A stretch of DNA of 64,000 bases from positions 62,001 through 126,000 of the forward strand of contig CAMCHQ010000002.1 in the NCBI GenBank assembly GCA_945874765.1, given 5' to 3'. Below are positions 1 to 64,000 of the stretch, one piece after another. The first letter of the stretch is position 1; every line of letters starts with the position of its first letter. The translations under genes and the position numbers were made by a program. The DNA is from an uncultured Clostridia bacterium. GTDB lineage: Bacteria; Bacillota; Clostridia; Oscillospirales; Acutalibacteraceae. The notes under the pieces are model-generated. The model was not told the DNA's origin. It ran no database searches and saw only the letters and a program-made list of their open reading frames with translations.

Positions 1-867
1 GATTGAAATATGCTTATCAACCCATACGTCATAGCCGTCACGGTTGAAATACGGATGTTTTTTAATACTGATAATAACTTTAAGGTCGCCTGACGGACCG
101 CCGTTTGAGCCTGCGTTACCGAAGCCACGAACGTTGACAATTTGATTATTGTCGATACCGGCAGGAATGTTGACCTCAATCTTCTTCCTCGTTCTGACCT
201 TACCCTTGCCGTTACATTTATGACACGGAGTATTGATAATCTTACCCGTACCGCCGCAACGTGAGCAAGTACGCTGAGTGCTCATTACACCGAGTGGAGT
301 ACGCTGAGATACTGTTTGAACACCTGAACCGTGACATTCAGGGCATACTGTAGGGCTTGTACCCTTAGCCGCACCTGTGCCGCCGCATTCGCTGCAGTCC
401 ATAACTCTCATAACTTCAATGGTCTTTTTACAGCCCTTAGCCGCTTCTTCAAATGTAAGAGTAACGGAAGCCTGAATATCTCTGCCTCTTGACGGAGCGT
501 TAGGATTACGTGAACTGCCGCCGAATCCTCCGCCGAAGAATGATGAAAAGATATCGCCTAAATCAATATCTCCGTCAAATCCTCCGCCGAAGCCGCCGCC
601 AAATCCTCCTGCGCCTTGACCTGCACCGTAGTTAGGGTCAACGCCTGCAAAACCGAACTGGTCATAACGTGCTTTCTTTTGAGGGTCGGACAAAACTTCG
701 TATGCTTCGTTACATTCCTTGAACTTTGCCTCTGCCTCAGGATTATCCGGGTTTAAGTCAGGGTGGTATTTCTTTGCCGTTTTTCTGTATGCTTTTTTGA
801 TTTCGTCATCACTTGCGCCACGGCTTACACCGAGCACCTCGTAATAATCTCTTTTATCTTCAGGCAT
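1..867 (-). CDS. dnaJ: Chaperone protein DnaJ (C-terminus cut by window edge)
   Basis: DnaJ is the Hsp40 co-chaperone that stimulates the DnaK ATPase and hands it unfolded clients in the cytoplasm. The visible 289 codons begin with a J domain carrying the HPD tripeptide at residues 35-37. A Gly/Phe-rich linker with repeated GGGFGG follows, then four zinc-binding CxxCxGxG-type repeats ([32 protein letters not shown]) and the start of the C-terminal substrate-binding domain. The reading frame is open to base 1, so the end lies outside the window. It is the last visible gene of the hrcA-grpE-dnaK-dnaJ operon and is separated from dnaK by about 118 bases that hold a palindromic repeat. All domains seen are typical of type I DnaJ. 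Confidence 0.97.
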
Positions 868-921
868 TATACTTTAACCCTTTCTGTTGTTAATGAATTA
901 TATTACGGGGAATTGTTAATT

Positions 922-962
922 GCCCCTACGAAAAACACTGTAGGGGCGAACATTGTTCGCCC
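922..962. repeat. Palindromic REP-like repeat between dnaK and dnaJ
   Basis: Two inverted repeats share bases. GCCCCTAC (922-929) pairs with GTAGGGGC (940-947). The near-palindrome GGGCGAACATTGTTCGCCC covers 944-962. The two hairpins cannot form together because both use 944-947. A loosely similar GTAGGGC-start palindromic sequence occurs at 39221-39245. Sequences of this general kind are dispersed repeats in many gut Clostridia; here it could shape mRNA processing between dnaK and dnaJ. Confidence 0.6.
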
Positions 963-985
963 GCTACGATTTGAGTGTTTATATA

Positions 986-2866
<1,881 letters not shown>

Positions 2867-3409
2867 TTAGTTTGCTGTTTTGACCATAGCAGGTCTGACA
2901 ACTTTGTCATTATATTTATAGCCTTTTTGGAACACATCGGTGATTACGTTTGTATCAAGTGAATCATCATCAATATGCATTACTGCGTGATGAAGATTCG
3001 GGTCAAACTCGTCACCCTGTTCGCCGTAGGCTTCAACGCCTAATTTTTTAAGTGATGCCATAAGACCGTCATAAGTCATCTGAACACCTTTTTTAAGTCC
3101 TTCGTAATCTTCCTGCTCGTTTGCAAGCGCTCTTTCGAGGTTGTCAACAGTTGCAAGAATTTCCGAAACGGCTTTGATTGTTGCAAAAGCGAAGCTTTCG
3201 TTTTTCTCTTTTTCGCTGCGCTTGCGGAAATTTGAATATTCCGCCGTAACTCTTAAGAGTTGCTCTTTTGTATCTTTGAGCTCTTTTTCAAGCGGATTTT
3301 CTTCCTTTTCGGCCTCTGCCTTGTTATCCTTGGCGTCAGTCTTGGTTTCCTCTTGATTTTCGACTTCGGTTTTTACTTCTTTTTCTTCGTCGTTTTTCTT
3401 TTTACTCAT
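2867..3409 (-). CDS. grpE: Nucleotide exchange factor GrpE
   Basis: GrpE releases ADP from DnaK and so resets the chaperone cycle. The 180-residue protein has a long charged Lys/Glu N-terminus (about 45 residues), a coiled-coil helix with AEYSNFRKRSEKEK, and the C-terminal beta wing with GVEAYGEQGDEFDPNLHHAVMH and the final YKYNDKVVRPAMVKTA, which are hallmark GrpE segments. It starts five bases after the hrcA stop codon, so the two are very probably co-translated. Length and order of parts are ordinary for Clostridia. Confidence 0.98.
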   Translation of the reverse strand: MSKKKNDEEKEVKTEVENQEETKTDAKDNKAEAEKEENPLEKELKDTKEQLLRVTAEYSNFRKRSEKEKNESFAFATIKAVSEILATVDNLERALANEQEDYEGLKKGVQMTYDGLMASLKKLGVEAYGEQGDEFDPNLHHAVMHIDDDSLDTNVITDVFQKGYKYNDKVVRPAMVKTAN

Positions 3410-3414
3410 ATTTT

Positions 3415-4452
3415 TTATGCCCCTTTCTTTGAAAGAAGTGTATCAACTGTGTTGATTATATATTTTATTTTCGGCAAAATGCTTTCGTAATCAATTCGCA
3501 TTGAACCGATAACACCTAAAACAGCTTTTTGACCGCCTTCATAATTGAATTTGACAATAAGCGTTGATGTATTTTTCATTTCATAAAGCGGATTTTCGTC
3601 GCCTATCATCAAAAGCTTGCTGTGATTTGAATTTGCAAAGCGCTTTGAAAGCTCCATTAATTGCTTTTTCTCAGTCAGTAAGCCGAGGATTTTGTATAAA
3701 TCCGAACCGAGCTCTTCGTGGGAAAGCAAATTCGTTTCGCCTTCAAGATTTAACTTGCTGTGCGACGCTTCGTCACACAACGCACAAAGTGATGTGAGAG
3801 CAGGGAGCATATCAAATATTCTGCCCCCGGCAACGCCGACTGCACTTTGAATTAACGCTAAATTAACGTCCGTAAGCGGTGTGCCGACTAAAAACTTAGC
3901 CGAAACCTCATAAAACCTTTGCTTGAAATCATCGTCAAGCGCACAAGGCATATTGATTAATGAGGACTTGATTTTACTGCCGACCGTCAACATAACGAGC
4001 ATTGCTTTTTGATTGCCTGCCGGTATCAAATCGACACCTTGAATACAATCGTAAGGGTCTTCAAGCGTTGCACAAAATGCCGCACAATGTGAATATTCCT
4101 CCAAAAGTTTACAAGCGTCTTGCAATAGCCTTTCAGGGTCGCCCGAGTTTACCGAAAGCGCTTCGTTGATTTTGTTCATCTCATATTCGCTTATCGGTCT
4201 TTCTTTCATAATATTATCAACGTAATATCTGAATGAAGTCTTGCTCGGAACTCTTCCGCCGCTTGTGTGCCTCTGTTCAAGAAAACCCAATTGCGTTAAA
4301 TACGCCATCTCGTTTCTTATTGTGGCACTTGATATCGAGTAGGGGAGAAGTTGACATAATGCTTTTGAGCCAATCGGCTCGCCGGTACGCAAATAGTGCT
4401 CAATAATCAAGCCGAGTATTGCGTGTCGTCTTTCACTTATCATCCTTTCCAC
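3415..4452 (-). CDS. hrcA: Heat-inducible transcription repressor HrcA
   Basis: HrcA binds CIRCE operators and represses class I heat-shock genes; GroEL helps keep it active. The 345-residue protein has an N-terminal winged helix (ERRHAILGLIIEHYLRTGEPIGSKAL, then SSATIRNEMAYLTQLGFLEQRHTSGGRVPS), followed by the dimerisation and inserted domains. The Met at 4452 is used because it follows the operator and a purine-rich AAAGAGGTGG site. First gene of the operon, with a perfect CIRCE element directly upstream, so it is autoregulated. Confidence 0.98.
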   Translation of the reverse strand: MERMISERRHAILGLIIEHYLRTGEPIGSKALCQLLPYSISSATIRNEMAYLTQLGFLEQRHTSGGRVPSKTSFRYYVDNIMKERPISEYEMNKINEALSVNSGDPERLLQDACKLLEEYSHCAAFCATLEDPYDCIQGVDLIPAGNQKAMLVMLTVGSKIKSSLINMPCALDDDFKQRFYEVSAKFLVGTPLTDVNLALIQSAVGVAGGRIFDMLPALTSLCALCDEASHSKLNLEGETNLLSHEELGSDLYKILGLLTEKKQLMELSKRFANSNHSKLLMIGDENPLYEMKNTSTLIVKFNYEGGQKAVLGVIGSMRIDYESILPKIKYIINTVDTLLSKKGA

Positions 4453-4467
4453 CTCTTTATCATATCG

Positions 4468-4494
4468 TTAGCACTCTCAACACCCGAGTGCTAA
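4468..4494 (-). promoter_or_regulatory. CIRCE operator for HrcA
   Basis: The sequence reads TTAGCACTC, nine spacer bases, GAGTGCTAA, an exact match to the CIRCE consensus bound by HrcA. It lies between the promoter -10 and the hrcA start codon, where bound repressor would block transcription of the whole operon and where it could also act in the 5' leader of the mRNA. Confidence 0.97.
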
Positions 4495-4504
4495 CTCTGT
4501 TATA

Positions 4505-4533
4505 ATAGTATTACCTTTTTGCTTAATTGTCAA
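4505..4533 (-). promoter_or_regulatory. Sigma-A-type promoter of the hrcA operon
   Basis: On the minus strand a TTGACA -35 (4533-4528) is followed by 17 bases and a TACTAT -10 (4510-4505). The CIRCE element starts about ten bases downstream, overlapping the expected transcription start. Confidence 0.8.
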
Positions 4534-4649
4534 TACTTTTTTTCGATTTTTTCAAAATTTTCTTAAATTGTATATATTTTCCTAATAATTTTGCCTGCCA
4601 AACCGCCTTATATAAATAGTAATTAATATATATTTTATATAAAATAAAA

Positions 4650-4695
4650 CTGTATACTAAAAAATACTTAAAATTGTTTATTGATAAGTATACAG
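4650..4695. promoter_or_regulatory. Inverted repeat upstream of the ECF S-component gene
   Basis: CTGTATACT (4650-4658) is repeated in inverted form as AGTATACAG (4687-4695), with an inner TACTTA/TAAGTA pair between them. It sits 35 bases before the start codon and may be a two-site operator or a leader hairpin. No recognised riboswitch class could be matched to it. Confidence 0.4.
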
Positions 4696-4730
4696 AATAA
4701 TGGTATTCTTTTGAGCAAGGAGGTGAGCAT

Positions 4731-5267
4731 ATGAAAGAAAACACAAAAAATGCTCGCATCAATGTTAGGGCTATAACATTCACAGCCGTTATGGCAGCAT
4801 TGGTATTTGTATTTACTTACACATTTAAAATTCCGTTTGTAAACGGTTATACCCACATAGGGGACAGTATGATTTTCCTTGCAGTTGTATTTTTGGGCTG
4901 GAAAAAAGCTCCGCTTGCAGCAGGTATCGGTGCGGCTCTTGCAGACCTTATCGGCGGATACAGCGCTTGGGTTGCCCCGACCTTTATTATTAAATTTATT
5001 ATGGCGCTTATCTGTGCTCTTATTATGGAAAAGGTGATTAAGAATAACAAGGTTGCAGGCTATATTGTCGGTGCAGTTCTTGGCGGCGTTTGGCAGATTG
5101 TTGCATATACGGTAGTAAAAATTTTCCTTTTCGACAAGGCTTATGCATTCTCTTCTCTCCCTACTCTTGCCATTCAGACAGTAGTAGGTGTAGTGGTAGC
5201 CGCTGTATTTATCGTTGTATTTGACAAAACAAAAGTAACAGCAAAACTCAAAAAGATGGTAGGATAA
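4731..5267 (+). CDS. ECF transporter S component (substrate-binding membrane protein)
   Basis: The 178-residue protein is very hydrophobic with about five to six membrane segments. The segment THIGDSMIFLAVVFLGWKKA followed by AGIGAALADLIGG is characteristic of the ECF-type vitamin and precursor transporters of the DUF1393-like S-component group. Such proteins capture a small substrate and work with a shared EcfA/A'/T energising module, which is not encoded here. The substrate cannot be read from sequence. A strong AAGGAGGTG site precedes the ATG. The next gene, a metal-dependent hydrolase, starts 21 bases later and probably belongs to the same operon, which hints that the imported compound may be processed by it. 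Confidence 0.85.
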   Translation: MKENTKNARINVRAITFTAVMAALVFVFTYTFKIPFVNGYTHIGDSMIFLAVVFLGWKKAPLAAGIGAALADLIGGYSAWVAPTFIIKFIMALICALIMEKVIKNNKVAGYIVGAVLGGVWQIVAYTVVKIFLFDKAYAFSSLPTLAIQTVVGVVVAAVFIVVFDKTKVTAKLKKMVG

Positions 5268-5288
5268 ATTATTTAGGAGATAATTAAA

Positions 5289-6014
5289 ATGAAAAAAATT
5301 GACGCACATTCACATATCGGCAATTTCGGCGGTTGGGCAGGCGTTGCTTTTACCAAAGAAAAGTTGATTGAACAGATGAAAGAATATGATATTGAAAAAA
5401 CATTTTTGACTGCACCCAACTTTCAGGGCAATGACGAAGTTGTAGACGCTTTTCAGTCTTATCCCGATAAGATTGTTCCGTTCGTGTGGGTTAATCCCGC
5501 TTTAGACGATGTTGAAAAGAAGCTTAACCATTATATTAATGAAGAAGGCTTTATGGGTATCAAGATGCAGCCGCTTTTTGATGCTTTTGTTGCAGATGAC
5601 CCAGTTGTATATCCTGTTATGGATTTTGCCAGAGAATATGATATCCCTGTATTTATTCACTGCGGTCACCCGCCTTTTTCGCTTCCTTGGAGTATTGCGC
5701 TTCTTGCCGAGAAATATCCCGATGTAAGAGTTACTATGATTCATATGGGTCACGGTCATGGCGTTTATATCGACGCTTCTATCAAAATGGCTAAGAGATA
5801 TGATAATATCACTCTTGAAATGAGCGGTATGCCAATGGGCAGTAAGATTAAAGAGGCTTATGAAACAGTAGGCAAGGACAGAATTATGTTCGGCATTGAT
5901 TCCCCGTTCCATCACCCATCTGTTGAAATTCAAAAGGTTCTTTCCTGCGGTCTTGACGAAAAGGCTCAGGAGGATATATTCTATAATAACGCTAAAAAGT
6001 TATTAAGATTATAA
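5289..6014 (+). CDS. Amidohydrolase-type metal-dependent hydrolase
   Basis: The 241-residue protein belongs to the TIM-barrel metal-dependent hydrolases (amidohydrolase 2-like). The metal site can be traced: HSH near residues 7-9, FIHCGH near residue 124, MIHMGHGHG near residue 152 and the catalytic Asp in FGIDSPFHHP near residue 204. Members include decarboxylases and hydrolases of cyclic or aromatic acids; the exact reaction is unknown. It is shorter than many relatives (about 280) but has all motifs. Co-transcribed with the ECF S component upstream and followed by a strong terminator. Confidence 0.8.
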   Translation: MKKIDAHSHIGNFGGWAGVAFTKEKLIEQMKEYDIEKTFLTAPNFQGNDEVVDAFQSYPDKIVPFVWVNPALDDVEKKLNHYINEEGFMGIKMQPLFDAFVADDPVVYPVMDFAREYDIPVFIHCGHPPFSLPWSIALLAEKYPDVRVTMIHMGHGHGVYIDASIKMAKRYDNITLEMSGMPMGSKIKEAYETVGKDRIMFGIDSPFHHPSVEIQKVLSCGLDEKAQEDIFYNNAKKLLRL

Positions 6015-6040
6015 TAATTAATTACATATATAAACAGAGA

Positions 6041-6071
6041 AGAGCTTAGGTTAATTCCTAAGCTCTTTTGG
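6041..6071 (+). terminator. Intrinsic terminator after the hydrolase gene
   Basis: AGAGCTTAGG (6042-6051) and CCTAAGCTCT (6058-6067) form a ten-base-pair stem with a six-base loop followed by TTT. Confidence 0.85.
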
Positions 6072-6083
6072 TTATTTCAACAA

Positions 6084-6116
6084 AAAAGCAGTTGAACCGT
6101 CAATTCAACTGCTTTT
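6084..6116 (-). terminator. Intrinsic terminator of secA
   Basis: AAAAGCAGTTGAA and TTCAACTGCTTTT form a 13-base-pair stem just past the secA stop codon, with a U-run on the minus strand. It may also stop leftover plus-strand reading. Confidence 0.8.
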
Positions 6117-6129
6117 CTGTATTTATTGA

Positions 6130-8880
6130 TTAATCGTTATGAACTTTGCCCGGAGCACCGCAGCACTTCTTATACTTTTTGCCGCTGCCGCAAGGACATG
6201 GGTCGTTAGGACCGATTTTCTTGCCTTTTCTTACCGGTGCCTGCTTAACTGTATCGTCTCCGCCTGATGATGTAGCCGTTACCTTGGCAACTGCCTTTCT
6301 TTCAACATCTTCCTGACGTCTCGGCATAATTGTAAGAAGCATTCTTACAGTGTTTTCACGGATTGCGGCGGTCATTTCATCAAACATATCATACGATTCC
6401 ATACGGAAAGCAACAACAGGGTCCTGCTGAGCGTAAGCACGAAGGTGAATACCTTGTTTAAGGTCGTCCATAGCGTCAATGTGGTCCATCCAAAGAACGT
6501 CAACGTTACGAAGAAGAACCATTCTCTCAAAGTCTTGGAACATTTCGTCGCCGAGAAGCTCTCTCTTTTCTTCAAGACGTTTGTGACCTCTTTCCTGAAG
6601 CATATCAATTGTGCCCTGAACCGAAAGCATATCAACATCTTCGTTGAAATCGTCATCGGTTGTAAGCCAGCCTTTGTATTTCTCTTTAAGACCTGCTACG
6701 TTCCAGTCAGCCTTGTGGTCGCCTGCAAAGTAGTTTTTAACGTTTTCTTCAATGTTTGTATCAAGCATCTGAAGAATCTTATCTGAAAGGTCGATTCCGT
6801 CAAGAACCTGGTCTCTCTGCTGATAAATAAGCTGTCTTTGACGGTTCATAACGTCATCGTATTGAAGCGTTTGCTTTCTTATACCGAAGTTTCTGCCCTC
6901 AACCTTCTTCTGTGATGATTCAACCGTTCTTGTAATCATCTTTGATTCAATAGGCATATTCTCATCATCGGTAAGGCGAGCCATCATAGCCTGCATTCTC
7001 TCACCGCCGAATAAACGCATAAGGTCATCTTCAAGGGATAAGAAGAATTGGCTTTCACCCGGATCACCCTGACGTCCCGAACGGCCACGAAGCTGGTTAT
7101 CAATACGACGTGAATCGTGACGCTCTGTACCTAAGATGAACAAACCGCCTACGGCTCTTACCTTGTCGGCTTCTTCCTGAATTTCTGTCTTATATTTAGC
7201 TTCGAGCTCTTGGAAAGTCTTTCTTGCTTCAATGATTTCTTCGTTGTCAGTCTCGGCAAAACCTGTAGCCTCGGCAATAAGGTCATCCGAATACTGCATT
7301 CTTCTCATTTCACTCTTTGCAAGGTACTCCGCATTACCGCCGAGCATAATATCGGTACCACGGCCTGCCATGTTAGTAGCAATTGTAACTGCGCCGAATT
7401 TACCTGCCTGAGCAATGATTTCAGCCTCACGCTCGTGGTTCTTTGCATTAAGTACATTATGAGGAATGTGCTCTTTTTTAAGCATCTTGGAAAGAAGTTC
7501 ACTCTTTTCAATGCTGATTGTGCCGGCAAGAACAGGTTGTCCCTTTGCGTGACATTCTTTAATCTTTTCAATTACATTATGATACTTACCACGCTCTGTC
7601 TGGAAAATAACGTCAGGGTGGTCAATTCTTGCAAGAGGCTTGTTAGTCGGAATTTCAACAACGTCAAGCTTATAGATTTCCGAAAATTCAGGTGCTTCTG
7701 TTGAAGCTGTACCTGTCATACCGGAAAGCTTCTTGTAAAGACGGAAGTAGTTTTGGAATGTGATTGTAGCAAGAGTTTTGCTCTCGTGCTCAACCTTAAC
7801 GCCTTCTTTTGCCTCAATAGCCTGATGAAGACCTTCGTTATAACGTCTGCCCTCCATAATACGGCCTGTGAACTCATCAACGATTTTAACCTGACCGTCT
7901 GTTACAACATAGTCGATATCTCTTCTCATAACGCCGTTTGCCTTGATAGCCTGGTCGATATGGTGAAGAAGAGTTGTATTTTCAATATCCATAAGGTTGT
8001 CAACGTGGAAGTATTCCTCAGCCTTTTTAACACCGTCTTGAGTAAGTGTCGCAGTCTTAGCCTTTTCATCAACAATGTAGTCGCCGTCGTATGTTGATTC
8101 TGTATCCTGCTTTTCGTCCATCTTTGCAACCTTAACCATCTTCAAGGTCTTTGCAAAAGCGTTAGCCTGACGGTAAAGGTCTGTTGACTGCTCGCCCTTA
8201 CCGCTGATGATAAGAGGAGTACGTGCCTCATCGATAAGAATTGAGTCGACCTCATCGACAATTGCGAAAACGTGGCCACGCTGTACTTTTTCTTCCTTAT
8301 ATTGAACCATATTATCACGAAGATAGTCAAATCCCATCTCGTTGTTAGTTCCGTATGTGATATCTGCGTTGTATGCTTCCTGCCTTTGCTCGTTAGTCTT
8401 TTCGTGAATGATAAGACCTACTTTTAAGCCGAGGAAACGGTAAAGCTTGCCCATCCATTCGGAGTCACGCTTTGCAAGGTAATCGTTTACTGTTACGATA
8501 TGAACGCCCTCACCTGTAAGCGCATTAAGATAAGCCGGAAGGGTAGCAACAAGAGTTTTACCTTCACCTGTTTTCATCTCGGCAATTCTGCCCTGATGAA
8601 GAACGATACCGCCGATAACCTGAACCGGGAAATGTTTCATTCCGAGAACACGCCAAGCACCCTCACGGCAAACGGCAAATGCGTCAGGCAAAATATCGTC
8701 AAGTGTTTCGCCGTTTGCAAGTCTGCCTTTAAGAATTTCGGTTTGAGAGGTAAGCTCTTTATCGTCCATTGCTGCATACTTGTCCTCTAAAGCGAGAACC
8801 TTGTCAGCAGTTTTTTTAACTTTTTTAACCTCTTTTTTAGAGTAATCGCCAAAAATGGCTGTAACAAATTTATTTGCCAT
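6130..8880 (-). CDS. secA: Protein translocase ATPase SecA
   Basis: SecA is the ATPase motor that pushes unfolded secretory proteins through SecYEG. The 916-residue protein has the first nucleotide-binding fold with [17 protein letters not shown] near residue 100, the DEAD-like [20 protein letters not shown], the preprotein cross-linking domain, NBD2 with [15 protein letters not shown] and [12 protein letters not shown], the helical wing and scaffold domains, and a C-terminal zinc site [13 protein letters not shown] that contacts SecB or ribosomes. Length is normal for SecA1. It is a single-gene unit with its own promoter and terminator. Confidence 0.99.
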
Positions 8881-8912
8881 AATCTACACCTCATTAATTA
8901 GTACCAACTGCC

Positions 8913-8941
8913 ATTATAACACGAATAAAGCGCAATGTCAC
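8913..8941 (-). promoter_or_regulatory. Promoter of secA
   Basis: On the minus strand GTGACA (8941-8936), a 17-base spacer and an extended -10 TGTTATAAT ending in TATAAT (8918-8913). The start codon is 33 bases further. Confidence 0.7.
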
Positions 8942-8984
8942 TAATTATTTTAAATAATTATAATTAATTATATTATAAGTAAAA

Positions 8985-9575
8985 TTATTTGCCGAAAATT
9001 GCCTTTATTGAACTGAGTGCTCCGCCTGAAACTGCGTCTTCTGCCTTTTCGTCAAATGAAAGTTTAAGATTTTTGCTTCCCTGCTCAATATTAAGGGTAA
9101 TGTCAATTCCGTCAGATTCCATTTGTGCATCTGAAATTTTCTGCTTTAATTCGTTAAGTCGGGCGTTGAGGAATATTTCATCGTTAAGCTTAGAAAGAAG
9201 CTGAACGGTGTTGTACTCATTTTTTAATTTTGTCGCAAAATCCGACGCACCCTGAGCCAAATTCTTGTTTTTAACAGTGATTGTAACAGTTTTTTTGTCA
9301 AGGTCGATACTTTTGATTTTATAGTCTATGTTTTCAAAAATTGCCTGACCGAGTTGCTTGATTTGGTCGTGCTTCTGAGCAAAACCTACAATTGTGTTGA
9401 GTGTGGAAGAATCAACATATTTTTGAAGCGTATCGGTGTCAAATTCTTTTAATGCGGTGAAAGCCGTGTCTACTGTTTTTGTAACGTTCTTTTCTGTCAT
9501 TGCATTTGACGAGCAGGCTGTGAAGCTTACAAGAATAAATGCAAGGCAAAATAAAATACTAAGCGCTTTTTTCAT
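8985..9575 (-). CDS. Putative lipoprotein of unknown function
   Basis: A 196-residue protein starting MKKALSILFCLAFILVSFTACSS: a short positive N-terminus, a hydrophobic stretch and the lipobox SFTAC, so it should be lipid-anchored outside the membrane. The rest is a soluble domain of alternating helices and strands with Lys-rich segments, similar in style to the DUF5105/DUF4878-like lipoprotein folds of Firmicutes, but I do not recognise the family with certainty. An upstream in-frame Met exists 36 bases earlier (9611), but the signal peptide fits the start at 9575. It is a single gene; the downstream 100 bases to secA are AT-rich. Function unknown. Confidence 0.75.
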   Translation of the reverse strand: MKKALSILFCLAFILVSFTACSSNAMTEKNVTKTVDTAFTALKEFDTDTLQKYVDSSTLNTIVGFAQKHDQIKQLGQAIFENIDYKIKSIDLDKKTVTITVKNKNLAQGASDFATKLKNEYNTVQLLSKLNDEIFLNARLNELKQKISDAQMESDGIDITLNIEQGSKNLKLSFDEKAEDAVSGGALSSIKAIFGK

Positions 9576-9740
9576 AATGATTACCGTCCGTATAAAAATA
9601 TTTGTTGACATAAAGCATAATTGTATGTACTATATGTGACATCTGTAAAATTTATATGATTTTTGCTTTATGTATATTTCTTGTTATTATATATAAAAAA
9701 AGTAAAAATGGCAATAATAATTAAAATTGTTATAAAAAAA

Positions 9741-9769
9741 TTGCATATTTAGAATATATGTGGTATAAT
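9741..9769 (+). promoter_or_regulatory. Promoter of the sugar transferase / beta-galactosidase pair
   Basis: TTGCAT (9741-9746), 17 bases, and an extended -10 TGGTATAAT with TATAAT at 9764-9769. The leader to the start codon is about 60 bases. The remaining 9576-9740 stretch is AT-rich and holds nothing else I can recognise. Confidence 0.7.
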
Positions 9770-9837
9770 CACTTCGGTTATCCACATTATATGGTTTAAA
9801 TTTATTTTTAAAATGTGATGAATGGAATGTTAAATAA

Positions 9838-10455
9838 ATGAAAGAGAAGTTTAAGAAATTTTTTGCACCGACAAAGTTTAAACGGCTTTTCGATATAGTT
9901 GTATCGTTTGTTGCGCTGATAGTTTTATCACCGCTGTTTTTAGTGATTTGCATTGCAAATTTGCTCACTCCGAACACAAGTGTGTTTTTCTCGCACGAGA
10001 GAAGGGGAAGAAAGGGCAAGCCGTTTAAGATTTATAAATTTCAAACTATGAAAAACAATACGCCTAATGTTGCGACGGGTGATTTGGAAAATCCGGAGCA
10101 GTATATTACAAAGGTCGGCAAGTTTTTGAGAAAAACAAGTCTTGATGAACTTCCGCAGCTTTGGAATATTTTAAAAGGCGATATGAGCTTCGTAGGGCCG
10201 AGACCGCTTATTTCAAGTGAGATGAGAGCGCACAGATTAAGGCTTGAATACGGCGTGTACCGTTTCAGACCGGGGCTTACGGGTCTTGCTCAAATCAACG
10301 GACGAGACGAAATTTCACTTATGAAAAAGATGAAATACGATAAGATTTATTGCGATAATTGGTCGATTAAGCTTGATTTGGTAATTTTGCTTAAAAGTGT
10401 AGGCGTTGCGCTTAAGCAGGAGGGCTACCAAGAGGGCAAGTGGCACCGCAGATAA
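9838..10455 (+). CDS. Sugar phosphotransferase (polyprenol-phosphate phosphoglycosyl transferase)
   Basis: The 205-residue protein is of the WbaP/PglC-type bacterial sugar transferase family, which moves a sugar-1-phosphate from a nucleotide sugar to undecaprenyl phosphate and so starts surface glycan synthesis at the membrane. Seen are one N-terminal hydrophobic segment (about residues 18-42), FKIYKFQTM, the Asp-Glu dyad in TSLDELPQLWN, GDMSFVGPRP and RPGLTGLAQINGR, all family signatures. It lacks the extra N-terminal membrane domain of WbaP, so it is the short PglC-like form. No ribosome site better than a weak AATGGAA is seen. It is followed within 24 bases by a beta-galactosidase, an odd partner; no other glycosyltransferases are nearby. 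Confidence 0.9.
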   Translation: MKEKFKKFFAPTKFKRLFDIVVSFVALIVLSPLFLVICIANLLTPNTSVFFSHERRGRKGKPFKIYKFQTMKNNTPNVATGDLENPEQYITKVGKFLRKTSLDELPQLWNILKGDMSFVGPRPLISSEMRAHRLRLEYGVYRFRPGLTGLAQINGRDEISLMKKMKYDKIYCDNWSIKLDLVILLKSVGVALKQEGYQEGKWHRR

Positions 10456-10478
10456 AATATTTAAACGGAGAACGATTT

Positions 10479-13400
10479 ATGGAAAGAAACTTTATTGACG
10501 GATATACGGAGTGGCAGTCGAATCCTGAAATTGTGGGTGTTAATAAGCTTCCGCAACACGCTACTTTTATGCCTTATGAAAATTTTGAGGAGGCTAAAAA
10601 GGCAGACAGGTTTTCATCAAGTCGCTCTAAGCTTTTAAACGGAAAGTGGAAATTTAAACTTTATAAAAATTATGCTTACAGACCGAGTGATTTTGCTCAA
10701 CCGCATTACGATACTCATAACTGGGATACGATTAAGGTTCCCGGCTCTTGGCAGATGCAGGGCTACGACCAGCCGCAGTATTGCAATGTTCGTTATCCTT
10801 GGGAGGGCAGTGAGGATATTTGCCCGCCTAATGCGCCTACCAAGCACAATCCCGTCGGTTGTTACGTTAAAAAGATACATATTGACAAATCGCTCCTTAA
10901 TAAGCGTGTTGTAATCTGTTTTGAGGGCGTCGAGTCTGCTTTTTATCTTTATATAAACGGTGAAAGAATAGGCTACAGCGAGTCGACTTTCCACAGAAGT
11001 GAATTTGATATTTCAAGATATATTAAGGAAGGCTCAAATGTTATCGGCGTTGAGGTTTACCGTTGGTGCACAGGCTCTTGGCTTGAATGTCAGGATATGT
11101 GGCGCTTGGGCGGTATCTTCCGTGACGTTTATATCTATACTACCGAAAGGCAGTATATCAGGGACTTTGAAGTTGTTGCCGAGCCGGACGTTACTTTAAG
11201 CGACGGATATGCGGATATTCTTGTTAAAACAAACGGATCTTATGAAAGCCTCAGCCTTGATTTGAGTATTCTTGATAAAGACGGCAATACTGTTGCGCTT
11301 GACAGTCAGTATGCTAACGAGGACCATCAAACTAAACTTAAAGCGATTGTAACAGACGTCAATGTTTGGTCGAGTGAAAGTCCTTACCTTTATACTATGG
11401 TAATCACTCTTAAAGATAACGGAATGCCTATTGAATATATCAGCCAAAAAATCGGATTCAGAAAGGTTGAAATTAAAGACGGCATTATTCGTATCAATAA
11501 TCAGAGAGTAGTGTTTAAGGGTACAAACAGGCACGAATTTGACTGTCATACAGGCAGATATATAAGCGAAGAGGTTATGCGCTACGATATTGAGATGATG
11601 AAAAAGTCCAATATGAACGCCGTTCGTACCTCTCATTATCCAAATGACCCTAAGTTTTTGGAACTTTGCGACGAATACGGTCTTTATGTTATTGACGAAA
11701 ATAATATGGAAACTCACGGAACAGGCTGGTCAACCATTGTCGGCTGTCCTCAGCTTCCGGCTTCCCGTCCCGAATGGGAAAAAGCTTGTATGGAGCGTAT
11801 TAAGGCAACGTATAACAGAGATAAGAACGTGACGAGTGTTGTTTGCTGGTCGCTTGGTAACGAATCTCTCGGCGGTGCTATTCCTAAGAAAATGTATCAG
11901 TTTATTAAGGATACGGATAAAACAAGATTTGTTCATTTTGAATGTCACCGTGCTCCTGACGAAAAGGAACTTTCCGATGTTCAGTCGAAAATGTATGCAA
12001 GACCTTGGGAGTGTGAGGAATATGCGGTAACTCAGCGTGACGGCAGACCGTATATCCTTTGCGAATATACTCACGCTATGGGTAACTCCTGCGGTTCGAC
12101 CGATGAATATACACGTCTTTGGGATAAATATCCTTGTTTGCAGGGCGGTTTTGTTTGGGATTGGGTTGACCAAAGTATTCTTACTAAAGATGAAAACGGC
12201 AAGGAATATCTTGCATACGGCGGCGACTTCGGTGAAAATCCGCACGACGGTCACTTTTGCGGTAACGGTCTCCTTTTCGGCGACAGAAAAGTTACTCCGA
12301 AGCTTTGCGAAATTAAAAAACTTTATCAAAATGTTGATTTTAATGCGATTGACGCCGCTCGTGGAGTAGTTGAGATTAAAAACAAATTTATGTTTACAAA
12401 TCTTAATGAGTATGAGCTTCATTGGAGTCAAAGCTCGGATAAAGGTGAATTTTGCAGCGGTACTCTCGTTTTGGACGTCAAGCCGGGTGAAAAAACTGTA
12501 ATTGACCTTGAATTGAGCAGAATTAAAACCGAATGTTATCTCAATCTTGAATTAAAGACTAAAGAGGATAACGCATATTCCAAGGCAGGTCACATTGTAG
12601 CCGAGGAACAATTTGTAATAAATGAGTTTGAAAATACATATGATGAGCTTGAAGTTGACCAACCGCTTATTGTTGACGATACATACGGCTCGCTCAGGGT
12701 AATCAGTGACGATGTAAACGTAAGATTTGAAAGAAGAGAGCGCAATCAGCTTTATTCTATCAAGGTCGGCGGCGAGGAACTTTTAAGTGCTCCCATGAGG
12801 CTTAATTTCTGGAGAGCGCTTACCGATAATGACCGTGGCACAAGAGCCGGTTCACGTCTCGGTTGCTGGAGAGATGCAGGCGACACGCCGGGTATTTTCA
12901 ATAATACAAAATGGTCTATCAATAATTATAAAGTGCTTGAAAACGGCAAGAAAGTTATTATTACAGGCGGCGCAACCGTTTGTACTCAGCCGGAATCAAA
13001 GGCGCAGGTGATTTATACGGTTACGTCAAAGGGTATGGAGGTTGACCTTCAGTTTTATCCCAATGCGTCACTTCCCGAAATTCCTGAGGTGTCCGTTCTT
13101 TTTGAACTTCCTAAGGATTTTGAAAATCTTACATATCTCGGCAACGGACCTGAAGAAAATTATATCGACAGGTGCAATGCCGCTAAAATCGGTCTTTATA
13201 ACACAACCGTTAATGACCTTTGGGTTGATTATCTCAAACCGCAGGAGTGCGGCAACAGAACGGGAGTAAGATATGCTACTCTTGTAGGCAATAAAAAAGT
13301 ATTTTCTGTAGTTGCCGAGCCGCAGATGGAGCTTAATGTTTGTCATTATCTTCCTAAGGAAATTGAAAATGTTTGGCACCAAAAGGATATGCCGGAATAT

Positions 13401-13535
13401 AACAAAACCGTTGTAAGACTTATTGCAAGGCAGCAGGGCGTCGGCGGATATGACAGCTGGGGCGCTAAGTGCAACGATATGTATTTAAACAAAACCGATA
13501 AAACGTATAGACTTAAATTCCAAATCAGATTTTAA
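10479..13535 (+). CDS. lacZ: Beta-galactosidase, glycoside hydrolase family 2 (LacZ type)
   Basis: This 1018-residue enzyme matches the length of LacZ (about 1024). It should hydrolyse beta-galactosides such as lactose in the cytoplasm, as no signal peptide is present. The N-terminal sugar-binding domain begins with WQSNPEIVGVNKLPQHATF; the TIM barrel carries the acid/base Glu in CWSLGNES near residue 460 and the nucleophile Glu in ILCEYTHAMGNS near residue 528; the C-terminal small domain contains RAPLTDND-like FWRALTDNDRG and LGNGPEENYIDR. A GTG at 10440 is in frame, but the ATG at 10479 has a GGAGA site seven bases ahead and gives the usual N-terminus. It sits directly behind the sugar transferase and probably shares its mRNA. 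Confidence 0.95.
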   Translation: MERNFIDGYTEWQSNPEIVGVNKLPQHATFMPYENFEEAKKADRFSSSRSKLLNGKWKFKLYKNYAYRPSDFAQPHYDTHNWDTIKVPGSWQMQGYDQPQYCNVRYPWEGSEDICPPNAPTKHNPVGCYVKKIHIDKSLLNKRVVICFEGVESAFYLYINGERIGYSESTFHRSEFDISRYIKEGSNVIGVEVYRWCTGSWLECQDMWRLGGIFRDVYIYTTERQYIRDFEVVAEPDVTLSDGYADILVKTNGSYESLSLDLSILDKDGNTVALDSQYANEDHQTKLKAIVTDVNVWSSESPYLYTMVITLKDNGMPIEYISQKIGFRKVEIKDGIIRINNQRVVFKGTNRHEFDCHTGRYISEEVMRYDIEMMKKSNMNAVRTSHYPNDPKFLELCDEYGLYVIDENNMETHGTGWSTIVGCPQLPASRPEWEKACMERIKATYNRDKNVTSVVCWSLGNESLGGAIPKKMYQFIKDTDKTRFVHFECHRAPDEKELSDVQSKMYARPWECEEYAVTQRDGRPYILCEYTHAMGNSCGSTDEYTRLWDKYPCLQGGFVWDWVDQSILTKDENGKEYLAYGGDFGENPHDGHFCGNGLLFGDRKVTPKLCEIKKLYQNVDFNAIDAARGVVEIKNKFMFTNLNEYELHWSQSSDKGEFCSGTLVLDVKPGEKTVIDLELSRIKTECYLNLELKTKEDNAYSKAGHIVAEEQFVINEFENTYDELEVDQPLIVDDTYGSLRVISDDVNVRFERRERNQLYSIKVGGEELLSAPMRLNFWRALTDNDRGTRAGSRLGCWRDAGDTPGIFNNTKWSINNYKVLENGKKVIITGGATVCTQPESKAQVIYTVTSKGMEVDLQFYPNASLPEIPEVSVLFELPKDFENLTYLGNGPEENYIDRCNAAKIGLYNTTVNDLWVDYLKPQECGNRTGVRYATLVGNKKVFSVVAEPQMELNVCHYLPKEIENVWHQKDMPEYNKTVVRLIARQQGVGGYDSWGAKCNDMYLNKTDKTYRLKFQIRF

Positions 13536-13640
13536 TTTATAAGTCTTAAATCATATTATATAGTACATAATTCGGCAAATTGTTTATTATCTTTTTATTA
13601 TATTAAAGCTTGTCTTGATGCGCTATGAAAAAAATTAGAC

Positions 13641-13668
13641 TTGACATTTTTATTAAAAGTAATATAAT
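13641..13668 (+). promoter_or_regulatory. Promoter of the radical SAM gene
   Basis: TTGACA (13641-13646), a 16-base spacer and TATAAT (13663-13668), followed by a 68-base leader. A GAGAGGA site lies ahead of the ATG. Confidence 0.75.
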
Positions 13669-13736
13669 TCAATATTAGATAACGCATAAAAAATTGAAAA
13701 ATTAACTATATCAGTTGATTAAGAGAGGATTTAATT

Positions 13737-15167
13737 ATGGCTTCTTTCAAGGAAAAGGTTGCGTCGGTAGCAGTTGAACAGGCTGTTAAATATGCACGCA
13801 AGGATTTCAAGAGAAACGCTCCGAGAATTCTCAGTCTCGTAGAAAAATTTGATGTTAAAAAGGTAAATCGTTCAACATATGCAGGACTTCATAAGGTTAT
13901 GGATGACCCGAATAACAACTGGATGAAGTTTGCGGAGGATTTGATTTGCAACACTGATGAACACGTGCTTACAAAGCTTGTTCCTCCTCTTATGAACGTT
14001 GCAATTAACAGTTATACAAAGAGAATGGCAGCTATTGAGAAATATGGCTGTAACGTTCCTTGGGCTATTCTTATGGACCCGACTGCCGCTTGCAACCTCA
14101 AGTGCACAGGTTGTTGGGCAGCGGAATACGGTCACACAAGCTCACTTTCATATGATGACCTTGCAAGGATTATCAAAGAGGGTAAGGAACTCGGTACTTA
14201 TATGTATCTTTACACCGGCGGTGAGCCTACAATGAGAAGAAAGGACCTTATGCGTCTTTGCCGTGAAAATCCGGATTGCGCATTCCTTTCATTCACAAAC
14301 GGTACTCTTATTGATGACAGCTTTGCAGATGAAATTAAGGAAGTCGGCAACTTCTATCCTGCATTCTCAATTGAGGGATATGAGGAAGAAAACGACTTCA
14401 GAAGAGGACAGGGCACATTTAAGAAGTGTACTGCCGCTATGCAAAGGCTTAAAGACAGAGGTGTTCCGTTTGGCGCTTCTCTTTGCTACACAAGCAAGAA
14501 TACAGATGTACTTGCATCTGATGAATATATGGATTGGCTTATTGACCACGGCGTTAAATTTGCATGGTTCTTTACGTATATGCCGACAGGTAACGGTGCC
14601 GTAACAGACCTTATGGTTTCTCCTGAGCAGCGTGCATTGATGTATAAGAAGATGCACGAGTGGCGTCATACAAAGTCTATATTCGCTCTTGATTTCTGGA
14701 ACGACGGCGAGTATGTTCAGGGCTGTATCGCAGGCGGCCGTCACTACTTCCATATCAATTCAAACGGTGACTGCGAGCCTTGTGCTTTCGTTCACTATTC
14801 TAATGTTAATATTAAGGACCACTCGGTTCTTGAAGCACTTCAAAGCCCACTCTTTATGGCTTATAAGCGCAATCAGCCTTTCTCAAACAATATGCTTCGT
14901 CCTTGTCCGGTTCTTGATAATCCGGGCGCTATCAGTAAGATGGTTGCTGAAACAGGCGCATATTCAACAGAGATGCAGCATCCTGAGTCGGCAAATGAAC
15001 TTTTCGACAAGACTATTGCCGCTGCTAAGGCTTGGAAAGTTAAGGCAGATGAACTCTTTGACCGTGACGAGTATATTGCAAAGCACGTTAAAGACGAAAA
15101 TATGTATAACTATGAAAAGCCGGACGATGAGAGAGAATTCTCTGAGTTTGAAAAGACAGAAGATTAA
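13737..15167 (+). CDS. Radical SAM protein with SPASM-like C-terminus
   Basis: The 476-residue protein has an N-terminal helical region of about 110 residues (SFKEKVASVAVEQAVKYARKDF), then DPTAACNLKCTGCWAAEYG with the CxxxCxxC iron-sulphur motif at about residues 119-126, the SAM-binding YTGGEPTMRR, and a Cys-rich C-terminal region (GCIAGG, NGDCEPCAF, CPVLDNPG) able to hold an auxiliary cluster. The pattern is the COG0535-like group with SPASM features. There is no peptide precursor gene next to it, so a peptide-maturation role is not supported. One possibility is lipid chemistry, as in bacterial membrane-spanning lipid synthases, but that is only a guess from general architecture. It has its own promoter and terminator. 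Confidence 0.85.
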   Translation: MASFKEKVASVAVEQAVKYARKDFKRNAPRILSLVEKFDVKKVNRSTYAGLHKVMDDPNNNWMKFAEDLICNTDEHVLTKLVPPLMNVAINSYTKRMAAIEKYGCNVPWAILMDPTAACNLKCTGCWAAEYGHTSSLSYDDLARIIKEGKELGTYMYLYTGGEPTMRRKDLMRLCRENPDCAFLSFTNGTLIDDSFADEIKEVGNFYPAFSIEGYEEENDFRRGQGTFKKCTAAMQRLKDRGVPFGASLCYTSKNTDVLASDEYMDWLIDHGVKFAWFFTYMPTGNGAVTDLMVSPEQRALMYKKMHEWRHTKSIFALDFWNDGEYVQGCIAGGRHYFHINSNGDCEPCAFVHYSNVNIKDHSVLEALQSPLFMAYKRNQPFSNNMLRPCPVLDNPGAISKMVAETGAYSTEMQHPESANELFDKTIAAAKAWKVKADELFDRDEYIAKHVKDENMYNYEKPDDEREFSEFEKTED

Positions 15168-15185
15168 TCAATTATAATTTAAAAG

Positions 15186-15212
15186 GGGCGTGCAAGGTTT
15201 GCACGCTCTTTT
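15186..15212 (+). terminator. Intrinsic terminator after the radical SAM gene
   Basis: GCGTGCA (15188-15194) pairs with TGCACGC (15200-15206), followed by TCTTTT. Confidence 0.75.
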
Positions 15213-15237
15213 GCCGTATTTTAAATGAGGATAATTT

Positions 15238-15840
15238 ATGTTTTTTAAAAAGAAAGAGTTTAGCTCGGGCAAGTATGATTTTATTATTGCAGGTCTTGGA
15301 AACCCCGGTGCTAAATATGAAATGACACGTCATAATGCAGGATTTCTTGCTATGGATTTGCTGTCTATTGAGGAGGGTGTGGATATTAAGAAGTTGAAGC
15401 ACCACGCTCTTTGTGCCGATATGACTGTTGAGGGTAAAAAATGCCTTGTAATGAAACCGCAAACTATGATGAATGCAAGCGGTGAGGCTGTCGGTGAGGC
15501 GGCAAAATATTATAAAGTCCCGGTCGAAAATGTTATTATTGTTTATGATGATATTTCACTTGATGTCGGCAAAACAAGAATAAGACGTAAAGGTTCGGCA
15601 GGCGGTCATAACGGAATAAAGAGTATTATTGCTCATTTGAATAGTGAGAATTTCCCGAGAGTTAAAGTGGGCGTCGGCAAAAAGCCTAATCCGGAATATG
15701 ACTTGGCGGCTTGGGTTTTGGGCAGATTTCCTAAGGAGCAGGAGGCTGATTTAAAATCGGCTCTTGAACACTCAACCGCCGCCGTAAGGCTCATAGTTTC
15801 AGGAAGAATTGATGAGGCTATGAATAAATACAATTCGTGA
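15238..15840 (+). CDS. pth: Peptidyl-tRNA hydrolase
   Basis: Pth frees tRNA from peptidyl-tRNA that drops off the ribosome. The 200-residue protein has the signature IAGLGNPGAKYEMTRHNAGF with the catalytic His at about residue 32, KPQTMMNASG, VYDDISLDVGKTRIRRKGSAGGHNGIKSI, and the closing LGRFPKEQ. It carries about 12 extra N-terminal residues compared with the E. coli enzyme. It lies 36 bases ahead of mfd, the usual pth-mfd pairing of Firmicutes. Confidence 0.98.
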   Translation: MFFKKKEFSSGKYDFIIAGLGNPGAKYEMTRHNAGFLAMDLLSIEEGVDIKKLKHHALCADMTVEGKKCLVMKPQTMMNASGEAVGEAAKYYKVPVENVIIVYDDISLDVGKTRIRRKGSAGGHNGIKSIIAHLNSENFPRVKVGVGKKPNPEYDLAAWVLGRFPKEQEADLKSALEHSTAAVRLIVSGRIDEAMNKYNS

Positions 15841-15876
15841 TTTAATATTATTATTGAAAGGATAAGGTGATAAGCA

Positions 15877-18800
15877 TTGTCCTGTTTTTCTAATGAATTT
15901 AATAAAAGTAAGGAATTTAAAAGCCTCAGCCAAAGCGTTAATACTCTTAATGCTCCGGTTGGGGTTATAGGTCTTTCTGACGTTTCTAAGTGTTTTGTGG
16001 CTCATTCGCTTTGCCAAAACGGCGAAAAGTCATTTATCATTACACCCGACGAGGCAACTGCCGTTAAGGTGCAGGAGTGTTTGAGTGAGCTTCAAGACGG
16101 AGTTTTGCTCTACCCCACAAGAGAGATGACTTTTGTTGAGGTTGCAGGCGTCAGCAGAGATTTTGAACATATAAGGCTCGGCGTTTTATCCCGCATACTT
16201 CAGGGTGATTATTCGGCTGTGGTTATGTCGGCAGCTGCTGCGTGCCAATATACTATGCCGCCCGAGGAACTTGAAAAAAGAACGTTTAAAATCAGCGTAA
16301 ACGACGAGATTAATATATCCGAGCTTGAAAAGAAACTTGTTTTTGCGGGCTATACCCGTTATGACCAAGTTGACGGAACGAGCCAGTTTGCCGTTCGTGG
16401 CGGAATTATCGATATTTTTCCGACTTATCTTAATGAGCCGGTAAGAATTGAATTTTGGGGCGATACGGTCGATACTATTTCAAGTTTTGATATTGATACG
16501 CAAAGACGAAGCGGCAAGGTCGATTTTATCGAAATTACTCCGGCGAACGAGGTGCTTGTCGATGACGATTTGAAACTTGCCGATAAAATCGAGGCTCTTT
16601 CAAAGGGATTAAAGGGCAAAGCAATTAAAGCAAGGGAAAAGCTTAATAACGATATCGATAAATTAAGGCAGGGGCTTCATCTCAATTGTCTTGATAAATA
16701 TTTGCCGTTTATTTATAATTCAAACGGTGTGTTTGATTATGATTTTGACAGGCTCTTTGTTGTTGAAAGCGCAAGAGTTAAGGAAAAAATGCTCAAGCAG
16801 GAAAAACTTAATCTTGAAGAACTCAAATGGTTTGTTGAGGACGGTACGCTTTGCAAAGGGCTTGATAAATTCAACCTTAATTTTGATGAACTTAAAGCTG
16901 TTTATGAAAAGTATAATGCGATATATATGGACTCTCTTCCACGTGGAAGTTTTGATACGCCTGTAGGTCATCTTGCAAACTTCCGTGTTCAAAGTTTCAA
17001 TGCGTGGAGCGGAACTCTTTCTCAGCTTAAAGAGGAACTTTTCCCTCTTTTCAAAAGCGGTTATACCGTTTGCATAATGGCGGGCACTGTCAGAGCAGGC
17101 AAGGCGCTTTGCAAAGATATTGAGGATATGGGCTTTATCAATACTGTTTTCTTTGAGAAAAGACCTGAAAAGCTCCAAAATAAGGCTATCAATATTCTTA
17201 CGGGCACTATTCAGTCGGGTTTCCAAATAAGCGATATGAAGCTTGCGGTTATTACTCATTCCAAGACTAACCAAAGCACCAAAAAAGCGAAAAAAGCTTC
17301 GTCAAAAAATGCCATTCATTCACTTGACGAACTTACTGTCGGCGACTATATCGTTCATAATATCCACGGTATCGGTATATTTGAGGGTATTCACGCACTT
17401 GAACTTAATAAGGTTAAAAAAGACTATATCAAGATAAGCTATGCAAAGGGCGATACGCTTTATGTGCCTGTTACTCAGCTCGATTTGGTGTCAAAATATA
17501 TCGGCCCTAAAAACGATACAAATGTCAAAATCAACCGTCTCGGCTCGGGTGAGTGGAAAAAAACAAAGGCTAAGGTTCGTTCCTCTGTTAAGGATATGGC
17601 AAAGGAGCTTATTTCGCTTTATGCTAAACGAATGAGCACAAAAGGCTTTGCGTTTTCTGAGGATTCGGATATGCAGCGTGATTTTGAAATGCGCTTTGAA
17701 TATGACGAAACAGACGACCAACTCAGGTGCAGTGAGGAAATTAAGCATGATATGGAAAAAAGTGCACCTATGGACAGACTTCTTTGCGGTGACGTAGGCT
17801 TCGGCAAAACAGAGGTTGCGCTTCGTGCTGTTTTTAAATGTATAAGTGACTCAAAGCAGTGTGCTATTCTTGTTCCTACCACCGTGCTTGCAATGCAGCA
17901 TTTTCAAACCGCTCTCAAAAGGCTTGAACCTTATCCCGTAAAGGTGGAAATGATATCACGTTTCGTATCTCCGAAAAAGCAAAAGGAAATACTCCAAGGG
18001 CTTGCGGACGGCTCGGTTGATGTTGTGGTAGGCACTCATAAACTTTTAGGCAAATCCATTAAATTTAAGGATTTGGGGCTTCTTATAGTTGATGAGGAAC
18101 AGCGTTTCGGCGTTGCGCAAAAGGAAAAAATCAAGGAAAAATTCCCAAGAGTTGACGTTCTTACTCTTTCGGCTACCCCTATTCCACGTACTCTTAATAT
18201 GGCAATGAGCGGTATAAGGGATATGAGCCTTATCGAAGAAGCGCCCGGTGAGCGTCACCCTGTTCAAACATATGTTATCGAATATGACGCAGAGGTTTTG
18301 CAGGAAGCAATGGAGCGTGAAATAAACCGTGGCGGTCAATGCTATTATCTTCACAATAATGTTGAAACTATTGAGCATAAGGCTATGATGATAAAAAAGG
18401 CGATACCTCAGGCAAGAGTGGGCATTGCTCACGGTCAAATGAGTGAGGAAGAGCTTTCAAGCGTTTGGCGTGATTTGCTTTCGGGAGATATTGATATTCT
18501 TGTGTGCACAACCATTATTGAAACGGGTGTTGATGTTCCTAACTGTAACACTCTTATTATTGAAAATGCGGACAGAATGGGACTTGCACAGCTTCACCAA
18601 ATAAGAGGACGTGTAGGCAGGTCGTCAAGGCGTGCTTATGCTTATTTCACATTTACGAGAGGCAAGGAACTTACCGATATTGCAACAAGGCGACTTGAGG
18701 CTATCAGGGAATATACGGAGTTCGGCTCGGGCTTTAAAATCGCTATGCGTGACCTTGAAATCAGAGGTGCAGGTTCGCTTTTGGGAAACAGACAGCACGG

Positions 18801-19356
18801 TCATATGGAAGCGGTCGGATACGATATGTATTTAAAACTTCTTGAAGAGGCTGTCGCTATGGAAAAAGGCGAGATAAGCGAGGAGGAGCCGGAGGAGAGA
18901 GAATGTCTTATCGACGTTCAAATCGACGCTCATTTGCCGGAGGAATATATTGTATCAACTTCGCAAAGGCTTTCTATGTATAAGCGTATTGCCGCAATTA
19001 AAAACGAGGCTGACGCACAAGACGTTTACGACGAACTTACAGACCGTTTCGGCGCACCGCCGTCATCTGTTTGGGGGCTTATAGAAATTGCTCTTTTGCG
19101 AAACAGTGCAAAGGCACTCGGTATAACGGATATTGTTCAGCGAAACGGCTCTGTTTTGTTTTATTCAAGTGAGCCTGATATTAAGACTGTCGCAATACTT
19201 AATGCGTTTATGAAGGGCAGGGTTACCCTTTCTGCGGCTAAAAGACCGTATATTGCAGTTAAACTTGACCCGAAGGAGGCAACGCTTGAAACTATCCGTG
19301 AAACATTAAGAATTATGAGCGAAGCCAAAGAACATTACAGTAATAATAAGGAATAA
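15877..19356 (+). CDS. mfd: Transcription-repair coupling factor Mfd
   Basis: Mfd removes RNA polymerase stalled at DNA lesions and recruits UvrA. The 1159-residue protein has the UvrB-like N-terminal modules, the RNA-polymerase interaction domain (YIVHNIHGIGIFEGI, around residue 490), the helicase motifs GDVGFGKTEVALRA, LIVDEEQRFGV, TLSATPIPRTLNMAMSG, the translocation (TRG) region and GRVGRSSRRAYAYF, and a C-terminal domain. The start is a TTG at 15877, supported by an AAGGTGAT ribosome site; no upstream ATG in frame fits. Follows pth and is closed by a terminator. Confidence 0.98.
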   Translation: MSCFSNEFNKSKEFKSLSQSVNTLNAPVGVIGLSDVSKCFVAHSLCQNGEKSFIITPDEATAVKVQECLSELQDGVLLYPTREMTFVEVAGVSRDFEHIRLGVLSRILQGDYSAVVMSAAAACQYTMPPEELEKRTFKISVNDEINISELEKKLVFAGYTRYDQVDGTSQFAVRGGIIDIFPTYLNEPVRIEFWGDTVDTISSFDIDTQRRSGKVDFIEITPANEVLVDDDLKLADKIEALSKGLKGKAIKAREKLNNDIDKLRQGLHLNCLDKYLPFIYNSNGVFDYDFDRLFVVESARVKEKMLKQEKLNLEELKWFVEDGTLCKGLDKFNLNFDELKAVYEKYNAIYMDSLPRGSFDTPVGHLANFRVQSFNAWSGTLSQLKEELFPLFKSGYTVCIMAGTVRAGKALCKDIEDMGFINTVFFEKRPEKLQNKAINILTGTIQSGFQISDMKLAVITHSKTNQSTKKAKKASSKNAIHSLDELTVGDYIVHNIHGIGIFEGIHALELNKVKKDYIKISYAKGDTLYVPVTQLDLVSKYIGPKNDTNVKINRLGSGEWKKTKAKVRSSVKDMAKELISLYAKRMSTKGFAFSEDSDMQRDFEMRFEYDETDDQLRCSEEIKHDMEKSAPMDRLLCGDVGFGKTEVALRAVFKCISDSKQCAILVPTTVLAMQHFQTALKRLEPYPVKVEMISRFVSPKKQKEILQGLADGSVDVVVGTHKLLGKSIKFKDLGLLIVDEEQRFGVAQKEKIKEKFPRVDVLTLSATPIPRTLNMAMSGIRDMSLIEEAPGERHPVQTYVIEYDAEVLQEAMEREINRGGQCYYLHNNVETIEHKAMMIKKAIPQARVGIAHGQMSEEELSSVWRDLLSGDIDILVCTTIIETGVDVPNCNTLIIENADRMGLAQLHQIRGRVGRSSRRAYAYFTFTRGKELTDIATRRLEAIREYTEFGSGFKIAMRDLEIRGAGSLLGNRQHGHMEAVGYDMYLKLLEEAVAMEKGEISEEEPEERECLIDVQIDAHLPEEYIVSTSQRLSMYKRIAAIKNEADAQDVYDELTDRFGAPPSSVWGLIEIALLRNSAKALGITDIVQRNGSVLFYSSEPDIKTVAILNAFMKGRVTLSAAKRPYIAVKLDPKEATLETIRETLRIMSEAKEHYSNNKE

Positions 19357-19362
19357 AATAAT

Positions 19363-19409
19363 AACCGCTGCAGAATTTCTTGATTGAAAAACTGCGGCGG
19401 TTTTCTTTT
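19363..19409 (+). terminator. Intrinsic terminator after mfd
   Basis: AACCGCTGCAG (19363-19373) pairs with CTGCGGCGGTT (19392-19402) with one mismatch, followed by a T-rich tract. Confidence 0.75.
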
Positions 19410-19425
19410 TGTTATTTGATTTTTA

Positions 19426-19767
19426 TTATTCCTCGGGGAACATTACGATAAGAAGCATTTTAAACTGTTCCTTTGCAAAAACAGCGTGAGGCTTTTTTGC
19501 AGGCATAACAATTGTTTCGCCCTCGTTTAAAATAAATTCCTCACCCTCGATTGTAATTCTTCCGACACCGTCAAGTGCAACAATCATAGCGTCACCGCCC
19601 GATTCGTGGGTGCTGATTTCCTCGCCCTTGTCAAATGCGAAAAGAGTGAGTGAATGGTGTTCGTTTTGTGCAAGAGTTTTGCTGACTATTTGACCTTTTT
19701 GATAAGTTACTTCGTCCTTGATTGTAAGAACTGTCTTGTGCTCAATGTTTTTAATTAATTTATCCAT
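19426..19767 (-). CDS. Cupin-domain protein
   Basis: A 113-residue single-domain cupin: the beta-barrel pieces EHHSLTLFAFDKGEEISTHESGGDAMIVALDG and LNEGETIVMPAKKPHAVFA correspond to cupin motifs 1 and 2. Small stand-alone cupins bind a metal or a small ligand; the substrate is unknown. The ATG at 19767 is preferred over an upstream start because AAGGAGAT lies six bases ahead. Its start lies just inside the end of the GPH symporter gene, so it should be translated as part of the GH31-symporter-cupin operon and could sense or bind the imported sugar. Confidence 0.85.
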   Translation of the reverse strand: MDKLIKNIEHKTVLTIKDEVTYQKGQIVSKTLAQNEHHSLTLFAFDKGEEISTHESGGDAMIVALDGVGRITIEGEEFILNEGETIVMPAKKPHAVFAKEQFKMLLIVMFPEE

Positions 19768-21277
19768 TTGTATCTCCTTGATTATTCTCGCTGTGACGTT
19801 TAATAAGCTCCTCAAGCATTTTGTCGTGCGATTTTTTGTCTATTTCATATTTGAGAGTAGGAATAACCGCTAAAATCATACCGATTGCAGGTGGAATTGA
19901 AATAAGAAACCACATAGCCTTTGAATAAGCGGTGTAGTCTGTTGCAAAATTAGCACCGTTTGCAATAGCTTCGTTCATTTTGCTTATGTTGATATCAGTA
20001 TATCCCACTGCGTCAAAAACATAGCCTGAAATAATAGAACTGATACCTGCCGAAAACTTAGTGATAAAGCTTTGACCCGAGAAGAAAATTCCGTCAGGTC
20101 TGTAGCCGTGATGATATTCCTCATAGTCGATACAGTCGCTTATCATAACGGACTGGCAAACGTTTACTCCGCCGAAGCCCATACCTGTACCGAAGAATAA
20201 AATTCCGTCAACAGCCACAAAGCCCATTTTAGAAAGCTCGGTAGGTGCTATTAAGTATACCACAAACAAAAGTGCAAATGCAATAGCGCTCAGTCCGCTG
20301 AAAAGATTATATACTTTTTTTGTTTCGTATTTTCTCATAAGAGCAGGGGAAATTGCCATTGAAACGAATTGACCTACAAAAAGTCCGCCGCCTAAAATAA
20401 GCACGATTACAAATATATCAAGCTTTGTAAACGCATAGGTGAGGTTTCCTTTGCAATAGTAGTATGTCAAAAGCGTCATTGCAATATTCATCATAAGCTG
20501 TAACGGAGCACGAAGAAGTCCGCTTATAAGAATACGTCTGAACGGCTTGCATTTCCACATAAGCGCAAAGCTTTCTTTCATAGTCTTCGTTTCGCTGCTG
20601 TTCGGCACTCTCTCTTTTGTACCTATACCCGCACATTCAAAAAGCGCCGAGCCTATGATGGTAATTATAATTGCCGCAATAATAAAGCCTTTTTGCGCAT
20701 TTGTGTCTAAGCCGAAAGCGGTATTGAGCGATTGCGATACGGCAACGATTGAAACTACTACCAAGCCGGCACCGATAGACGCAATAATTCTTGAAAGGGA
20801 AATAAGTGAGCTTCTGTCCTTTTCACTTTCCGTTATACGTGAAATAATACCCCAAAGCGGAATATCGCCGACTGTGTAGCTCATACCCCAAAGTACATAT
20901 GATATCGCCGCCCAGGCAACAATGAATATCATAGCCGTTTTGTTACCGCTTGCCTTTGCGTTTGCATAGTTACCGTTGAAAAATGCAACTATTGTAATAA
21001 CGCAAATAACAATGGGTGAAAAAATAAGATAAGGTCTGCATTTGCCCCATTTGGTTTTCGTTTTGTCAACAATTGAGCCCATCATAGGGTCATTGATTGC
21101 GTCCCAAATTCTCGCTATGGCAAATATCCAGCCAAGCGCAATAGCCGGCAGGCAAATTACATTTTGAAAGTAATAGTAAAGTCCGACGGCAACAACGTTG
21201 TAAATCATATTTTGACCGAACATTCCCGTCAAAAACATATTTCTTTCTTTTTTAGAATATGTGTTTACGTTTTCCAT
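19760..21277 (-). CDS. GPH-family sugar:cation symporter (major facilitator superfamily)
   Basis: The 505-residue membrane protein has about twelve hydrophobic segments. The N-terminal region GWIFAIARIWDAINDPMMGSIVDKTKTKWGKCRPYL is the signature of the glycoside-pentoside-hexuronide:cation symporters (MelB, XynP, GusB type). It likely imports the oligosaccharide or glycoside that the neighbouring GH31 enzyme cuts. The ATG at 21277 has a GAGGG site eight bases upstream; a TTG 15 bases earlier is possible but overlaps that site. The gene begins 16 bases after the GH31 stop codon, so the two are co-transcribed. Coupling ion and sugar specificity cannot be read here. Confidence 0.93.
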   Translation of the reverse strand: MENVNTYSKKERNMFLTGMFGQNMIYNVVAVGLYYYFQNVICLPAIALGWIFAIARIWDAINDPMMGSIVDKTKTKWGKCRPYLIFSPIVICVITIVAFFNGNYANAKASGNKTAMIFIVAWAAISYVLWGMSYTVGDIPLWGIISRITESEKDRSSLISLSRIIASIGAGLVVVSIVAVSQSLNTAFGLDTNAQKGFIIAAIIITIIGSALFECAGIGTKERVPNSSETKTMKESFALMWKCKPFRRILISGLLRAPLQLMMNIAMTLLTYYYCKGNLTYAFTKLDIFVIVLILGGGLFVGQFVSMAISPALMRKYETKKVYNLFSGLSAIAFALLFVVYLIAPTELSKMGFVAVDGILFFGTGMGFGGVNVCQSVMISDCIDYEEYHHGYRPDGIFFSGQSFITKFSAGISSIISGYVFDAVGYTDINISKMNEAIANGANFATDYTAYSKAMWFLISIPPAIGMILAVIPTLKYEIDKKSHDKMLEELIKRHSENNQGDTNG

Positions 21278-21292
21278 AATTTTTTCCCTCAA

Positions 21293-23620
21293 TCAATCTG
21301 TTATAAGCTGTTCAAACAAAAGATTTTTAACGTCTTTCGGAAGTTTGGAACTTTTTAACGCTTTTATTAATTCTTCCTTTGTCTGCGCATTTTTAAACGG
21401 CTTGTAGTATGCTGTTTTTTCAGTGGTTCGCTCCTGCCAGCGTGACATTGAATTAATAACTCTTTCTTTATAATCGGGCTTTTTGATAAGTTTTATATTT
21501 GTAAGCTCGATTTCTGTGTCGTCGCTTGAAAAATCCACTTCAATGCTTAAAGGTGCGCTTTTATTATATAATTTGTATTCTTTGTTTGAATTAATACTTG
21601 CGCTTTCTATTTCCTTAAATGTGATTTTGTATTTTCTCTCTTTCGGTATAACCTCGCCGTCGCCGAACGGTGCTTTAACCGTTAATTTGAGTTTGCCGTT
21701 TTTTTCGTCAAATTCGTTTATGATTTTAGTTTTGACGTTATGTTTTTCAAAATCTGTCTTGCCGTTATCCTCATAAAGGGTAAAGCTGCCCTTTCCGTTA
21801 AATACCCATAATTCAAGCGCTTTCGGGTTAGACGAAGAGTTGCCCCTGTCGTTTGATAAAGGAATAATCGCACCCTCTTTTGCAAGAACCGGTATATCGT
21901 AAAGTTCACGGTTAAGCGTTACATTCATAGGGCCGTGGTATTTTTGAAGAGTAAAAATATCTGTGTAAGTGCCTTTTGGTATCCAAGCATTTGCACTTGA
22001 CATATTAGTCTTTTTACTCGTTTTTGACGTAATCGGTATAGCAATAAGTTCACTTCCGAAGAAATATTCATTTGGCACATTAAATGCACTTTCCTCGTTT
22101 GGATAAGCGTAATACATAGGCTCGCAAAGCGGTGCGCCGTTTTTATGGCTCCTGTAATCCATAGTGAAAATATAAGGGATAAGCCTGTGCCTGAAATTAA
22201 GCCATTTTTTAGCGCTTAAATAAACGTCACGTCTGTATTTCCACGGTTCCTTGCCGAGCAAATCGTTTGACGTTGAGTGAAGCCTTAAAATAGGAGCAAA
22301 CACTCCGAATTCAATCCATCTTAAATATAACTCGTCATCTTTATATCCGAAATGGTGACCGCCTATATCGTGGCTCCACCAAAAATATGCCGCATTGGCA
22401 GCATTCGCAGTAAAATAAGGCTGAAAATTAAGAACTTTGTAATTTATAGCCGTATCGCCCGAAAAGCCTAACGGGTATCGGTGAGAGCCGAGCCCTGCAT
22501 ATCGTGAAAGGATAAGCGGCAACTCGCCGTTTTCCGCATTGTCAAGAAAATGATAATGATTTAATGCAAGAAGCGGGTCAAGTCCCTCTATATCGCTCTT
22601 TTTGCCTTGCTGCCAGTCTATCCACCAAAAGTCAACGCCGACTTTTTCGTAAGGCTTATGTACTTTGTCAAAATATGCATTCCAAAAATCGTCGTTTTTA
22701 CAGCTGAATTTGACATCTTCCTTTGTTTTCGGGTCAATGCCGACTGCTTTTGCCACCTCGTCATACATATCCTCAAAATATCTTATTCCTTCGGCGGGGT
22801 GAAGATTTAACGTTACCTTTAAATTGCGGTTTTGAAGATTTTTTAAAAATGATTTGTAATCTTTGAAAAGTTCCGTGTTCCAACTGTAACCCGTCCAGCC
22901 GTTAGCCTTTATCCCAAATTCCTTTTTTAAATCGGTCCAGTGCCAATCCATATCGATTGTTGCAACAGTGAGCGGAATTTCCTCTTTTTCAAATCTGTCC
23001 ATAATCTCAATATATTCATTGTCGCTGTAAGCGTGATATCTGCTCCACCAAACACCGAGAGCAAAACGTGGAACGAGCGGGGTAGCGCCCGATATTTTGA
23101 AAAATGCTTTGAGAGTTTTGCGATAATCGTTGCCGTAGGCAAAGCAGTAGTAATCTTTTCCGCCGTCACGTTTTACAAAATGACCTTCATTATCAAAAAG
23201 AATACTTGAACTGTCATCAAGCAAAAATGCGCCGTCTTTCGTAATCAAACCGTCATCAAGCGGCACTCTTCCAAACGTTGCGTCAAGCGTTCTTCTTGTG
23301 CCTTTCAGGTTTTTCTGACTATTAAAATATTGAACTTCACCGCTGTTTTTCATTTTCACGCAAAGGGGAGATGTTCCTTTGATTGTGAAAATAACGTCGC
23401 TTGTTTCAACAAGTATTTTGTTTCCGCTTTTTTGCACTTTGAATTTATCATAAGGGAAATTACGGTTTAGCACGGTGAAACTTGCCAAATCCGTAAAAGT
23501 GCCGACCTCAACTCTTATCAAACGTGAGGTCAGATATGTAATTCTGATATTGTCAATGATTTTTATTTGATTTTCGTTCGCTTTCGCATTCGTTTCAACG
23601 ATTAAAGATTTTTTTAGCAT
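21293..23620 (-). CDS. Glycoside hydrolase family 31 (alpha-glucosidase/alpha-xylosidase-like)
   Basis: The 775-residue enzyme has the GH31 N-terminal beta-sandwich, a TIM barrel starting at PRFALGVWWSRYHAY, the nucleophile Asp in VDFWWIDWQQG near residue 334 and the acid/base Asp in GFSGDTAINYK near residue 386, followed by the C-terminal beta domains. A family member removes terminal alpha-linked glucose or xylose. No signal peptide is seen, so it acts in the cytoplasm on sugars brought in by the GPH symporter encoded just downstream. The last 90 residues (after EIELTNIKLIKK) form an extra helical tail containing MSRWQERTTEKTAYYKPFK, beyond the usual catalytic unit. First gene of the operon. 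Confidence 0.93.
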   Translation of the reverse strand: MLKKSLIVETNAKANENQIKIIDNIRITYLTSRLIRVEVGTFTDLASFTVLNRNFPYDKFKVQKSGNKILVETSDVIFTIKGTSPLCVKMKNSGEVQYFNSQKNLKGTRRTLDATFGRVPLDDGLITKDGAFLLDDSSSILFDNEGHFVKRDGGKDYYCFAYGNDYRKTLKAFFKISGATPLVPRFALGVWWSRYHAYSDNEYIEIMDRFEKEEIPLTVATIDMDWHWTDLKKEFGIKANGWTGYSWNTELFKDYKSFLKNLQNRNLKVTLNLHPAEGIRYFEDMYDEVAKAVGIDPKTKEDVKFSCKNDDFWNAYFDKVHKPYEKVGVDFWWIDWQQGKKSDIEGLDPLLALNHYHFLDNAENGELPLILSRYAGLGSHRYPLGFSGDTAINYKVLNFQPYFTANAANAAYFWWSHDIGGHHFGYKDDELYLRWIEFGVFAPILRLHSTSNDLLGKEPWKYRRDVYLSAKKWLNFRHRLIPYIFTMDYRSHKNGAPLCEPMYYAYPNEESAFNVPNEYFFGSELIAIPITSKTSKKTNMSSANAWIPKGTYTDIFTLQKYHGPMNVTLNRELYDIPVLAKEGAIIPLSNDRGNSSSNPKALELWVFNGKGSFTLYEDNGKTDFEKHNVKTKIINEFDEKNGKLKLTVKAPFGDGEVIPKERKYKITFKEIESASINSNKEYKLYNKSAPLSIEVDFSSDDTEIELTNIKLIKKPDYKERVINSMSRWQERTTEKTAYYKPFKNAQTKEELIKALKSSKLPKDVKNLLFEQLITD

Positions 23621-23728
23621 AATAACTCCGTTTTGTCAAAAAAAATATACAGTCTTATAAATATATCATATAGCAAATATAAATAAAAGTAAAGCATAAA
23701 ATATATAAAAAACTATACAAAATCACAA

Positions 23729-23753
23729 AAGCGTTGCGAATATTGCAACGCTT
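23729..23753 (-). terminator. Intrinsic terminator of spoVAC
   Basis: AAGCGTTGC and GCAACGCTT form a nine-base-pair stem with a seven-base loop; on the minus strand it ends in TTTTG. It lies directly past the spoVAC stop. The rest of 23621-23728 is AT-rich leader of the GH31 operon. Confidence 0.75.
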
Positions 23754-23768
23754 AAATAAATATTGAGA

Positions 23769-24212
23769 TTAATATAGCTTAAATATGAATATTATCAAAC
23801 CGTATAAAAATGCCGACGCCGTGCCGTAAACGATTACCGGACCTGCAATTGAAAACATTTGTGCCGCCGTGCCGAGAACAAAACCCTCGTGTTTCCATTC
23901 AAGAGCAGGGGATACAACGCTGTTTGCAAAGCCTGTAATCGGTACAATCGTTCCTGCGCCTGCGTGCCTTGCGATTTTGTCAAAAACACCGATACCTGTC
24001 AAAATTGCGGTTATAATAATTAATACGCTTGATGTTGCGGCGCTGACTTCTTTTTCTTTTAATCCGGCATTTTCAAAAATCGTAAATAAAATTTGACCGA
24101 AAAGGCAAATGGCACCGCCGAACAAAAAAGCCTTAATGCAATTTAAGATTTTCGGCGAATTGGGACTTGCTTTGTCCGTCATTTTACTGTAATCGTCTTT
24201 GCTGATGCTCAT
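23769..24212 (-). CDS. spoVAC: Stage V sporulation protein AC
   Basis: SpoVAC is an inner-membrane protein of the developing spore that takes part in dipicolinic acid channel activity during spore formation and germination. The 147-residue protein has several membrane segments and the family motif FAGAGTIVPITGFANSVVSPALE-like region (HAGAGTIVPITGFANSVVS) together with CIKAFLFGGAICLFGQ, close to the Bacillus protein in length. In most spore formers spoVAC is followed by spoVAD and spoVAE; here it stands alone between a terminator and a divergent ABC gene. A ribosome site AGAGGTGACATATT precedes the ATG. Expected to be made in the forespore, but I could not assign a sigma-G promoter with confidence. 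Confidence 0.92.
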   Translation of the reverse strand: MSISKDDYSKMTDKASPNSPKILNCIKAFLFGGAICLFGQILFTIFENAGLKEKEVSAATSSVLIIITAILTGIGVFDKIARHAGAGTIVPITGFANSVVSPALEWKHEGFVLGTAAQMFSIAGPVIVYGTASAFLYGLIIFIFKLY

Positions 24213-24261
24213 AATATGTCACCTCTGTATTAATGTTTACAATCTTATAATAATTATTCAC

Positions 24262-24290
24262 TTGACTTTTGAGATTATATCTTGTAATAT
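24262..24290 (+). promoter_or_regulatory. Promoter of the ABC ATPase gene
   Basis: TTGACT (24262-24267), 17 bases and TAATAT (24285-24290), followed by AACGGAGGC ahead of the ATG. Confidence 0.6.
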
Positions 24291-24328
24291 CTTAATATAC
24301 TATTTGTAAAACAAACGGAGGCATACTT

Positions 24329-25075
24329 ATGCATCTTATTGAAGTACGTGATGTATATAAAATATATAATCCCGGTGAAAACCAGGTAAATGCGCTTGAC
24401 GGTGTATCAATCACTATTGATGAGGGCGAATTTGTCGCCATTATCGGTCAGTCGGGCTCGGGTAAATCAACTCTTATGAATATGCTCGGTTTACTTGATA
24501 CTCCCACTCACGGCGAATATTATATTAACGGCAAACTTGTTGACGATTTGACCGATGACCAAATGAGTGTTATCAGAAATGAGGAAATAGGCTTTATTTT
24601 CCAGGGTTTTAACCTTATTTCTTCTCTTACGGCTCTTGAAAATGTTGAGCTTCCTTTGGTTTACAGGGGTATGCCTAAGCAGGAAAGACGTGAAATTTCA
24701 CAAAAGGCACTTGAAAGAGTAGGCCTCGGAAGCCGTATTCATCATTTGCCGGCAGAGATGTCGGGCGGTCAGCAGCAGCGTGTTGCCGTTGCAAGAGCCA
24801 TTGCCGCAAGACCTCCGGTAATTTTAGCCGATGAGCCTACCGGTAACCTTGATACAAAGTCAACAAAAGAGGTTATGGCAATTTTGCACGAACTCAAGGA
24901 CGAGGGCAGAACCGTTATCGTTATTACCCATGATAATGAAATTGCGGAAGAGGCTGAACGTGTAATACGTATCCGTGACGGCAAGATGGTTGAGGACTAT
25001 ATCAATCCGGGTTATGAGGAAAAATACGGCAGAGAGTCAAAGAAAAATAATAAAAACCCGATTGACGAGGGTTAA
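24329..25075 (+). CDS. ABC transporter ATP-binding protein, MacB/LolD type
   Basis: The 248-residue ATPase has Walker A GQSGSGKSTLMN, the Q-loop FQGFNLISSLTALENVELP, the ABC signature MSGGQQQRVAVARAIA, Walker B PPVILADEPTGNLD and the H-loop VIVITHD. GFNLISSLTALENVELPL is typical of the LolD/MacB/YknY group, which works with FtsX-like permeases in peptide, lipid or antimicrobial export. No permease gene is beside it: a terminator follows at once and then the phage-like cluster begins. The C-terminus has an extra 30-residue charged tail. Partner permease unknown. Confidence 0.9.
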   Translation: MHLIEVRDVYKIYNPGENQVNALDGVSITIDEGEFVAIIGQSGSGKSTLMNMLGLLDTPTHGEYYINGKLVDDLTDDQMSVIRNEEIGFIFQGFNLISSLTALENVELPLVYRGMPKQERREISQKALERVGLGSRIHHLPAEMSGGQQQRVAVARAIAARPPVILADEPTGNLDTKSTKEVMAILHELKDEGRTVIVITHDNEIAEEAERVIRIRDGKMVEDYINPGYEEKYGRESKKNNKNPIDEG

Positions 25076-25094
25076 TACATATTTTAAAAGAATT

Positions 25095-25124
25095 TACAGC
25101 AGGCATTTTGTCTGCTGTTTTTTT
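25095..25124 (+). terminator. Intrinsic terminator after the ABC ATPase gene
   Basis: ACAGCAGG and the matching TCTGCTGT form a stem with a loop CATTTTG-like centre, followed by a run of seven T. Confidence 0.8.
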
Positions 25125-25158
25125 ATGTCTTTTTTTAAAATATTTTGTGCAATAATCG

Positions 25159-25186
25159 TATTCACGATATACGTATATCGTGAATA
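25159..25186. promoter_or_regulatory. Perfect 28-base palindrome ahead of the phage-like operon
   Basis: The sequence from 25159 to 25186 equals its own reverse complement; its centre is CGATATACGTATATCG. A weak promoter, TTGTGC with a 17-base spacer and TATACG, would place the -10 inside it. The size and perfect symmetry suggest an operator for a dimeric repressor, which is not encoded in the cluster. Confidence 0.6.
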
Positions 25187-25252
25187 AAACAGTAAAAATA
25201 AATTTTTTTGCCACTTTTTTAGGCAAAATATAGCCTTTAGACGTTATATTTT

Positions 25253-25290
25253 TCTCTCTACACGCTGTTAGTGTAGGGAGTTTTTCTTTT
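25253..25290 (+). terminator. Terminator-like hairpin in the leader of the phage-like operon
   Basis: CTCTACAC pairs with GTGTAGGGAG with one bulge, followed by TTTTTCTTTT. It lies between the palindrome and the first start codon, so it would act as an attenuator or insulate the operon from reading upstream. Confidence 0.5.
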
Positions 25291-25321
25291 GACCTACAAA
25301 AAATGATATGGAGGTGTGAAA

Positions 25322-25657
25322 ATGTCACGCAGAAAAAAGATAAGCGAAAAGGAGGTATGCGACGGATTAAGACGTCTTGCATTCGGTGAAATTACGGATG
25401 CCGTCAGCCTGCTTTTCGAGCCTGAGGAGGAAATACTTCAGAAACTTAATAAGCTCGATTTATTTAATGTGAGTGAAATTAAACGTCCTAAGGGCGGAGG
25501 AATGGAGATTAAATTCTTTGACAGGCTGAAAGCTATTGACAAAATCAGAGAAATGGTGAATGAGCAAACGGACAAGTCGCCGACCTCGTTTTATGAGGCA
25601 TTGGAAAAAAGTACGCAGGCGACTAAAAAGCATTATACGGAGGAGTTTGATGAATAA
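25322..25657 (+). CDS. Phage terminase small subunit-like protein
   Basis: A 111-residue charged protein starting MSRRKKISEKEVCDGLRRLAFGEITDAVSLL. It lies directly before the large terminase and shares an eight-base overlap with it, the place and size of a small terminase. Residues 10-30 could form a helix-turn-helix-like DNA-recognition part, and FNVSEIKRPKGGGMEIKFFDRLKAIDKIREM resembles the closing part of XtmA-like small subunits. GGAGG seven bases ahead supports the ATG at 25322. The family call rests largely on position. Confidence 0.75.
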   Translation: MSRRKKISEKEVCDGLRRLAFGEITDAVSLLFEPEEEILQKLNKLDLFNVSEIKRPKGGGMEIKFFDRLKAIDKIREMVNEQTDKSPTSFYEALEKSTQATKKHYTEEFDE

Positions 25658-26909
25658 ATTTATACCGTTTTCAAAAAAGCAGCTTGCCGTCTTAAATTGG
25701 TGGTGCAACGGCAGTGACGTTAAAAATAAAAACGGCATAATCTGTGACGGCGCCGTAAGGTCGGGCAAAACGCTTTGTATGGGTATTTCGTTTATTTGTT
25801 GGTCCTTTTATGCTTTTTGCGATACTTCGTTTGCCATTTGCGGGAAAACAATTTCTTCGCTTAGAAGAAACGTTATTACTCCGCTTTTGCCAACGCTAAA
25901 AGAACTCGGTTTCAGCGTTGATTACAGGATTAGCAGGAATATGGTTACGATTTCAAGAGGCAATGTGACTAACCGTTATTATCTTTTCGGCGGCAGAGAT
26001 GAGTCAAGTGCAGCTCTCATTCAGGGTATGACTTTGGGTGGCGTTATGCTCGATGAGGTTGCGCTTATGCCGAGAAGTTTTGTTGAACAGGCAGTCGCAA
26101 GATGTTCTCTTGAAAATTCAAAGTACTTTTTCAACTGCAATCCCGAGCATCCGTATCATTGGTTTTATATGGAATGGATAAAGAAAGCCGAGGAAAAAAA
26201 CGTTTTGTATATCCATTTCACTATGGACGATAATCCCTCTTTGTCCCAAAGCGTTAAAAGAAGATATAAAAGTCTTTATTCGGGTGCGTTTTATGAGAGA
26301 TTTATAGAGGGAAAATGGGTTACGGCACAAGGTCTTGTTTATCCTATGTTTTCACCCCAAAGGCATGTAAAGGTTTGCAATGGAAAATTCAGTCGCTATT
26401 ATCTTTCGTGCGATTACGGAACCGTAAATCCTTTTTCATTGGGTCTTTGGGGAGAGTGCGACGGCAAGTGGTATCGGCTTGACGAGTATTATTATTCAGG
26501 CAGGGACAACGGTATTCAACTGACAGACGAGGAATATTACCGTGAGCTTGAAAAGCTTGCCGCAAACAAAGATATAACGGCTTTGATAATCGACCCGTCA
26601 GCCGCATCTTTTATTCAAACTGTTTTAAGACACAAAAAATTTCGTGTAATTAAAGCGAATAACGATGTTCTCTCGGGTATTAACCGGGTGTGTCAGGCTT
26701 TAAAGGATGAGGAAATATATTTTTATCCTTGCTGCAGTGACGCTATAAGAGAATTTTCGATTTATCGCTGGGATGACAGTATAAAAAAAGATGCGGTTAA
26801 GAAAGAAAACGATCACGCAATGGATGATATACGATATTTTGTCGCAACTGTTTTAAACAAAGACGCCCAAAATACTTCGTTCGCATCTGTTGCAATAGAA
26901 AGGAATTAG
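25650..26909 (+). CDS. Phage terminase large subunit
   Basis: The 419-residue protein is the ATP-driven motor and nuclease that packs DNA into proheads. It has a Walker A CDGAVRSGKT near residue 33, Walker B GGVMLDEVAL near residue 135, and a C-terminal RNase H-like nuclease with the acidic residues in LSCDYGTVNPF, LIIDPSAASF and DHAMDDIRYF. All catalytic parts appear intact. The ATG at 25650 has AGGAG just ahead and overlaps the previous stop. It resembles XtmB of the PBSX group by order in the cluster. Confidence 0.95.
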   Translation: MNKFIPFSKKQLAVLNWWCNGSDVKNKNGIICDGAVRSGKTLCMGISFICWSFYAFCDTSFAICGKTISSLRRNVITPLLPTLKELGFSVDYRISRNMVTISRGNVTNRYYLFGGRDESSAALIQGMTLGGVMLDEVALMPRSFVEQAVARCSLENSKYFFNCNPEHPYHWFYMEWIKKAEEKNVLYIHFTMDDNPSLSQSVKRRYKSLYSGAFYERFIEGKWVTAQGLVYPMFSPQRHVKVCNGKFSRYYLSCDYGTVNPFSLGLWGECDGKWYRLDEYYYSGRDNGIQLTDEEYYRELEKLAANKDITALIIDPSAASFIQTVLRHKKFRVIKANNDVLSGINRVCQALKDEEIYFYPCCSDAIREFSIYRWDDSIKKDAVKKENDHAMDDIRYFVATVLNKDAQNTSFASVAIERN

Positions 26910-26911
26910 CT

Positions 26912-28039
26912 TTGAAGATTTTAGATTTTAGAAAAAAGAAAGGTAAAAATTCAAACGCTGCCTGTGCGGTTCAAACGTCAATCGCCACAAATCATCCTTA
27001 CTACAATCTTACAAGCTATGCGCCGATTAATGCTCAGTCGAGGGTATATGCCGAGCTTAGAAACGCCGTTCCGATTTTGGACGCTGCGATTAATAAAATT
27101 GTGCGTTTATGTGAAGGTTTCAGCTTTGATACCGGCAATGATAAGGTCAACGATATGATGAATACGTATTTTGAGTCGATAAACGTCGGCGGAAACCAAA
27201 AGGGTATTGCTTCGTTTATATCAAATTATCTTAATCAGCTTTTGACATTCGGCACGGCAATCGGTGAAATAGTTATGTGCTCTGACGGAATATATGCTCT
27301 TTATAACAGCGAACTTTCGTCAATCGAACTTAAAAGGGCGAAAAACGGAATTGATGTCGATTATTACAATAACGGCACAAAAATCAATAATCCTAATTTG
27401 ATATTGTATTCCGTTTTAAATCCGAAGCCTGCCGATTTATGCGGTACAAGCCTTCTTTCGGGTTTGCCGTTTGTAAGCAATATTTTGCTCGAAATTTACA
27501 ACACAATCGGGGAAAATTGGAAGCATGCGGGAAATCTTCGATATTCCGTTATTTGCAAGCCGGATAAGGACAGCGCTTATTCAAACGCAAATGAAACGGC
27601 ACAAACCGTTGCTAAGGCTTGGAAAGACGCTATGGATTCAAATTCGGTCAAGGATTTTGTTGCAGTCGGTGATGTAAGCGTTAAGGTAATCGGTGCGGAT
27701 AATGCCGTTCTTGACAGCGAAATCCCTGTCAGACAGCTTCTTGAGCAGATTGTTGCCAAAACAGGACTTCCGCCGTTTATGCTCGGGCTTAGCTGGTCGT
27801 CAACAGAGAGAATGAGTATGCAGCAGGCTGATATTTTAACAAGTGAGCTTGAATCGTACAGACGTATTCTCGAACCGGTTATTAAGCAAATAGGTAATTT
27901 ATACCTTGCGACAAACGCCTTGCCTTATGAAGCAAATGTTGAGTGGAAGAAGATTACGCTTCAAGACGAGTGCGATAAGGCACAGGCAGAACTTTATTCG
28001 GCACAGGCGGAGCAAATAAGAAGGGAGATGGAAGATTGA
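26912..28039 (+). CDS. Phage portal protein
   Basis: The 375-residue protein should form the ring through which DNA enters the capsid and to which connectors attach. RNAVPILDAAINKIVRL, FGTAIGEIV, AGNLRYSVICKP and GLPPFMLGLSWSSTERMSMQQADIL are typical of SPP1/PBSX-like portals. It is on the short side (many are 420-500). The start is a TTG at 26912 after an AAAGGAA site and only two bases after the terminase stop; no ATG fits better. The end overlaps the next gene in TTGA. Confidence 0.9.
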   Translation: MKILDFRKKKGKNSNAACAVQTSIATNHPYYNLTSYAPINAQSRVYAELRNAVPILDAAINKIVRLCEGFSFDTGNDKVNDMMNTYFESINVGGNQKGIASFISNYLNQLLTFGTAIGEIVMCSDGIYALYNSELSSIELKRAKNGIDVDYYNNGTKINNPNLILYSVLNPKPADLCGTSLLSGLPFVSNILLEIYNTIGENWKHAGNLRYSVICKPDKDSAYSNANETAQTVAKAWKDAMDSNSVKDFVAVGDVSVKVIGADNAVLDSEIPVRQLLEQIVAKTGLPPFMLGLSWSSTERMSMQQADILTSELESYRRILEPVIKQIGNLYLATNALPYEANVEWKKITLQDECDKAQAELYSAQAEQIRREMED

Positions 28040-28998
28040 GTTTCGGTTATGTAGAAAAAAGTTTCGAAGCGAGTGCTGAGGATTTAAAGAAAATCAATCA
28101 ATACACAAGGCGAGAATTTGACGCAGACAGTCTTTATGTTTTTTCGGTTATTCTTTGCGATAACGATATTGACAGAGATTTTGAAAAATTCTCATTGTCT
28201 GCTTTAAACGAACTTAAAACGCTTTTTGTCGGCAAAACGGGTATCAGCGACCATTCAATGAAATCGAGCGACCAAAAAGCACGTGTTTTTGAAACGTGGG
28301 TTGAAAAAGGCGAGGGTATGACGACAGCCGACGGCGAGCCTTATTATATGCTCAAAGCAAAGGCGTATATGCTGAGAAATGAGGAAAACAAAAGTTTTAT
28401 TGATGAGCTTGATGCAGGAATTAAAAAAGAGGTTTCCGTATCCTGCTCGTCGAAAAAAGCTACCTGCTCAATTTGCGGCAAGGATAAAAGGCAGTGCAGA
28501 TGTGAACACGTATCGGGCAAAAAGTATAAAGGCAAAACAGCTTGTACGGTTTTGTCAGATATAAGTGACGCATATGAATTCAGTTTTGTTGCCGTACCTG
28601 CGCAAAGAAAGGCAGGAGTTACAAAAGCATTTGAATTTACAAAGGAGAATAATATGGAAGATATTATTAAAACACTTAAAAATATGAGCGACGATACTAC
28701 AGTATCAAAAAGTCAGCTTGATTCGCTTTTGAATTACGTTGACGAGCTTGAAGATGAAGCCGAACTCGGAAGAAAATACAAGAAAAGTCTTTCGGACGAG
28801 GTTATCAGACTTTGTGCTACAGCTATGCCGGAAATGGATATTAAAACATTTTCGTCTGTGGCACAGGTAATGACAGCAAAAGAGCTTTTGTCGTTTAAAG
28901 ACGCTTTTACAAAGAAAAACCGTGAAAGTACGGCAAAGCTTCAAATCAAAAGTAATGACACAAACACAAAAAATACAGTAAATCAATTTAAATTATAA
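28036..28998 (+). CDS. Prohead protease-scaffold fusion (XkdF-like)
   Basis: The 320-residue protein appears to be an HK97-type serine protease joined to a scaffold. The protease half (about residues 30-195) has the His in GISDHSMKS near residue 74 and a Ser in EVSVSCSSKK near residue 137, followed by a four-Cys knuckle CSICGKDKRQCRC, and the core strand YEFSFVAVPAQRKAGV. The second half (after NNMEDIIK) is a helical, charged scaffold. The internal start ATGGAAGAT at 28654, preceded by AAAGGAGAA, would make a separate scaffold of about 115 residues. TTG start at 28036 overlapping the portal stop. Place equals XkdF of PBSX. Confidence 0.8.
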   Translation: MSFGYVEKSFEASAEDLKKINQYTRREFDADSLYVFSVILCDNDIDRDFEKFSLSALNELKTLFVGKTGISDHSMKSSDQKARVFETWVEKGEGMTTADGEPYYMLKAKAYMLRNEENKSFIDELDAGIKKEVSVSCSSKKATCSICGKDKRQCRCEHVSGKKYKGKTACTVLSDISDAYEFSFVAVPAQRKAGVTKAFEFTKENNMEDIIKTLKNMSDDTTVSKSQLDSLLNYVDELEDEAELGRKYKKSLSDEVIRLCATAMPEMDIKTFSSVAQVMTAKELLSFKDAFTKKNRESTAKLQIKSNDTNTKNTVNQFKL

Positions 28999-29017
28999 TT
29001 AACGGAGGAATTTATTT

Positions 29018-30010
29018 ATGTCATACGAAAATATCAAAATTGAAAAGAGTTTATATACAACAGGAAAATCTTTTACTCAGGCACTTGAAAAGCTTGACCC
29101 GTCAGAAAATTACAAGGGCACAGAACTTGAAGGTCTTGACGCATATGAGCGCCAGCTCAAGAGATTTAACATTAAGGTTTCAGGTAAGGATTGCGACACC
29201 GTTTCAAAGTTTTTCCAAACAAGCGACTCGGCAGTACTTTTCCCTGAATTTGTTTCCCGTTCCATTAAGCTTGGTATGAGAGATAATTGCACAATTGACA
29301 ATATGCTTGCCACAACAACTTATGTCGACTCTCTTGACTACAGGTCATTGCAGCTTGACGAAACAGACGATATGAAAACCTTTGACATTGTTCCGGAAGG
29401 TTCGGCATTTGAGGAGGTTAAAATCGGTGTTAAAAGCGATTTAACAAGTCTTAAAAAGTACGGCAAGATGATTTCCGCTTCATACGAGGCTATCAAGTTC
29501 CAAAAGCTTGACTTGTTCTCACTTGCACTTCGCAGAATCGGCGAAAACCTTGTTCACTACGAAACATACGACATCATCGGAAGTGTTAATCCAAACGCAT
29601 TCAACCAGATTAAATATGCAGACGAATTTACATATGATGACCTTGTTGACCTTTATACTTCCCTTATGCCTTACAAGCTCACTACAATTGTAGCCGACCC
29701 TAAGTCATACACAAGACTTCTCAAATTACCTGAACTCAGAGACGCAAATGCAGGTCTTGATTTCCACGCAACAGGCAGAGCAATTACTCCGTTTGGTGCA
29801 GAAGTTTACTGTTTGAGTGAGCTTTCCGAAAATACAATGTACGCCTTTGATAAGAATTATGCTTTTGAAAGAGTTGTTGCTTCAGACGTATCAACCGATT
29901 TCGATAAGCTTATTGACAGACAGATTGAAAGAGCGACTGTTTCTATTATTGTGGGCTTTACAAATGTATTCCCGAAAGCTGTAAAAATATTCAAGAAAAA
30001 AGAGGGATAA
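29018..30010 (+). CDS. Major capsid protein (HK97 fold, XkdG-like)
   Basis: A 330-residue protein in the capsid position, after the protease and before the connectors. It has a 60-90-residue charged N-terminal arm, then SAVLFPEFVSRSIKLGMRDN and, near the C-terminus, ATVSIIVGFTNVFPKAVKIFKK; the region KKYGKMISASYEAIKFQKLDLFSLALRRIGENL corresponds to the long spine helix region of HK97-type shells. A good AACGGAGGA site precedes the ATG. An encapsulin is unlikely because portal, terminase and connectors are all present. Confidence 0.88.
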   Translation: MSYENIKIEKSLYTTGKSFTQALEKLDPSENYKGTELEGLDAYERQLKRFNIKVSGKDCDTVSKFFQTSDSAVLFPEFVSRSIKLGMRDNCTIDNMLATTTYVDSLDYRSLQLDETDDMKTFDIVPEGSAFEEVKIGVKSDLTSLKKYGKMISASYEAIKFQKLDLFSLALRRIGENLVHYETYDIIGSVNPNAFNQIKYADEFTYDDLVDLYTSLMPYKLTTIVADPKSYTRLLKLPELRDANAGLDFHATGRAITPFGAEVYCLSELSENTMYAFDKNYAFERVVASDVSTDFDKLIDRQIERATVSIIVGFTNVFPKAVKIFKKKEG

Positions 30011-30019
30011 GGTGATTTA

Positions 30020-30376
30020 ATGACTGATTTAAGTAAGGTTAAAGAAGAATTTATTACCCTTTCTTTGATGAGTGAGGAAGACGCAGACAAGCAGCAGTCA
30101 CTCATTTATATGGAGACGGAATATGTTAATTCGCTTTTGAAAAGCGGCGACGACGAAAATAATTCCTGCGTGGTATTTCTTTGTGCGGCAAAGGCTTTTT
30201 ATCGATATATGCTTACTAATCAGTCAGACGGTATCACTTCCTTTAAGGCAGGAGATGTGTCATATTCGATTGACACGTCTTCTGCACTTGAAAATGCGAG
30301 GGCAATATATAATTTTGCTCTTGAACAGTGTACCTCACTGATTAAAAACAATTCCTTCGCTTTTGAGGCGGTGTGA
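30020..30376 (+). CDS. Phage head-tail connector (gp6-like)
   Basis: A 118-residue helical protein with LMSEEDADKQQSLIYMETEYVNSLL and AAKAFYRYMLTN, the pattern of the gp6/DUF3199-like connector adaptors that sit beneath the portal. It follows the capsid gene by nine bases and is followed after one base by the next ATG. Family call is from size, helical pattern and position. Confidence 0.7.
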   Translation: MTDLSKVKEEFITLSLMSEEDADKQQSLIYMETEYVNSLLKSGDDENNSCVVFLCAAKAFYRYMLTNQSDGITSFKAGDVSYSIDTSSALENARAIYNFALEQCTSLIKNNSFAFEAV

Positions 30377-30377
30377 T

Positions 30378-30734
30378 ATGAGAAGTGCATATATTATTAA
30401 AAATCAACTTGACAAAATAGGAGTTGAGGCAACGCTTAATGACGGAAAATGGAAGTCAATGCCGTTTAAATGCACAGTAAGTCCTTTGTGGAGAAAAAAG
30501 AGCAGTGCATTTGACGACAGCGTTACAAGTGCCGGAATAAATGAAGCAAGATATCATTTGTATCTCGGTCCGAAAACGCACAATATCCTTGAAATCGGTG
30601 AAGACGGCTATTTGAAAACGGCTAGCGGTAACTATAAGTTTTTAAGAAAAAATGCCGTAAAAATTAATGATGAGGTTATTTATTATACAGGTATTTTAAG
30701 AGAAATAAAGGAGGTAACATATGATGAATATTAA
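30378..30734 (+). CDS. Putative head-closure protein (XkdH-like position)
   Basis: A 118-residue protein with beta-rich content: VEATLNDGKWKSMPFKCTVSPLWRKKSS, then ARYHLYLGPKTHNILEIGEDGYLKTASGNYKFLRKNAVKINDEVIYYTGILREI. Small beta barrels of this size next to gp6-like connectors usually close the head after packaging. The ATG at 30378 is preferred over an upstream frame start because it follows the previous stop by one base. I do not recognise the family firmly. Confidence 0.6.
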   Translation: MRSAYIIKNQLDKIGVEATLNDGKWKSMPFKCTVSPLWRKKSSAFDDSVTSAGINEARYHLYLGPKTHNILEIGEDGYLKTASGNYKFLRKNAVKINDEVIYYTGILREIKEVTYDEY

Positions 30735-31131
30735 TGATACGTTGACCTCTTTTGCAAAGGCGCTTAAAGCCGACAGTTTCTTTAAAAATATCAAAATAAT
30801 TAAACCTTATCCGTATGAGTTTTACGCAGGGGAGATTAAGCAAAGTTTTGTGTGCGTCGGGCTTGACGAGGTGGATGTTTCTGCGCTGGAACTCGGCGAC
30901 GACACAAAGTACGGCAATGTTAAAATCAAACTTGATATATTTACGCCTGTCAGTAATTCGTCATATGCAAAGGATATATTTTTGAATGCCTGTCGTGTAA
31001 GCCAAAGTTTTAATATTGTTTCGATTAAAGCGGAGCCGTTGGTGTATTCAAAAAAGTCTAAAGGTTTCAGGCTTGACGCTTATTTTACGATAAGTGACAG
31101 AATTGATTTTGGAGGTGAAAGCGGTGAATGA
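30721..31131 (+). CDS. Putative tail-terminator/connector protein (XkdI/XkdJ-like position)
   Basis: A 136-residue protein (two adjacent ATG codons after AAGGAGGT) with IKPYPYEFYAGEIKQSFVCVGLDEVDVSALELGDDTKYGNVKIKLDIFTPVSNSSYAKDIFLNACR, a fold pattern like the small tail-completion proteins at the head-tail joint. It is the last gene before the place where a contractile phage would carry sheath, tube, chaperone and tape measure genes. Its stop overlaps the start of a 28-codon ORF. Confidence 0.6.
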   Translation: MMNINDTLTSFAKALKADSFFKNIKIIKPYPYEFYAGEIKQSFVCVGLDEVDVSALELGDDTKYGNVKIKLDIFTPVSNSSYAKDIFLNACRVSQSFNIVSIKAEPLVYSKKSKGFRLDAYFTISDRIDFGGESGE

Positions 31132-31210
31132 GGAATATGAGCAAGCGGAAAATATAAGCGAGATTATCCGTCTTGATAAAAACCGATATGATAAATCCGC
31201 AGGAGAGTAA
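31124..31210 (+). CDS. 28-residue coupled small ORF in the phage-like operon
   Basis: A GTG at 31124 inside the end of the previous gene opens 28 codons (NEEYEQAENISEIIRLDKN in the middle) and a TAA whose last base is the A of the next ATG. GGAGGTG lies seven bases before the GTG. The overlaps on both sides indicate translational coupling. The peptide is charged, acidic at the start and basic later, and helical in appearance. It occupies exactly the slot of the missing sheath-tube-tape measure block, so it may be a scar of their loss or a small functional peptide. Not recognised. Confidence 0.55.
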   Translation: MNEEYEQAENISEIIRLDKNRYDKSAGE

Positions 31211-31722
31211 TGAAGGAATTTAAAATGAGATTTAAGGATTTTGTTTTTGACACAAATCCTTCGTATATTCAGGTAATCACTGCCCGTGACGTTTCAAAAG
31301 CGTCGGTTTATAACGGCAAAACAATAACTCAGGATATATCGCAAAAGCCGATTATTGTTAAAGGAAAAGGAATGTTTTTAGGCGACTCGGCAGCTGAAAA
31401 GTGCAGTCATTTGTCATACCTTTTAAGGCAAGGCGGTGCCGGTGAGCTTCATTGCCCGTCTTTATATCCGATTGAAGCGATTTTTACCGAATTTAAATAT
31501 GATTCAAGTGCCGGCGGAAAAATCGAGTATGAATTTGAGTTTACTCAGGTATGTGACGATAAAAAAGAAATTATGCCACTTGATTATGTGACGGCGCAAG
31601 AGGGTGAAAGCGCCTTTGATATTGCCGCAAGAGCAAATGTAGGCGTTGACGATATTATGAAAGCAAATGATTTTAAAACCCCTTTTTCCATACAAAAGGG
31701 AGATAAGGTGAAGCTGAGATGA
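31210..31722 (+). CDS. LysM-containing baseplate/tail protein (XkdP-like)
   Basis: The 170-residue protein has an N-terminal beta domain (FKDFVFDTNPSYIQVITARDVSKASVYNGKTI, then GGAGELHCPSLYPIEAIFTEFKY) and a C-terminal LysM module (TAQEGESAFDIAARANVGVDDIMKANDF, IQKGDKVKL). XkdP of PBSX and gp53 of T4 share this LysM-bearing layout and bind the hub. It starts in a TAATG overlap with the small ORF and ends in a four-base overlap with the next gene. Confidence 0.75.
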   Translation: MKEFKMRFKDFVFDTNPSYIQVITARDVSKASVYNGKTITQDISQKPIIVKGKGMFLGDSAAEKCSHLSYLLRQGGAGELHCPSLYPIEAIFTEFKYDSSAGGKIEYEFEFTQVCDDKKEIMPLDYVTAQEGESAFDIAARANVGVDDIMKANDFKTPFSIQKGDKVKLR

Positions 31723-32663
31723 AAATTGTTTTAGTAACTGTAGACGGCAAAAAAACAGAGCCTAAGGGTGTTATATCCGCAACGTTGACGCAAACGGCAG
31801 AGGTTGCCTGCGACAGTTTAAGCGTTAAATTTGTCGGCGAAAAGGTTTTGGATGAAATTGAGCGTGTTTATGCCTATCAAAATGACAAGCTTATATTCAA
31901 CGGCTATTGCGATTGCCAAAGAGTGACGGCAGATGAAAACGGGTTTGAAACATATATTTACGCCCGTTCAAGTGCGTGCCTTTTGGTTGATAACGACGCT
32001 TTTGCTTATACATATAATCGTCCGAGTGCACAAAGCCTTTTTATGACTTATGCAAAAGAACTCGGTTTTGTAAGCAAATTGCCTGATATTTGCACCTTTA
32101 AAAAATATGAGGTTTCAAGCGGTTCGTCACTTTACGGCGCAATTAATTCGCTTGTTTCGACAATTACGGGTAATTCGATAAGAATTAATGCCGACAACGA
32201 AATCTTTATGTTAAAGCCGAGTGAAAACGTAATAAATCTCAACAATAACCGTATTATTTCAGCCAAAAGCACTATAAACAGGAGTGAGCCGATTTCAGCC
32301 GTTCATTATAAAAAGGAATTTTCTTATCTTTACGATTGCCATACCTATTCAAAACTTGCCGTCGATTTGGGATTTTCGAGGAAAAGATATGTAAATCTTG
32401 TGTCGCTACCGAGCTGGCAAAGAAATTACAAAATTTCAAAAATGCTTAAAGATTCTTTTAAAGATTATAAGCGCCTTGAAATTAAGATGAACGGCTATTT
32501 TGACGAGGAACTTTTTCAGCGCTTTAATTACAGCTCTTCAATCGGCGATTTTAAGGATTATTTGCTTTATGAAAAGGTTTATTGCGTTGATAAAAACGGA
32601 GAGAAAACGAGGCTTATTTTAAAGAAAAATATTGATATCTCGGAGGTAAATTATGTGGATTAG
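31719..32663 (+). CDS. Baseplate hub protein (gpD/XkdQ-like)
   Basis: A 314-residue protein of the late-control gpD/XkdQ type: early beta strands with VACDSLSVKFVGEKVLDEIERVYAYQNDKLIFNGYCD, YIYARSSACLLVDNDAFAYTYNRPSAQSLFMTYAKELGF and a middle part with SSGSSLYGAINSLVSTITGNSIRINADNEIFM. Such hubs sit at the centre of the baseplate and carry the spike. Overlap of four bases at the start and eleven bases at the end with its neighbours. Confidence 0.75.
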   Translation: MKIVLVTVDGKKTEPKGVISATLTQTAEVACDSLSVKFVGEKVLDEIERVYAYQNDKLIFNGYCDCQRVTADENGFETYIYARSSACLLVDNDAFAYTYNRPSAQSLFMTYAKELGFVSKLPDICTFKKYEVSSGSSLYGAINSLVSTITGNSIRINADNEIFMLKPSENVINLNNNRIISAKSTINRSEPISAVHYKKEFSYLYDCHTYSKLAVDLGFSRKRYVNLVSLPSWQRNYKISKMLKDSFKDYKRLEIKMNGYFDEELFQRFNYSSSIGDFKDYLLYEKVYCVDKNGEKTRLILKKNIDISEVNYVD

Positions 32664-33006
32664 CAGACAGATTATTAAAGAGGAAAAAACGCCGGCTGTT
32701 GAATGCGGCAAGGTCACTATGAGTGCAAACGGTACTGTTGAAGCGGCGTCAACCGGGGTTGAAAGAAATGTTGCTTTTTATGCTCCTTACGGTTATAGCT
32801 TTTGTGTTCCGAAAGGCGAACGGCTTTTGCTTACCCAAGGCGGCGGTGAGCAGGTGTGCATAGGTATTGAAAGCGACAGCGCAAATGTTGAGTGCGGCGA
32901 AATAAAAATAACCTCTTTGTCAGGCGCATATATTTATCTCAAAAATGACGGAAGCATAGAGCTAAACGGACTGACAATATCAAAGGAGGGTAAAATTATT
33001 GAGTGA
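32653..33006 (+). CDS. Baseplate spike-like protein (gpV/XkdR position)
   Basis: A 117-residue beta-rich protein. The C-terminal repeat-like strands CGEIKITSLSGAYIYLKNDGSIELNGLTISKEG are typical of the triple-helix spike of gpV/gp45-type proteins, with ASTGVERNVAFYAPYGYSFCVPKGERLLLTQGGG as the preceding OB-like barrel. It lies between the hub and the gp25-like gene, as expected for a spike. Confidence 0.7.
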   Translation: MWISRQIIKEEKTPAVECGKVTMSANGTVEAASTGVERNVAFYAPYGYSFCVPKGERLLLTQGGGEQVCIGIESDSANVECGEIKITSLSGAYIYLKNDGSIELNGLTISKEGKIIE

Positions 33007-33274
33007 TTATAATAAAAAAACAGCCGATACAATCTATTGGTGTATGGTAAATACCTTTTGCGAAAGAGGAAAGTTTTATCCCGATAAAAATTTCGGAAGC
33101 AGAATATTTGAAACATTAACTAACAAACGTCTTATGCTTTCATATATCAAAATGGCTTTGTCAAAAATCGACGGCGTTTATGTTAAAGATATGACATATG
33201 TGCCAATAGAAAATTTAATTACAATAAATGTTCTTATTAATAATGAGGAAAGGCAGGTGTACGTTACAATATGA
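32999..33274 (+). CDS. Baseplate wedge protein gp25/XkdS-like
   Basis: A 91-residue protein with NFGSRIFETLTNKRLMLSYIKMALSKIDGVYVKDMTY, matching the W/gp25 wedge family pattern (a short domain with a helix after GSRLFE-like). Start is a TTG at 32999 after an AAAGGAGGG site, overlapping the previous stop. Followed by a gpJ-like gene with a four-base overlap, the standard gp25-gpJ pairing of contractile baseplates. Confidence 0.75.
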   Translation: MSDYNKKTADTIYWCMVNTFCERGKFYPDKNFGSRIFETLTNKRLMLSYIKMALSKIDGVYVKDMTYVPIENLITINVLINNEERQVYVTI

Positions 33275-34341
33275 GAGCTTCATATGATGAAATAATCCAA
33301 AGTATGAAAAATGCTTACAAAAACGAACTCGGTGAAGAGGTTATGGCAAATTCAATTACCGAAAAGAAAATTCAGGCAATTGCAAGCGAACTTTACGCAT
33401 TGTCCTGCTACGGCGATTTTATTTTGAAACAGGCATTTGTTCAAACGGCAACAGGCGAATACCTTGAGCGCCACGGTGCGCTTCGTGACTGTGAAAGAAA
33501 GCGTGGCACAAAGGCAAAGGGTTTGCTTGATTTCGGAGTTTATGAGGAAAGCGACAGCGATATTGTTATTGAAAAGGGGACAGTATGTTCAAAGATTTTT
33601 GAGCCTCTTATTCAGTATTCGACAGACGAAACGGTTGTTCTCAAAGCAGGAGAAAAGCGTATTGCGGTTGCCTGTACCGCTTTGGAAAACGGAGAAAAAT
33701 ACAATGCTGAAACCGGAGAGGTGTGTATGCTCGTCAATCCTCCGTCAGGGATAGGGTACGTATGTAATTACAAGCCCGTAATCGGCGGAAGCGATGATGA
33801 AAGCGACGGCGCACTCAGAAAAAGGATTATGTCTACCTTTAAAATTCCGCTTAATTTCTTTAACAAAAGCGCAATTGAGCTTAAAATTAAAAATATTGAC
33901 GATTATAAGGATTGTTCAATAAAGCAAAGCGACGAAGCCGGCAAGGTTAAGGTTATTGTTTCCTGCCCGAGAACGCTTGGCGACGAGGACTTGCAAAAGG
34001 TAAAAAAAGCGTTTCCGCAATCGGAACTGTTTGGTGTTGAAATTCAGCTTGAAGAAGCCAAAAAGACGCACGTCAGCATTAAAGTTAAAGCTAATGTGGA
34101 CGCTGTGACCGACAGAACGGCACAAACAAAGGAAATATATGATAAACTTTATGAGATTTTATCACGTAATAAAATTAATTACAGCATTTCGCTTGACGAG
34201 CTTAGAAAGGCGGCGCTTAAAATTGACAGCGTCCAAAGCATAGAAATAAGCGGTACAAATGTAATGGGTGAAAATATCGTTTGCGGCAGTGACAGTTACA
34301 TTCTTCTTGATAAGTTGGAGGTTGAACTTTATGAGTGTTAA
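33271..34341 (+). CDS. Baseplate J-like protein (gpJ/XkdT)
   Basis: The 356-residue protein is a wedge subunit of contractile baseplates. Seen are TATGEYLERHGALRDCERKRGTKAKGLLDFGV and GTVC, ALENGEKYNAETGEVCMLVNPPSGIGYVCNYKPVIGGSDDESDGALRKRIM, a close match to the gpJ pattern (VxNxxPxxGGxDxESDxxLRxRI). Complete in length against XkdT (about 348). Its presence is strong evidence that the cluster derives from a contractile-tail phage. Confidence 0.9.
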   Translation: MRASYDEIIQSMKNAYKNELGEEVMANSITEKKIQAIASELYALSCYGDFILKQAFVQTATGEYLERHGALRDCERKRGTKAKGLLDFGVYEESDSDIVIEKGTVCSKIFEPLIQYSTDETVVLKAGEKRIAVACTALENGEKYNAETGEVCMLVNPPSGIGYVCNYKPVIGGSDDESDGALRKRIMSTFKIPLNFFNKSAIELKIKNIDDYKDCSIKQSDEAGKVKVIVSCPRTLGDEDLQKVKKAFPQSELFGVEIQLEEAKKTHVSIKVKANVDAVTDRTAQTKEIYDKLYEILSRNKINYSISLDELRKAALKIDSVQSIEISGTNVMGENIVCGSDSYILLDKLEVELYEC

Positions 34342-34894
34342 TTCCAAACGAGAAAACAGACTTTCGACGCTTTTTTCATTAATCAAAGTTAATACTCAAA
34401 ACGGCAGCTTGAATACGTCTATGATTAAAGCCATAGACGCCGGAATGAAACTTGTTGAAAATTATTTTGATGAAATACTTTCCGAAATATTTGTTGACAC
34501 AGCCCAAAATTACGGATTGAAAATGATGTGCGATTTGTTCGATATTAAGCAGACTAACTCAGACGCTGTCAAAAATGGCTTTTCGCAGGGTTTTGTAAAT
34601 TATAAATACGGCGAATTTGAAGAGGAAAGTCAAAAAGCATTTGCAGAAATTTTAGAACTGAGTGTGTCAAATTTCATACTTAATATTAAAGGGAATGCAG
34701 TATTATTAATGTACTTGATTATATATAATATTCCTTTTATTGAAAAATATCTTTGTCCCGGCGTTGTGCCTCGTGCAGATACCGATGCTAATGATTTTGA
34801 CAATTTGGACGATCTTGATTGCAGTGCAGACGATTGGGATGAAATCGGAAAAATGTCATTTAATTTTATTGACAGTTTAGGAGGTGTAGAATGA
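34331..34894 (+). CDS. Tail protein, XkdU/gpI-like position
   Basis: A 187-residue protein after gpJ, where XkdU/YmfQ-like proteins are found. It has RLSTLFSLIKVNTQNGSLNTSMIKAIDAGMKLVENYFDEILSEIFVDTAQNYGLKMMCDLFDIKQ and a more hydrophobic middle (FILNIKGNAVLLMYLIIYNIPF) followed by an acidic tail with many Asp. The ATG at 34331 has GGAGGTTG ahead. Sequence family not firmly recognised; the function as a baseplate-fibre adaptor is inferred from order. Confidence 0.6.
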   Translation: MSVNSKRENRLSTLFSLIKVNTQNGSLNTSMIKAIDAGMKLVENYFDEILSEIFVDTAQNYGLKMMCDLFDIKQTNSDAVKNGFSQGFVNYKYGEFEEESQKAFAEILELSVSNFILNIKGNAVLLMYLIIYNIPFIEKYLCPGVVPRADTDANDFDNLDDLDCSADDWDEIGKMSFNFIDSLGGVE

Positions 34895-35367
34895 GCAGTT
34901 CAAATAAAACAGGAATAGGACTTAATCTTTGGCTTGGCGGCGACAAACCTAAAAGAGAAGATTTTTGTAACGACAATATAATTATCGATAAGCAAATTAC
35001 AGACCATAAAAAAGATATGTCTTGCCATGTATCGGAAGAGGAAAGAAATAAATGGAATACAAATATTTTTTGTGATATTTATTACGGCGATAATGAAAGT
35101 ATGCGTGATATCGATACGGGATGTCCGTTTAATCCAAGTGCGGTAATAATTTTCCCGAGCGGCGTTACCCCTCACGTTTGGGACGCTTCTAACGGCAGGG
35201 GATATATTTATACGGCTTACGGTTCGACATTCGGCACAACAAACGGCTTGCTTTTCAGAAATGACAGAAAAACACTCAGGGTTTATCAAAACTTGAAGGG
35301 TGTAAAAGATGAAGTCGTTTGCCTTAACGAAACAGGCGTGCCGTATTGCTATGTTTGTATAAGATAA
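34891..35367 (+). CDS. Putative tail fibre or receptor-binding protein
   Basis: A 158-residue protein, last of the operon, where phages keep the fibre gene. N-terminal NKTGIGLNLWLGGDKPKREDFCNDNIIIDKQITDHKKDMSCHVSEEERNKWN resembles the short conserved linker found at fibre N-termini (the HVSxEERxKWN phrase is common in Firmicutes phage fibre proteins). The C-terminal part is beta-rich with aromatic residues. Much shorter than normal fibres (over 400 residues). Overlaps its neighbour by four bases and is followed by a terminator. Confidence 0.65.
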   Translation: MSSSNKTGIGLNLWLGGDKPKREDFCNDNIIIDKQITDHKKDMSCHVSEEERNKWNTNIFCDIYYGDNESMRDIDTGCPFNPSAVIIFPSGVTPHVWDASNGRGYIYTAYGSTFGTTNGLLFRNDRKTLRVYQNLKGVKDEVVCLNETGVPYCYVCIR

Positions 35368-35370
35368 TCA

Positions 35371-35412
35371 AAAAGCAACGAAGATAAAAATTCTTCGTTG
35401 CTTTTGTTTTTT
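35371..35412 (+). terminator. Terminator of the phage-like operon
   Basis: AGCAACGAAG and CTTCGTTGCT pair perfectly in a ten-base-pair stem, with flanking A and T runs. Confidence 0.85.
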
Positions 35413-35432
35413 GAAAAGAGACAGAATTTCTC

Positions 35433-35461
35433 TTGACTTTTTGTCACTTTTCGTATATACT
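35433..35461 (+). promoter_or_regulatory. Promoter of tRNA-Pro(CGG)
   Basis: TTGACT (35433-35438), 17 bases and TATACT (35456-35461), ending 37 bases before the tRNA. Confidence 0.7.
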
Positions 35462-35498
35462 TTTGTTTGTTGAAAAACAGCGTTTCAATTTAATACTT

Positions 35499-35575
35499 CG
35501 AGGTGTAGCTCAGCTTGGTAGAGCGCTGCGTTCGGGACGCAGAGGCCGCAAGTTCAAGTCTTGTCACCTCGACCA
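35499..35575 (+). tRNA. tRNA-Pro(CGG)
   Basis: The acceptor stem CGAGGTG/CACCTCG, the D arm, the anticodon stem CTGCG/CGCAG around loop TTCGGGA (anticodon CGG), and the T arm GCAAG-TTCAAGT-CTTGT can all be drawn. CCA is encoded at 35573-35575. Confidence 0.97.
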
Positions 35576-35612
35576 ATAAAATGAAGATACCATTTGGTAT
35601 CTTCATTTTATT
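35576..35612 (+). terminator. Terminator after tRNA-Pro(CGG)
   Basis: AAATGAAGATACC and GGTATCTTCATTT form a 13-base-pair stem followed by a T-rich tract, directly after the CCA end. Confidence 0.85.
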
Positions 35613-35627
35613 TATTTACATATGTGT

Positions 35628-35645
35628 AAGACTTGAACTTGCGGC
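35628..35645 (-). repeat. 18-base fragment of a tRNA-Pro 3' half, inverted
   Basis: Read on the minus strand this is identical over 18 bases to 35545-35562 of tRNA-Pro(CGG), the variable region and T arm. No other tRNA parts surround it. It looks like a leftover 3' tRNA piece of the kind left by integration at a tRNA gene. The rest of 35613-35711 holds nothing else I can recognise. Confidence 0.6.
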
Positions 35646-35711
35646 GTGTCAAAAGAAACTAAATTTGGATATTTCCGCCGTAGGTTTGAGTTATTTTATT
35701 CAAGATAACAG

Positions 35712-35742
35712 AAAAGAGATACCAAAAAGGTATCTCTTTTCC
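35712..35742 (-). terminator. Terminator after tRNA-Pro(TGG)
   Basis: AAAGAGATACC and GGTATCTCTTT form an 11-base-pair stem with an AAAAA loop directly past the tRNA end on the minus strand. Confidence 0.8.
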
Positions 35743-35743
35743 A

Positions 35744-35821
35744 TGGTCGAGGTGACAGGACTCGAACCTGCGGCATCCTGCTCCCAAAGCAGGCACTCTA
35801 GCCAAACTGAGTTACACCTCG
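35744..35821 (-). tRNA. tRNA-Pro(TGG)
   Basis: On the minus strand the acceptor stem CGAGGTG/CACCTCG, the anticodon stem CCTGC/GCAGG around TTTGGGA (anticodon TGG), the T arm GCAGG-TTCGAGT-CCTGT and an encoded CCA are visible. Convergent with tRNA-Pro(CGG). Confidence 0.97.
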
Positions 35822-35842
35822 TTGTTTTTTCAACGCTTAGAC

Positions 35843-35871
35843 ATTTTAATATATTATTCTTAATTTGTCAA
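35843..35871 (-). promoter_or_regulatory. Promoter of tRNA-Pro(TGG)
   Basis: On the minus strand TTGACA (35871-35866), 17 bases and TAAAAT (35848-35843). Confidence 0.7.
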
Positions 35872-35901
35872 GCCTTATTTATGCTTTTTTTGAAAAAACT
35901 T

Positions 35902-36339
35902 TTAAATGTAATATTCGTCGATAAGCTGGGAATTGCTTTTGTCCAAAATATCCTGAAGAGTGATTGAATCAAGATACTCGTTAATAACCTTATAAAGTCC
36001 CTGCCAAACGCCGACGGTCATACAGGTTTCATACTTGTCACACTGATTAACTTCGTCCTCTAAGCAGGCAACGGGAGCAAGGCTGCCCTCGGTTATTCTC
36101 AAAATATCGCCTACCGTATAGCTTGAAGGGGACTTTGCAAGCATATATCCGCCCTGATATCCCCTTGTCGTTTTTAAAAGACCTGCTCTGTTGAGAATAG
36201 GTACTATCTGCTCCAAATATTTTTTTGATATATCCTGCCTGTCGGCAATATCTTTAAGCGCAACAAAGCCGTCGTGCTGGTTTTGCGCAAGGTCAAGCAT
36301 AAGTCTTAACGCATATCGTCCTTTAGTGGAAATTTTCAA
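35902..36339 (-). CDS. Rrf2-family transcription regulator, IscR-like
   Basis: The 145-residue protein has the Rrf2 winged helix at its N-terminus (MKISTKGRYALRLMLDLAQN, VALKDIADRQDISKKYLEQIVPILNRAGLLKTTRGYQGGYMLAK) and three Cys in VACLEDEVNQCDKYETC, the place where IscR holds a [2Fe-2S] cluster. The Cys spacing is 7 then 5 residues. Such proteins control iron-sulphur assembly or cysteine metabolism; no isc or suf genes are adjacent, so its targets lie elsewhere. It is monocistronic and its promoter contains an inverted repeat that it may bind itself. Confidence 0.92.
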   Translation of the reverse strand: MKISTKGRYALRLMLDLAQNQHDGFVALKDIADRQDISKKYLEQIVPILNRAGLLKTTRGYQGGYMLAKSPSSYTVGDILRITEGSLAPVACLEDEVNQCDKYETCMTVGVWQGLYKVINEYLDSITLQDILDKSNSQLIDEYYI

Positions 36340-36363
36340 ATTATCGCTTCCTTTTCATTTCAT

Positions 36364-36398
36364 AACCTAATTATACCATAGGTTTTGTAAGTATTCAA
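36364..36398 (-). promoter_or_regulatory. Promoter and possible autoregulatory operator of the Rrf2 gene
   Basis: On the minus strand TTGAAT (36398-36393), 17 bases and an extended -10 TGGTATAAT (TATAAT at 36375-36370). The inverted repeat AACCTA (36364-36369) and TAGGTT (36379-36384) brackets the -10, a position well suited to repression by the gene product. Confidence 0.6.
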
Positions 36399-36427
36399 TA
36401 GTGAAACGATAATATTTTTTAATATTA

Positions 36428-38092
36428 TTAAATTAAAGTCTTTTTGTTGCCGTTATTTATATTGAAGCAATAGCCTTTTTTCTCATTGTCAAGAGTGTAT
36501 TTGATTGAAAGATCGCCGTCTTTATCCATATTTACATAGTCAATTTTGGCTTTGCTTTGCGTGGTGACATCGATAAAACACTCTTTTTGCTCATCGTTAT
36601 ATGTTGAAACGTCGTCGCTTACAAAAAGCAAGTTGCCGAAAAGACTTGCGGTTTCGGCAATGGTTTTTCTTTGCTCAAAAGACATATTGATATTGTTGTC
36701 ACGCAATAGAAATACGTCCGGGTCATTAAGAAATGCTCTGCCGTCAAGTTCACGGCGGAAAACCGTATTAAGAAGTGCGTGCTTTGTTGAAACGTCCTCT
36801 CTTGAAAACGGCTTTTTATTCCAGCTAAGCGCCATATCCGCACCGATTCTGCAAAAATCAACTTTTCCGAACGCAGGGGCAAGAGGCACTCCGCAGCCCA
36901 ATATCAGCTTGTCACCGCAAAGTTCTCTGATAAGTTCCATTGCGTCACACATAATTTCGCCTCGGCTTTTTCCGTTAAACGGGATAATACAGCAAGCATA
37001 AAGAAAATCAAGCTTAACCATATCGTAACCCCAAACATTTAAAACGGTGTCAAATACTTCTTTAAGATATTGCCTTACCTCGCTGTTGTATATGTCGAGT
37101 GCAAAGAAGCCGCCCCAATTGTGAGAGGCAAACGGAATTTTACCTGTTTTGTCTTTTACAAACCAATTTTTATGCTCTTTGAAAATATATGATTTAGGTG
37201 TTGCGGCAAAAGGTGCAAGCCATAAGCCTGCAAGCATATTGTGGTTGTGAATGTTATCGGCAATTGCTTTCATACCCGACGGGAATTTTTTCTCGTCTGC
37301 AATAAGCCAATCGCCGACGGTTCTCTCGTATCCGTCATCAACCTGAAAAATGTCAATCTTTGAGCCTAATTTTGCGATTGCTTCAAGGTCACGTTCAACA
37401 ATATCTTCTGTTACATTAGTGTAGTAATTGTACCACGTGGTATAGCCGCACATTCTTTCAGCTCTCGGTTTTTCGATTTTTGCAAGGTTGAAATATTTAT
37501 CAAATGCACTGTCAATATTGTCGATAATATCGCAAAGTTCAAGAACTTTTATTTCCTGCCCCTTTTTGAATGTAACGCCTTCAAGGTCCTTTTCGATAGA
37601 AACGGTTGAGCTGTTTGTGTTAAATGTGATTATTGTATATCCTGTCTTTTCACTTAACGAGGCAAAAAGACGTATGCCGTTTTCATTTCTTATGTAAGCG
37701 TAGGAATATCCGTAAAATATTCCGCTTTGCTCGGGATATTTATGAAATGTCAAATCGCCTGCACCCCAAATACCCCTGACATTAAATTTTTTCTTATCAA
37801 GTACGGATAAAAATTTAGGATTGAAGTCATCTCGCATATCATCATCCGGTGCATATTCTCTTGAAAGCGTCCAACTTTGATATCCGTTTACAAAAAACTT
37901 ACTCTCCTTTGAAAATGAAATATTGTCCTTAATCTCAAACTTTTGAAAAGTGACATCTGTTTTCGGCAAAAGGGTAAGTGAAAAAATATCGCCGTCGATT
38001 TCTTCTCTTATTTCAAAATCAACGGTCTCGCTGTGGTGAGTTTTGTGCGTTTTACCGCCCGAAGTGTAGATAAAATTATATTGATAGCCCAT
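36428..38092 (-). CDS. Glycoside hydrolase family 36 (alpha-galactosidase-like)
   Basis: The 554-residue protein has the GH36 layout: an N-terminal beta-sandwich with FVNGYQSWTLS, the barrel start MCGYTTWYNYYTNVTEDIVERDL, DIFQVDDGYERTVGDW, the nucleophile Asp in YDMVKLDFLYA near residue 360, and the likely acid/base Asp in FCRIGADMALSW near residue 418. It should remove alpha-galactose from oligosaccharides such as raffinose or from galactosides; it has no signal peptide. It is shorter than the 720-residue raffinose enzymes. The ATG at 38092 avoids overlap with the upstream gene and has an AAAGG site. Co-transcribed with the Gfo/Idh/MocA oxidoreductase, 23 bases upstream. Confidence 0.9.
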   Translation of the reverse strand: MGYQYNFIYTSGGKTHKTHHSETVDFEIREEIDGDIFSLTLLPKTDVTFQKFEIKDNISFSKESKFFVNGYQSWTLSREYAPDDDMRDDFNPKFLSVLDKKKFNVRGIWGAGDLTFHKYPEQSGIFYGYSYAYIRNENGIRLFASLSEKTGYTIITFNTNSSTVSIEKDLEGVTFKKGQEIKVLELCDIIDNIDSAFDKYFNLAKIEKPRAERMCGYTTWYNYYTNVTEDIVERDLEAIAKLGSKIDIFQVDDGYERTVGDWLIADEKKFPSGMKAIADNIHNHNMLAGLWLAPFAATPKSYIFKEHKNWFVKDKTGKIPFASHNWGGFFALDIYNSEVRQYLKEVFDTVLNVWGYDMVKLDFLYACCIIPFNGKSRGEIMCDAMELIRELCGDKLILGCGVPLAPAFGKVDFCRIGADMALSWNKKPFSREDVSTKHALLNTVFRRELDGRAFLNDPDVFLLRDNNINMSFEQRKTIAETASLFGNLLFVSDDVSTYNDEQKECFIDVTTQSKAKIDYVNMDKDGDLSIKYTLDNEKKGYCFNINNGNKKTLI

Positions 38093-38115
38093 ATTTTTCA
38101 GCCTTTCGTTTAATG

Positions 38116-39105
38116 TTAAATTATTTCTTTGCCCTCTTCTTCGGGATAAAACATACCCCATTCTTTTCTGATGAAAGTCATTATATCCATAACGTCACGT
38201 GTGAAATCAAGGTGCATATCGACTTTTTCACCCGATACCGCTTTTTCCATATCCTCGATTTCATATTCAAGCGCTTTTGCCGTGTCGCCTGCACTTATTT
38301 TTTCGCTTTTGCCTGTGTCCGTATAGGTGATTGTTGCCTCGTCGCCTCTCGGATATTCGTAAATTTCTATATATCCCCTGTCAAAAGCAATCGTTGCTCT
38401 TTTAGGCTGTTTTGCGTGCAAAGAAAGTATAACCGTTGCCATTTCCTCTTCCTTGTTTTCAAGAAGAATGCTTGCCTGCTCGTCAACACCCGTAGGAGCA
38501 TATTTGACCTGAGTGGCGATTTTGTGCGGCTTCGATGTCATAAAAAATCGAACGATTGAAAGAGCATAAACGCCGATATCGAGCATTGCTCCGCCTGCAA
38601 GGTTACGGTTGAAAAACCTGTTGTTCATATCATACGGCTTGTAGCTTCCGAAATTCATTTGAATAAGCCTGAGTTCACCCAATTTACCCGATTTTACTGT
38701 TTCGTCAAGCTTTTTATAAATCGGCATATGGTAAATTGTCATGGCCTCTGCCAAAACGACGTGATTTTTCTCAGCAAGGTCAATCGCTTCATTAAGCTCG
38801 GCACTGTTTAAAGTGATTGATTTTTCACAAATAACGTGCTTGCCGTGACTGAGCGCTTTCCTTAAATATTCAATATGCGTATTGTGGGGAGTGGAAATAT
38901 AAATAATATCAACATTTTCATCCTCAAATACTTCGTCAATACTGTTGTAAACTTTTTGAATACCGTATTTTTCGGCAAATGAAACCGCCTTGTCATATGT
39001 TCTGTTTGCAACGCTGTAAAGAGTTTTACCCTTTGCTTTCATAGCTTCGGCAAGCTGGTGCGCAATAACACCGCAGCCGAGAGTTGCCCAATTATATTCA
39101 GCCAT
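38116..39105 (-). CDS. Gfo/Idh/MocA-family NAD(P)-dependent oxidoreductase
   Basis: The 329-residue enzyme starts with a Rossmann fold (WATLGCGVIAHQLAEAMKAKGKTLYSVANR) and has the family motif CEKSITLNSAEL (the EKP-like Lys) near residue 95, then the GGAMLDIGVYALSIVRFF of the second domain. Members oxidise or reduce sugars and polyols. Start at 39105 follows AAAGGAGTGACAA and lies downstream of the promoter, while an in-frame Met at 39150 lies upstream of the transcription start. Pairs with the GH36 gene, consistent with handling a released sugar. Confidence 0.93.
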   Translation of the reverse strand: MAEYNWATLGCGVIAHQLAEAMKAKGKTLYSVANRTYDKAVSFAEKYGIQKVYNSIDEVFEDENVDIIYISTPHNTHIEYLRKALSHGKHVICEKSITLNSAELNEAIDLAEKNHVVLAEAMTIYHMPIYKKLDETVKSGKLGELRLIQMNFGSYKPYDMNNRFFNRNLAGGAMLDIGVYALSIVRFFMTSKPHKIATQVKYAPTGVDEQASILLENKEEEMATVILSLHAKQPKRATIAFDRGYIEIYEYPRGDEATITYTDTGKSEKISAGDTAKALEYEIEDMEKAVSGEKVDMHLDFTRDVMDIMTFIRKEWGMFYPEEEGKEII

Positions 39106-39129
39106 ATTTGTCACTCCTTTATTTTCTTC

Positions 39130-39158
39130 ATTATACTTTAGTTTTTTCACTTAGTCAA
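39130..39158 (-). promoter_or_regulatory. Promoter of the oxidoreductase-GH36 operon
   Basis: On the minus strand TTGACT (39158-39153), 17 bases and TATAAT (39135-39130). Confidence 0.8.
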
Positions 39159-39220
39159 TTATTCAGACTCCGATAAAGTGGCTAAAACGCGCCGTGCTTA
39201 AATTATCATAAAGTGATATC

Positions 39221-39245
39221 GTAGGGCAAGGGCTTGCTCTTGCTG
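39221..39245. repeat. REP-like palindromic repeat
   Basis: GTAGGGCAAGGGCTTGCTCTTGC contains overlapping palindromes such as GCAAGGGCTTGC. It resembles the GTAGGGGC-start palindrome in the dnaK-dnaJ gap in size and opening bases. Confidence 0.5.
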
Positions 39246-39273
39246 AAATAAAATTTTAAAATCACATTTATAG

Positions 39274-39390
39274 AAAAGTGGCTTGAGCGTAGCGTTCAAG
39301 CCACTTTTGGCGCTTTTCGTCTTTTGCTCGGGGGCAGTACCAACGTACAGCACCCACTCGCAAAATACGAAATTTATCTCACTTTCTCGA
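39274..39390. ncRNA. Structured repeat element, copy 1 (candidate RNA)
   Basis: A 13-base-pair hairpin (39274-39286 with 39296-39308) is followed by GGCGCTTTT, then a second imperfect stem (about 39317-39334 with 39353-39370) capped by the loop GGGCAGTACCAACGTACAGC, and a tail ATTTATCTCACTTTCTCGAAG. Copy 2 at 55712-55835 has the same layout with different but still paired stem bases and an identical loop. No promoter or protein is tied to it. It may be a small RNA or a mobile hairpin element; the family is not recognised. Confidence 0.55.
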
Positions 39391-39397
39391 AGTCTGA

Positions 39398-39438
39398 CAG
39401 CGTGCAGAAATTTATTATTAAACTTTTTCTGCACGCTG
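39398..39438. other. Perfect 13-base-pair hairpin
   Basis: CAGCGTGCAGAAA (39398-39410) pairs with TTTCTGCACGCTG (39426-39438). No T-run follows closely on either strand and no gene ends here, so it is not an evident terminator. Lies 29 bases ahead of the rlmB promoter. Confidence 0.5.
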
Positions 39439-39466
39439 AATTATTATGATTTATGTTAAATAATAA

Positions 39467-39495
39467 TTGAAATAGACACTATATAATGTTATAAT
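39467..39495 (+). promoter_or_regulatory. Promoter of rlmB
   Basis: TTGAAA (39467-39472), 17 bases and an extended -10 TGTTATAAT (TATAAT at 39490-39495). Confidence 0.75.
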
Positions 39496-39526
39496 TAAAG
39501 TGAATAAATTTACGGAGATACAAAAT

Positions 39527-40291
39527 ATGCCAAAGGAAGAAAAAGATTACAAAACAAACGATAATTTGATTATAGGCAGAAACGCTGTTATAGAACTTCT
39601 CAAAAGCGGAAGAGAGGTTGAAAATGTGCTTGTTGCAAAGGGTGAAAGGGAAGGCTCGATTAACCGTATTATTGCAATGTGCAGGGAAAATAAAATAGTT
39701 GTTAAAACCGTTGACAGGAAAAAGCTTGATTTTATGTGCGCAGGCGGTAATCATCAGGGCGTTGCGGCTAATGTTCCGGCTCACAGTTATTCAAGTGTTG
39801 AGGAAATTTTGGAATATGCAAAAAGCAAGGGCGAAGCACCTTTTATAATAATTTGCGATGAAATTGAGGACAGCCACAATCTCGGCGCTATTATCAGAAC
39901 GGCTGAGGCTTGCGGCGCTCACGGAATTATTATTCCGAAGAGGAGAAATGTAGGTCTTAATTTTATTGTTGCCAAAACTTCGTGCGGTGCGCTTGAATAT
40001 GTCAAAGTTGCAAGAGTGGGCAATTTGGTTTCGACAATTGAAGAACTTAAAAAGCAAAATATTTGGGTTTACTGTGCCGATATGGACGGTCAGCCGTGGT
40101 GCAAAACGGATTTTTCAGGCGGTTGTGCCCTTGTTGTCGGTAATGAGGGAAGCGGCGTCGGCAGACTTATTAAGGAAAAATGCGACGTGACGGTTTCTCT
40201 TCCCATGTGCGGAGAGGTTAATTCACTTAACGCCTCTGTTGCGGCAGGTATTATTATGTATGAGGTCGCAAGGCAAAGGCTCGGTCTTTAA
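39527..40291 (+). CDS. rlmB: TrmH-family rRNA (guanosine-2'-O) methyltransferase, RlmB-like
   Basis: The 254-residue SPOUT methyltransferase adds a 2'-O-methyl group to 23S rRNA (G2251 in the RlmB group). The N-terminal substrate-binding domain begins IIGRNAVIELLKSGREVENVLVAKG; the SPOUT core shows ICDEIEDSHNLGAIIRTAEACGAHGIIIPKRR, ALVVGNEGSGVGRLIKEKCD and VSLPMCGEVNSLNASVAAGIIMYEV, the three knot motifs. ATG at 39527 is chosen over one 27 bases earlier because CGGAGAT precedes it. In other Clostridia this gene sits near cysS and mini-III; here it heads a run to spoIIE. Confidence 0.93.
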   Translation: MPKEEKDYKTNDNLIIGRNAVIELLKSGREVENVLVAKGEREGSINRIIAMCRENKIVVKTVDRKKLDFMCAGGNHQGVAANVPAHSYSSVEEILEYAKSKGEAPFIIICDEIEDSHNLGAIIRTAEACGAHGIIIPKRRNVGLNFIVAKTSCGALEYVKVARVGNLVSTIEELKKQNIWVYCADMDGQPWCKTDFSGGCALVVGNEGSGVGRLIKEKCDVTVSLPMCGEVNSLNASVAAGIIMYEVARQRLGL

Positions 40292-40325
40292 TCTGTGATT
40301 TATAATAAATTGAGAGTGGAGAATT

Positions 40326-42788
40326 ATGAACGAAAGCTTATCTATTGATGAAATAATCAGGCAGGCTGAGGAAATAAGAAAAAAGACGGTAAAGCAGGCG
40401 CAATCGGCTTTGGAGGATGTCAATACATCTGCAAACGAAATAACAAAGCGTGAGATTGAGGTGCCGAAGCCTGATATTGAAAATATAAAAATTCAACCAA
40501 AAGGCGAAAAAGTTAAAACTTTTGAGAAAAGCGACAATGACGAAAAAACAAGGGTAAGCCCTGCCATAAAGGTTGAGGATAACGAAAAAACAAAGCATAT
40601 TGAATTTAAGCAAAAGGCAAAAAGCGACGATTTGGCAAGCCAGAAAACCGTTCAAAAAAGCTTTTTCAAAAGCAATCACTCCAAAGAGCCGATTTATTCC
40701 AAAAAACCGCCCGAAATTATTGAACGTCCCGCCACGATAAAGAGTAAATCGAGGTTTGACAAGACGGGCGACCTTGAGGAAATTCCTACGATTGTTGCAG
40801 TTGAGGAACTTGAAAAGACGAAAATTTCCCTTACACGTGAGGAAATAAAGGAAAAAGAGGAAAAGGCTCAGGAGCAAAAGGAAGAGGAACAGGCTGTTCA
40901 GATTGTTCTTGACGGTTTCGATGACGAAACAAAGCAGATAGACAAAATTGACGAGGAACTTGCGGAAAAGCAGTTAAAGGAAAGGCGAAAGGAAAAAGTT
41001 AATAAGTTTCGTATTTTTGCTCCCGAGGATATTGAAGATGCGGCAAAGACGGACAAGGATACGGTAGTTAAAAAGGAGTATGAAAGTGCAAATGAACAAT
41101 CGGCATTTTCAAAAAGGCTTGACGACTCACGTGCGTCCTCTTCTTTAACGCTTAAAATAACGTTTGTGCTTACATTGATTTTAGGGCTTTTGACCGGATT
41201 TAAGGACAGTTCCTATTTGCCGTCATTTTTGCTTGATAACATTCCTTACATAATAACGCTTCTTGTTTTGTTCGTTGGAGTTTGCGCCCTTAATGCAAGG
41301 ATATTTATGCACGGCTTTAAGCTAAAAGGCGGAATTAACAGTGATTTTCCTATATGTGTGGCTGAAATAATTGTTTTTGTTCACACAATTATGCTTTTGG
41401 TTGACAGTAATTTGCTTCTTGACGACGGAACGCTTTATCCGTTTGCAGGCGCATTTGCATTGTTTTTAAGCGGTCTGGGAAAATATACGTTTATTACCCG
41501 AATAAGAACGGATTTTGATTTTATAGCAAGTCAAAAGGAAAAATATACGGTTGAGCCGATTGTGAATAAGGTTGACGCCGGTATAATAAGCCGTGGTCTT
41601 TTGACGGGTGAACCTAATTTAAAGGCAAGCATTAAAACCGATTTTGCAACAAAGTTTCTTGATATTTCAAGCGCTGACGAACCTGCTGATAAGATAGGGA
41701 AATACGTCGGTTCGATTTCTCTTCTTTTGAATGCGATTTTGGCGGTAGTTGTCGGCTTGATTAATCAAAATTGGCATTTGGGCGTTAATGTTTTTGTTTG
41801 TGCTATGTGTATCACAACTCCTTGCTATGCGCTGTTTTGCACGAATAATACTCTTTTGGGTGTGTCAAAACAACTTAGAACAAGGGGCGCTATGGTAAAC
41901 GGTTTTGAGGGTGCAAGCGTAACAACCGACGCTAACGCAATTGTTATTGAAGCGCAAAACCTTTTCGGTCCACGCAGTTGTGAAATTCACGGAATTAAAA
42001 CGTTCAACGGTGCAAAGGCCGATGACGTTATTTTAAAAACCGCTTCGGTTATTATCAAAACAAAAAGTCCTCTTGCTTCCGTTTTTGATGACGTTATTAT
42101 CGGCAAGCAGGCAATTTTACCCGATGTTGACGATATCGTTTATGAGGACAGGCTGGGAACCACGGCTTGGATTTACCGTAAAAAAATCCTTGTCGGTACA
42201 AGGGATTTGCTTATCCACCACGGTGTTCCCGTTCTCAAAGAGGAATTTGAAAAGAAATATACAAGAAAGGGCAGAAAGGTGCTTTATCTTGCGGAGGCAG
42301 GCAAACTTATGGCAATGTTTGTTGTGTCCTACAGCGCCGACCCTCAGCTTAAAAAAGCACTTAAAAAGCTTGAAAAAAGCGGAATGACCATTCTTGTGCG
42401 CAGTGCCGACCCGTTCATTAATGACGAAAGTATTGCCGAACTTTTTGAACTTCCCGACGGATACATAAGAGTTATGAGTTCGTCAAACGGCAGAGCATTT
42501 GAAAAATATTCAAACCTTTTTGCTCAAAAGTCACCTGCGTATATTGTTCACAACGGCTCTGCACTCGGCTTTGTTTCGGCAGTCAGTGCGGCGGAGGATT
42601 TGCAGGAGACAAGAAAACTTATCGGTGTTCTTATTTCGTTCGGCTCTGCTTTGGGGCTTGGGGTAGTCGGTCTTTTGGCATTTGTCGGCGGAATTGACCA
42701 ACTCGACGCAATCAAGGTTGCGCTTTTCCAGGCGGCTTGGTGCGTTTTTGTAAATCTTCTTGCAAAAATAAAAAGTATGTTTATGTAG
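40326..42788 (+). CDS. Membrane protein resembling a P-type ATPase without the catalytic Asp
   Basis: The 820-residue protein has a 275-residue charged, coiled-coil-prone N-terminus, about two to four membrane segments (near 276-400), a short segment with GLLTGEPNLKASIKTDF near residue 425 that recalls the TGE loop, two membrane segments with MCITTPCYALFCTNNTLLGVSKQLRTRGAMV (near 495-525) that recall the CPC helix and stalk, and then VTTDANAIVIEAQNLFGPRSCEI where the DKTGTLT phosphorylation motif would be. Later GTRDLLIHHG and AEAGKLMAMFVVSYSADPQLKKALKKLEKSGMTILVRS mirror the ATP-binding domain and the hinge. DKTGT, TGD and GDGxND are absent. So it probably does not pump ions by the usual cycle. 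It sits between rlmB and spoIIE with a terminator after it; a sporulation or envelope role is only inferred. Confidence 0.6.
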   Translation: MNESLSIDEIIRQAEEIRKKTVKQAQSALEDVNTSANEITKREIEVPKPDIENIKIQPKGEKVKTFEKSDNDEKTRVSPAIKVEDNEKTKHIEFKQKAKSDDLASQKTVQKSFFKSNHSKEPIYSKKPPEIIERPATIKSKSRFDKTGDLEEIPTIVAVEELEKTKISLTREEIKEKEEKAQEQKEEEQAVQIVLDGFDDETKQIDKIDEELAEKQLKERRKEKVNKFRIFAPEDIEDAAKTDKDTVVKKEYESANEQSAFSKRLDDSRASSSLTLKITFVLTLILGLLTGFKDSSYLPSFLLDNIPYIITLLVLFVGVCALNARIFMHGFKLKGGINSDFPICVAEIIVFVHTIMLLVDSNLLLDDGTLYPFAGAFALFLSGLGKYTFITRIRTDFDFIASQKEKYTVEPIVNKVDAGIISRGLLTGEPNLKASIKTDFATKFLDISSADEPADKIGKYVGSISLLLNAILAVVVGLINQNWHLGVNVFVCAMCITTPCYALFCTNNTLLGVSKQLRTRGAMVNGFEGASVTTDANAIVIEAQNLFGPRSCEIHGIKTFNGAKADDVILKTASVIIKTKSPLASVFDDVIIGKQAILPDVDDIVYEDRLGTTAWIYRKKILVGTRDLLIHHGVPVLKEEFEKKYTRKGRKVLYLAEAGKLMAMFVVSYSADPQLKKALKKLEKSGMTILVRSADPFINDESIAELFELPDGYIRVMSSSNGRAFEKYSNLFAQKSPAYIVHNGSALGFVSAVSAAEDLQETRKLIGVLISFGSALGLGVVGLLAFVGGIDQLDAIKVALFQAAWCVFVNLLAKIKSMFM

Positions 42789-42792
42789 TTTT

Positions 42793-42830
42793 AAGGCTTC
42801 TTCTTTTTTGAAGAGGCCTTTTTTCTTTTC
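42793..42830 (+). terminator. Terminator after the pseudo-P-type ATPase gene
   Basis: AAGGCTTCTTC and GAAGAGGCCTT form an 11-base-pair stem with one G-U pair, followed by TTTTCTTTT. Confidence 0.8.
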
Positions 42831-42891
42831 TGTCCTGTTTTTACAAAATTTTCAAATGCATTTAGATATAATGCTTTCGGGATGTGTAAAA

Positions 42892-44946
42892 ATGGCAGTT
42901 AAAAATAAAATCAAAATACCTAAGAAAAAAATAAAAAATATAGTTTTGTATTCTAAGCGTGTACTTTGGGGTGCGGTTGCGTTTTTGCTTTGCTTTTCAA
43001 GCGTTGTGGGCGGCTGCTGTCCGTTTGCCGTGTCGCTTATCGCAGTTTCGGGCAGGAAAAATTTTCTCTTCGCTTCAATCGGTGCGGCGCTCGGATATAT
43101 TGTTTTCTGCTCAAGCGAAAACGCAATAAGATATGTCAGCGCAGTGATTATTTGCACACTCGGTACGGCGGCTTTAATATTTTTCAAAGTCAAAAGAGAA
43201 ACATACCTTTCAATGCTTATTTCCTGCCTGTCCGTTTTGTCGACAGGGCTTGTTATGAACGTCAAAGCAGGCTCGAATCTCGGCGGATATGCAATAACTC
43301 TCGGTGAGTCCGTTCTTGCTTTGGGCAGTACGTTTTTCTTTTTCCGTTTTGCCAATTGCAGTTTGAAAAGGCTTAAACTCAAAGCGTTGCCCATCACGGA
43401 TTTAACGTGTGTTTTGGTGTCGGCATCAATTGTGCTCTCCTCTCTCTCGTTTATCGAAATTAAGGGCGTTTCGATTGCGAGAATTTTGGCTTGCCTTTTG
43501 ATTTTGACCACCGTTCGCTTCGGCAGTCAGCGCTTTGCTTTGATAGTGTCGCTTTGCCTCGGATTTGCACTCGGAATTACTGAGGAAAATGCACTGTTTT
43601 TGATAGGCGCTTATGCGTTTTCATCTCTTCTTTGCAGTCTTTTCACCTCGTTTTCAAGCCTTGCGATTGGATTTAGCTTTACTCTTTCAATGTCGTTTTT
43701 CGCCGTTGCGGCAAATATGGGCGCTTTTTCTCTTTGTACTGTTTTGGAGAGCGTTTTTGCTTCAATTATTCTTTGTATTTTACCTGAAAAACTTACTTCG
43801 AAACTTACCGATTTATGGGAAAGCGGAGCAGATATCGCACCCGAGGGAAGCCTTAGGCAGAGCCTTGTTGTAAGACTTCGTTTTGCCTCAAGTGCGCTTG
43901 CTCAGGTAAGTGAAAGCGTCAGAGATGTTCGTGAAAAAATCAACTCTTTTTCAACCGTTGACCCTAACGAAAGTGAAATTCGTATGGTTGCGGCAGACCA
44001 ATTTTTCTCGATTTCCGATATGCTCGGCGATTTGGCATTTGAATTTGACGAGGCGGAAAGTTTTGATTTCAAGGCGGCAGGCAGAATCAGGAGAATGCTC
44101 GGTGAATACGATATTTTTCCCGAAAATATTTCCGCAATTGTTGATAAATATGACAGAATGAGGATAGAAATTTTAGCCCCCAACGATACAAAAGGGCTTG
44201 ATAATATGCGCCTTACAAATGAAATTTGCAAAATCTGCAAGAGGGAGTTTGAACGTGGAAAAATAAATGTCAGCTCGGCAGGTACTTTGCTTTCGTTTAT
44301 GGAAAAGCCTAATTTTAAAATGAGTTTCGGCTTTGCTCAATACTGCGCCGAGGGTAATTTGTGCGGTGATACGATTAAGACGATAAACGATTCACGTGGT
44401 CATATGATTTTTATTATCAGCGACGGAATGGGTAAAGGCAGCCGTGCGGCTTTGGACGGTGCAATGGGTGCCGGTCTTTTGTCGAAACTCTTGTCGGCAG
44501 GCTTCGGCTTTGACTCTTCTTTAAAGGTTGTAAACAGTGCGCTTCTTGTCAAAAGCCATGAGGAAAGCCTTGCAACTCTCGATTGTGTGAGGGTGGACTT
44601 GTTCAGCGGAAAGTGCGAATTTTACAAGGCGGGCGCTCCCCGTTCTTATATCGTTAAAGACGACAAACTTACGAAATGTGAGCTTACTTCTATGCCGGCG
44701 GGTATTTTAAGAGGCGTCGAATTTGCAAAAAGGACAACCGTTCTTAATACAGATGATGAAATAATTATGATGAGTGACGGAATAACCGATGTCGGCGATG
44801 AATGGCTTGAAAAGTTTTTGCGCCTTGATACTGCCCTCGACCCTAACGAAAAGGCAAAGGCGATACTTAAAATCGCAATTGAAAACAGCGACGAGAAGCA
44901 CAGAGACGATATGTCCGTCATAGTTGCCAAAATGATTGAAAGGTGA
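42892..44946 (+). CDS. spoIIE: Stage II sporulation protein E (PP2C-type phosphatase)
   Basis: SpoIIE dephosphorylates SpoIIAA and so starts sigma-F activity in the forespore; it also joins the polar septum. The 684-residue protein has an N-terminal membrane region (about ten segments, residues 20-310), a linker, and a C-terminal PP2C-like domain with HMIFIISDGMGKGSRAALDGAMGAGLLS, VDLFSGKCEFYKAGAPRSY and DEIIMMSDGITDVGDEW; the metal-binding Asp residues are visible. An earlier in-frame start at 42808 lies inside the promoter area; the ATG at 42892 is preferred. A TATAAT at 42867-42872 lacks a good -35, which fits activation by Spo0A, but no clear 0A box could be read. Confidence 0.95.
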   Translation: MAVKNKIKIPKKKIKNIVLYSKRVLWGAVAFLLCFSSVVGGCCPFAVSLIAVSGRKNFLFASIGAALGYIVFCSSENAIRYVSAVIICTLGTAALIFFKVKRETYLSMLISCLSVLSTGLVMNVKAGSNLGGYAITLGESVLALGSTFFFFRFANCSLKRLKLKALPITDLTCVLVSASIVLSSLSFIEIKGVSIARILACLLILTTVRFGSQRFALIVSLCLGFALGITEENALFLIGAYAFSSLLCSLFTSFSSLAIGFSFTLSMSFFAVAANMGAFSLCTVLESVFASIILCILPEKLTSKLTDLWESGADIAPEGSLRQSLVVRLRFASSALAQVSESVRDVREKINSFSTVDPNESEIRMVAADQFFSISDMLGDLAFEFDEAESFDFKAAGRIRRMLGEYDIFPENISAIVDKYDRMRIEILAPNDTKGLDNMRLTNEICKICKREFERGKINVSSAGTLLSFMEKPNFKMSFGFAQYCAEGNLCGDTIKTINDSRGHMIFIISDGMGKGSRAALDGAMGAGLLSKLLSAGFGFDSSLKVVNSALLVKSHEESLATLDCVRVDLFSGKCEFYKAGAPRSYIVKDDKLTKCELTSMPAGILRGVEFAKRTTVLNTDDEIIMMSDGITDVGDEWLEKFLRLDTALDPNEKAKAILKIAIENSDEKHRDDMSVIVAKMIER

Positions 44947-44959
44947 AATTAAAAAATAC

Positions 44960-44987
44960 TTGACTTTTTATAATTATATGTTATTAT
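44960..44987 (+). promoter_or_regulatory. Promoter of the rimP-nusA-infB operon
   Basis: TTGACT (44960-44965), a 16-base spacer and an extended -10 TGTTATTAT (TATTAT at 44982-44987). Confidence 0.7.
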
Positions 44988-45014
44988 ATAGACAGTAAGT
45001 TTATCAATTCCAAT

Positions 45015-45042
45015 GAGAGTGGACCTAAAGAGGCCCGCTCTC
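45015..45042 (+). promoter_or_regulatory. Leader hairpin upstream of rimP
   Basis: GAGAGTGGACC pairs with GGCCCGCTCTC through about ten pairs (one G-U, one mismatch) around a small loop TAAAGA, followed by TTATT. It lies 24 bases before the rimP start and resembles short leader hairpins often found ahead of rimP; it may act as an attenuator. Confidence 0.5.
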
Positions 45043-45066
45043 TTATTATTGTAAGGAGGTTTTTTC

Positions 45067-45561
45067 TTGGCAGGAAAAGGAAATACTGTATCAAGGGTAA
45101 CTGAAATTATTACCCCTTACGCAAAAGAACTCGGTCTTGAAATTTGGGACGTTCGCTTTGCAAAAGAGGGTACAGATTGGTATCTTCGCATATTTATAGA
45201 TAAGGACGGCGGAGTTTCGATTGACGATTGTGTTGATTTAACCCACGCAATTACAAAGCCGCTCGACGAGGCAGACCCGATTTCTCAAAGTTATACTCTT
45301 GAGGTCAGCTCACCCGGTGTTGAAAGGGAGCTTACTTCAGACGCTCATTTTGAAAAATATATCGGCGCAAATGTTATGATGAGGCTTATTCGACCGATTA
45401 ATAACGTCAGGGATTTTGCCGGAAAGCTTGAAGATTATGCCGACGGGGAAATCACACTTGAACTTAAAGACGGCGAAAAGCTTAAAGTAAACAAAAAAGA
45501 GACATCATTCGTTAAGCTTGATGACTTTGATATAAAAGATTTTGAAAAAGAAATGAATTAA
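45067..45561 (+). CDS. rimP: Ribosome maturation factor RimP
   Basis: RimP helps assemble the 30S subunit. The 164-residue protein has the alpha/beta N-terminal domain (PYAKELGLEIWDVRFAKEGTDWYLRIFIDKDGGVSIDDCVDLTHAI, LEVSSPGVERELTSDAHFEKYIGANV) and the C-terminal SH3-like barrel (AGKLEDYADGEITLELKDGEKLKV). The start is a TTG at 45067 placed seven bases after AAGGAGG; no ATG serves better. First gene of the operon. Confidence 0.97.
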   Translation: MAGKGNTVSRVTEIITPYAKELGLEIWDVRFAKEGTDWYLRIFIDKDGGVSIDDCVDLTHAITKPLDEADPISQSYTLEVSSPGVERELTSDAHFEKYIGANVMMRLIRPINNVRDFAGKLEDYADGEITLELKDGEKLKVNKKETSFVKLDDFDIKDFEKEMN

Positions 45562-45580
45562 CCGAAAGGATGATAGGAAA

Positions 45581-46666
45581 ATGAGTAAAGAATTTTTTGA
45601 CGCTGTAAAAGCTATTGAAGCTGAAAAAGGTATTCCTGCCGAATATCTTTATGAGAAAATTTCAGCAGCAATTATTGTAGCCGCTAAGCACGACTATAAC
45701 GGTAAGGATATCGTTCATTGCGATATTGACCCGGAGAAACAGAAAATAAAGGTTTATGTCAGAAAGAATGTCGTTGACGAAATCGAGGACGAGGATACAG
45801 ACCTCACACTCGAACAGGCTCAGCTTATCAGAAAGAGCGCTAAGGTCGGCGGTACGGTTGATATTCCGCTTAAAACAAAGAATTTCGGCAGAATTGTTGC
45901 TCAGACAGCTAAGCACGTTATCCGTCAGGGTATCCGTGAGGCTGAAAGAGGACAGATGATTGAAGAATTTAAGTCTAAAAATCAGGAACTTATCACGGCT
46001 AAGGTTGACAGAATCGACCCGGATACCGGAAATGTTACTCTTGATATGGGTAAAAACTCCGCTGTTCTTCCTAAGACAGAGCAAGTACCGGGTGAGCACT
46101 TCACCGTAGGCGAAAACATTAAGGTATTTGTTGTTGACGTTAAGGAAATGGGCAAGGGTCCACGTATTATGATTTCACGTACTCATCCGGGTATGGTTCG
46201 CCGTTTGTTTGAGCAGGAAGTTCCTGAAATTTATGACGGCACTATTGAAATTAAGTCGGTTTCACGTGAGGCAGGTTCAAGAACCAAGATTGCCGTTTAT
46301 TCAACAGATGAAAACGTTGACCCGGTAGGCGCTTGTATCGGCCCGAGAGGTCAGAGAGTTTCCAATATCGTTGAGGTTCTCGGCGGTGAGAAAATCGATA
46401 TCGTTAAGTACAGCGACGACCCTGCACAGTATGTTGCTGCGGCACTTGCTCCCTCAGAGGTTTGCGGTGTTGAAATTCTTGACGAGGACGCTAAGAGCTG
46501 CCGTGCAACCGTTCCCGATGACCAGTTATCTCTTGCTATCGGCAATAAGGGACAAAACGTTCGTCTTGCCGCAAGACTTACAGGTTGGAAAATCGATATC
46601 AAGCCTGAATCGGGATTTTTCACTAACGAAGAACCTGAGGCTGAAGAAAACGAAAGCGAAGAATAA
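45581..46666 (+). CDS. nusA: Transcription factor NusA
   Basis: NusA travels with RNA polymerase and governs pausing, termination and antitermination. The 361-residue protein has the polymerase-binding N-terminal domain (FFDAVKAIEAEKGIPAEYLYEKISAAI), the S1 domain (ELITAKVDRIDPDTGNVTLDMG), and two KH domains (SREAGSRTKIAVYSTDENVDPVGACIGPRGQRVSNIV and LSLAIGNKGQNVRLAARLTGWKIDI). It stops with an acidic tail, the short form without the extra C-terminal repeats of E. coli. Follows rimP by 19 bases. Confidence 0.98.
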   Translation: MSKEFFDAVKAIEAEKGIPAEYLYEKISAAIIVAAKHDYNGKDIVHCDIDPEKQKIKVYVRKNVVDEIEDEDTDLTLEQAQLIRKSAKVGGTVDIPLKTKNFGRIVAQTAKHVIRQGIREAERGQMIEEFKSKNQELITAKVDRIDPDTGNVTLDMGKNSAVLPKTEQVPGEHFTVGENIKVFVVDVKEMGKGPRIMISRTHPGMVRRLFEQEVPEIYDGTIEIKSVSREAGSRTKIAVYSTDENVDPVGACIGPRGQRVSNIVEVLGGEKIDIVKYSDDPAQYVAAALAPSEVCGVEILDEDAKSCRATVPDDQLSLAIGNKGQNVRLAARLTGWKIDIKPESGFFTNEEPEAEENESEE

Positions 46667-46700
46667 TTACCTCGCATTTTGAAAGAAAGGCGGCGTAAAT

Positions 46701-46967
46701 ATGAAAGCTAAAAAAATACCTATGCGTATGTGCACGGGCTGCGGTGAAATGTTTGACAAGAGAGAACTTGTCAGAGTTGTTAAAAGTCCGGAAGGTGAGA
46801 TTTCGCTTGACCTTACGGGTAAAAAAGCCGGAAGGGGCGCATATGTTTGCAAAAATGCCGATTGTCTTAAAAAAGCAAGAAAGAAGAGAGCTTTTGAAAG
46901 AGCTTTTTCAATGCAGATAGACGATGAGGTATATAATAAAATGGAAGAAGAAATAAAAAATGCCTAA
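46701..46967 (+). CDS. rnpM: RNase P modulator RnpM (YlxR)
   Basis: An 88-residue RNA-binding protein with the YlxR signature: RMCTGCGEMFDKRELVRVVKSPEGEISLD, KKAGRGAYVC and a second Cys in NADCLKKA. In Bacillus the family is reported to bind the RNase P RNA and lower its activity. It lies between nusA and ylxQ as in most Firmicutes and overlaps ylxQ by eight bases. Confidence 0.93.
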   Translation: MKAKKIPMRMCTGCGEMFDKRELVRVVKSPEGEISLDLTGKKAGRGAYVCKNADCLKKARKKRAFERAFSMQIDDEVYNKMEEEIKNA

Positions 46968-47271
46968 TCAAAAGGTTATTTCAATGCTCGGTCTTGCAAG
47001 GCGTGCAGGCAAGCTTTCAATGGGGCACGATATGGCACAGCACGCACTGTTTGGGCATAAAGCAAAATTATTGCTTTTTTGCAGCGATGTTTCCCCTCGT
47101 CTTGTTTCTGAATTTGAAAAGACGATTGAACTTCATCATTTTAAGGTTAAGGTTATCAAAACCGATATAACTATTGATGAAATATATTTCGGTGTGGGAT
47201 ACAAAGCGGGAGTTATTGCGGTTGACGATGAAAATTTCGCCAAAAAGATAATTTCTCTTCTCGAACAGTAG
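46960..47271 (+). CDS. L7Ae-family ribosomal protein YlxQ
   Basis: A 103-residue protein of the L7Ae/L30e/S12e family, with VISMLGLARRAGKLSMGHDMAQHALFGHKAKLLLFCSDVSPRLVSEFE and GVGYKAGVIAVDDENFAKKI. Such proteins bind kink-turn RNA, and YlxQ has been studied as a kink-turn binder. It overlaps rnpM and is followed by infB after 40 bases. Confidence 0.92.
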   Translation: MPNQKVISMLGLARRAGKLSMGHDMAQHALFGHKAKLLLFCSDVSPRLVSEFEKTIELHHFKVKVIKTDITIDEIYFGVGYKAGVIAVDDENFAKKIISLLEQ

Positions 47272-47311
47272 GATATATTAAACACTTGAAATTTAACAGG
47301 AGGAAATGCCA

Positions 47312-49696
47312 ATGGTTATTAAATTTAAAGTTTCCGATGTAGCAAAGGATTTCGGCAAGAATAACAAGGATATTATTAATATTCTCAGTGAATATTGCGA
47401 CGGTCCTGCAAAAAAGGCTAATACTGTTTTGGAGGAAAACGAGCTTAACATTTTGTTTGATAAGCTTACAACCGATAACAGCGTTCAAAGCCTTGATAAT
47501 TACTTTAATTCTGCCAAAAAGTCAGATAAGAAAAAGGCAAGCGATAAAAAGAACGATTCTTTGAAAGCTCCTAAGGATAATAAGGAGAAAAAGGACGAAA
47601 ATAAAAAGCATAAAAATCAGGCTGCTATTCTTCAAATGGCGGAGCAGGCTGCAAAAAGAGCAGAGGAGAAAGCTAAGAAAAAGGCTAATCAGGCTCCGCA
47701 GGCAAGAACTAAGGGTGAGGCAAGGCACGTTGATACACGTGTAAACAATGTCGACCTTGAAAAGTACAACCAAAAGTACGAGGATATTGCGCCTGCAAAC
47801 AATATGAACGACTATCAGAAAAAGCAGAAGCTTAATCAGAAGTCAAAGCAGTACAGAAAGAAAAAGCCGCAGGGTATGCGTGCCAAGTCTAAGAAAGAGA
47901 CAGAAGCACAGCGTCTTGCCCGTATTGCTGAGCAGAGAAAGAAACAGCAGATTAAGATTACCATTCCTGAGGAAATCACAGTCGGCGACCTTGCTAAACT
48001 TCTTCGTATGACTGCAACCGAGGTTATCAAAAAGCTTATGAGCCTCGGCGTTATGGCAACAGTTAATGAGGTTATCGATTACGATACAGCGGCAATTGTA
48101 GCAACGGAACTCGGAGCAAAGGTTGAAAAGGAAGTAGTAGTTACCATTGAGGACCAGATTATTGAAGAAGAGGTTGAGGACGATGAAAATGCGGTTACAA
48201 GACCTCCTGTAGTTTGCGTTATGGGTCACGTTGACCACGGTAAGACTTCTATCCTTGACGCTATCCGTGATACAGAAGTTACCTCAACAGAGGCAGGCGG
48301 TATCACTCAGGCAATCGGCGCTTATCAGGTTGATGTAAACGGACAGAAAATCACATTCCTTGATACTCCGGGTCACGCCGCATTCACCGCTATGCGTGCA
48401 AGGGGCGCAATGGCAACGGATATTGCCGTTTTGGTTGTTGCCGCTGATGACGGTATTATGCCGCAGACGGTTGAGGCTATCAATCACGCTAAGGCAGCAG
48501 GCGTAGAAATTATTGTTGCTATTAATAAAATGGATAAAGAGGGAGCAAATCCCGATAAAGTTATGCAGCAGCTTACAGAGCACGAGCTTGTTCCCGAAGA
48601 ATGGGGCGGCGACGTTATCTGCGTTCCTGTTTCAGCTAAGACAAAGATGGGTATTGATAAGCTTCTTGAAACTATCCTTCTTGTTGCCGAGATGTCGGAG
48701 CTTAAAGCAAATCCTGACAGACAGGCAAAGGGCGTAGTTATCGAGGCTAAGCTTGATAAGGGCCGTGGTCCTATCGCTACTCTTCTTGTTCAAAACGGTA
48801 CTCTTAATGCAGGCGATATCGTTGTTGCGGGTACGGCAGTAGGTAAAATCCGTGCAATGTCGGATTATCACGGCAATCCTATTGAAAAGGCAGGTCCGTC
48901 TGTACCTGTTGAGATTATGGGACTTGATTCTGCTCCTATGAGCGGCGACGAGTTTAACGCAGTATCTGATGAAAAACTTGCAAGAGCACTTGTTGAGCAG
49001 AGAAAGGCTAAGGCTAAGGAAGAAGAATTTAAACTCTTCCAGAAAGTTACTCTCGATACACTCTTTGATACTATTTCAGAGGGCGAAATGAAAGAACTTA
49101 ACATTATCGTTAAGGCTGACGTTCAAGGCTCGGTTGAGGCTGTAAAGCAGTCGCTTCTTAAAATTGAAAACGATGAGGTTAATGTTAAGATTGTTCACGG
49201 TGCAGTAGGTGCAGTAAGTGAAAGCGACGTTATGCTTGCAGAGGCTTCAAAGGCAATAATTGTTGCATTTAACACAGGCGTTGACCAAATTGCTGCGGAT
49301 AATGCTAAGCGTGACGGAGTTGAAATTAAACAGTACAATATTATTTATGATGCTATTGAAGATATTGAAAGAGCTATGCGTGGTATGAGAGCTCCTAAAT
49401 ACCGTGACGTTGATACAGGTGAGGTTGAGGTAAGAGAAGTTTATAAAATTTCTTCTGCCGGCACAATTGCAGGCTCACTTGTTACAAGCGGTACTATCAA
49501 GCGTGACGGTAAGGTAAGAGTTATCAGAAACGGTAAGCAAATTGCCGATGTTAAGCTTGCTAACCTTAAGAGATTTAAGGATGAGGTTAAGGAAGTATCA
49601 TCAGGTTATGAATGCGGTATCAGCCTTGACGGTTGGGACGACATTCAGGCAGGCGATATTCTTCAGGCATACGTTGTTGAGGAATACAGGGATTAA
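47312..49696 (+). CDS. infB: Translation initiation factor IF-2
   Basis: IF-2 is the GTPase that brings initiator tRNA to the ribosome. The 794-residue protein has an N-terminal domain and a long Lys/Gln-rich charged linker (about residues 75-220), the conserved IF2-N part EITVGDLAKLLRMTATEVIKKLMSLGVMATVNEVID, and the G domain with VMGHVDHGKTS, DTPGHAAFTAMRARGA and AINKMDKEGANPDK, then domains II-IV. The ATG at 47312 has GGAGG eight bases ahead; the one at 47306 is too close to that site. Confidence 0.98.
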   Translation: MVIKFKVSDVAKDFGKNNKDIINILSEYCDGPAKKANTVLEENELNILFDKLTTDNSVQSLDNYFNSAKKSDKKKASDKKNDSLKAPKDNKEKKDENKKHKNQAAILQMAEQAAKRAEEKAKKKANQAPQARTKGEARHVDTRVNNVDLEKYNQKYEDIAPANNMNDYQKKQKLNQKSKQYRKKKPQGMRAKSKKETEAQRLARIAEQRKKQQIKITIPEEITVGDLAKLLRMTATEVIKKLMSLGVMATVNEVIDYDTAAIVATELGAKVEKEVVVTIEDQIIEEEVEDDENAVTRPPVVCVMGHVDHGKTSILDAIRDTEVTSTEAGGITQAIGAYQVDVNGQKITFLDTPGHAAFTAMRARGAMATDIAVLVVAADDGIMPQTVEAINHAKAAGVEIIVAINKMDKEGANPDKVMQQLTEHELVPEEWGGDVICVPVSAKTKMGIDKLLETILLVAEMSELKANPDRQAKGVVIEAKLDKGRGPIATLLVQNGTLNAGDIVVAGTAVGKIRAMSDYHGNPIEKAGPSVPVEIMGLDSAPMSGDEFNAVSDEKLARALVEQRKAKAKEEEFKLFQKVTLDTLFDTISEGEMKELNIIVKADVQGSVEAVKQSLLKIENDEVNVKIVHGAVGAVSESDVMLAEASKAIIVAFNTGVDQIAADNAKRDGVEIKQYNIIYDAIEDIERAMRGMRAPKYRDVDTGEVEVREVYKISSAGTIAGSLVTSGTIKRDGKVRVIRNGKQIADVKLANLKRFKDEVKEVSSGYECGISLDGWDDIQAGDILQAYVVEEYRD

Positions 49697-49698
49697 TT

Positions 49699-50046
49699 AT
49701 GGCAGGATTTCATATTGACAGAATCAGCGAGGATATAAAAAGAGAAATCGTTTCAATAATGCGTGAACTTAAAGACCCGAGAATCGGCGATATGCTTACT
49801 GTAGTTAAGGTTGATGTAAGCGGAGATTTAAGTTATGCAAAGGTATATATCAGCTCTATGGACGGAATTGATGCGGCTAAAAAGTCGGTCAAAGGTCTTG
49901 AAAGCGCACAGGGATATATCAGAAAGCAACTCGGTTCAAGGCTTCATTTAAGAAAAAGCCCGGAGCTCAAATTTATTGCAGACGATTCTATTGAAAAGGG
50001 TATGGACCTTTTTGAAAAAATTAAGGAAATAACTCATGAAGATTAG
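49699..50046 (+). CDS. rbfA: Ribosome-binding factor A
   Basis: RbfA binds the 30S subunit late in maturation and aids 16S 5' processing and cold growth. The 115-residue KH-like protein shows ISEDIKREIVSIMRELKDPRIGDMLTVVKVDVSGDLSYAKVYISSM and GYIRKQLGSRLHLRKSPELKFIADDSIEKGMDLF, fully typical. It begins two bases after infB and overlaps the next gene by eleven bases. Confidence 0.97.
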   Translation: MAGFHIDRISEDIKREIVSIMRELKDPRIGDMLTVVKVDVSGDLSYAKVYISSMDGIDAAKKSVKGLESAQGYIRKQLGSRLHLRKSPELKFIADDSIEKGMDLFEKIKEITHED

Positions 50047-50977
50047 TGTAAAGGAATGTGCCGACACATTAAAGGAAAAGGATAATATTCTTATTCTTAC
50101 CCATGCAAATCCCGACGGCGATACTCTCGGTTCGGGCTTTGCGCTTTGCCGTGCACTTATGAAAATAGGTAAAATCTGCGCTGTTATCAATGCAGATGAT
50201 ATTCCTAAAAAGTACAATTATCTTTTTGACGATGTTGTCGAAATAAAATTTAAACCCGATTATGTGGTTGCTGTTGATGTTGCAACCGTAAACCTTTTAG
50301 GCGGTCTTGAGGAGCAATATAAAAAAATCGATATGTGTATTGACCATCATTCGACCAATACGGAATATGCCGATTTGTTGCTTCTTGAGGACGTTCCTGC
50401 GGCTTGCCAAATTATGTATGAGGTAGTGCTTGCACTCGGTGTAGAGGTTGATAAAAAGATTGCAGACTGCCTTTATACGGGTCTTACAACGGATACGGGC
50501 TGCTTTAGGTATGATTCAACCACGGCGCAGACTTACCGTGTTGCGGCTGCCCTTATTGATGCAGGTGCAGATAACGGCAGAATTAACCGCATTATGTTTG
50601 AAACTAAAACAAAGACTTATGCAAGGCTTGAAAGGCTTGCTATTGAGTCAATGCGTTTTTATGAGCACGAACGTGTTGCCGTTATCACAGTTACGCAGGA
50701 AATGTTCCAGCTTACAGGCTCAAATGCGCAGGAAACAGAGGGCTTGGCACCGCTTACACGTCAAATTGAGGGTGTAGAAATAGGCATTACTATTTTGGAA
50801 AAACCCGACGGAACGTGCAAGGCTTCAATACGTACGTTTGAAAGTGTCAATGCGGCTGAACTTGCGGCTTGCTTCGGCGGCGGAGGTCATGCTCAGGCAG
50901 CAGGATGCAAATTTGATTGCGACGTTAAAGAGGCAAGGCGGCTTCTTGTTGACAAGTGCAGGGAGATACTCGAATGA
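50036..50977 (+). CDS. nrnA: DHH-family phosphoesterase NrnA
   Basis: NrnA degrades nanoRNA and 3'-phosphoadenosine-5'-phosphate. The 313-residue protein has the DHH metal motifs ILTHANPDGDTLGSGFAL, VVAVDVATV, CIDHHSTNTEYAD and YTGLTTDTGCFRYDSTTAQT, and the DHHA1 motif CFGGGGHAQAAGCKF. It lies in its usual place between rbfA and truB. Confidence 0.93.
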   Translation: MKISVKECADTLKEKDNILILTHANPDGDTLGSGFALCRALMKIGKICAVINADDIPKKYNYLFDDVVEIKFKPDYVVAVDVATVNLLGGLEEQYKKIDMCIDHHSTNTEYADLLLLEDVPAACQIMYEVVLALGVEVDKKIADCLYTGLTTDTGCFRYDSTTAQTYRVAAALIDAGADNGRINRIMFETKTKTYARLERLAIESMRFYEHERVAVITVTQEMFQLTGSNAQETEGLAPLTRQIEGVEIGITILEKPDGTCKASIRTFESVNAAELAACFGGGGHAQAAGCKFDCDVKEARRLLVDKCREILE

Positions 50978-51882
50978 CGGGTATAATATGCATAAATAAG
51001 GATAAGGATATAACCTCATTCGGTGTTGTTTCCAAAGTTAGAGGGATAACACGTGAGAAAAAGGCAGGGCATACGGGCACTCTTGACCCCATGGCTACGG
51101 GAGTTTTGCCCATTATGCTCGGAGGTGCGACAAGGTTTTTGAATTATTTGCCTGACAGTGACAAGGGTTACCGTGCCCGTTTTTTGCTTGGAAAAACTAC
51201 CGATACTCTTGATATTACAGGCAAAGTTACAGGGGAATATGACGTCGATGTGTCACTTGACGATGTCGAGGCGGCACTTGATGATTTCAAAGGCGAAATT
51301 GAGCAGATTCCGCCTATGTATTCCGCTGTCAGCGTTGACGGTCAAAGGCTTTACGATTTGGCACGCAAGGGAATAGAGGTTGAAAGGCAGGCGAGAAAAG
51401 TTGAAATTAAAGAACTTTCTCTTTGCCATGAACTTTCAAATGAAAAAGAAAATATTTATACTATAGATGTGCTTTGCTCTAAGGGAACTTATATAAGAAC
51501 TCTTATTGACGATTTGGGTAAAAAGCTCGGCTGCGGCGCAGTTATGAGTGAACTTGAGAGGACGGTTGCTATGGGCTTTACTCTTGATGATTGCGTTACT
51601 TTAGACGAAATGCAAAAAAGGCGTGACAGCGGCGAAGGCTTTGACGATTTGTTAATTGATATTGACAAGATGTTTTTGGGCCTTGAAAGCGTTTTTGTAT
51701 CTCCCGCTCAGGCAAAGAGGTTTCAAAACGGCGGAGCACTCGATATTAAAAGAATTAAAAAAAGACTTGAAAACAAAAGCTATAGGGTGTATTCTCAAGA
51801 TGTAGGATTCTTAGGACTTGGGAAATGCAGTCTTGACAGCGAAGAACTTTCGGTTCAACGGCTTTTGGTTAAACGTGATTAA
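50974..51882 (+). CDS. truB: tRNA pseudouridine synthase B
   Basis: TruB makes pseudouridine 55 in the T loop of tRNAs. The 302-residue protein has the catalytic Asp in KKAGHTGTLDPMATGVLPIMLG, then YSAVSVDGQRLYDLARKGIEVERQARKVEI and CSKGTYIRTLIDDLGKKLGCGA, and a C-terminal PUA-like part. Its ATG at 50974 overlaps the nrnA stop in ATGA. Confidence 0.97.
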   Translation: MTGIICINKDKDITSFGVVSKVRGITREKKAGHTGTLDPMATGVLPIMLGGATRFLNYLPDSDKGYRARFLLGKTTDTLDITGKVTGEYDVDVSLDDVEAALDDFKGEIEQIPPMYSAVSVDGQRLYDLARKGIEVERQARKVEIKELSLCHELSNEKENIYTIDVLCSKGTYIRTLIDDLGKKLGCGAVMSELERTVAMGFTLDDCVTLDEMQKRRDSGEGFDDLLIDIDKMFLGLESVFVSPAQAKRFQNGGALDIKRIKKRLENKSYRVYSQDVGFLGLGKCSLDSEELSVQRLLVKRD

Positions 51883-51888
51883 GACGGT

Positions 51889-52704
51889 ATGAAAGAGAAT
51901 AACAGTATTTCAAGGCGAGCTGTTGCACTCGGCGATTTTGACGGAATGCATAAGGCTCACCAAACAGTAATTACCGGTGCTGAAAATACCGTTATTTACT
52001 GTGTTAATAATAAATTTTCGCTTTTGCAAAAAAGCTTGTTTAAAAAGCGCTATCCAAATTGCGTTTTTGCCGATTTCAAGCAGATTAAGCATATGGACGG
52101 CGAGGATTTTATAAATAAAATTTTACTTGACAGGTTTAAGGCGCAGACCGTTTTGTGCGGTTTTAATTTCAGATTCGGTAAAAATGCGTCTTGGTCGGCT
52201 CTCGATATGAGAAATTATCTTGAAAAAAAAGATGTTTGGGTTAGAATTTTGGAACATCTTGATTTTGACGGAGAACCGATTTCTTCCACAAGAATAAGAA
52301 AATGTATTGCAGACGGTGAAATTGAGCAGGCTAACGATATGCTCGGCTATAATTTCACATTTGAGGCAAAGGTTATTTCAGGTGATATGAGGGGGCGTAC
52401 TATCGGTTTTCCCACCCTCAATCAGCGCTTGCCGAATGGGCTTGTTGTGCCGAAGTACGGTGTTTATGAAAGCAGAACCTTTGTTTGCGGCAAGGAATAT
52501 AAATCGTTTACAAATATCGGAATAAGACCTACTTGGCGTCTTTCCTCTCCTCTTTCGGAAACTCATATTTTTGATTTTTCCGGCGATTTATATAATGAGA
52601 ATATACGTATTGAACTTGTCAGATATTTAAGAGGGGAGAAGCAGTTTCCATCGGTTGATGAACTTGAAAAGCAATTAAAATATGATAAAAGCAGTATTAT
52701 TTGA
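51889..52704 (+). CDS. ribF: Riboflavin kinase / FAD synthetase, shortened N-terminus
   Basis: RibF phosphorylates riboflavin and adenylylates FMN. The 271-residue protein keeps ALGDFDGMHKAHQ, VLCGFNFRFGKNASW and ISSTRIRKCIADG of the adenylyltransferase part and GRTIGFPTLNQRLP, VVPKYGVYES, TNIGIRPTW of the kinase part. It is about 35-40 residues shorter than usual (about 310): the segment that normally carries TFDPHP and LTT-EEK is replaced by TVIYCVNNKFSLLQKSLF. The kinase half appears intact; FAD synthesis may be altered. Follows truB by six bases and overlaps the HAD gene by 23 bases. Confidence 0.9.
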   Translation: MKENNSISRRAVALGDFDGMHKAHQTVITGAENTVIYCVNNKFSLLQKSLFKKRYPNCVFADFKQIKHMDGEDFINKILLDRFKAQTVLCGFNFRFGKNASWSALDMRNYLEKKDVWVRILEHLDFDGEPISSTRIRKCIADGEIEQANDMLGYNFTFEAKVISGDMRGRTIGFPTLNQRLPNGLVVPKYGVYESRTFVCGKEYKSFTNIGIRPTWRLSSPLSETHIFDFSGDLYNENIRIELVRYLRGEKQFPSVDELEKQLKYDKSSII

Positions 52705-53344
52705 TTTTGATGAAACCTTGCAGGACAGAACGGCAGCGTTTGAAAAATATATGGATATGTTTTTAGATGAATTTTGCCCGAACTTATCTTGTGAGGAACG
52801 TGAAAAAAGAAAAGACTATATGCGCATTACAGGTAACGGCGGTTATGTCGACAGAGTGAAATGGTATCAAGGCATAATTGATGCGTGGCACTGGACAGAG
52901 GCACCGTCTGCCGAAACGCTTGCCCGTCATTACGATTATCATTTCGGCGACTGCAATGTGATTTTTGAACATACACCTACGCTTTTAAAAGAGCTTAAAA
53001 AGAGGGGATATATTGTCGGAATTATAACAAACGGTCCGTCTTATCTCCAAAATCATAAGCTTGATGAAAGCGGACTCAGAAAATATTGTGATATTACCGT
53101 GGTAAGCGGTGATGTCGGTGTTCATAAGCCCGATCCGGCACTTTTTAGATATACGGCGGATAAGCTTAATTTGCCAACGAGTGAGTGTACTTATGTGGGG
53201 GATCACCCGATTAACGATATCAAGGGTGCGCTTGATGCGGGTATGCACGCAATCCGTATGAATTGGGGTTGGTTTAAAGACCGAGACCTTAGAAAAGATG
53301 TACCGGTTATTACCGATATAATAGATGTTTTAAAGTATGTATAG
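52682..53344 (+). CDS. HAD-family hydrolase
   Basis: A 220-residue haloacid dehalogenase-type phosphatase with all four motifs: FDFDETLQD (nucleophile Asp and acid Asp), GIITNGPS, the Lys in VGVHKPDPALF and YVGDHPINDIKGALDAG. It resembles YjjG/PpaX-type nucleotide or small-phosphate phosphatases. The cap is an inserted helical domain (residues 18-90, PNLSCEEREKRKDYMRITG). Its start lies within the end of ribF, so it may be co-translated; a phosphatase next to a flavin kinase could act on FMN, but that is only a guess. Confidence 0.88.
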   Translation: MIKAVLFDFDETLQDRTAAFEKYMDMFLDEFCPNLSCEEREKRKDYMRITGNGGYVDRVKWYQGIIDAWHWTEAPSAETLARHYDYHFGDCNVIFEHTPTLLKELKKRGYIVGIITNGPSYLQNHKLDESGLRKYCDITVVSGDVGVHKPDPALFRYTADKLNLPTSECTYVGDHPINDIKGALDAGMHAIRMNWGWFKDRDLRKDVPVITDIIDVLKYV

Positions 53345-53362
53345 TATCAGGAGGAAAATACT

Positions 53363-54301
53363 ATGAAAAAAGCTTTATCAGTCTTTGTTACAATTGTATT
53401 TGCGCTTACTGTTGCTACTGCGGCAATCAGTGCGAATGCCGACGGTTTTGATGATGTTATCAATGCGTCGGTGATTTCATCTGTTCAAGACGTAATTAAT
53501 TCAAGCACAGATGATATTATTCCTATCGCTATAGGTGACGGTCTTGTATCAAGGTCGATTTCGGGCAAGGATACTATCATTCTTTCTGCTCAGCCAAACG
53601 AGGGAAGCGAATTTGTTGCTTGGTACACAAGTATGTCGAATTTAAGAAATGACAAGCGCTACAGTGAGGCTAATACTATTAAAGTTAAAATGAACAGCGC
53701 TCAAAAATATTATTATGCTTATTTTAAGAATACGCAATCAACGTCATCTGTAAGTATAAGCGTAACTATGCCATCGGATATCACTATCCCGACAAGACCT
53801 TCAACCAATCCGACTTCTTCACCAACAAATCCGACTAATGTAACTTCGACTACTACAACGGCAAGCCAAATTACAGCCGACAGTAAAATGGTTGAGGACG
53901 CATATATTGTTGCAAACGAGTTCAGCAAGTCTTTGAGTAAGGCTAATACCACCACAACAAAGGCTGCAACAACTGCTAAAGCAACTACAAAGCCTTCTAA
54001 AAAGAATAATGTTAAAAAGACTTCTATTAAATCCGTAAAAGGAAAGAAAAAAGGCTTTAAAGTTACGTGGAAAAAAGTTGCAAGCGCAAAGGGCTATCAG
54101 GTTAAGTATTCGACAAGCAGATATTTCTTTGAGAGTTTAACATATACAAAAAATGTTAAAAAGGCAACCACCACATCTGCAACCGTTAAAAATCTCAGAA
54201 GCGGCAGAACTTATTTTGTAAAGGTTCGTACATATAAAACAGTTAAGGGCAAGAAAGTTTATTCCGATTGGTCAAAGATTAAGACCGTTACGGTTAAATG
54301 A
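53363..54301 (+). CDS. Secreted Thr-rich protein with fibronectin III-like domain
   Basis: The 312-residue protein has a clear signal peptide (MKKALSVFVTIVFALTVATAAISANA), a first domain of about 100 residues with the pattern SGKDTIILSAQPNEGSEFVAWYTS (an InlB-like/beta-repeat shape), a Pro/Thr/Ser linker (TRPSTNPTSSPTNPTN), a short helix, a second Thr-rich linker and a C-terminal FN3-like domain (SVKGKKKGFKVTWKKVASAKGYQVKYSTS to VKTVTVK). No cell-wall sorting motif or membrane anchor is seen, so it may be released or held by charge. AGGAGG precedes the ATG. Function unknown. Confidence 0.75.
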   Translation: MKKALSVFVTIVFALTVATAAISANADGFDDVINASVISSVQDVINSSTDDIIPIAIGDGLVSRSISGKDTIILSAQPNEGSEFVAWYTSMSNLRNDKRYSEANTIKVKMNSAQKYYYAYFKNTQSTSSVSISVTMPSDITIPTRPSTNPTSSPTNPTNVTSTTTTASQITADSKMVEDAYIVANEFSKSLSKANTTTTKAATTAKATTKPSKKNNVKKTSIKSVKGKKKGFKVTWKKVASAKGYQVKYSTSRYFFESLTYTKNVKKATTTSATVKNLRSGRTYFVKVRTYKTVKGKKVYSDWSKIKTVTVK

Positions 54302-54345
54302 TAAAAGTCGTTTTAATGTGCAAATGTTCAATATTATAAATATGC

Positions 54346-54374
54346 TTGACTTTATATTAATTTGAATTTATAAT
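54346..54374 (+). promoter_or_regulatory. Promoter of the small Lys/Ala-rich protein gene
   Basis: TTGACT (54346-54351), 17 bases and TATAAT (54369-54374), followed by GAAAGGGG ahead of the start codon. Confidence 0.75.
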
Positions 54375-54405
54375 AGATATAGTTATTTGAAAGGGGTTCA
54401 AAATT

Positions 54406-54684
54406 ATGAATTTCAAAAAGTTATTAAAGGTTATCAGTGCCATTGTTGCTATTGCAGGCGTAATCGCTGCTGCTTATATTGCTATTCAAAAGCTTTTAGC
54501 TCATAAAGAGCCGGAGTATTTTGATGACAATGATTTCTTTGAATGTGACAATGAAATCGAAATCGTAGAAGCAAAGGCAGAGGAAGCTAAGGAAGAGCCA
54601 AAGGAAGAGAAAAAGGCTCCTGCAAAGAAGTCAGCTCCTAAGAAGGCTGCTAAGAAAGCTCCTGCAAAGAAAAAGGCTGAGTAA
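54406..54684 (+). CDS. Small membrane protein with Lys/Ala-rich tail
   Basis: A 92-residue protein: one membrane segment (about residues 9-30, VISAIVAIAGVIAAAYIAIQKLL), an acidic stretch (EPEYFDDNDFFECDNEIEIVEA) and a tail of APAKK/AKK repeats, similar in composition to histone H1 tails. The segment order suggests a membrane-tethered polycation. Orientation cannot be decided: if the tail is inside it could hold DNA or RNA near the membrane, if outside it could bind teichoic acid. Own promoter and terminator. Not recognised as a family. Confidence 0.75.
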   Translation: MNFKKLLKVISAIVAIAGVIAAAYIAIQKLLAHKEPEYFDDNDFFECDNEIEIVEAKAEEAKEEPKEEKKAPAKKSAPKKAAKKAPAKKKAE

Positions 54685-54698
54685 TTATTAACTTATTT

Positions 54699-54735
54699 GA
54701 CGGCTTTGGGTTGACCTTAGCCGTCTATTTTTTAT
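54699..54735 (+). terminator. Terminator after the small Lys/Ala-rich protein gene
   Basis: GACGGCT and AGCCGTC pair around TTGGGTTGACCTT, followed by TATTTTTTATT. Confidence 0.8.
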
Positions 54736-54763
54736 TATCATTTCTGCAAATGGAGTATTAATT

Positions 54764-55627
54764 ATGTTTAAATCCGGTTTGGTTCTTGAAGGCGGCGGCT
54801 TGCGTGCGGCTTATGAAAGCGGTGTTACCGACGCTCTTATGGAAAATAATATTACATTTCCTTATGTTATCGGCGTTTCGGCAGGAAGCTGCAACGGCGT
54901 ATCGTTTATTGCAAAGAATTTGCACCGTATGAGAGATATTATGGTTGACTATGCCCACGATGAGAGATATATGGGCGTTAAGTCTATTTTCAAAAACGGC
55001 GAATATCTTAATTCAAAATGGATTTTCGGCGAACTTTCTTATAAAATGTTTCCGCTCAACTACGATGAATTTGAAAAGAGCAATACTAAATTCTGCGTGG
55101 TTGCAACCAATGCAAAAACGGGCAAGGCGGAATATTTTTATCCGACGGATTTCAGAAAAGAATGTGAAATTATCCACGCTTCCTGTGCGCTTCCTATGGC
55201 GGCAAAGCCTGTTCAAATCGGTAAGGATATGTATTATGACGGCGGCATTTGCGACTCTATTCCGCTTAAAAAAGCATATGAGGACGGATGTGAAAAATGC
55301 GTAGTTGTTTTAACTCAGGATAGGCATTTTACCAAAAAGCCGATAGGTCACGAAAAGGCAATCAGAAAAGCGCTTCATAAATTTCCGCTTACTGCCGAGG
55401 CGGTTATTAACAGGCAAAAGATGTATAATGCGCAAAGAGAGTTTGTTTTCGAACAGGAAAAACTCGGCAATGTCCTTGTAATTGCTCCACGTTCTCCGCT
55501 TGATTTCCATACTCTTGACAGCGAACCTATGAAAATTCAGCATATCTATAATCTCGGCTATGAACAGACAATTGACAGGATTGATGAAATAAAATCTTTT
55601 CTTAAGGTTGTGAATAAGCAGCCATAA
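54764..55627 (+). CDS. Patatin-like phospholipase
   Basis: The 287-residue protein has the oxyanion loop GLVLEGGGLRAAYESG, the nucleophile Ser in IGVSAGSCNG near residue 43 and the Asp of the dyad in YYDGGICDSIPLKKA near residue 165. It is of the RssA/YjjU type bacterial patatins, which hydrolyse acyl lipids. No signal peptide, so it acts in the cytoplasm or at the inner membrane face. Single gene with a strong terminator. Confidence 0.92.
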   Translation: MFKSGLVLEGGGLRAAYESGVTDALMENNITFPYVIGVSAGSCNGVSFIAKNLHRMRDIMVDYAHDERYMGVKSIFKNGEYLNSKWIFGELSYKMFPLNYDEFEKSNTKFCVVATNAKTGKAEYFYPTDFRKECEIIHASCALPMAAKPVQIGKDMYYDGGICDSIPLKKAYEDGCEKCVVVLTQDRHFTKKPIGHEKAIRKALHKFPLTAEAVINRQKMYNAQREFVFEQEKLGNVLVIAPRSPLDFHTLDSEPMKIQHIYNLGYEQTIDRIDEIKSFLKVVNKQP

Positions 55628-55641
55628 CCGTGCCGAAATAT

Positions 55642-55695
55642 AAAAGGAATTAGAAATACGTATTCATCTACGCTTTTCTAATTCCTTAATTTTTT
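55642..55695. terminator. Terminator after the patatin gene (bidirectional)
   Basis: AAGGAATTAGAAA (55644-55656) and TTTCTAATTCCTT (55675-55687) form a 13-base-pair stem followed by AATTTTTT. T-rich sequence on the other strand could also end the mgtE operon. Confidence 0.8.
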
Positions 55696-55711
55696 ATATC
55701 AATAACACTTG

Positions 55712-55835
55712 AACGTTTTGTCTTAATATCCTAAAGGATACGGCGACAAAACGTTGGGCACTTTGAATTTTTAGCGAGAGGGCAGTACCAACGTACAGCT
55801 CCTCTCACTAAAAATCCAATTTTGACTACTTCTTC
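55712..55835. ncRNA. Structured repeat element, copy 2 (candidate RNA)
   Basis: AACGTTTTGTC (55712-55722) pairs with GACAAAACGTT (55745-55755), with a small inner hairpin TATCC/GGATA; GGGCACTTT follows; a second stem (55763-55781 with 55801-55819, about 17 pairs) is capped by GGGCAGTACCAACGTACAGC; the tail reads TTTTGACTACTTCTTCGCAA. The layout equals copy 1 at 39274-39390 although the stem bases differ. Lies between two convergent genes. Confidence 0.55.
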
Positions 55836-55874
55836 GCAACCTTATATTGCTTAACATATAAACCGTTAATAATT

Positions 55875-57263
55875 TTATATATGAAGAATTGCTGTGGAAA
55901 GGCCGAAATAAATAAGAAGCGAAAGTGCGTCGACAATTGTTGTGATAAACGGTGACGACATAACCGCAGGGTCAAATTTAAGCTTCTTTGCAAATATCGG
56001 CAATGTGCAGCCGACTATTTTCGCAAAAATTATTTCTATAAACAATGTAAGGCTTATTACAAGGTCAACTTTAAACGTAATTCCTTTTGTTCCGAGCAGG
56101 AGCTTATCAATGAGAATAATCTTAAAGAAATTGACTATTGAAAGTGTTAAGCCGCAGACAAAGCCTACCCGTATTTCTTTCCAAATAACTTTGAAAATAT
56201 CGTTTAAATCAATCTCGTTGAGCGAAAGGGCACGAATGATTGTCGCACTTGCCTGACCGCCCGAATTACCGCCTGTATCCATAAGCATAGGAATAAATGC
56301 GGTGAGCACAATGAGCGCCGAAAGTTTATCTTCAAAAGATGTGATAATCATACCGGTAAACGTTGCGCTTATCATTAAAAGAAGAAGCCAGGGAATACGG
56401 GATTTGTATGTTTCAAAAATACCGATTTTAAGATACGGCTTTTCAGTTGTACGCACCATAGCGTTCATCTTGTGGATATCCTCGGTGTTTTCCTCCTGCA
56501 ATACGTCGATAGCATCGTCGAACGTAATAATTCCGACAAGCCTTTCCTCCATATCAACAACGGGAAGTGCAAGGAAGTTATATTTGTCAAAAAGATTAGC
56601 CGCCGTTTCCTTGTCATCGTGAGTATTTACGAAAATGATATTCGTTTCCATAAAATCCTCAATCCTGTCGTCGTAATTGTGCAAAAGAAGCTCTTTTACG
56701 GTAGTTACGCCGATAAGGTGACGGGAAGCGTCTGTAACATAACAGGTGTAAATCGTTTCCTTATCAACACCCGTTCTCCTTATGCGCTTGAAAGCGTCCT
56801 CAACGGTGCTGTCACGTTTAAGGTCTACAAACTCTGGCGTCATAATCGAACCGGCACTGTCCTCGGGATATTTAAGAAGAGTGTTGATTGATTTACGTGT
56901 TTGCGAATCGGTATTTTTAAGTATTCTTTTAACTACCGTTGCAGGCATTTCCTCGATAATATCAACCGTATCGTCAAGGTAAAGCTCATCAATAACCTCT
57001 TTAAGCTCGGTATCGGAAAAGGCGGTAATAAGCGCTTCCTGAGTGTCACCGTCAAGTTCAACAAAGGTTTCAGCCGCTTCCTCTTTCGGTAAAAGCCTGA
57101 ATAAAAGAAGCATTTGCTCTTTAGGCAATTCCTCGAAAATTGCGGCAATATCGGTAGGGTTGATTTCAATAAGAATATCTTTGATTTTATGGAATTCTTT
57201 TTTTGTGCAAAGCTCGGAGATTTCCTGCGCAGTTTCGTCGTTGTTTAATTCTTCGAGTTCCAT
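55875..57263 (-). CDS. mgtE: Magnesium transporter MgtE
   Basis: MgtE is a Mg2+-gated magnesium channel of the inner membrane. The 462-residue protein has the N domain (IFEELPKEQMLLLFRLLPKEEAAETFVELD), two CBS domains (SIMTPEFVDLKRDSTVEDAFKRIRRTG and ALPVVDMEERLVGIITFDDAIDVLQEENTEDIHKMNAMV) and a five-segment membrane domain with PMLMDTGGNSGGQASATIIRALSLNEI, the typical pore segment. Length is usual. It is the last gene of a four-gene minus-strand operon; no M-box riboswitch is visible in the 26-base gap ahead. Confidence 0.97.
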   Translation of the reverse strand: MELEELNNDETAQEISELCTKKEFHKIKDILIEINPTDIAAIFEELPKEQMLLLFRLLPKEEAAETFVELDGDTQEALITAFSDTELKEVIDELYLDDTVDIIEEMPATVVKRILKNTDSQTRKSINTLLKYPEDSAGSIMTPEFVDLKRDSTVEDAFKRIRRTGVDKETIYTCYVTDASRHLIGVTTVKELLLHNYDDRIEDFMETNIIFVNTHDDKETAANLFDKYNFLALPVVDMEERLVGIITFDDAIDVLQEENTEDIHKMNAMVRTTEKPYLKIGIFETYKSRIPWLLLLMISATFTGMIITSFEDKLSALIVLTAFIPMLMDTGGNSGGQASATIIRALSLNEIDLNDIFKVIWKEIRVGFVCGLTLSIVNFFKIILIDKLLLGTKGITFKVDLVISLTLFIEIIFAKIVGCTLPIFAKKLKFDPAVMSSPFITTIVDALSLLIYFGLSTAILHI

Positions 57264-57289
57264 ATTTTCATCTCACTTCCATAAATATT

Positions 57290-57850
57290 TCAGTCCAAAC
57301 GGTAAAACGGCTTTTCGCTATCGTCATAAGGATTTATAAGTTTTTTCTTAAACGTTAAATACAAAACAGTCAATACCAAAGCCCCGATTAAAACAGCGCC
57401 TGAGCATATAAGAAAATCTGTTCTTTGATAAAATTTCTGCTTCGTAACATAAACTGCATAACCGTTTTGATTTATTTCGTTTTCTATTTCACTTGTCGTT
57501 TTATCAATACGCTTTATTTGTATGGTGTATTTTTTCTTTTCGTCATTTGATGTGCAAATTACGGTGATTTCCGGCTCTTGCTTGATATCAAGTGTTAAGT
57601 CTATCTTGCTTGCTTTTGCATTTTCGCTTTTTGGCGTCGGCGTGATAACTATTTTTGTTAAATCGCTCGGAATATAAAGCGTATATTTTGTTTTACCTGC
57701 GTCAAATTTCGGGTCAAGCACACCGCAGCTTACTTCAATGCTTTTTAAGTCGGCGTCACTTGTTTTTGCAAAGACCTGCAAAGGTACAATGCTTGATATT
57801 AAACTTATTGCAAGCATAATAAGGGCAAATTTGCAAAGTGCCTTTTTCAT
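57290..57850 (-). CDS. Membrane protein with cadherin-like beta-sandwich domain
   Basis: A 186-residue protein with a signal peptide (MKKALCKFALIMLAISLISSIVPLQVFA), an extracellular cadherin-like beta sandwich (DADLKSIEVSCGVLDPKFDAGKTKYTLYIPSDLTKIVITPTPKSENA to KKYTIQIKR), a short linker and one C-terminal membrane segment (LICSGAVLIGALVLTVLYLTF) with a basic cytoplasmic tail. The beta-sandwich type is common in clostridial surface proteins. Sits between the DUF4015-like gene and mgtE with about 20-base gaps. Function unknown. Confidence 0.8.
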   Translation of the reverse strand: MKKALCKFALIMLAISLISSIVPLQVFAKTSDADLKSIEVSCGVLDPKFDAGKTKYTLYIPSDLTKIVITPTPKSENAKASKIDLTLDIKQEPEITVICTSNDEKKKYTIQIKRIDKTTSEIENEINQNGYAVYVTKQKFYQRTDFLICSGAVLIGALVLTVLYLTFKKKLINPYDDSEKPFYRLD

Positions 57851-57871
57851 AAATTCTCACCTTGAATTGCA

Positions 57872-59275
57872 TTAGTTTGCGCTTTGGATAATGTAGTTTG
57901 TAATTTTCTTGTTGTCAAGTATTTTCTTTACCTTTTGCGCATTGTTTGTTGTAATATAGTACATTTTATTGCCTGTCGATTTTTTGCTGATTTTGTTTTC
58001 TATCTGCTTTTCAAGCGAATTTCTGCCTTGTGTTGTTGTTTCACTTGTCGAACTTTCCTCAGTCGAATAAACAGGTTGTCCGTCGTTTCCGTAAATAATA
58101 TCGCCGTCCTCGTCGGTAAGCGGTATTCTTTCCTTGGTGGTCGCCGTGGTTTCGCCCTCTTTTGTCGGATAAACCGGCTGACCGTCATTGCCGTAAACAA
58201 TATCGCCGTCCTCATCGGTCAGCGGTTCACGCTTTTCTGTAGTTGATGAAGTGTCGCCCTCGCCGACTGTTTCGTTTGAATCGCCGTAACCGCTTGTAAA
58301 TTCTTCGCCGTCAAATGAGCTTGTCGTGTTGTAAACAGTATCTCCGTTTTCGTCCGTAACAGGTTCGTTTGATATACTGTCATCATTGATTGTAACGTCA
58401 ATTGCTTCAATGAATTTTATATCCTGCCCGAATTCGGCATAAAGCTTTTTTGCAAGAGGAGCAAAACCGTCGTCGTAATTTGAACTTATATCGCTCGGAA
58501 GTTTAGTATTGTCAAGCAAAAATACGGTTATACCCATAGCCTTTGTTTCCTCAACAATACTCTTGATATAGTTATACGTTGTGCTGTTGTTAGGGTCTAA
58601 ATATGCATTGCCGCTTGAATCTCTGTAAACGCTTTTGCCGTTTTTGATTGCGCTGTCAAGGTCGGAAAGGGCAACAATATTGTCCTTGTAGCACGAAATT
58701 CTGCCGATAGGTATAATGTCAGCCTGATTAAGCTTTGCAACCGATTTTTCAAGCTGAGCCGCAGGGGAAGAAATAGCACCGTATGCTCTGATTGTTGCAA
58801 GGCTGCTGTTATATCCTATTGTGCCGTCGTCACGCTTTAAATCAAATGTAACCGATGAATACGATTCGTCCTCAGCACTTTTGATAACAGAGTCAAGCAT
58901 AACGGAATCGTCAAGTGAAATCGACTGAATGCCCATACCTTTGAGCATAAGATTGACGTCGCTGAAGCTGACGCTTTCACCCGTGTTTGCCTCTGTTTCG
59001 GGCATAGCGTTACGGTCAATGTAAAGGTCCATTGCGCTGTAACCTACGCTGATAATAAGAAAGCAGGCAATAACGATTGCAACGTTTTTGAAAAGTTTAG
59101 CCGTTTTCTCTTTGGCTTTGCGCTTTTTCTTTTGCTTAGGACGCTTTGAGTCGAATTTGTCACTGCCGTTTCCTGCGTCAATATATTTGTCCGCAAATGA
59201 TATTTTGCGCCCCGTTTCCTTTTCGGTCCATTTGGTATTTCGTTTTTTGTTGTTATAAAAACGCTTTTTCTTCAT
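57872..59275 (-). CDS. Membrane-anchored DUF4015-like (glycosidase-fold) protein with repeat insert
   Basis: The 467-residue protein has a basic Lys/Arg-rich cytoplasmic N-terminus (about 60 residues), one membrane segment (NVAIVIACFLIISVGYSAMDLYI) and an extracellular region. Residues about 125-285 (YSSVTFDLKRDDGTIGYNSSLATIRAYGA, PIGRISCYKDN, VFLLDNTKLP) resemble the TIM-barrel-like DUF4015 putative glycoside hydrolase group. An inserted low-complexity region carries a 34-residue tandem repeat (PLTDEDGDIVYGNDGQPVY twice) and a third worn copy (EPVTDENGDTVYN). A short C-terminal domain resumes at MYYITTNNAQKVKKIL. The barrel appears truncated against the family, so catalytic activity is doubtful. 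Confidence 0.7.
   Translation of the reverse strand: MKKKRFYNNKKRNTKWTEKETGRKISFADKYIDAGNGSDKFDSKRPKQKKKRKAKEKTAKLFKNVAIVIACFLIISVGYSAMDLYIDRNAMPETEANTGESVSFSDVNLMLKGMGIQSISLDDSVMLDSVIKSAEDESYSSVTFDLKRDDGTIGYNSSLATIRAYGAISSPAAQLEKSVAKLNQADIIPIGRISCYKDNIVALSDLDSAIKNGKSVYRDSSGNAYLDPNNSTTYNYIKSIVEETKAMGITVFLLDNTKLPSDISSNYDDGFAPLAKKLYAEFGQDIKFIEAIDVTINDDSISNEPVTDENGDTVYNTTSSFDGEEFTSGYGDSNETVGEGDTSSTTEKREPLTDEDGDIVYGNDGQPVYPTKEGETTATTKERIPLTDEDGDIIYGNDGQPVYSTEESSTSETTTQGRNSLEKQIENKISKKSTGNKMYYITTNNAQKVKKILDNKKITNYIIQSAN
58062..58228 (-). repeat. Tandem 102-base coding repeat
   Basis: Two units (about 58062-58127 and 58164-58228) encode PLTDEDGDIxYGNDGQPVY followed by variable Thr/Glu-rich spacers; unit period is 102 bases. 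Confidence 0.75.
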
Positions 59276-59295
59276 AAATTAAAATCACTGCCATT

Positions 59296-59943
59296 TTATG
59301 CTTTCGCATTTTGCTTAAGAAGTTTGATAGTTTCCTTTGGATTTTCACTGTTGAATACCGCAGAACCGGCAACCATAACATTAGCGCCTGCCTTACCTGC
59401 GATTTTGACTGTTGTCGGATTAATTCCGCCGTCAACCTGAATGTCAAGCTCAGGGCATTTTGCACGAAGCTTTTCAATCTTCGGCATAGTGTTTTCCATA
59501 AAACTTTGACCGCCGAAGCCCGGCTCAACAGTCATAACAAGTACCATTGAAAGTTTGTCAAGATATGGATAAACGGCTTCAATATCCGTGTTGGGCTTAA
59601 CTGCGAGAGAAGCTTTGCAGCCGCCCGATATGATTTTGTCAATCGTTTTTTCGATGTCGCTGTCACATTCAACGTGAAATGTGATTATGTCGGCACCTGC
59701 CTTAACAAAATCGTCAATATAAAAATATGGGTCGCTAATCATCAAATGCACGTCGAAAGGAACATTACAAACCTTTTTCATAGCCGCAATAACAGGCGCA
59801 CCGATTGAAATATTCGGCACAAAATGACCGTCCATAACATCAAGATGAATTAAGTCTGCACCGCCGATTTCGCACTTTTTAAGCTCGCTTTCAAGATTTG
59901 CAAAGTCGCTTGCAAGCATTGAAGGGGAAATTTTGATATCCAT
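59296..59943 (-). CDS. rpe: Ribulose-phosphate 3-epimerase
   Basis: Rpe interconverts ribulose-5-phosphate and xylulose-5-phosphate in the pentose phosphate pathway. The 215-residue TIM barrel has ISPSMLASDFANLE, LIHLDVMDGHFVPNISIG (metal-binding His and Asp), PFDVHLMISDP, MTVEPGFGGQSFM and VDGGINPTTV (second Asp). First gene of the minus-strand operon that ends with mgtE; the downstream genes are not typical partners. Confidence 0.97.
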   Translation of the reverse strand: MDIKISPSMLASDFANLESELKKCEIGGADLIHLDVMDGHFVPNISIGAPVIAAMKKVCNVPFDVHLMISDPYFYIDDFVKAGADIITFHVECDSDIEKTIDKIISGGCKASLAVKPNTDIEAVYPYLDKLSMVLVMTVEPGFGGQSFMENTMPKIEKLRAKCPELDIQVDGGINPTTVKIAGKAGANVMVAGSAVFNSENPKETIKLLKQNAKA

Positions 59944-59975
59944 ATATTTATACCTCTCATTTTAAATTACAATAT

Positions 59976-60004
59976 ATTATACTTTACTTTTATTATAAAA
60001 TCAA
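59976..60004 (-). promoter_or_regulatory. Promoter of the rpe-mgtE operon
   Basis: On the minus strand TTGATT (60004-59999), 17 bases and TATAAT (59981-59976). Confidence 0.7.
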
Positions 60005-60022
60005 TGTTAAAATAAATAATAC

Positions 60023-60051
60023 TTGTATTTGGAATATTTATGTAGTATTAT
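60023..60051 (+). promoter_or_regulatory. Promoter of the ABC-F gene
   Basis: TTGTAT (60023-60028), 17 bases and TATTAT (60046-60051); the leader is about 60 bases and ends in TTGGAGGAAAAATA before the ATG. Confidence 0.6.
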
Positions 60052-60117
60052 ATATCCGTGAAAAATTAAGTATCTAAAAATTTTGTTAAATTTAACTGTT
60101 ATGTTGGAGGAAAAATA

Positions 60118-61725
60118 ATGATTCAGGCAAATAATGTCACCGTTCAGTTCGGCGGTCGAGTTTTATTTGAAAGAGTAAACGTTACTTTTTCGGCAGGCAA
60201 CTGCTACGGCATTATCGGCGCAAACGGCGCAGGTAAATCTACATTTTTAAAAGTTCTTTCAGGCGAGCTTGAACCTCAAAAGGGTGAAGTATTCATTACT
60301 CCGGGTGAAAGACTTTCGGTTTTGAAGCAGGACCACTTTGCTTATGATGAATATGAGGTAATCAGGACTGTTCTTATGGGTAACCCTCGTCTTATCGAGG
60401 TTATGGAAGAAAAAGACGCCCTTTATATGAAAGAGGATTTCAGCGAAGAGGACGGAATTAAAGCAGGTGAGCTTGAAGCGGAATTTGCGGATATGGACGG
60501 CTGGAATGCTGAAAGTGACGCCGCATTTATGCTCAATAAACTCGGTGTGCCCGATGAATACCACAATATGAAAATGGCGGAACTTCCGTCGGATATGAAG
60601 GTTAAAGTGCTTCTTGCTCAGGCACTTTTCGGCAATCCCGATATCCTTCTTCTTGACGAGCCTACAAACCACCTTGACCTTGCGGCTATCAGTTGGCTTG
60701 AAAATTTCCTTATGGATTTTGAAAATACCGTTATCGTTGTATCTCATGACCGTCACTTCTTAAATAAAGTATGTACTCATATTTGCGACGTCGATTTCGG
60801 TAAAATTCAGCTTTATACAGGTAACTATGACTTCTGGTATGAATATACACAAATGCGTCAGCGTCAGGCGAGAGACCAAAATAAAAAGAATGAGCAGAAG
60901 ATTAAAGAACTTCAGGAATTTATTGCACGTTTCTCTGCAAATGCCGCTAAATCAAAGCAGGCTACAAGCCGTAAAAAGCAACTCGACGCACTTGAAATGA
61001 TTGATATGCCTGTTTCAAGCAGACGTTTTCCGTATGTTGATTTCAAACCCGACAGAGAGTGCGGCAATGACCTTTTGAGAGTCGACCATTTGACTAAGAC
61101 AATCGGCGACAGAAAAGTGCTTGATGACGTATCATTCGTTATTCATCCAAGAGAAAAGGTTGCTTTTGTCGGTTCGGACGTTGTTGCAAAAACCACTCTT
61201 TTCAAAATCATTATGGGCGAATTGGAGCCTGACGAGGGCAGTTACAAATGGGGCGTTACAACTTCTCAAAGTTATTTCCCGAGTGATAACAGCAAGTATT
61301 TTGACGGCGTTGAGCTTACACTTGTTGATTGGCTCAGGCAATATACAACTTATACTCTTGAAGCCGATATCAGAGGCTGGCTCGGAAGAATGCTTTTCTC
61401 GGGTGAGGAAGCGCTTAAAATGGCAAACGTTCTTTCAGGCGGCGAACGTGTACGTTGTATGCTTTGCAAAATGATGCTTTCGGGTGCAAATGTGCTTATT
61501 CTCGATGAGCCTACAAACCACCTTGACCTTGAATCAATCACCGCTCTTAATGACGGTCTTATCCGTTATCCCGAAACTATTTTGTTCACTTCTCACGACC
61601 ATCAATTTGTGCAGACTGTGGCAAACAGAATTATTGAGATTTCAGGCAACAGAGTTATTGACAGAATGGGAACGTATGACGAATTCCTTGAAAATGTAAA
61701 CGAGGAACAGTTGAAGAAATATTGA
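60118..61725 (+). CDS. ABC-F family ATPase (ribosome-acting)
   Basis: The 535-residue protein has two ABC domains joined by a charged linker (FWYEYTQMRQRQARDQNKKNEQKIKELQEFIARFSANAAKSKQ), the layout of ABC-F proteins that act on the ribosome rather than in membranes. Domain 1 has GANGAGKSTFLK and LLLDEPTNHLD; its signature loop reads ELPSDMKVKVLLAQALF, an altered LSGG. Domain 2 has VGSDVVAKTTLFK, LSGGERVRCMLCKMML and ILDEPTNHLD. The second Walker A has Ala in place of the last Gly. It resembles the YkpA/YbiT branch. Followed by a ClC gene after four bases. Confidence 0.92.
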   Translation: MIQANNVTVQFGGRVLFERVNVTFSAGNCYGIIGANGAGKSTFLKVLSGELEPQKGEVFITPGERLSVLKQDHFAYDEYEVIRTVLMGNPRLIEVMEEKDALYMKEDFSEEDGIKAGELEAEFADMDGWNAESDAAFMLNKLGVPDEYHNMKMAELPSDMKVKVLLAQALFGNPDILLLDEPTNHLDLAAISWLENFLMDFENTVIVVSHDRHFLNKVCTHICDVDFGKIQLYTGNYDFWYEYTQMRQRQARDQNKKNEQKIKELQEFIARFSANAAKSKQATSRKKQLDALEMIDMPVSSRRFPYVDFKPDRECGNDLLRVDHLTKTIGDRKVLDDVSFVIHPREKVAFVGSDVVAKTTLFKIIMGELEPDEGSYKWGVTTSQSYFPSDNSKYFDGVELTLVDWLRQYTTYTLEADIRGWLGRMLFSGEEALKMANVLSGGERVRCMLCKMMLSGANVLILDEPTNHLDLESITALNDGLIRYPETILFTSHDHQFVQTVANRIIEISGNRVIDRMGTYDEFLENVNEEQLKKY

Positions 61726-61729
61726 TATT

Positions 61730-63295
61730 ATGAGAAATAAAGATAAATCTACCTTTAGAAAAATTGAATTTCGCAGAAAAGAAAGCTTTTATCTTATAGT
61801 TCGTGGCTTAGAGGTCGGCATTGCGTCCGGCCTTATTGCCGTATTATACAGGTTTTTACTTTCACTTGCGGAAAAATATTTGATGAAAATTATCGATTTC
61901 GTCAAGGGCAATACCGTTAAAGTTATTGTTTGGTTTGTTATTTTGGCGCTTATCGGATTTCTTGTTTCAATGCTTGTTAAGTGGGAACCGCAGGGCGGCG
62001 GCTCGGGTATTCCGCAGGTCAGCGGTGAAGTTAAAGGGCATATTAATCCGAGCTGGTGGAGAGTAATTCTCGTTAAACTTTTGGGCGGTACCGCTTCTGT
62101 CTTTTCGGGTCTTTCTCTCGGCAGAGAGGGTCCGAGCGTTCAGCTTGGCGGTATGGCGGCAAAAGGTGTTGCAAGGCTTACAAAGGCTGACAAAACGACA
62201 GAACTTCGTATGATTAGCTGCGGCGCCGGTGCGGGTATGGCGGCGGCATTTAACGCTCCCTTGGCAGGCACAATGTTTGTCCTTGAAGAAATTCATCACA
62301 CATTTGACAAAAGCCTTCTTTGTATGGGCATTGTTTCAGCCGTAACAGCCGATTATATTTCAAAACTTTTCTTCGGTCAAAATACCGTGTTTAATTATGA
62401 TACGGTTAATTTTCCGCTTAAATATTATTGGCTCTTGATTATAATGGGCTTTTTCCTCGGTCTTTGCGGCTGTGCATATAACGTTTGTATGGGCAAGGCT
62501 CAGGATTTATACAAAAAAATTAAAATTCCGAATTATGTTAAAATGCCAATTATATTTATTTTCAGCGGTGTAGTCGGTCTTGTTATGCCTCAAATCCTTT
62601 GCGGCGGTCACAGTATGGAGATTATTCTTCTTAAAGAAAATCCGTCGCTTACATATTTGATTGTTCTTTTGACTACTAAGTTTTTGTTCGGTGCTGTCTG
62701 CTTTGCAAGCGGTGCACCCGGCGGAACACTTTATCCTCTTTGTATTTTGGGCGCATATATGGGCGCTATTTTCGGAACTGTCAGCGTTAATTCGTTTAGC
62801 GCAATCACTCCCGCTATGTGGGAGGAATTTGTTGTAATCGGTATGGCAGGTCTTTTCTCGTCTATCGTAAGAAGCCCGATAACAGGTATTGTTCTTGTGT
62901 TTGAACTTACGGGTAATATGAATAATATTCTTCCGCTTGCCGTTGTAAGTTTAATAAGCTATGCAACCGCTAATTTTATCGGTGTTACTCCGTTTTATGA
63001 ATTTCTTTTTGAAAGAATTGTCAGCACGTCTCACGAAAAGCCGAAATTCTTTGAAACTAACGAAAAGGTGCTTGAAACATATACAATTCCCGTCGGCAGT
63101 CCTATTTCAAGAAAGAAAATTATGGATATCGACTGGGGCAAGCACTGTGTTGTTGTAAGCATTGAACGTGACGGCGTATCAATTACCCCTAAGGGTGACA
63201 CGGTTATTAAAGAGGGCGACGAAATAGTTGTTCTCGTAAGTCAGCGCCGTTTCTCACGTGATATAGCAAAACTTGAACATATGATAAAGGGCTAA
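61730..63295 (+). CDS. ClC-family chloride transporter with C-terminal TrkA_C domain
   Basis: The 521-residue membrane protein has the three ClC selectivity signatures in order: GGGSGIPQV near residue 89, SLGREGPSVQLGG (gating Glu) near residue 126, and FASGAPGGTLYP near residue 330. FNAPLAGTMFVLEEIHHTF carries the internal Glu typical of proton-coupled antiporters. It ends with an RCK_C/TrkA_C-like domain (VLETYTIPVGSPISRKKIMDI to DEIVVLVSQRRFSRDIAKLE), which usually binds a nucleotide or other ligand. Likely a Cl-/H+ exchanger; a fluoride-type ClC is unlikely since the sequence has the GREGP and PGGTLYP motifs. Co-transcribed with the ABC-F gene. Confidence 0.92.
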   Translation: MRNKDKSTFRKIEFRRKESFYLIVRGLEVGIASGLIAVLYRFLLSLAEKYLMKIIDFVKGNTVKVIVWFVILALIGFLVSMLVKWEPQGGGSGIPQVSGEVKGHINPSWWRVILVKLLGGTASVFSGLSLGREGPSVQLGGMAAKGVARLTKADKTTELRMISCGAGAGMAAAFNAPLAGTMFVLEEIHHTFDKSLLCMGIVSAVTADYISKLFFGQNTVFNYDTVNFPLKYYWLLIIMGFFLGLCGCAYNVCMGKAQDLYKKIKIPNYVKMPIIFIFSGVVGLVMPQILCGGHSMEIILLKENPSLTYLIVLLTTKFLFGAVCFASGAPGGTLYPLCILGAYMGAIFGTVSVNSFSAITPAMWEEFVVIGMAGLFSSIVRSPITGIVLVFELTGNMNNILPLAVVSLISYATANFIGVTPFYEFLFERIVSTSHEKPKFFETNEKVLETYTIPVGSPISRKKIMDIDWGKHCVVVSIERDGVSITPKGDTVIKEGDEIVVLVSQRRFSRDIAKLEHMIKG

Positions 63296-63298
63296 GAT

Positions 63299-64000
63299 AT
63301 GAAAATCAGTTTTGAAAATGCAAAAGAGATAAAAACTCTTAAAGGCTTCGGCGGTTCTGCGTGCTGGTGGTCGCCTCAGGTAAAAAGCGAAAAAACAGCA
63401 GATGAAATCGCAAATCTTCTGTACGGTGACGACGGCCTTAAAATGAATATTTACCGCTTTAATGTCGGCGGCGGATATGAAAAAGATAATTTAAGAATCG
63501 AAAATCCGTGGCGATATGTTGAAAGCTTTATGAATAAAGACGGCACGTTTGATTACTCAAAGGATAAATATGCCGTTAAAATGATGAAAAAATGCTTAAA
63601 ACTCGGCAATATCGATACGCTTATATTTTTTGCCAATTCTCCCCATTTTACACAAACTGTAACGGGGCAGACAAGCGGCGGTTTTACCGAGCATTTTTCA
63701 AATCTTGATAAGTCGAAATATGAAGATTTTGCAAAATACTTAATTGATATTGCAGAGCATTTTATCAAAGAGGGATATCCTGTTAAATACATCAGCCCGA
63801 TTAATGAGCCTCAATGGAAATGGGGCGGTGAAAGTGTTTGGCAGGAGGGCTGTCATTATGAGCCCAAAGAGGTTTACGATTGTTTTTTGGAATTTGCAAA
63901 GGAACTCGAAAAGCGTAAATCATCTCTTAAACTTTACGGTCCCGAAAGCGGTAACATCAAAGACCACACAAAAGAGTATTATAAACTTTTATCGTCAAAT
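63299..64000 (+). CDS. Glycoside hydrolase family 30-like enzyme (C-terminus cut by window edge)
   Basis: The visible 234 codons show a GH30-type barrel: LKGFGGSACWW at the N-terminus, YRFNVGGGYE, FFANSPHFTQTVTGQTSGG and the acid/base Glu in YISPINEPQWKWGG near residue 170. Family members cut beta-1,6-galactan, beta-1,6-glucan or glucosylceramide. No signal peptide is seen. The ATG at 63299 follows AAAGGGC three bases after the ClC stop codon, so it shares that transcript. The nucleophile lies beyond the window end. Confidence 0.88.
   Translation, partial: MKISFENAKEIKTLKGFGGSACWWSPQVKSEKTADEIANLLYGDDGLKMNIYRFNVGGGYEKDNLRIENPWRYVESFMNKDGTFDYSKDKYAVKMMKKCLKLGNIDTLIFFANSPHFTQTVTGQTSGGFTEHFSNLDKSKYEDFAKYLIDIAEHFIKEGYPVKYISPINEPQWKWGGESVWQEGCHYEPKEVYDCFLEFAKELEKRKSSLKLYGPESGNIKDHTKEYYKLLSSN

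Follow-up and report, generated by a model that had tools for sequence, protein, structure and literature searches.

The operon at positions 25322-35367 of the window (the whole 64,000-nucleotide stretch of DNA that was analysed), from a gut bacterium of the Eubacterium coprostanoligenes group, probably encodes a vertically inherited, host-owned DNA-packaging particle that resembles a gene transfer agent (GTA), derives from a PBSX-ordered contractile phage and has a tail of near-zero length. Assembly of the particle, its DNA content, direct docking of the baseplate and delivery to other cells are what these genes would predict. The operon runs from terminase, portal, capsid and neck genes into a block of LysM, hub, spike, gp25, gpJ, gp48 and receptor-binding genes, all of them open, on the same strand and mostly overlapping. 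The layout was identical in all 15 uncut loci of the same genus (21 loci in total, the rest broken by contig ends). The original prediction of a compact packaging and baseplate operon without sheath or tube was confirmed by the open reading frames, the profile matches and the spacing between c3 and lysM.

Gene content of the operon

All genes are on the forward strand. TerS (25322..25657, 111 aa) is missing the N-terminal HTH part, and its match to PF03592 covers profile positions 55-132 of 141, whereas the match begins at position 1 in relatives from other genera. Using an HTH profile, which divergent HTHs can escape, no HTH was found in TerS at any of 20 genus loci, and one was found at 31 of the 32 loci of the fusion-type set; many TerS relatives outside the genus keep the DNA-binding domain. 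A TerS without DNA-binding domain in the genus is a hallmark of gene transfer agents. One TerS open reading frame, at locus L012, is only 56 aa. TerL (25650..26909; PF03237; phrog_2, 2.5e-50) has its motor and nuclease residues, and 9 of the 11 catalytic columns checked were invariant in 203 relatives, bearing out the claim of intact motor residues. The portal gene (26912..28039; phrog_30703, 5e-113) is followed by that for protein 4 (28036..28998), possibly a scaffold, which lies between portal and capsid and belongs to phrog_16951 (1.4e-95, function unknown); it had been called an XkdF-like protease, a name dropped here as there was no protease match. The major capsid protein (29018..30010) matched PF25209 (3.7e-11) and phrog_3922 (6.5e-73). 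The head-tail connector c1 (30020..30376) and the connector or stopper c2 (30363..30734) were assigned by position, both being conserved families, c1 without a significant profile match and c2 without any. The fold of c3 (30721..31131) is that of a tail terminator, and its matches include a chain of the native RcGTA particle (6tba).

The gap at 31131-31210 between c3 and lysM is filled by a 28-codon gene (31124..31210) with its own ribosome-binding site (GGAGG, 11 nt upstream), which overlaps c3 and the start of lysM and has a pooled dN/dS of 0.16 (14 pairs). The tape-measure position seems reduced to this stub, because the 28-codon family resembles the C-terminal end of a ruler-like protein that precedes lysM in tailed relatives; the link to the ruler rests on the family, the window stub scoring 1.7 bits (E 0.41) against the profile of the ruler C-terminus. 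Descent of the stub from a tape measure is putative. Of the predicted loss of the tape measure, the absence of a full-length gene stood and its complete disappearance did not, a stub apparently being left. Searching for the ruler by motif was unsuccessful at 7 of the 30 sheathed loci and at 24 of the 26 with a tube only; among the 58 values of the 'no tube' class, four of 136 aa (L017, L019, L067 and L069) represent c3 instead of the stub.

The baseplate block begins with the LysM protein (31210..31722; XkdP position; PF01476, 1.8e-6). The hub (31719..32663; XkdQ position) had a weak PHROGs match (phrog_177, 3.8e-5), and its family profile matched the 43-kDa Mu gp44-type hubs 1wru, 3d37 and 3cdd at 0.001-0.003. 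The names of the next two products and of gp48 follow gene order, their profile matches being weak or none: spike-like (32653..33006; XkdR position; phrog_25991, with weak matches to phi92 gp138 and Mu gp45), gp25-like (32999..33274; XkdS position; no significant profile match) and the gp48/XkdU-like wedge (34331..34894; PF10076 under the cut-off; phrog_521, 0.0024), for which 34331, with GGAGG, is the more likely start. The baseplate wedge gpJ (33271..34341) matched PF04865 (1.6e-27) and the solved diffocin protein CD1371 (4.6e-8). The last product, fib (34891..35367), is receptor-binding-protein-like, with a weak match to the solved Gp15 structure 6r5w (0.023, or 0.0033 with the fusion protein described below as query), and it corresponds to the C-terminal part of that fusion in 31 open reading frames.

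Neither the operon nor the flanking genes scanned (SpoVAC, ABC, glycosidase, oxidoreductase and SpoU methylase) included a recognisable integrase, replication or lysogeny gene, and no lysis genes were recognised within the operon. Integration linked to a tRNA was rejected, as tRNA-Pro adjoins the operon in the window only and no tRNA does so at 22 other loci scanned. A perfect palindrome lies upstream of terS in the window and is absent from the relatives scanned. In Rfam scans, tRNAs were the sole matches with convincing scores around the operon, and an SRP RNA was the sole match in seven relatives.

Absence of sheath and tube

The spacing from c3 to lysM was 78 nt in the window and 6-108 nt in the 17 genus loci (of 21) that span it; in sheathed loci it was 1662-2673 nt in 10 of 12 tried, the other two giving no value. 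A recent deletion in one strain, the outcome against which the original prediction was set, was ruled out: all 17 spanning genus loci have the compact form and lack sheath and tube genes, and among the loci compared full sheath-tube versions occurred outside the genus only. None of 41 genus genomes contained the element's tube family, and 3 of the 41 contained its sheath family, never at the operon, with 10 of 10 controls positive for each. The Pfam profiles, which miss divergent families, matched in 1 of 41 genus genomes for the sheath (PF04984) and 2 of 41 for the tube (PF09393). That sheath and tube are missing from the operon is more than chance. The sheath and tube searches are non-exhaustive: a sheath-like 488-aa open reading frame, part of a distinct P2-like prophage in this genome, escaped them.

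Head and baseplate could be encoded here and the sheath, tube and ruler elsewhere in the genome. GTA genes can be dispersed, FpGTA having a second operon 125 kb away according to its description (PMC12946183), and the P2-like prophage of the window's genome does carry tail genes. Such a two-locus particle is nevertheless unlikely given the near absence of the tube and sheath families across the genus; gpJ is also mostly single in each genus genome and sited at the operon, and lineages with a fused terminator leave little space for a tail. The suggestion that tail parts come from elsewhere therefore does poorly genus-wide, the P2-like prophage leaving it some room.

Stepwise tail loss in relatives

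Within one vertically inherited system, relatives range from a full contractile tail to head-only forms, and different lineages have lost different gene blocks. A 93-row tree implies at least 7 losses of the sheath, a count that assumes midpoint rooting and zero regain and includes some weak nodes; 6 of the 93 rows, and others beyond the 394-genome sample, were picked by hand. In other lineages the baseplate is also gone and the tail terminator, recognised by its fold, is fused to a receptor-binding domain (31 open reading frames; the VIA-align fold comparison spanned residues 1-146 of this fusion only). The sister lineage, in which a receptor-binding domain is joined to the tail terminator, shows that tails of almost no length exist. 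The gene anatomy of the window fits the position first proposed for the baseplate, immediately beneath the head, where it would dock.

In the working model, TerL would pump host DNA into a small capsid, and packaging would start without sequence preference because TerS lost its DNA-binding domain. The portal and connectors c1-c2 would close the head, with the neck capped by the c3 tail terminator. The complex of LysM protein, hub, spike, gp25, gpJ and gp48, with the receptor-binding protein, would then dock straight onto the c3-capped neck, and the 28-residue ruler stub might link the terminator to the hub. For the wider history the balance is even: an ancestral clostridial GTA lineage may have repeatedly shed the sheath, then ruler and tube, then the baseplate, leaving this genus with a 28-residue ruler anchor and a hub-spike-wedge assembly on the terminator and its sister with a receptor-binding domain on the terminator; DNA would then be delivered, to the cell surface at least, without a tail conduit.

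Inheritance and selection

Among 394 genomes sampled from the order, 77 had the portal gene, always as a single copy, with its frame open in 75 of the 77 and holding a stop in 2; in the host's own family, 38 of 47 genomes had it. The head-gene tree and the host rpoB tree had 18 of 24 splits in common (27 genomes), against a mean of 0.22 and a maximum of 3 in 2000 relabellings. Mantel r between element and rpoB was 0.91 overall and 0.75 within the genus (p 0.0001), and 2 of 18 well-supported element splits conflicted with rpoB. Co-inheritance with the host spans three families. Downstream chromosomal neighbours were common to 10 of 15 genus loci, the window not being among those 10. Median dN/dS per gene was 0.09-0.28, baseplate genes included, with terminase, portal and capsid best conserved; the pairs contain two duplicates (L067/L069 = L017/L019 and L085/L084 = L025/L024), and c2 reached 1.04 in one GC-rich pair.

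These data bear on the view that the operon is a decaying remnant of a prophage, integrated in an ancestor and shedding genes without function. The loss of different blocks in different lineages would suit it, as would the portal missing from 4 of 25 genus genomes (two of those 97% complete) and the short gpJ (266 aa) and gp48 (139 aa) of the E. coprostanoligenes type strain, the cultured carrier ATCC 51222 (L084). Because of these two short genes and the 56-aa TerS of L012, some copies of the operon may be impaired. General decay is strongly disfavoured and very improbable in the face of purifying selection on every gene, a portal frame almost always open, retained translational overlaps and catalytic residues, and co-inheritance over three families. 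The statement that the locus is not in general decay was borne out by the low dN/dS, open frames and kept overlaps, and the proposed comparison with related genomes returned a layout conserved in all uncut genus loci under the same purifying selection. Good support for reading the locus as a domesticated, GTA-like particle comes from its vertical inheritance, its single copy per genome, the purifying selection on it, the TerS without HTH and the lack of an adjacent integrase.

Comparison with known systems

PBSX of Bacillus subtilis runs in the order terminase, portal, protein 4, capsid, connectors, LysM, hub, spike, gp25, gpJ, gp48 and fibre, and it has a sheath, tube, chaperone and tape measure. 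The packaging, head and baseplate gene order is conserved in the window operon, which unlike PBSX lacks the sheath, tube and chaperone genes and a complete tape-measure gene. Capsid-forming satellites (cf-PICIs) are mobile and integrase-bearing, with head and packaging genes, and use the tails of helper phages. Like them, the element combines head and packaging genes and lacks a tail, and head-only variants exist among its relatives. An element of this kind, making its own heads and borrowing tails, is disfavoured to the point of being extremely improbable: in contrast to cf-PICIs, no integrase or replication gene was recognised in the scanned flanks of the window operon, the element is co-inherited with rpoB and has common chromosomal neighbours, it keeps its own baseplate, and the specificity of its TerS was lost rather than gained.

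The tail of RcGTA is non-contractile and has a tape measure. RcGTA and the other alphaproteobacterial GTAs are domesticated and vertically inherited, with a TerS that lacks a DNA-binding domain, according to PMC11841831. The window operon resembles RcGTA in its vertical inheritance, its TerS and the match of the c3 fold to a 6tba chain, and differs in an unrelated gene order and in having contractile-type baseplate genes without a tail.

A particle that kills like a bacteriocin, docking by hub and spike and damaging its targets as PBSX does while delivering no DNA, was also considered. PBSX, with the same gene order, kills without injecting, as stated in PMC12946183, and hub and spike are retained here. 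The spike, however, has no sheath to drive it, and terminase, portal and capsid are the genes best conserved by dN/dS, which makes a purely killing particle quite unlikely. The GTA-like reading is closest, among experimental systems, to FpGTA of Faecalibacterium, likened by description. PMC12946183 describes FpGTA as particles of ~40 nm with no visible tail and ~9 kb of host DNA, near-ubiquitous in its genus, with the baseplate, fibre and lysis genes in the second operon. Both systems have a TerS without obvious DNA-binding domain, then TerL, portal, one gene and the major capsid gene, the single gene in FpGTA being read from the accession spacing RCH50851.1/RCH50849.1; unlike in FpGTA, the baseplate and fibre genes lie here in the same operon (PMC12946183). 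A search with a Faecalibacterium 16S probe was positive in 0 of the 394 genomes, in which rRNA may be missing or masked.

GTAs of Gram-positive gut bacteria are barely described, and the GTA of Borodovich et al. has no visible tail, which is unexplained. In the present family a single vertically inherited system grades naturally from a complete contractile tail down to a head alone, which makes it possible to test by what steps tails are lost and what minimal set packages DNA and docks. The fusion of terminator and receptor-binding domain and the apparent stub of a tape measure are new components to consider in the control of tail length. If active, the particle would give gut Clostridia a widespread means of exchanging genes.

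Gene content of the operon

The original prediction of a packaging and baseplate operon at 25322-35367 (+ strand) was borne out by the reading frames, ribosome-binding sites and profile matches. The flanks are chromosomal, with SpoVAC and an ABC protein upstream and two tRNA-Pro genes, a glycosidase, an oxidoreductase and a SpoU methylase downstream. The identities of the terminase, portal, capsid, LysM protein and gpJ are solid. For the hub, support comes from a family profile matching three Mu-type 43-kDa hubs; gp25, the spike and gp48 were named mainly from gene order. The gene after the portal (protein 4) had been called a protease, a call that is unsupported. The operon has no recognised lysis gene. 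In most relatives, a small gene of about 112 aa (phrog_4588, virion structural) lies between protein 4 and the capsid gene (for example, at 12147-12485 of locus L115); neither the window nor its closest relatives have it. A leader motif like TATTAGTGnAGGG was located 30-141 nt upstream of terS in 64 of 169 distinct loci, five shuffles giving 13-22, and the window copy (25253-25290) sits within a terminator-like hairpin. A perfect palindrome, ATTCACGATATACGTATATCGTGAAT, is present at 25162-25187 between the ABC gene and terS and was not found in the relatives scanned. The tRNA-Pro genes at the end of the operon (35499-35575, + strand, and 35744-35821, - strand) face each other, and no counterpart of the pair adjoined the operon in 22 other loci scanned.

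Distribution, inheritance and selection

The portal was found in 21 of 25 genus genomes (the window's own counted) and in 1 of 15 genomes of other families. Order-wide, the element occurs in 77/394 genomes, at most one copy each, and in 38/47 genomes of the window's own family. Among named genomes, a pattern scan gave at least 552 relatives, the best 80 of which are Clostridia except for one record titled Bacteroides and include Eubacterium coprostanoligenes ATCC 51222, a member of the window's genus. IMG/VR gave 262 relatives, and the 80 kept are all on contigs <31 kb; six records of a phage collection match, five of them unannotated faecal contigs (42-46% identity, one of 46.7 kb). The open-access, non-preprint literature on gene transfer agents in Oscillospirales, Clostridia and Faecalibacterium, on Firmicutes sheath loss and on PBSX yielded one directly relevant paper, on FpGTA of Faecalibacterium (PMC12946183), and no report of the element family, the tail-loss series, the fusion or the 28-codon gene.

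Trees of rpoB and of TerL-portal-protein 4-capsid, made for 27 of 30 genomes asked, have 18 of 24 splits in common, 13 of them well supported in both; of the 18 supported splits in the element tree, 2 are at odds with rpoB. Recurring downstream neighbours adjoin 10/15 genus loci, the window not among them; these are presumably DUF1015-like and peptidase-like proteins, with what we take to be a pantothenate kinase in 6 loci. Median dN/dS was 0.087-0.276 across sixteen genes, and nine of the 11 TerL catalytic columns were invariant in 203 sequences (fragments <380 residues left out), one of the others being T or S and one D or E. TerS is without an HTH in 20/20 genus loci and 44/45 named compact loci; the HTH is present in 31/32 of the fusion-type set and mixed elsewhere. 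Some copies look imperfect: stops interrupt the portal frame in 2 of 77 carrier genomes, TerS has 56 aa in locus L012 and c2 has 64 aa in locus L018, and in E. coprostanoligenes gpJ is 266 aa and gp48 139 aa long.

Tail architectures and the gene before lysM

Architectures of the loci were assigned using HMMs. The full form, which has a sheath (PF17482, phrog_279), a tube (phrog_27038) and a ruler, accounts for most of family f14 and for part of f25 and occurs singly elsewhere; several loci of the window's own family have a tube without a sheath, and the window's genus and others have neither. In 31 ORFs, which include at least one identical pair, the terminator is fused to a receptor-binding domain and the lysM-gp48 block is gone, and in further lineages the operon stops at the hub, at lysM or directly after the connectors. 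If the sheath was never regained, it was lost at least seven times on the 93-locus tree. In L279, L280, L281, L289, L290 and others, one reading frame combines a tube domain with a connector or terminator domain; these are apparently further fusions.

Away from the operon, sheath-family matches occur in 3/41 genus genomes, one being a remnant with stops. A conventional P2-like prophage that encodes tail proteins of its own also lies in the window's genome (G000; contig C4, loci L043 and L296). Named by reading and not by profile, it has a 612-aa terminase, a 488-aa sheath-like protein, a 171-aa tube-like protein, an 877-aa ruler and gpJ; the 488-aa ORF was not matched in PF04984 or phrog_279 searches. 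In each of six f14 genomes (G120, G172, G201, G241, G255 and G300), a different contig carries a second sheath-family match of ~353-367 aa, possibly from an additional contractile system.

Sheath and tube are absent from the window operon, as predicted; the gap between c3 and lysM holds a previously overlooked 28-codon gene (31124-31210, + strand) with a GTG start after GGAGG, an 8-nt overlap with c3 and a stop overlapping the lysM start. A short frame is present in 17/17 genus loci spanning the gap (16 by motif, L012 separately), with a pooled dN/dS of 0.16 in 14 pairs of relatives. In 23/30 sheathed loci, the frame directly before lysM encodes a protein that is longer, hydrophilic and ruler-like, 77-289 aa in length (median 179, longest start taken; start choice makes some shorter). 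Its start and its end (R-D-[AS]-R-R-[YF]-D) are conserved and its middle is variable. From its place, this long protein would be a tape measure. A profile of the C-terminal ends of these proteins scored at least 8 bits in 18/41 distinct small proteins and in 0/2050 shuffles; the reverse search of small proteins against single long proteins gave weak matches (best 2e-4, others 0.1-9). The window's own product scored only 1.7 bits with the profile, and the link between the 28-codon gene and the ruler-like protein therefore runs through the family.
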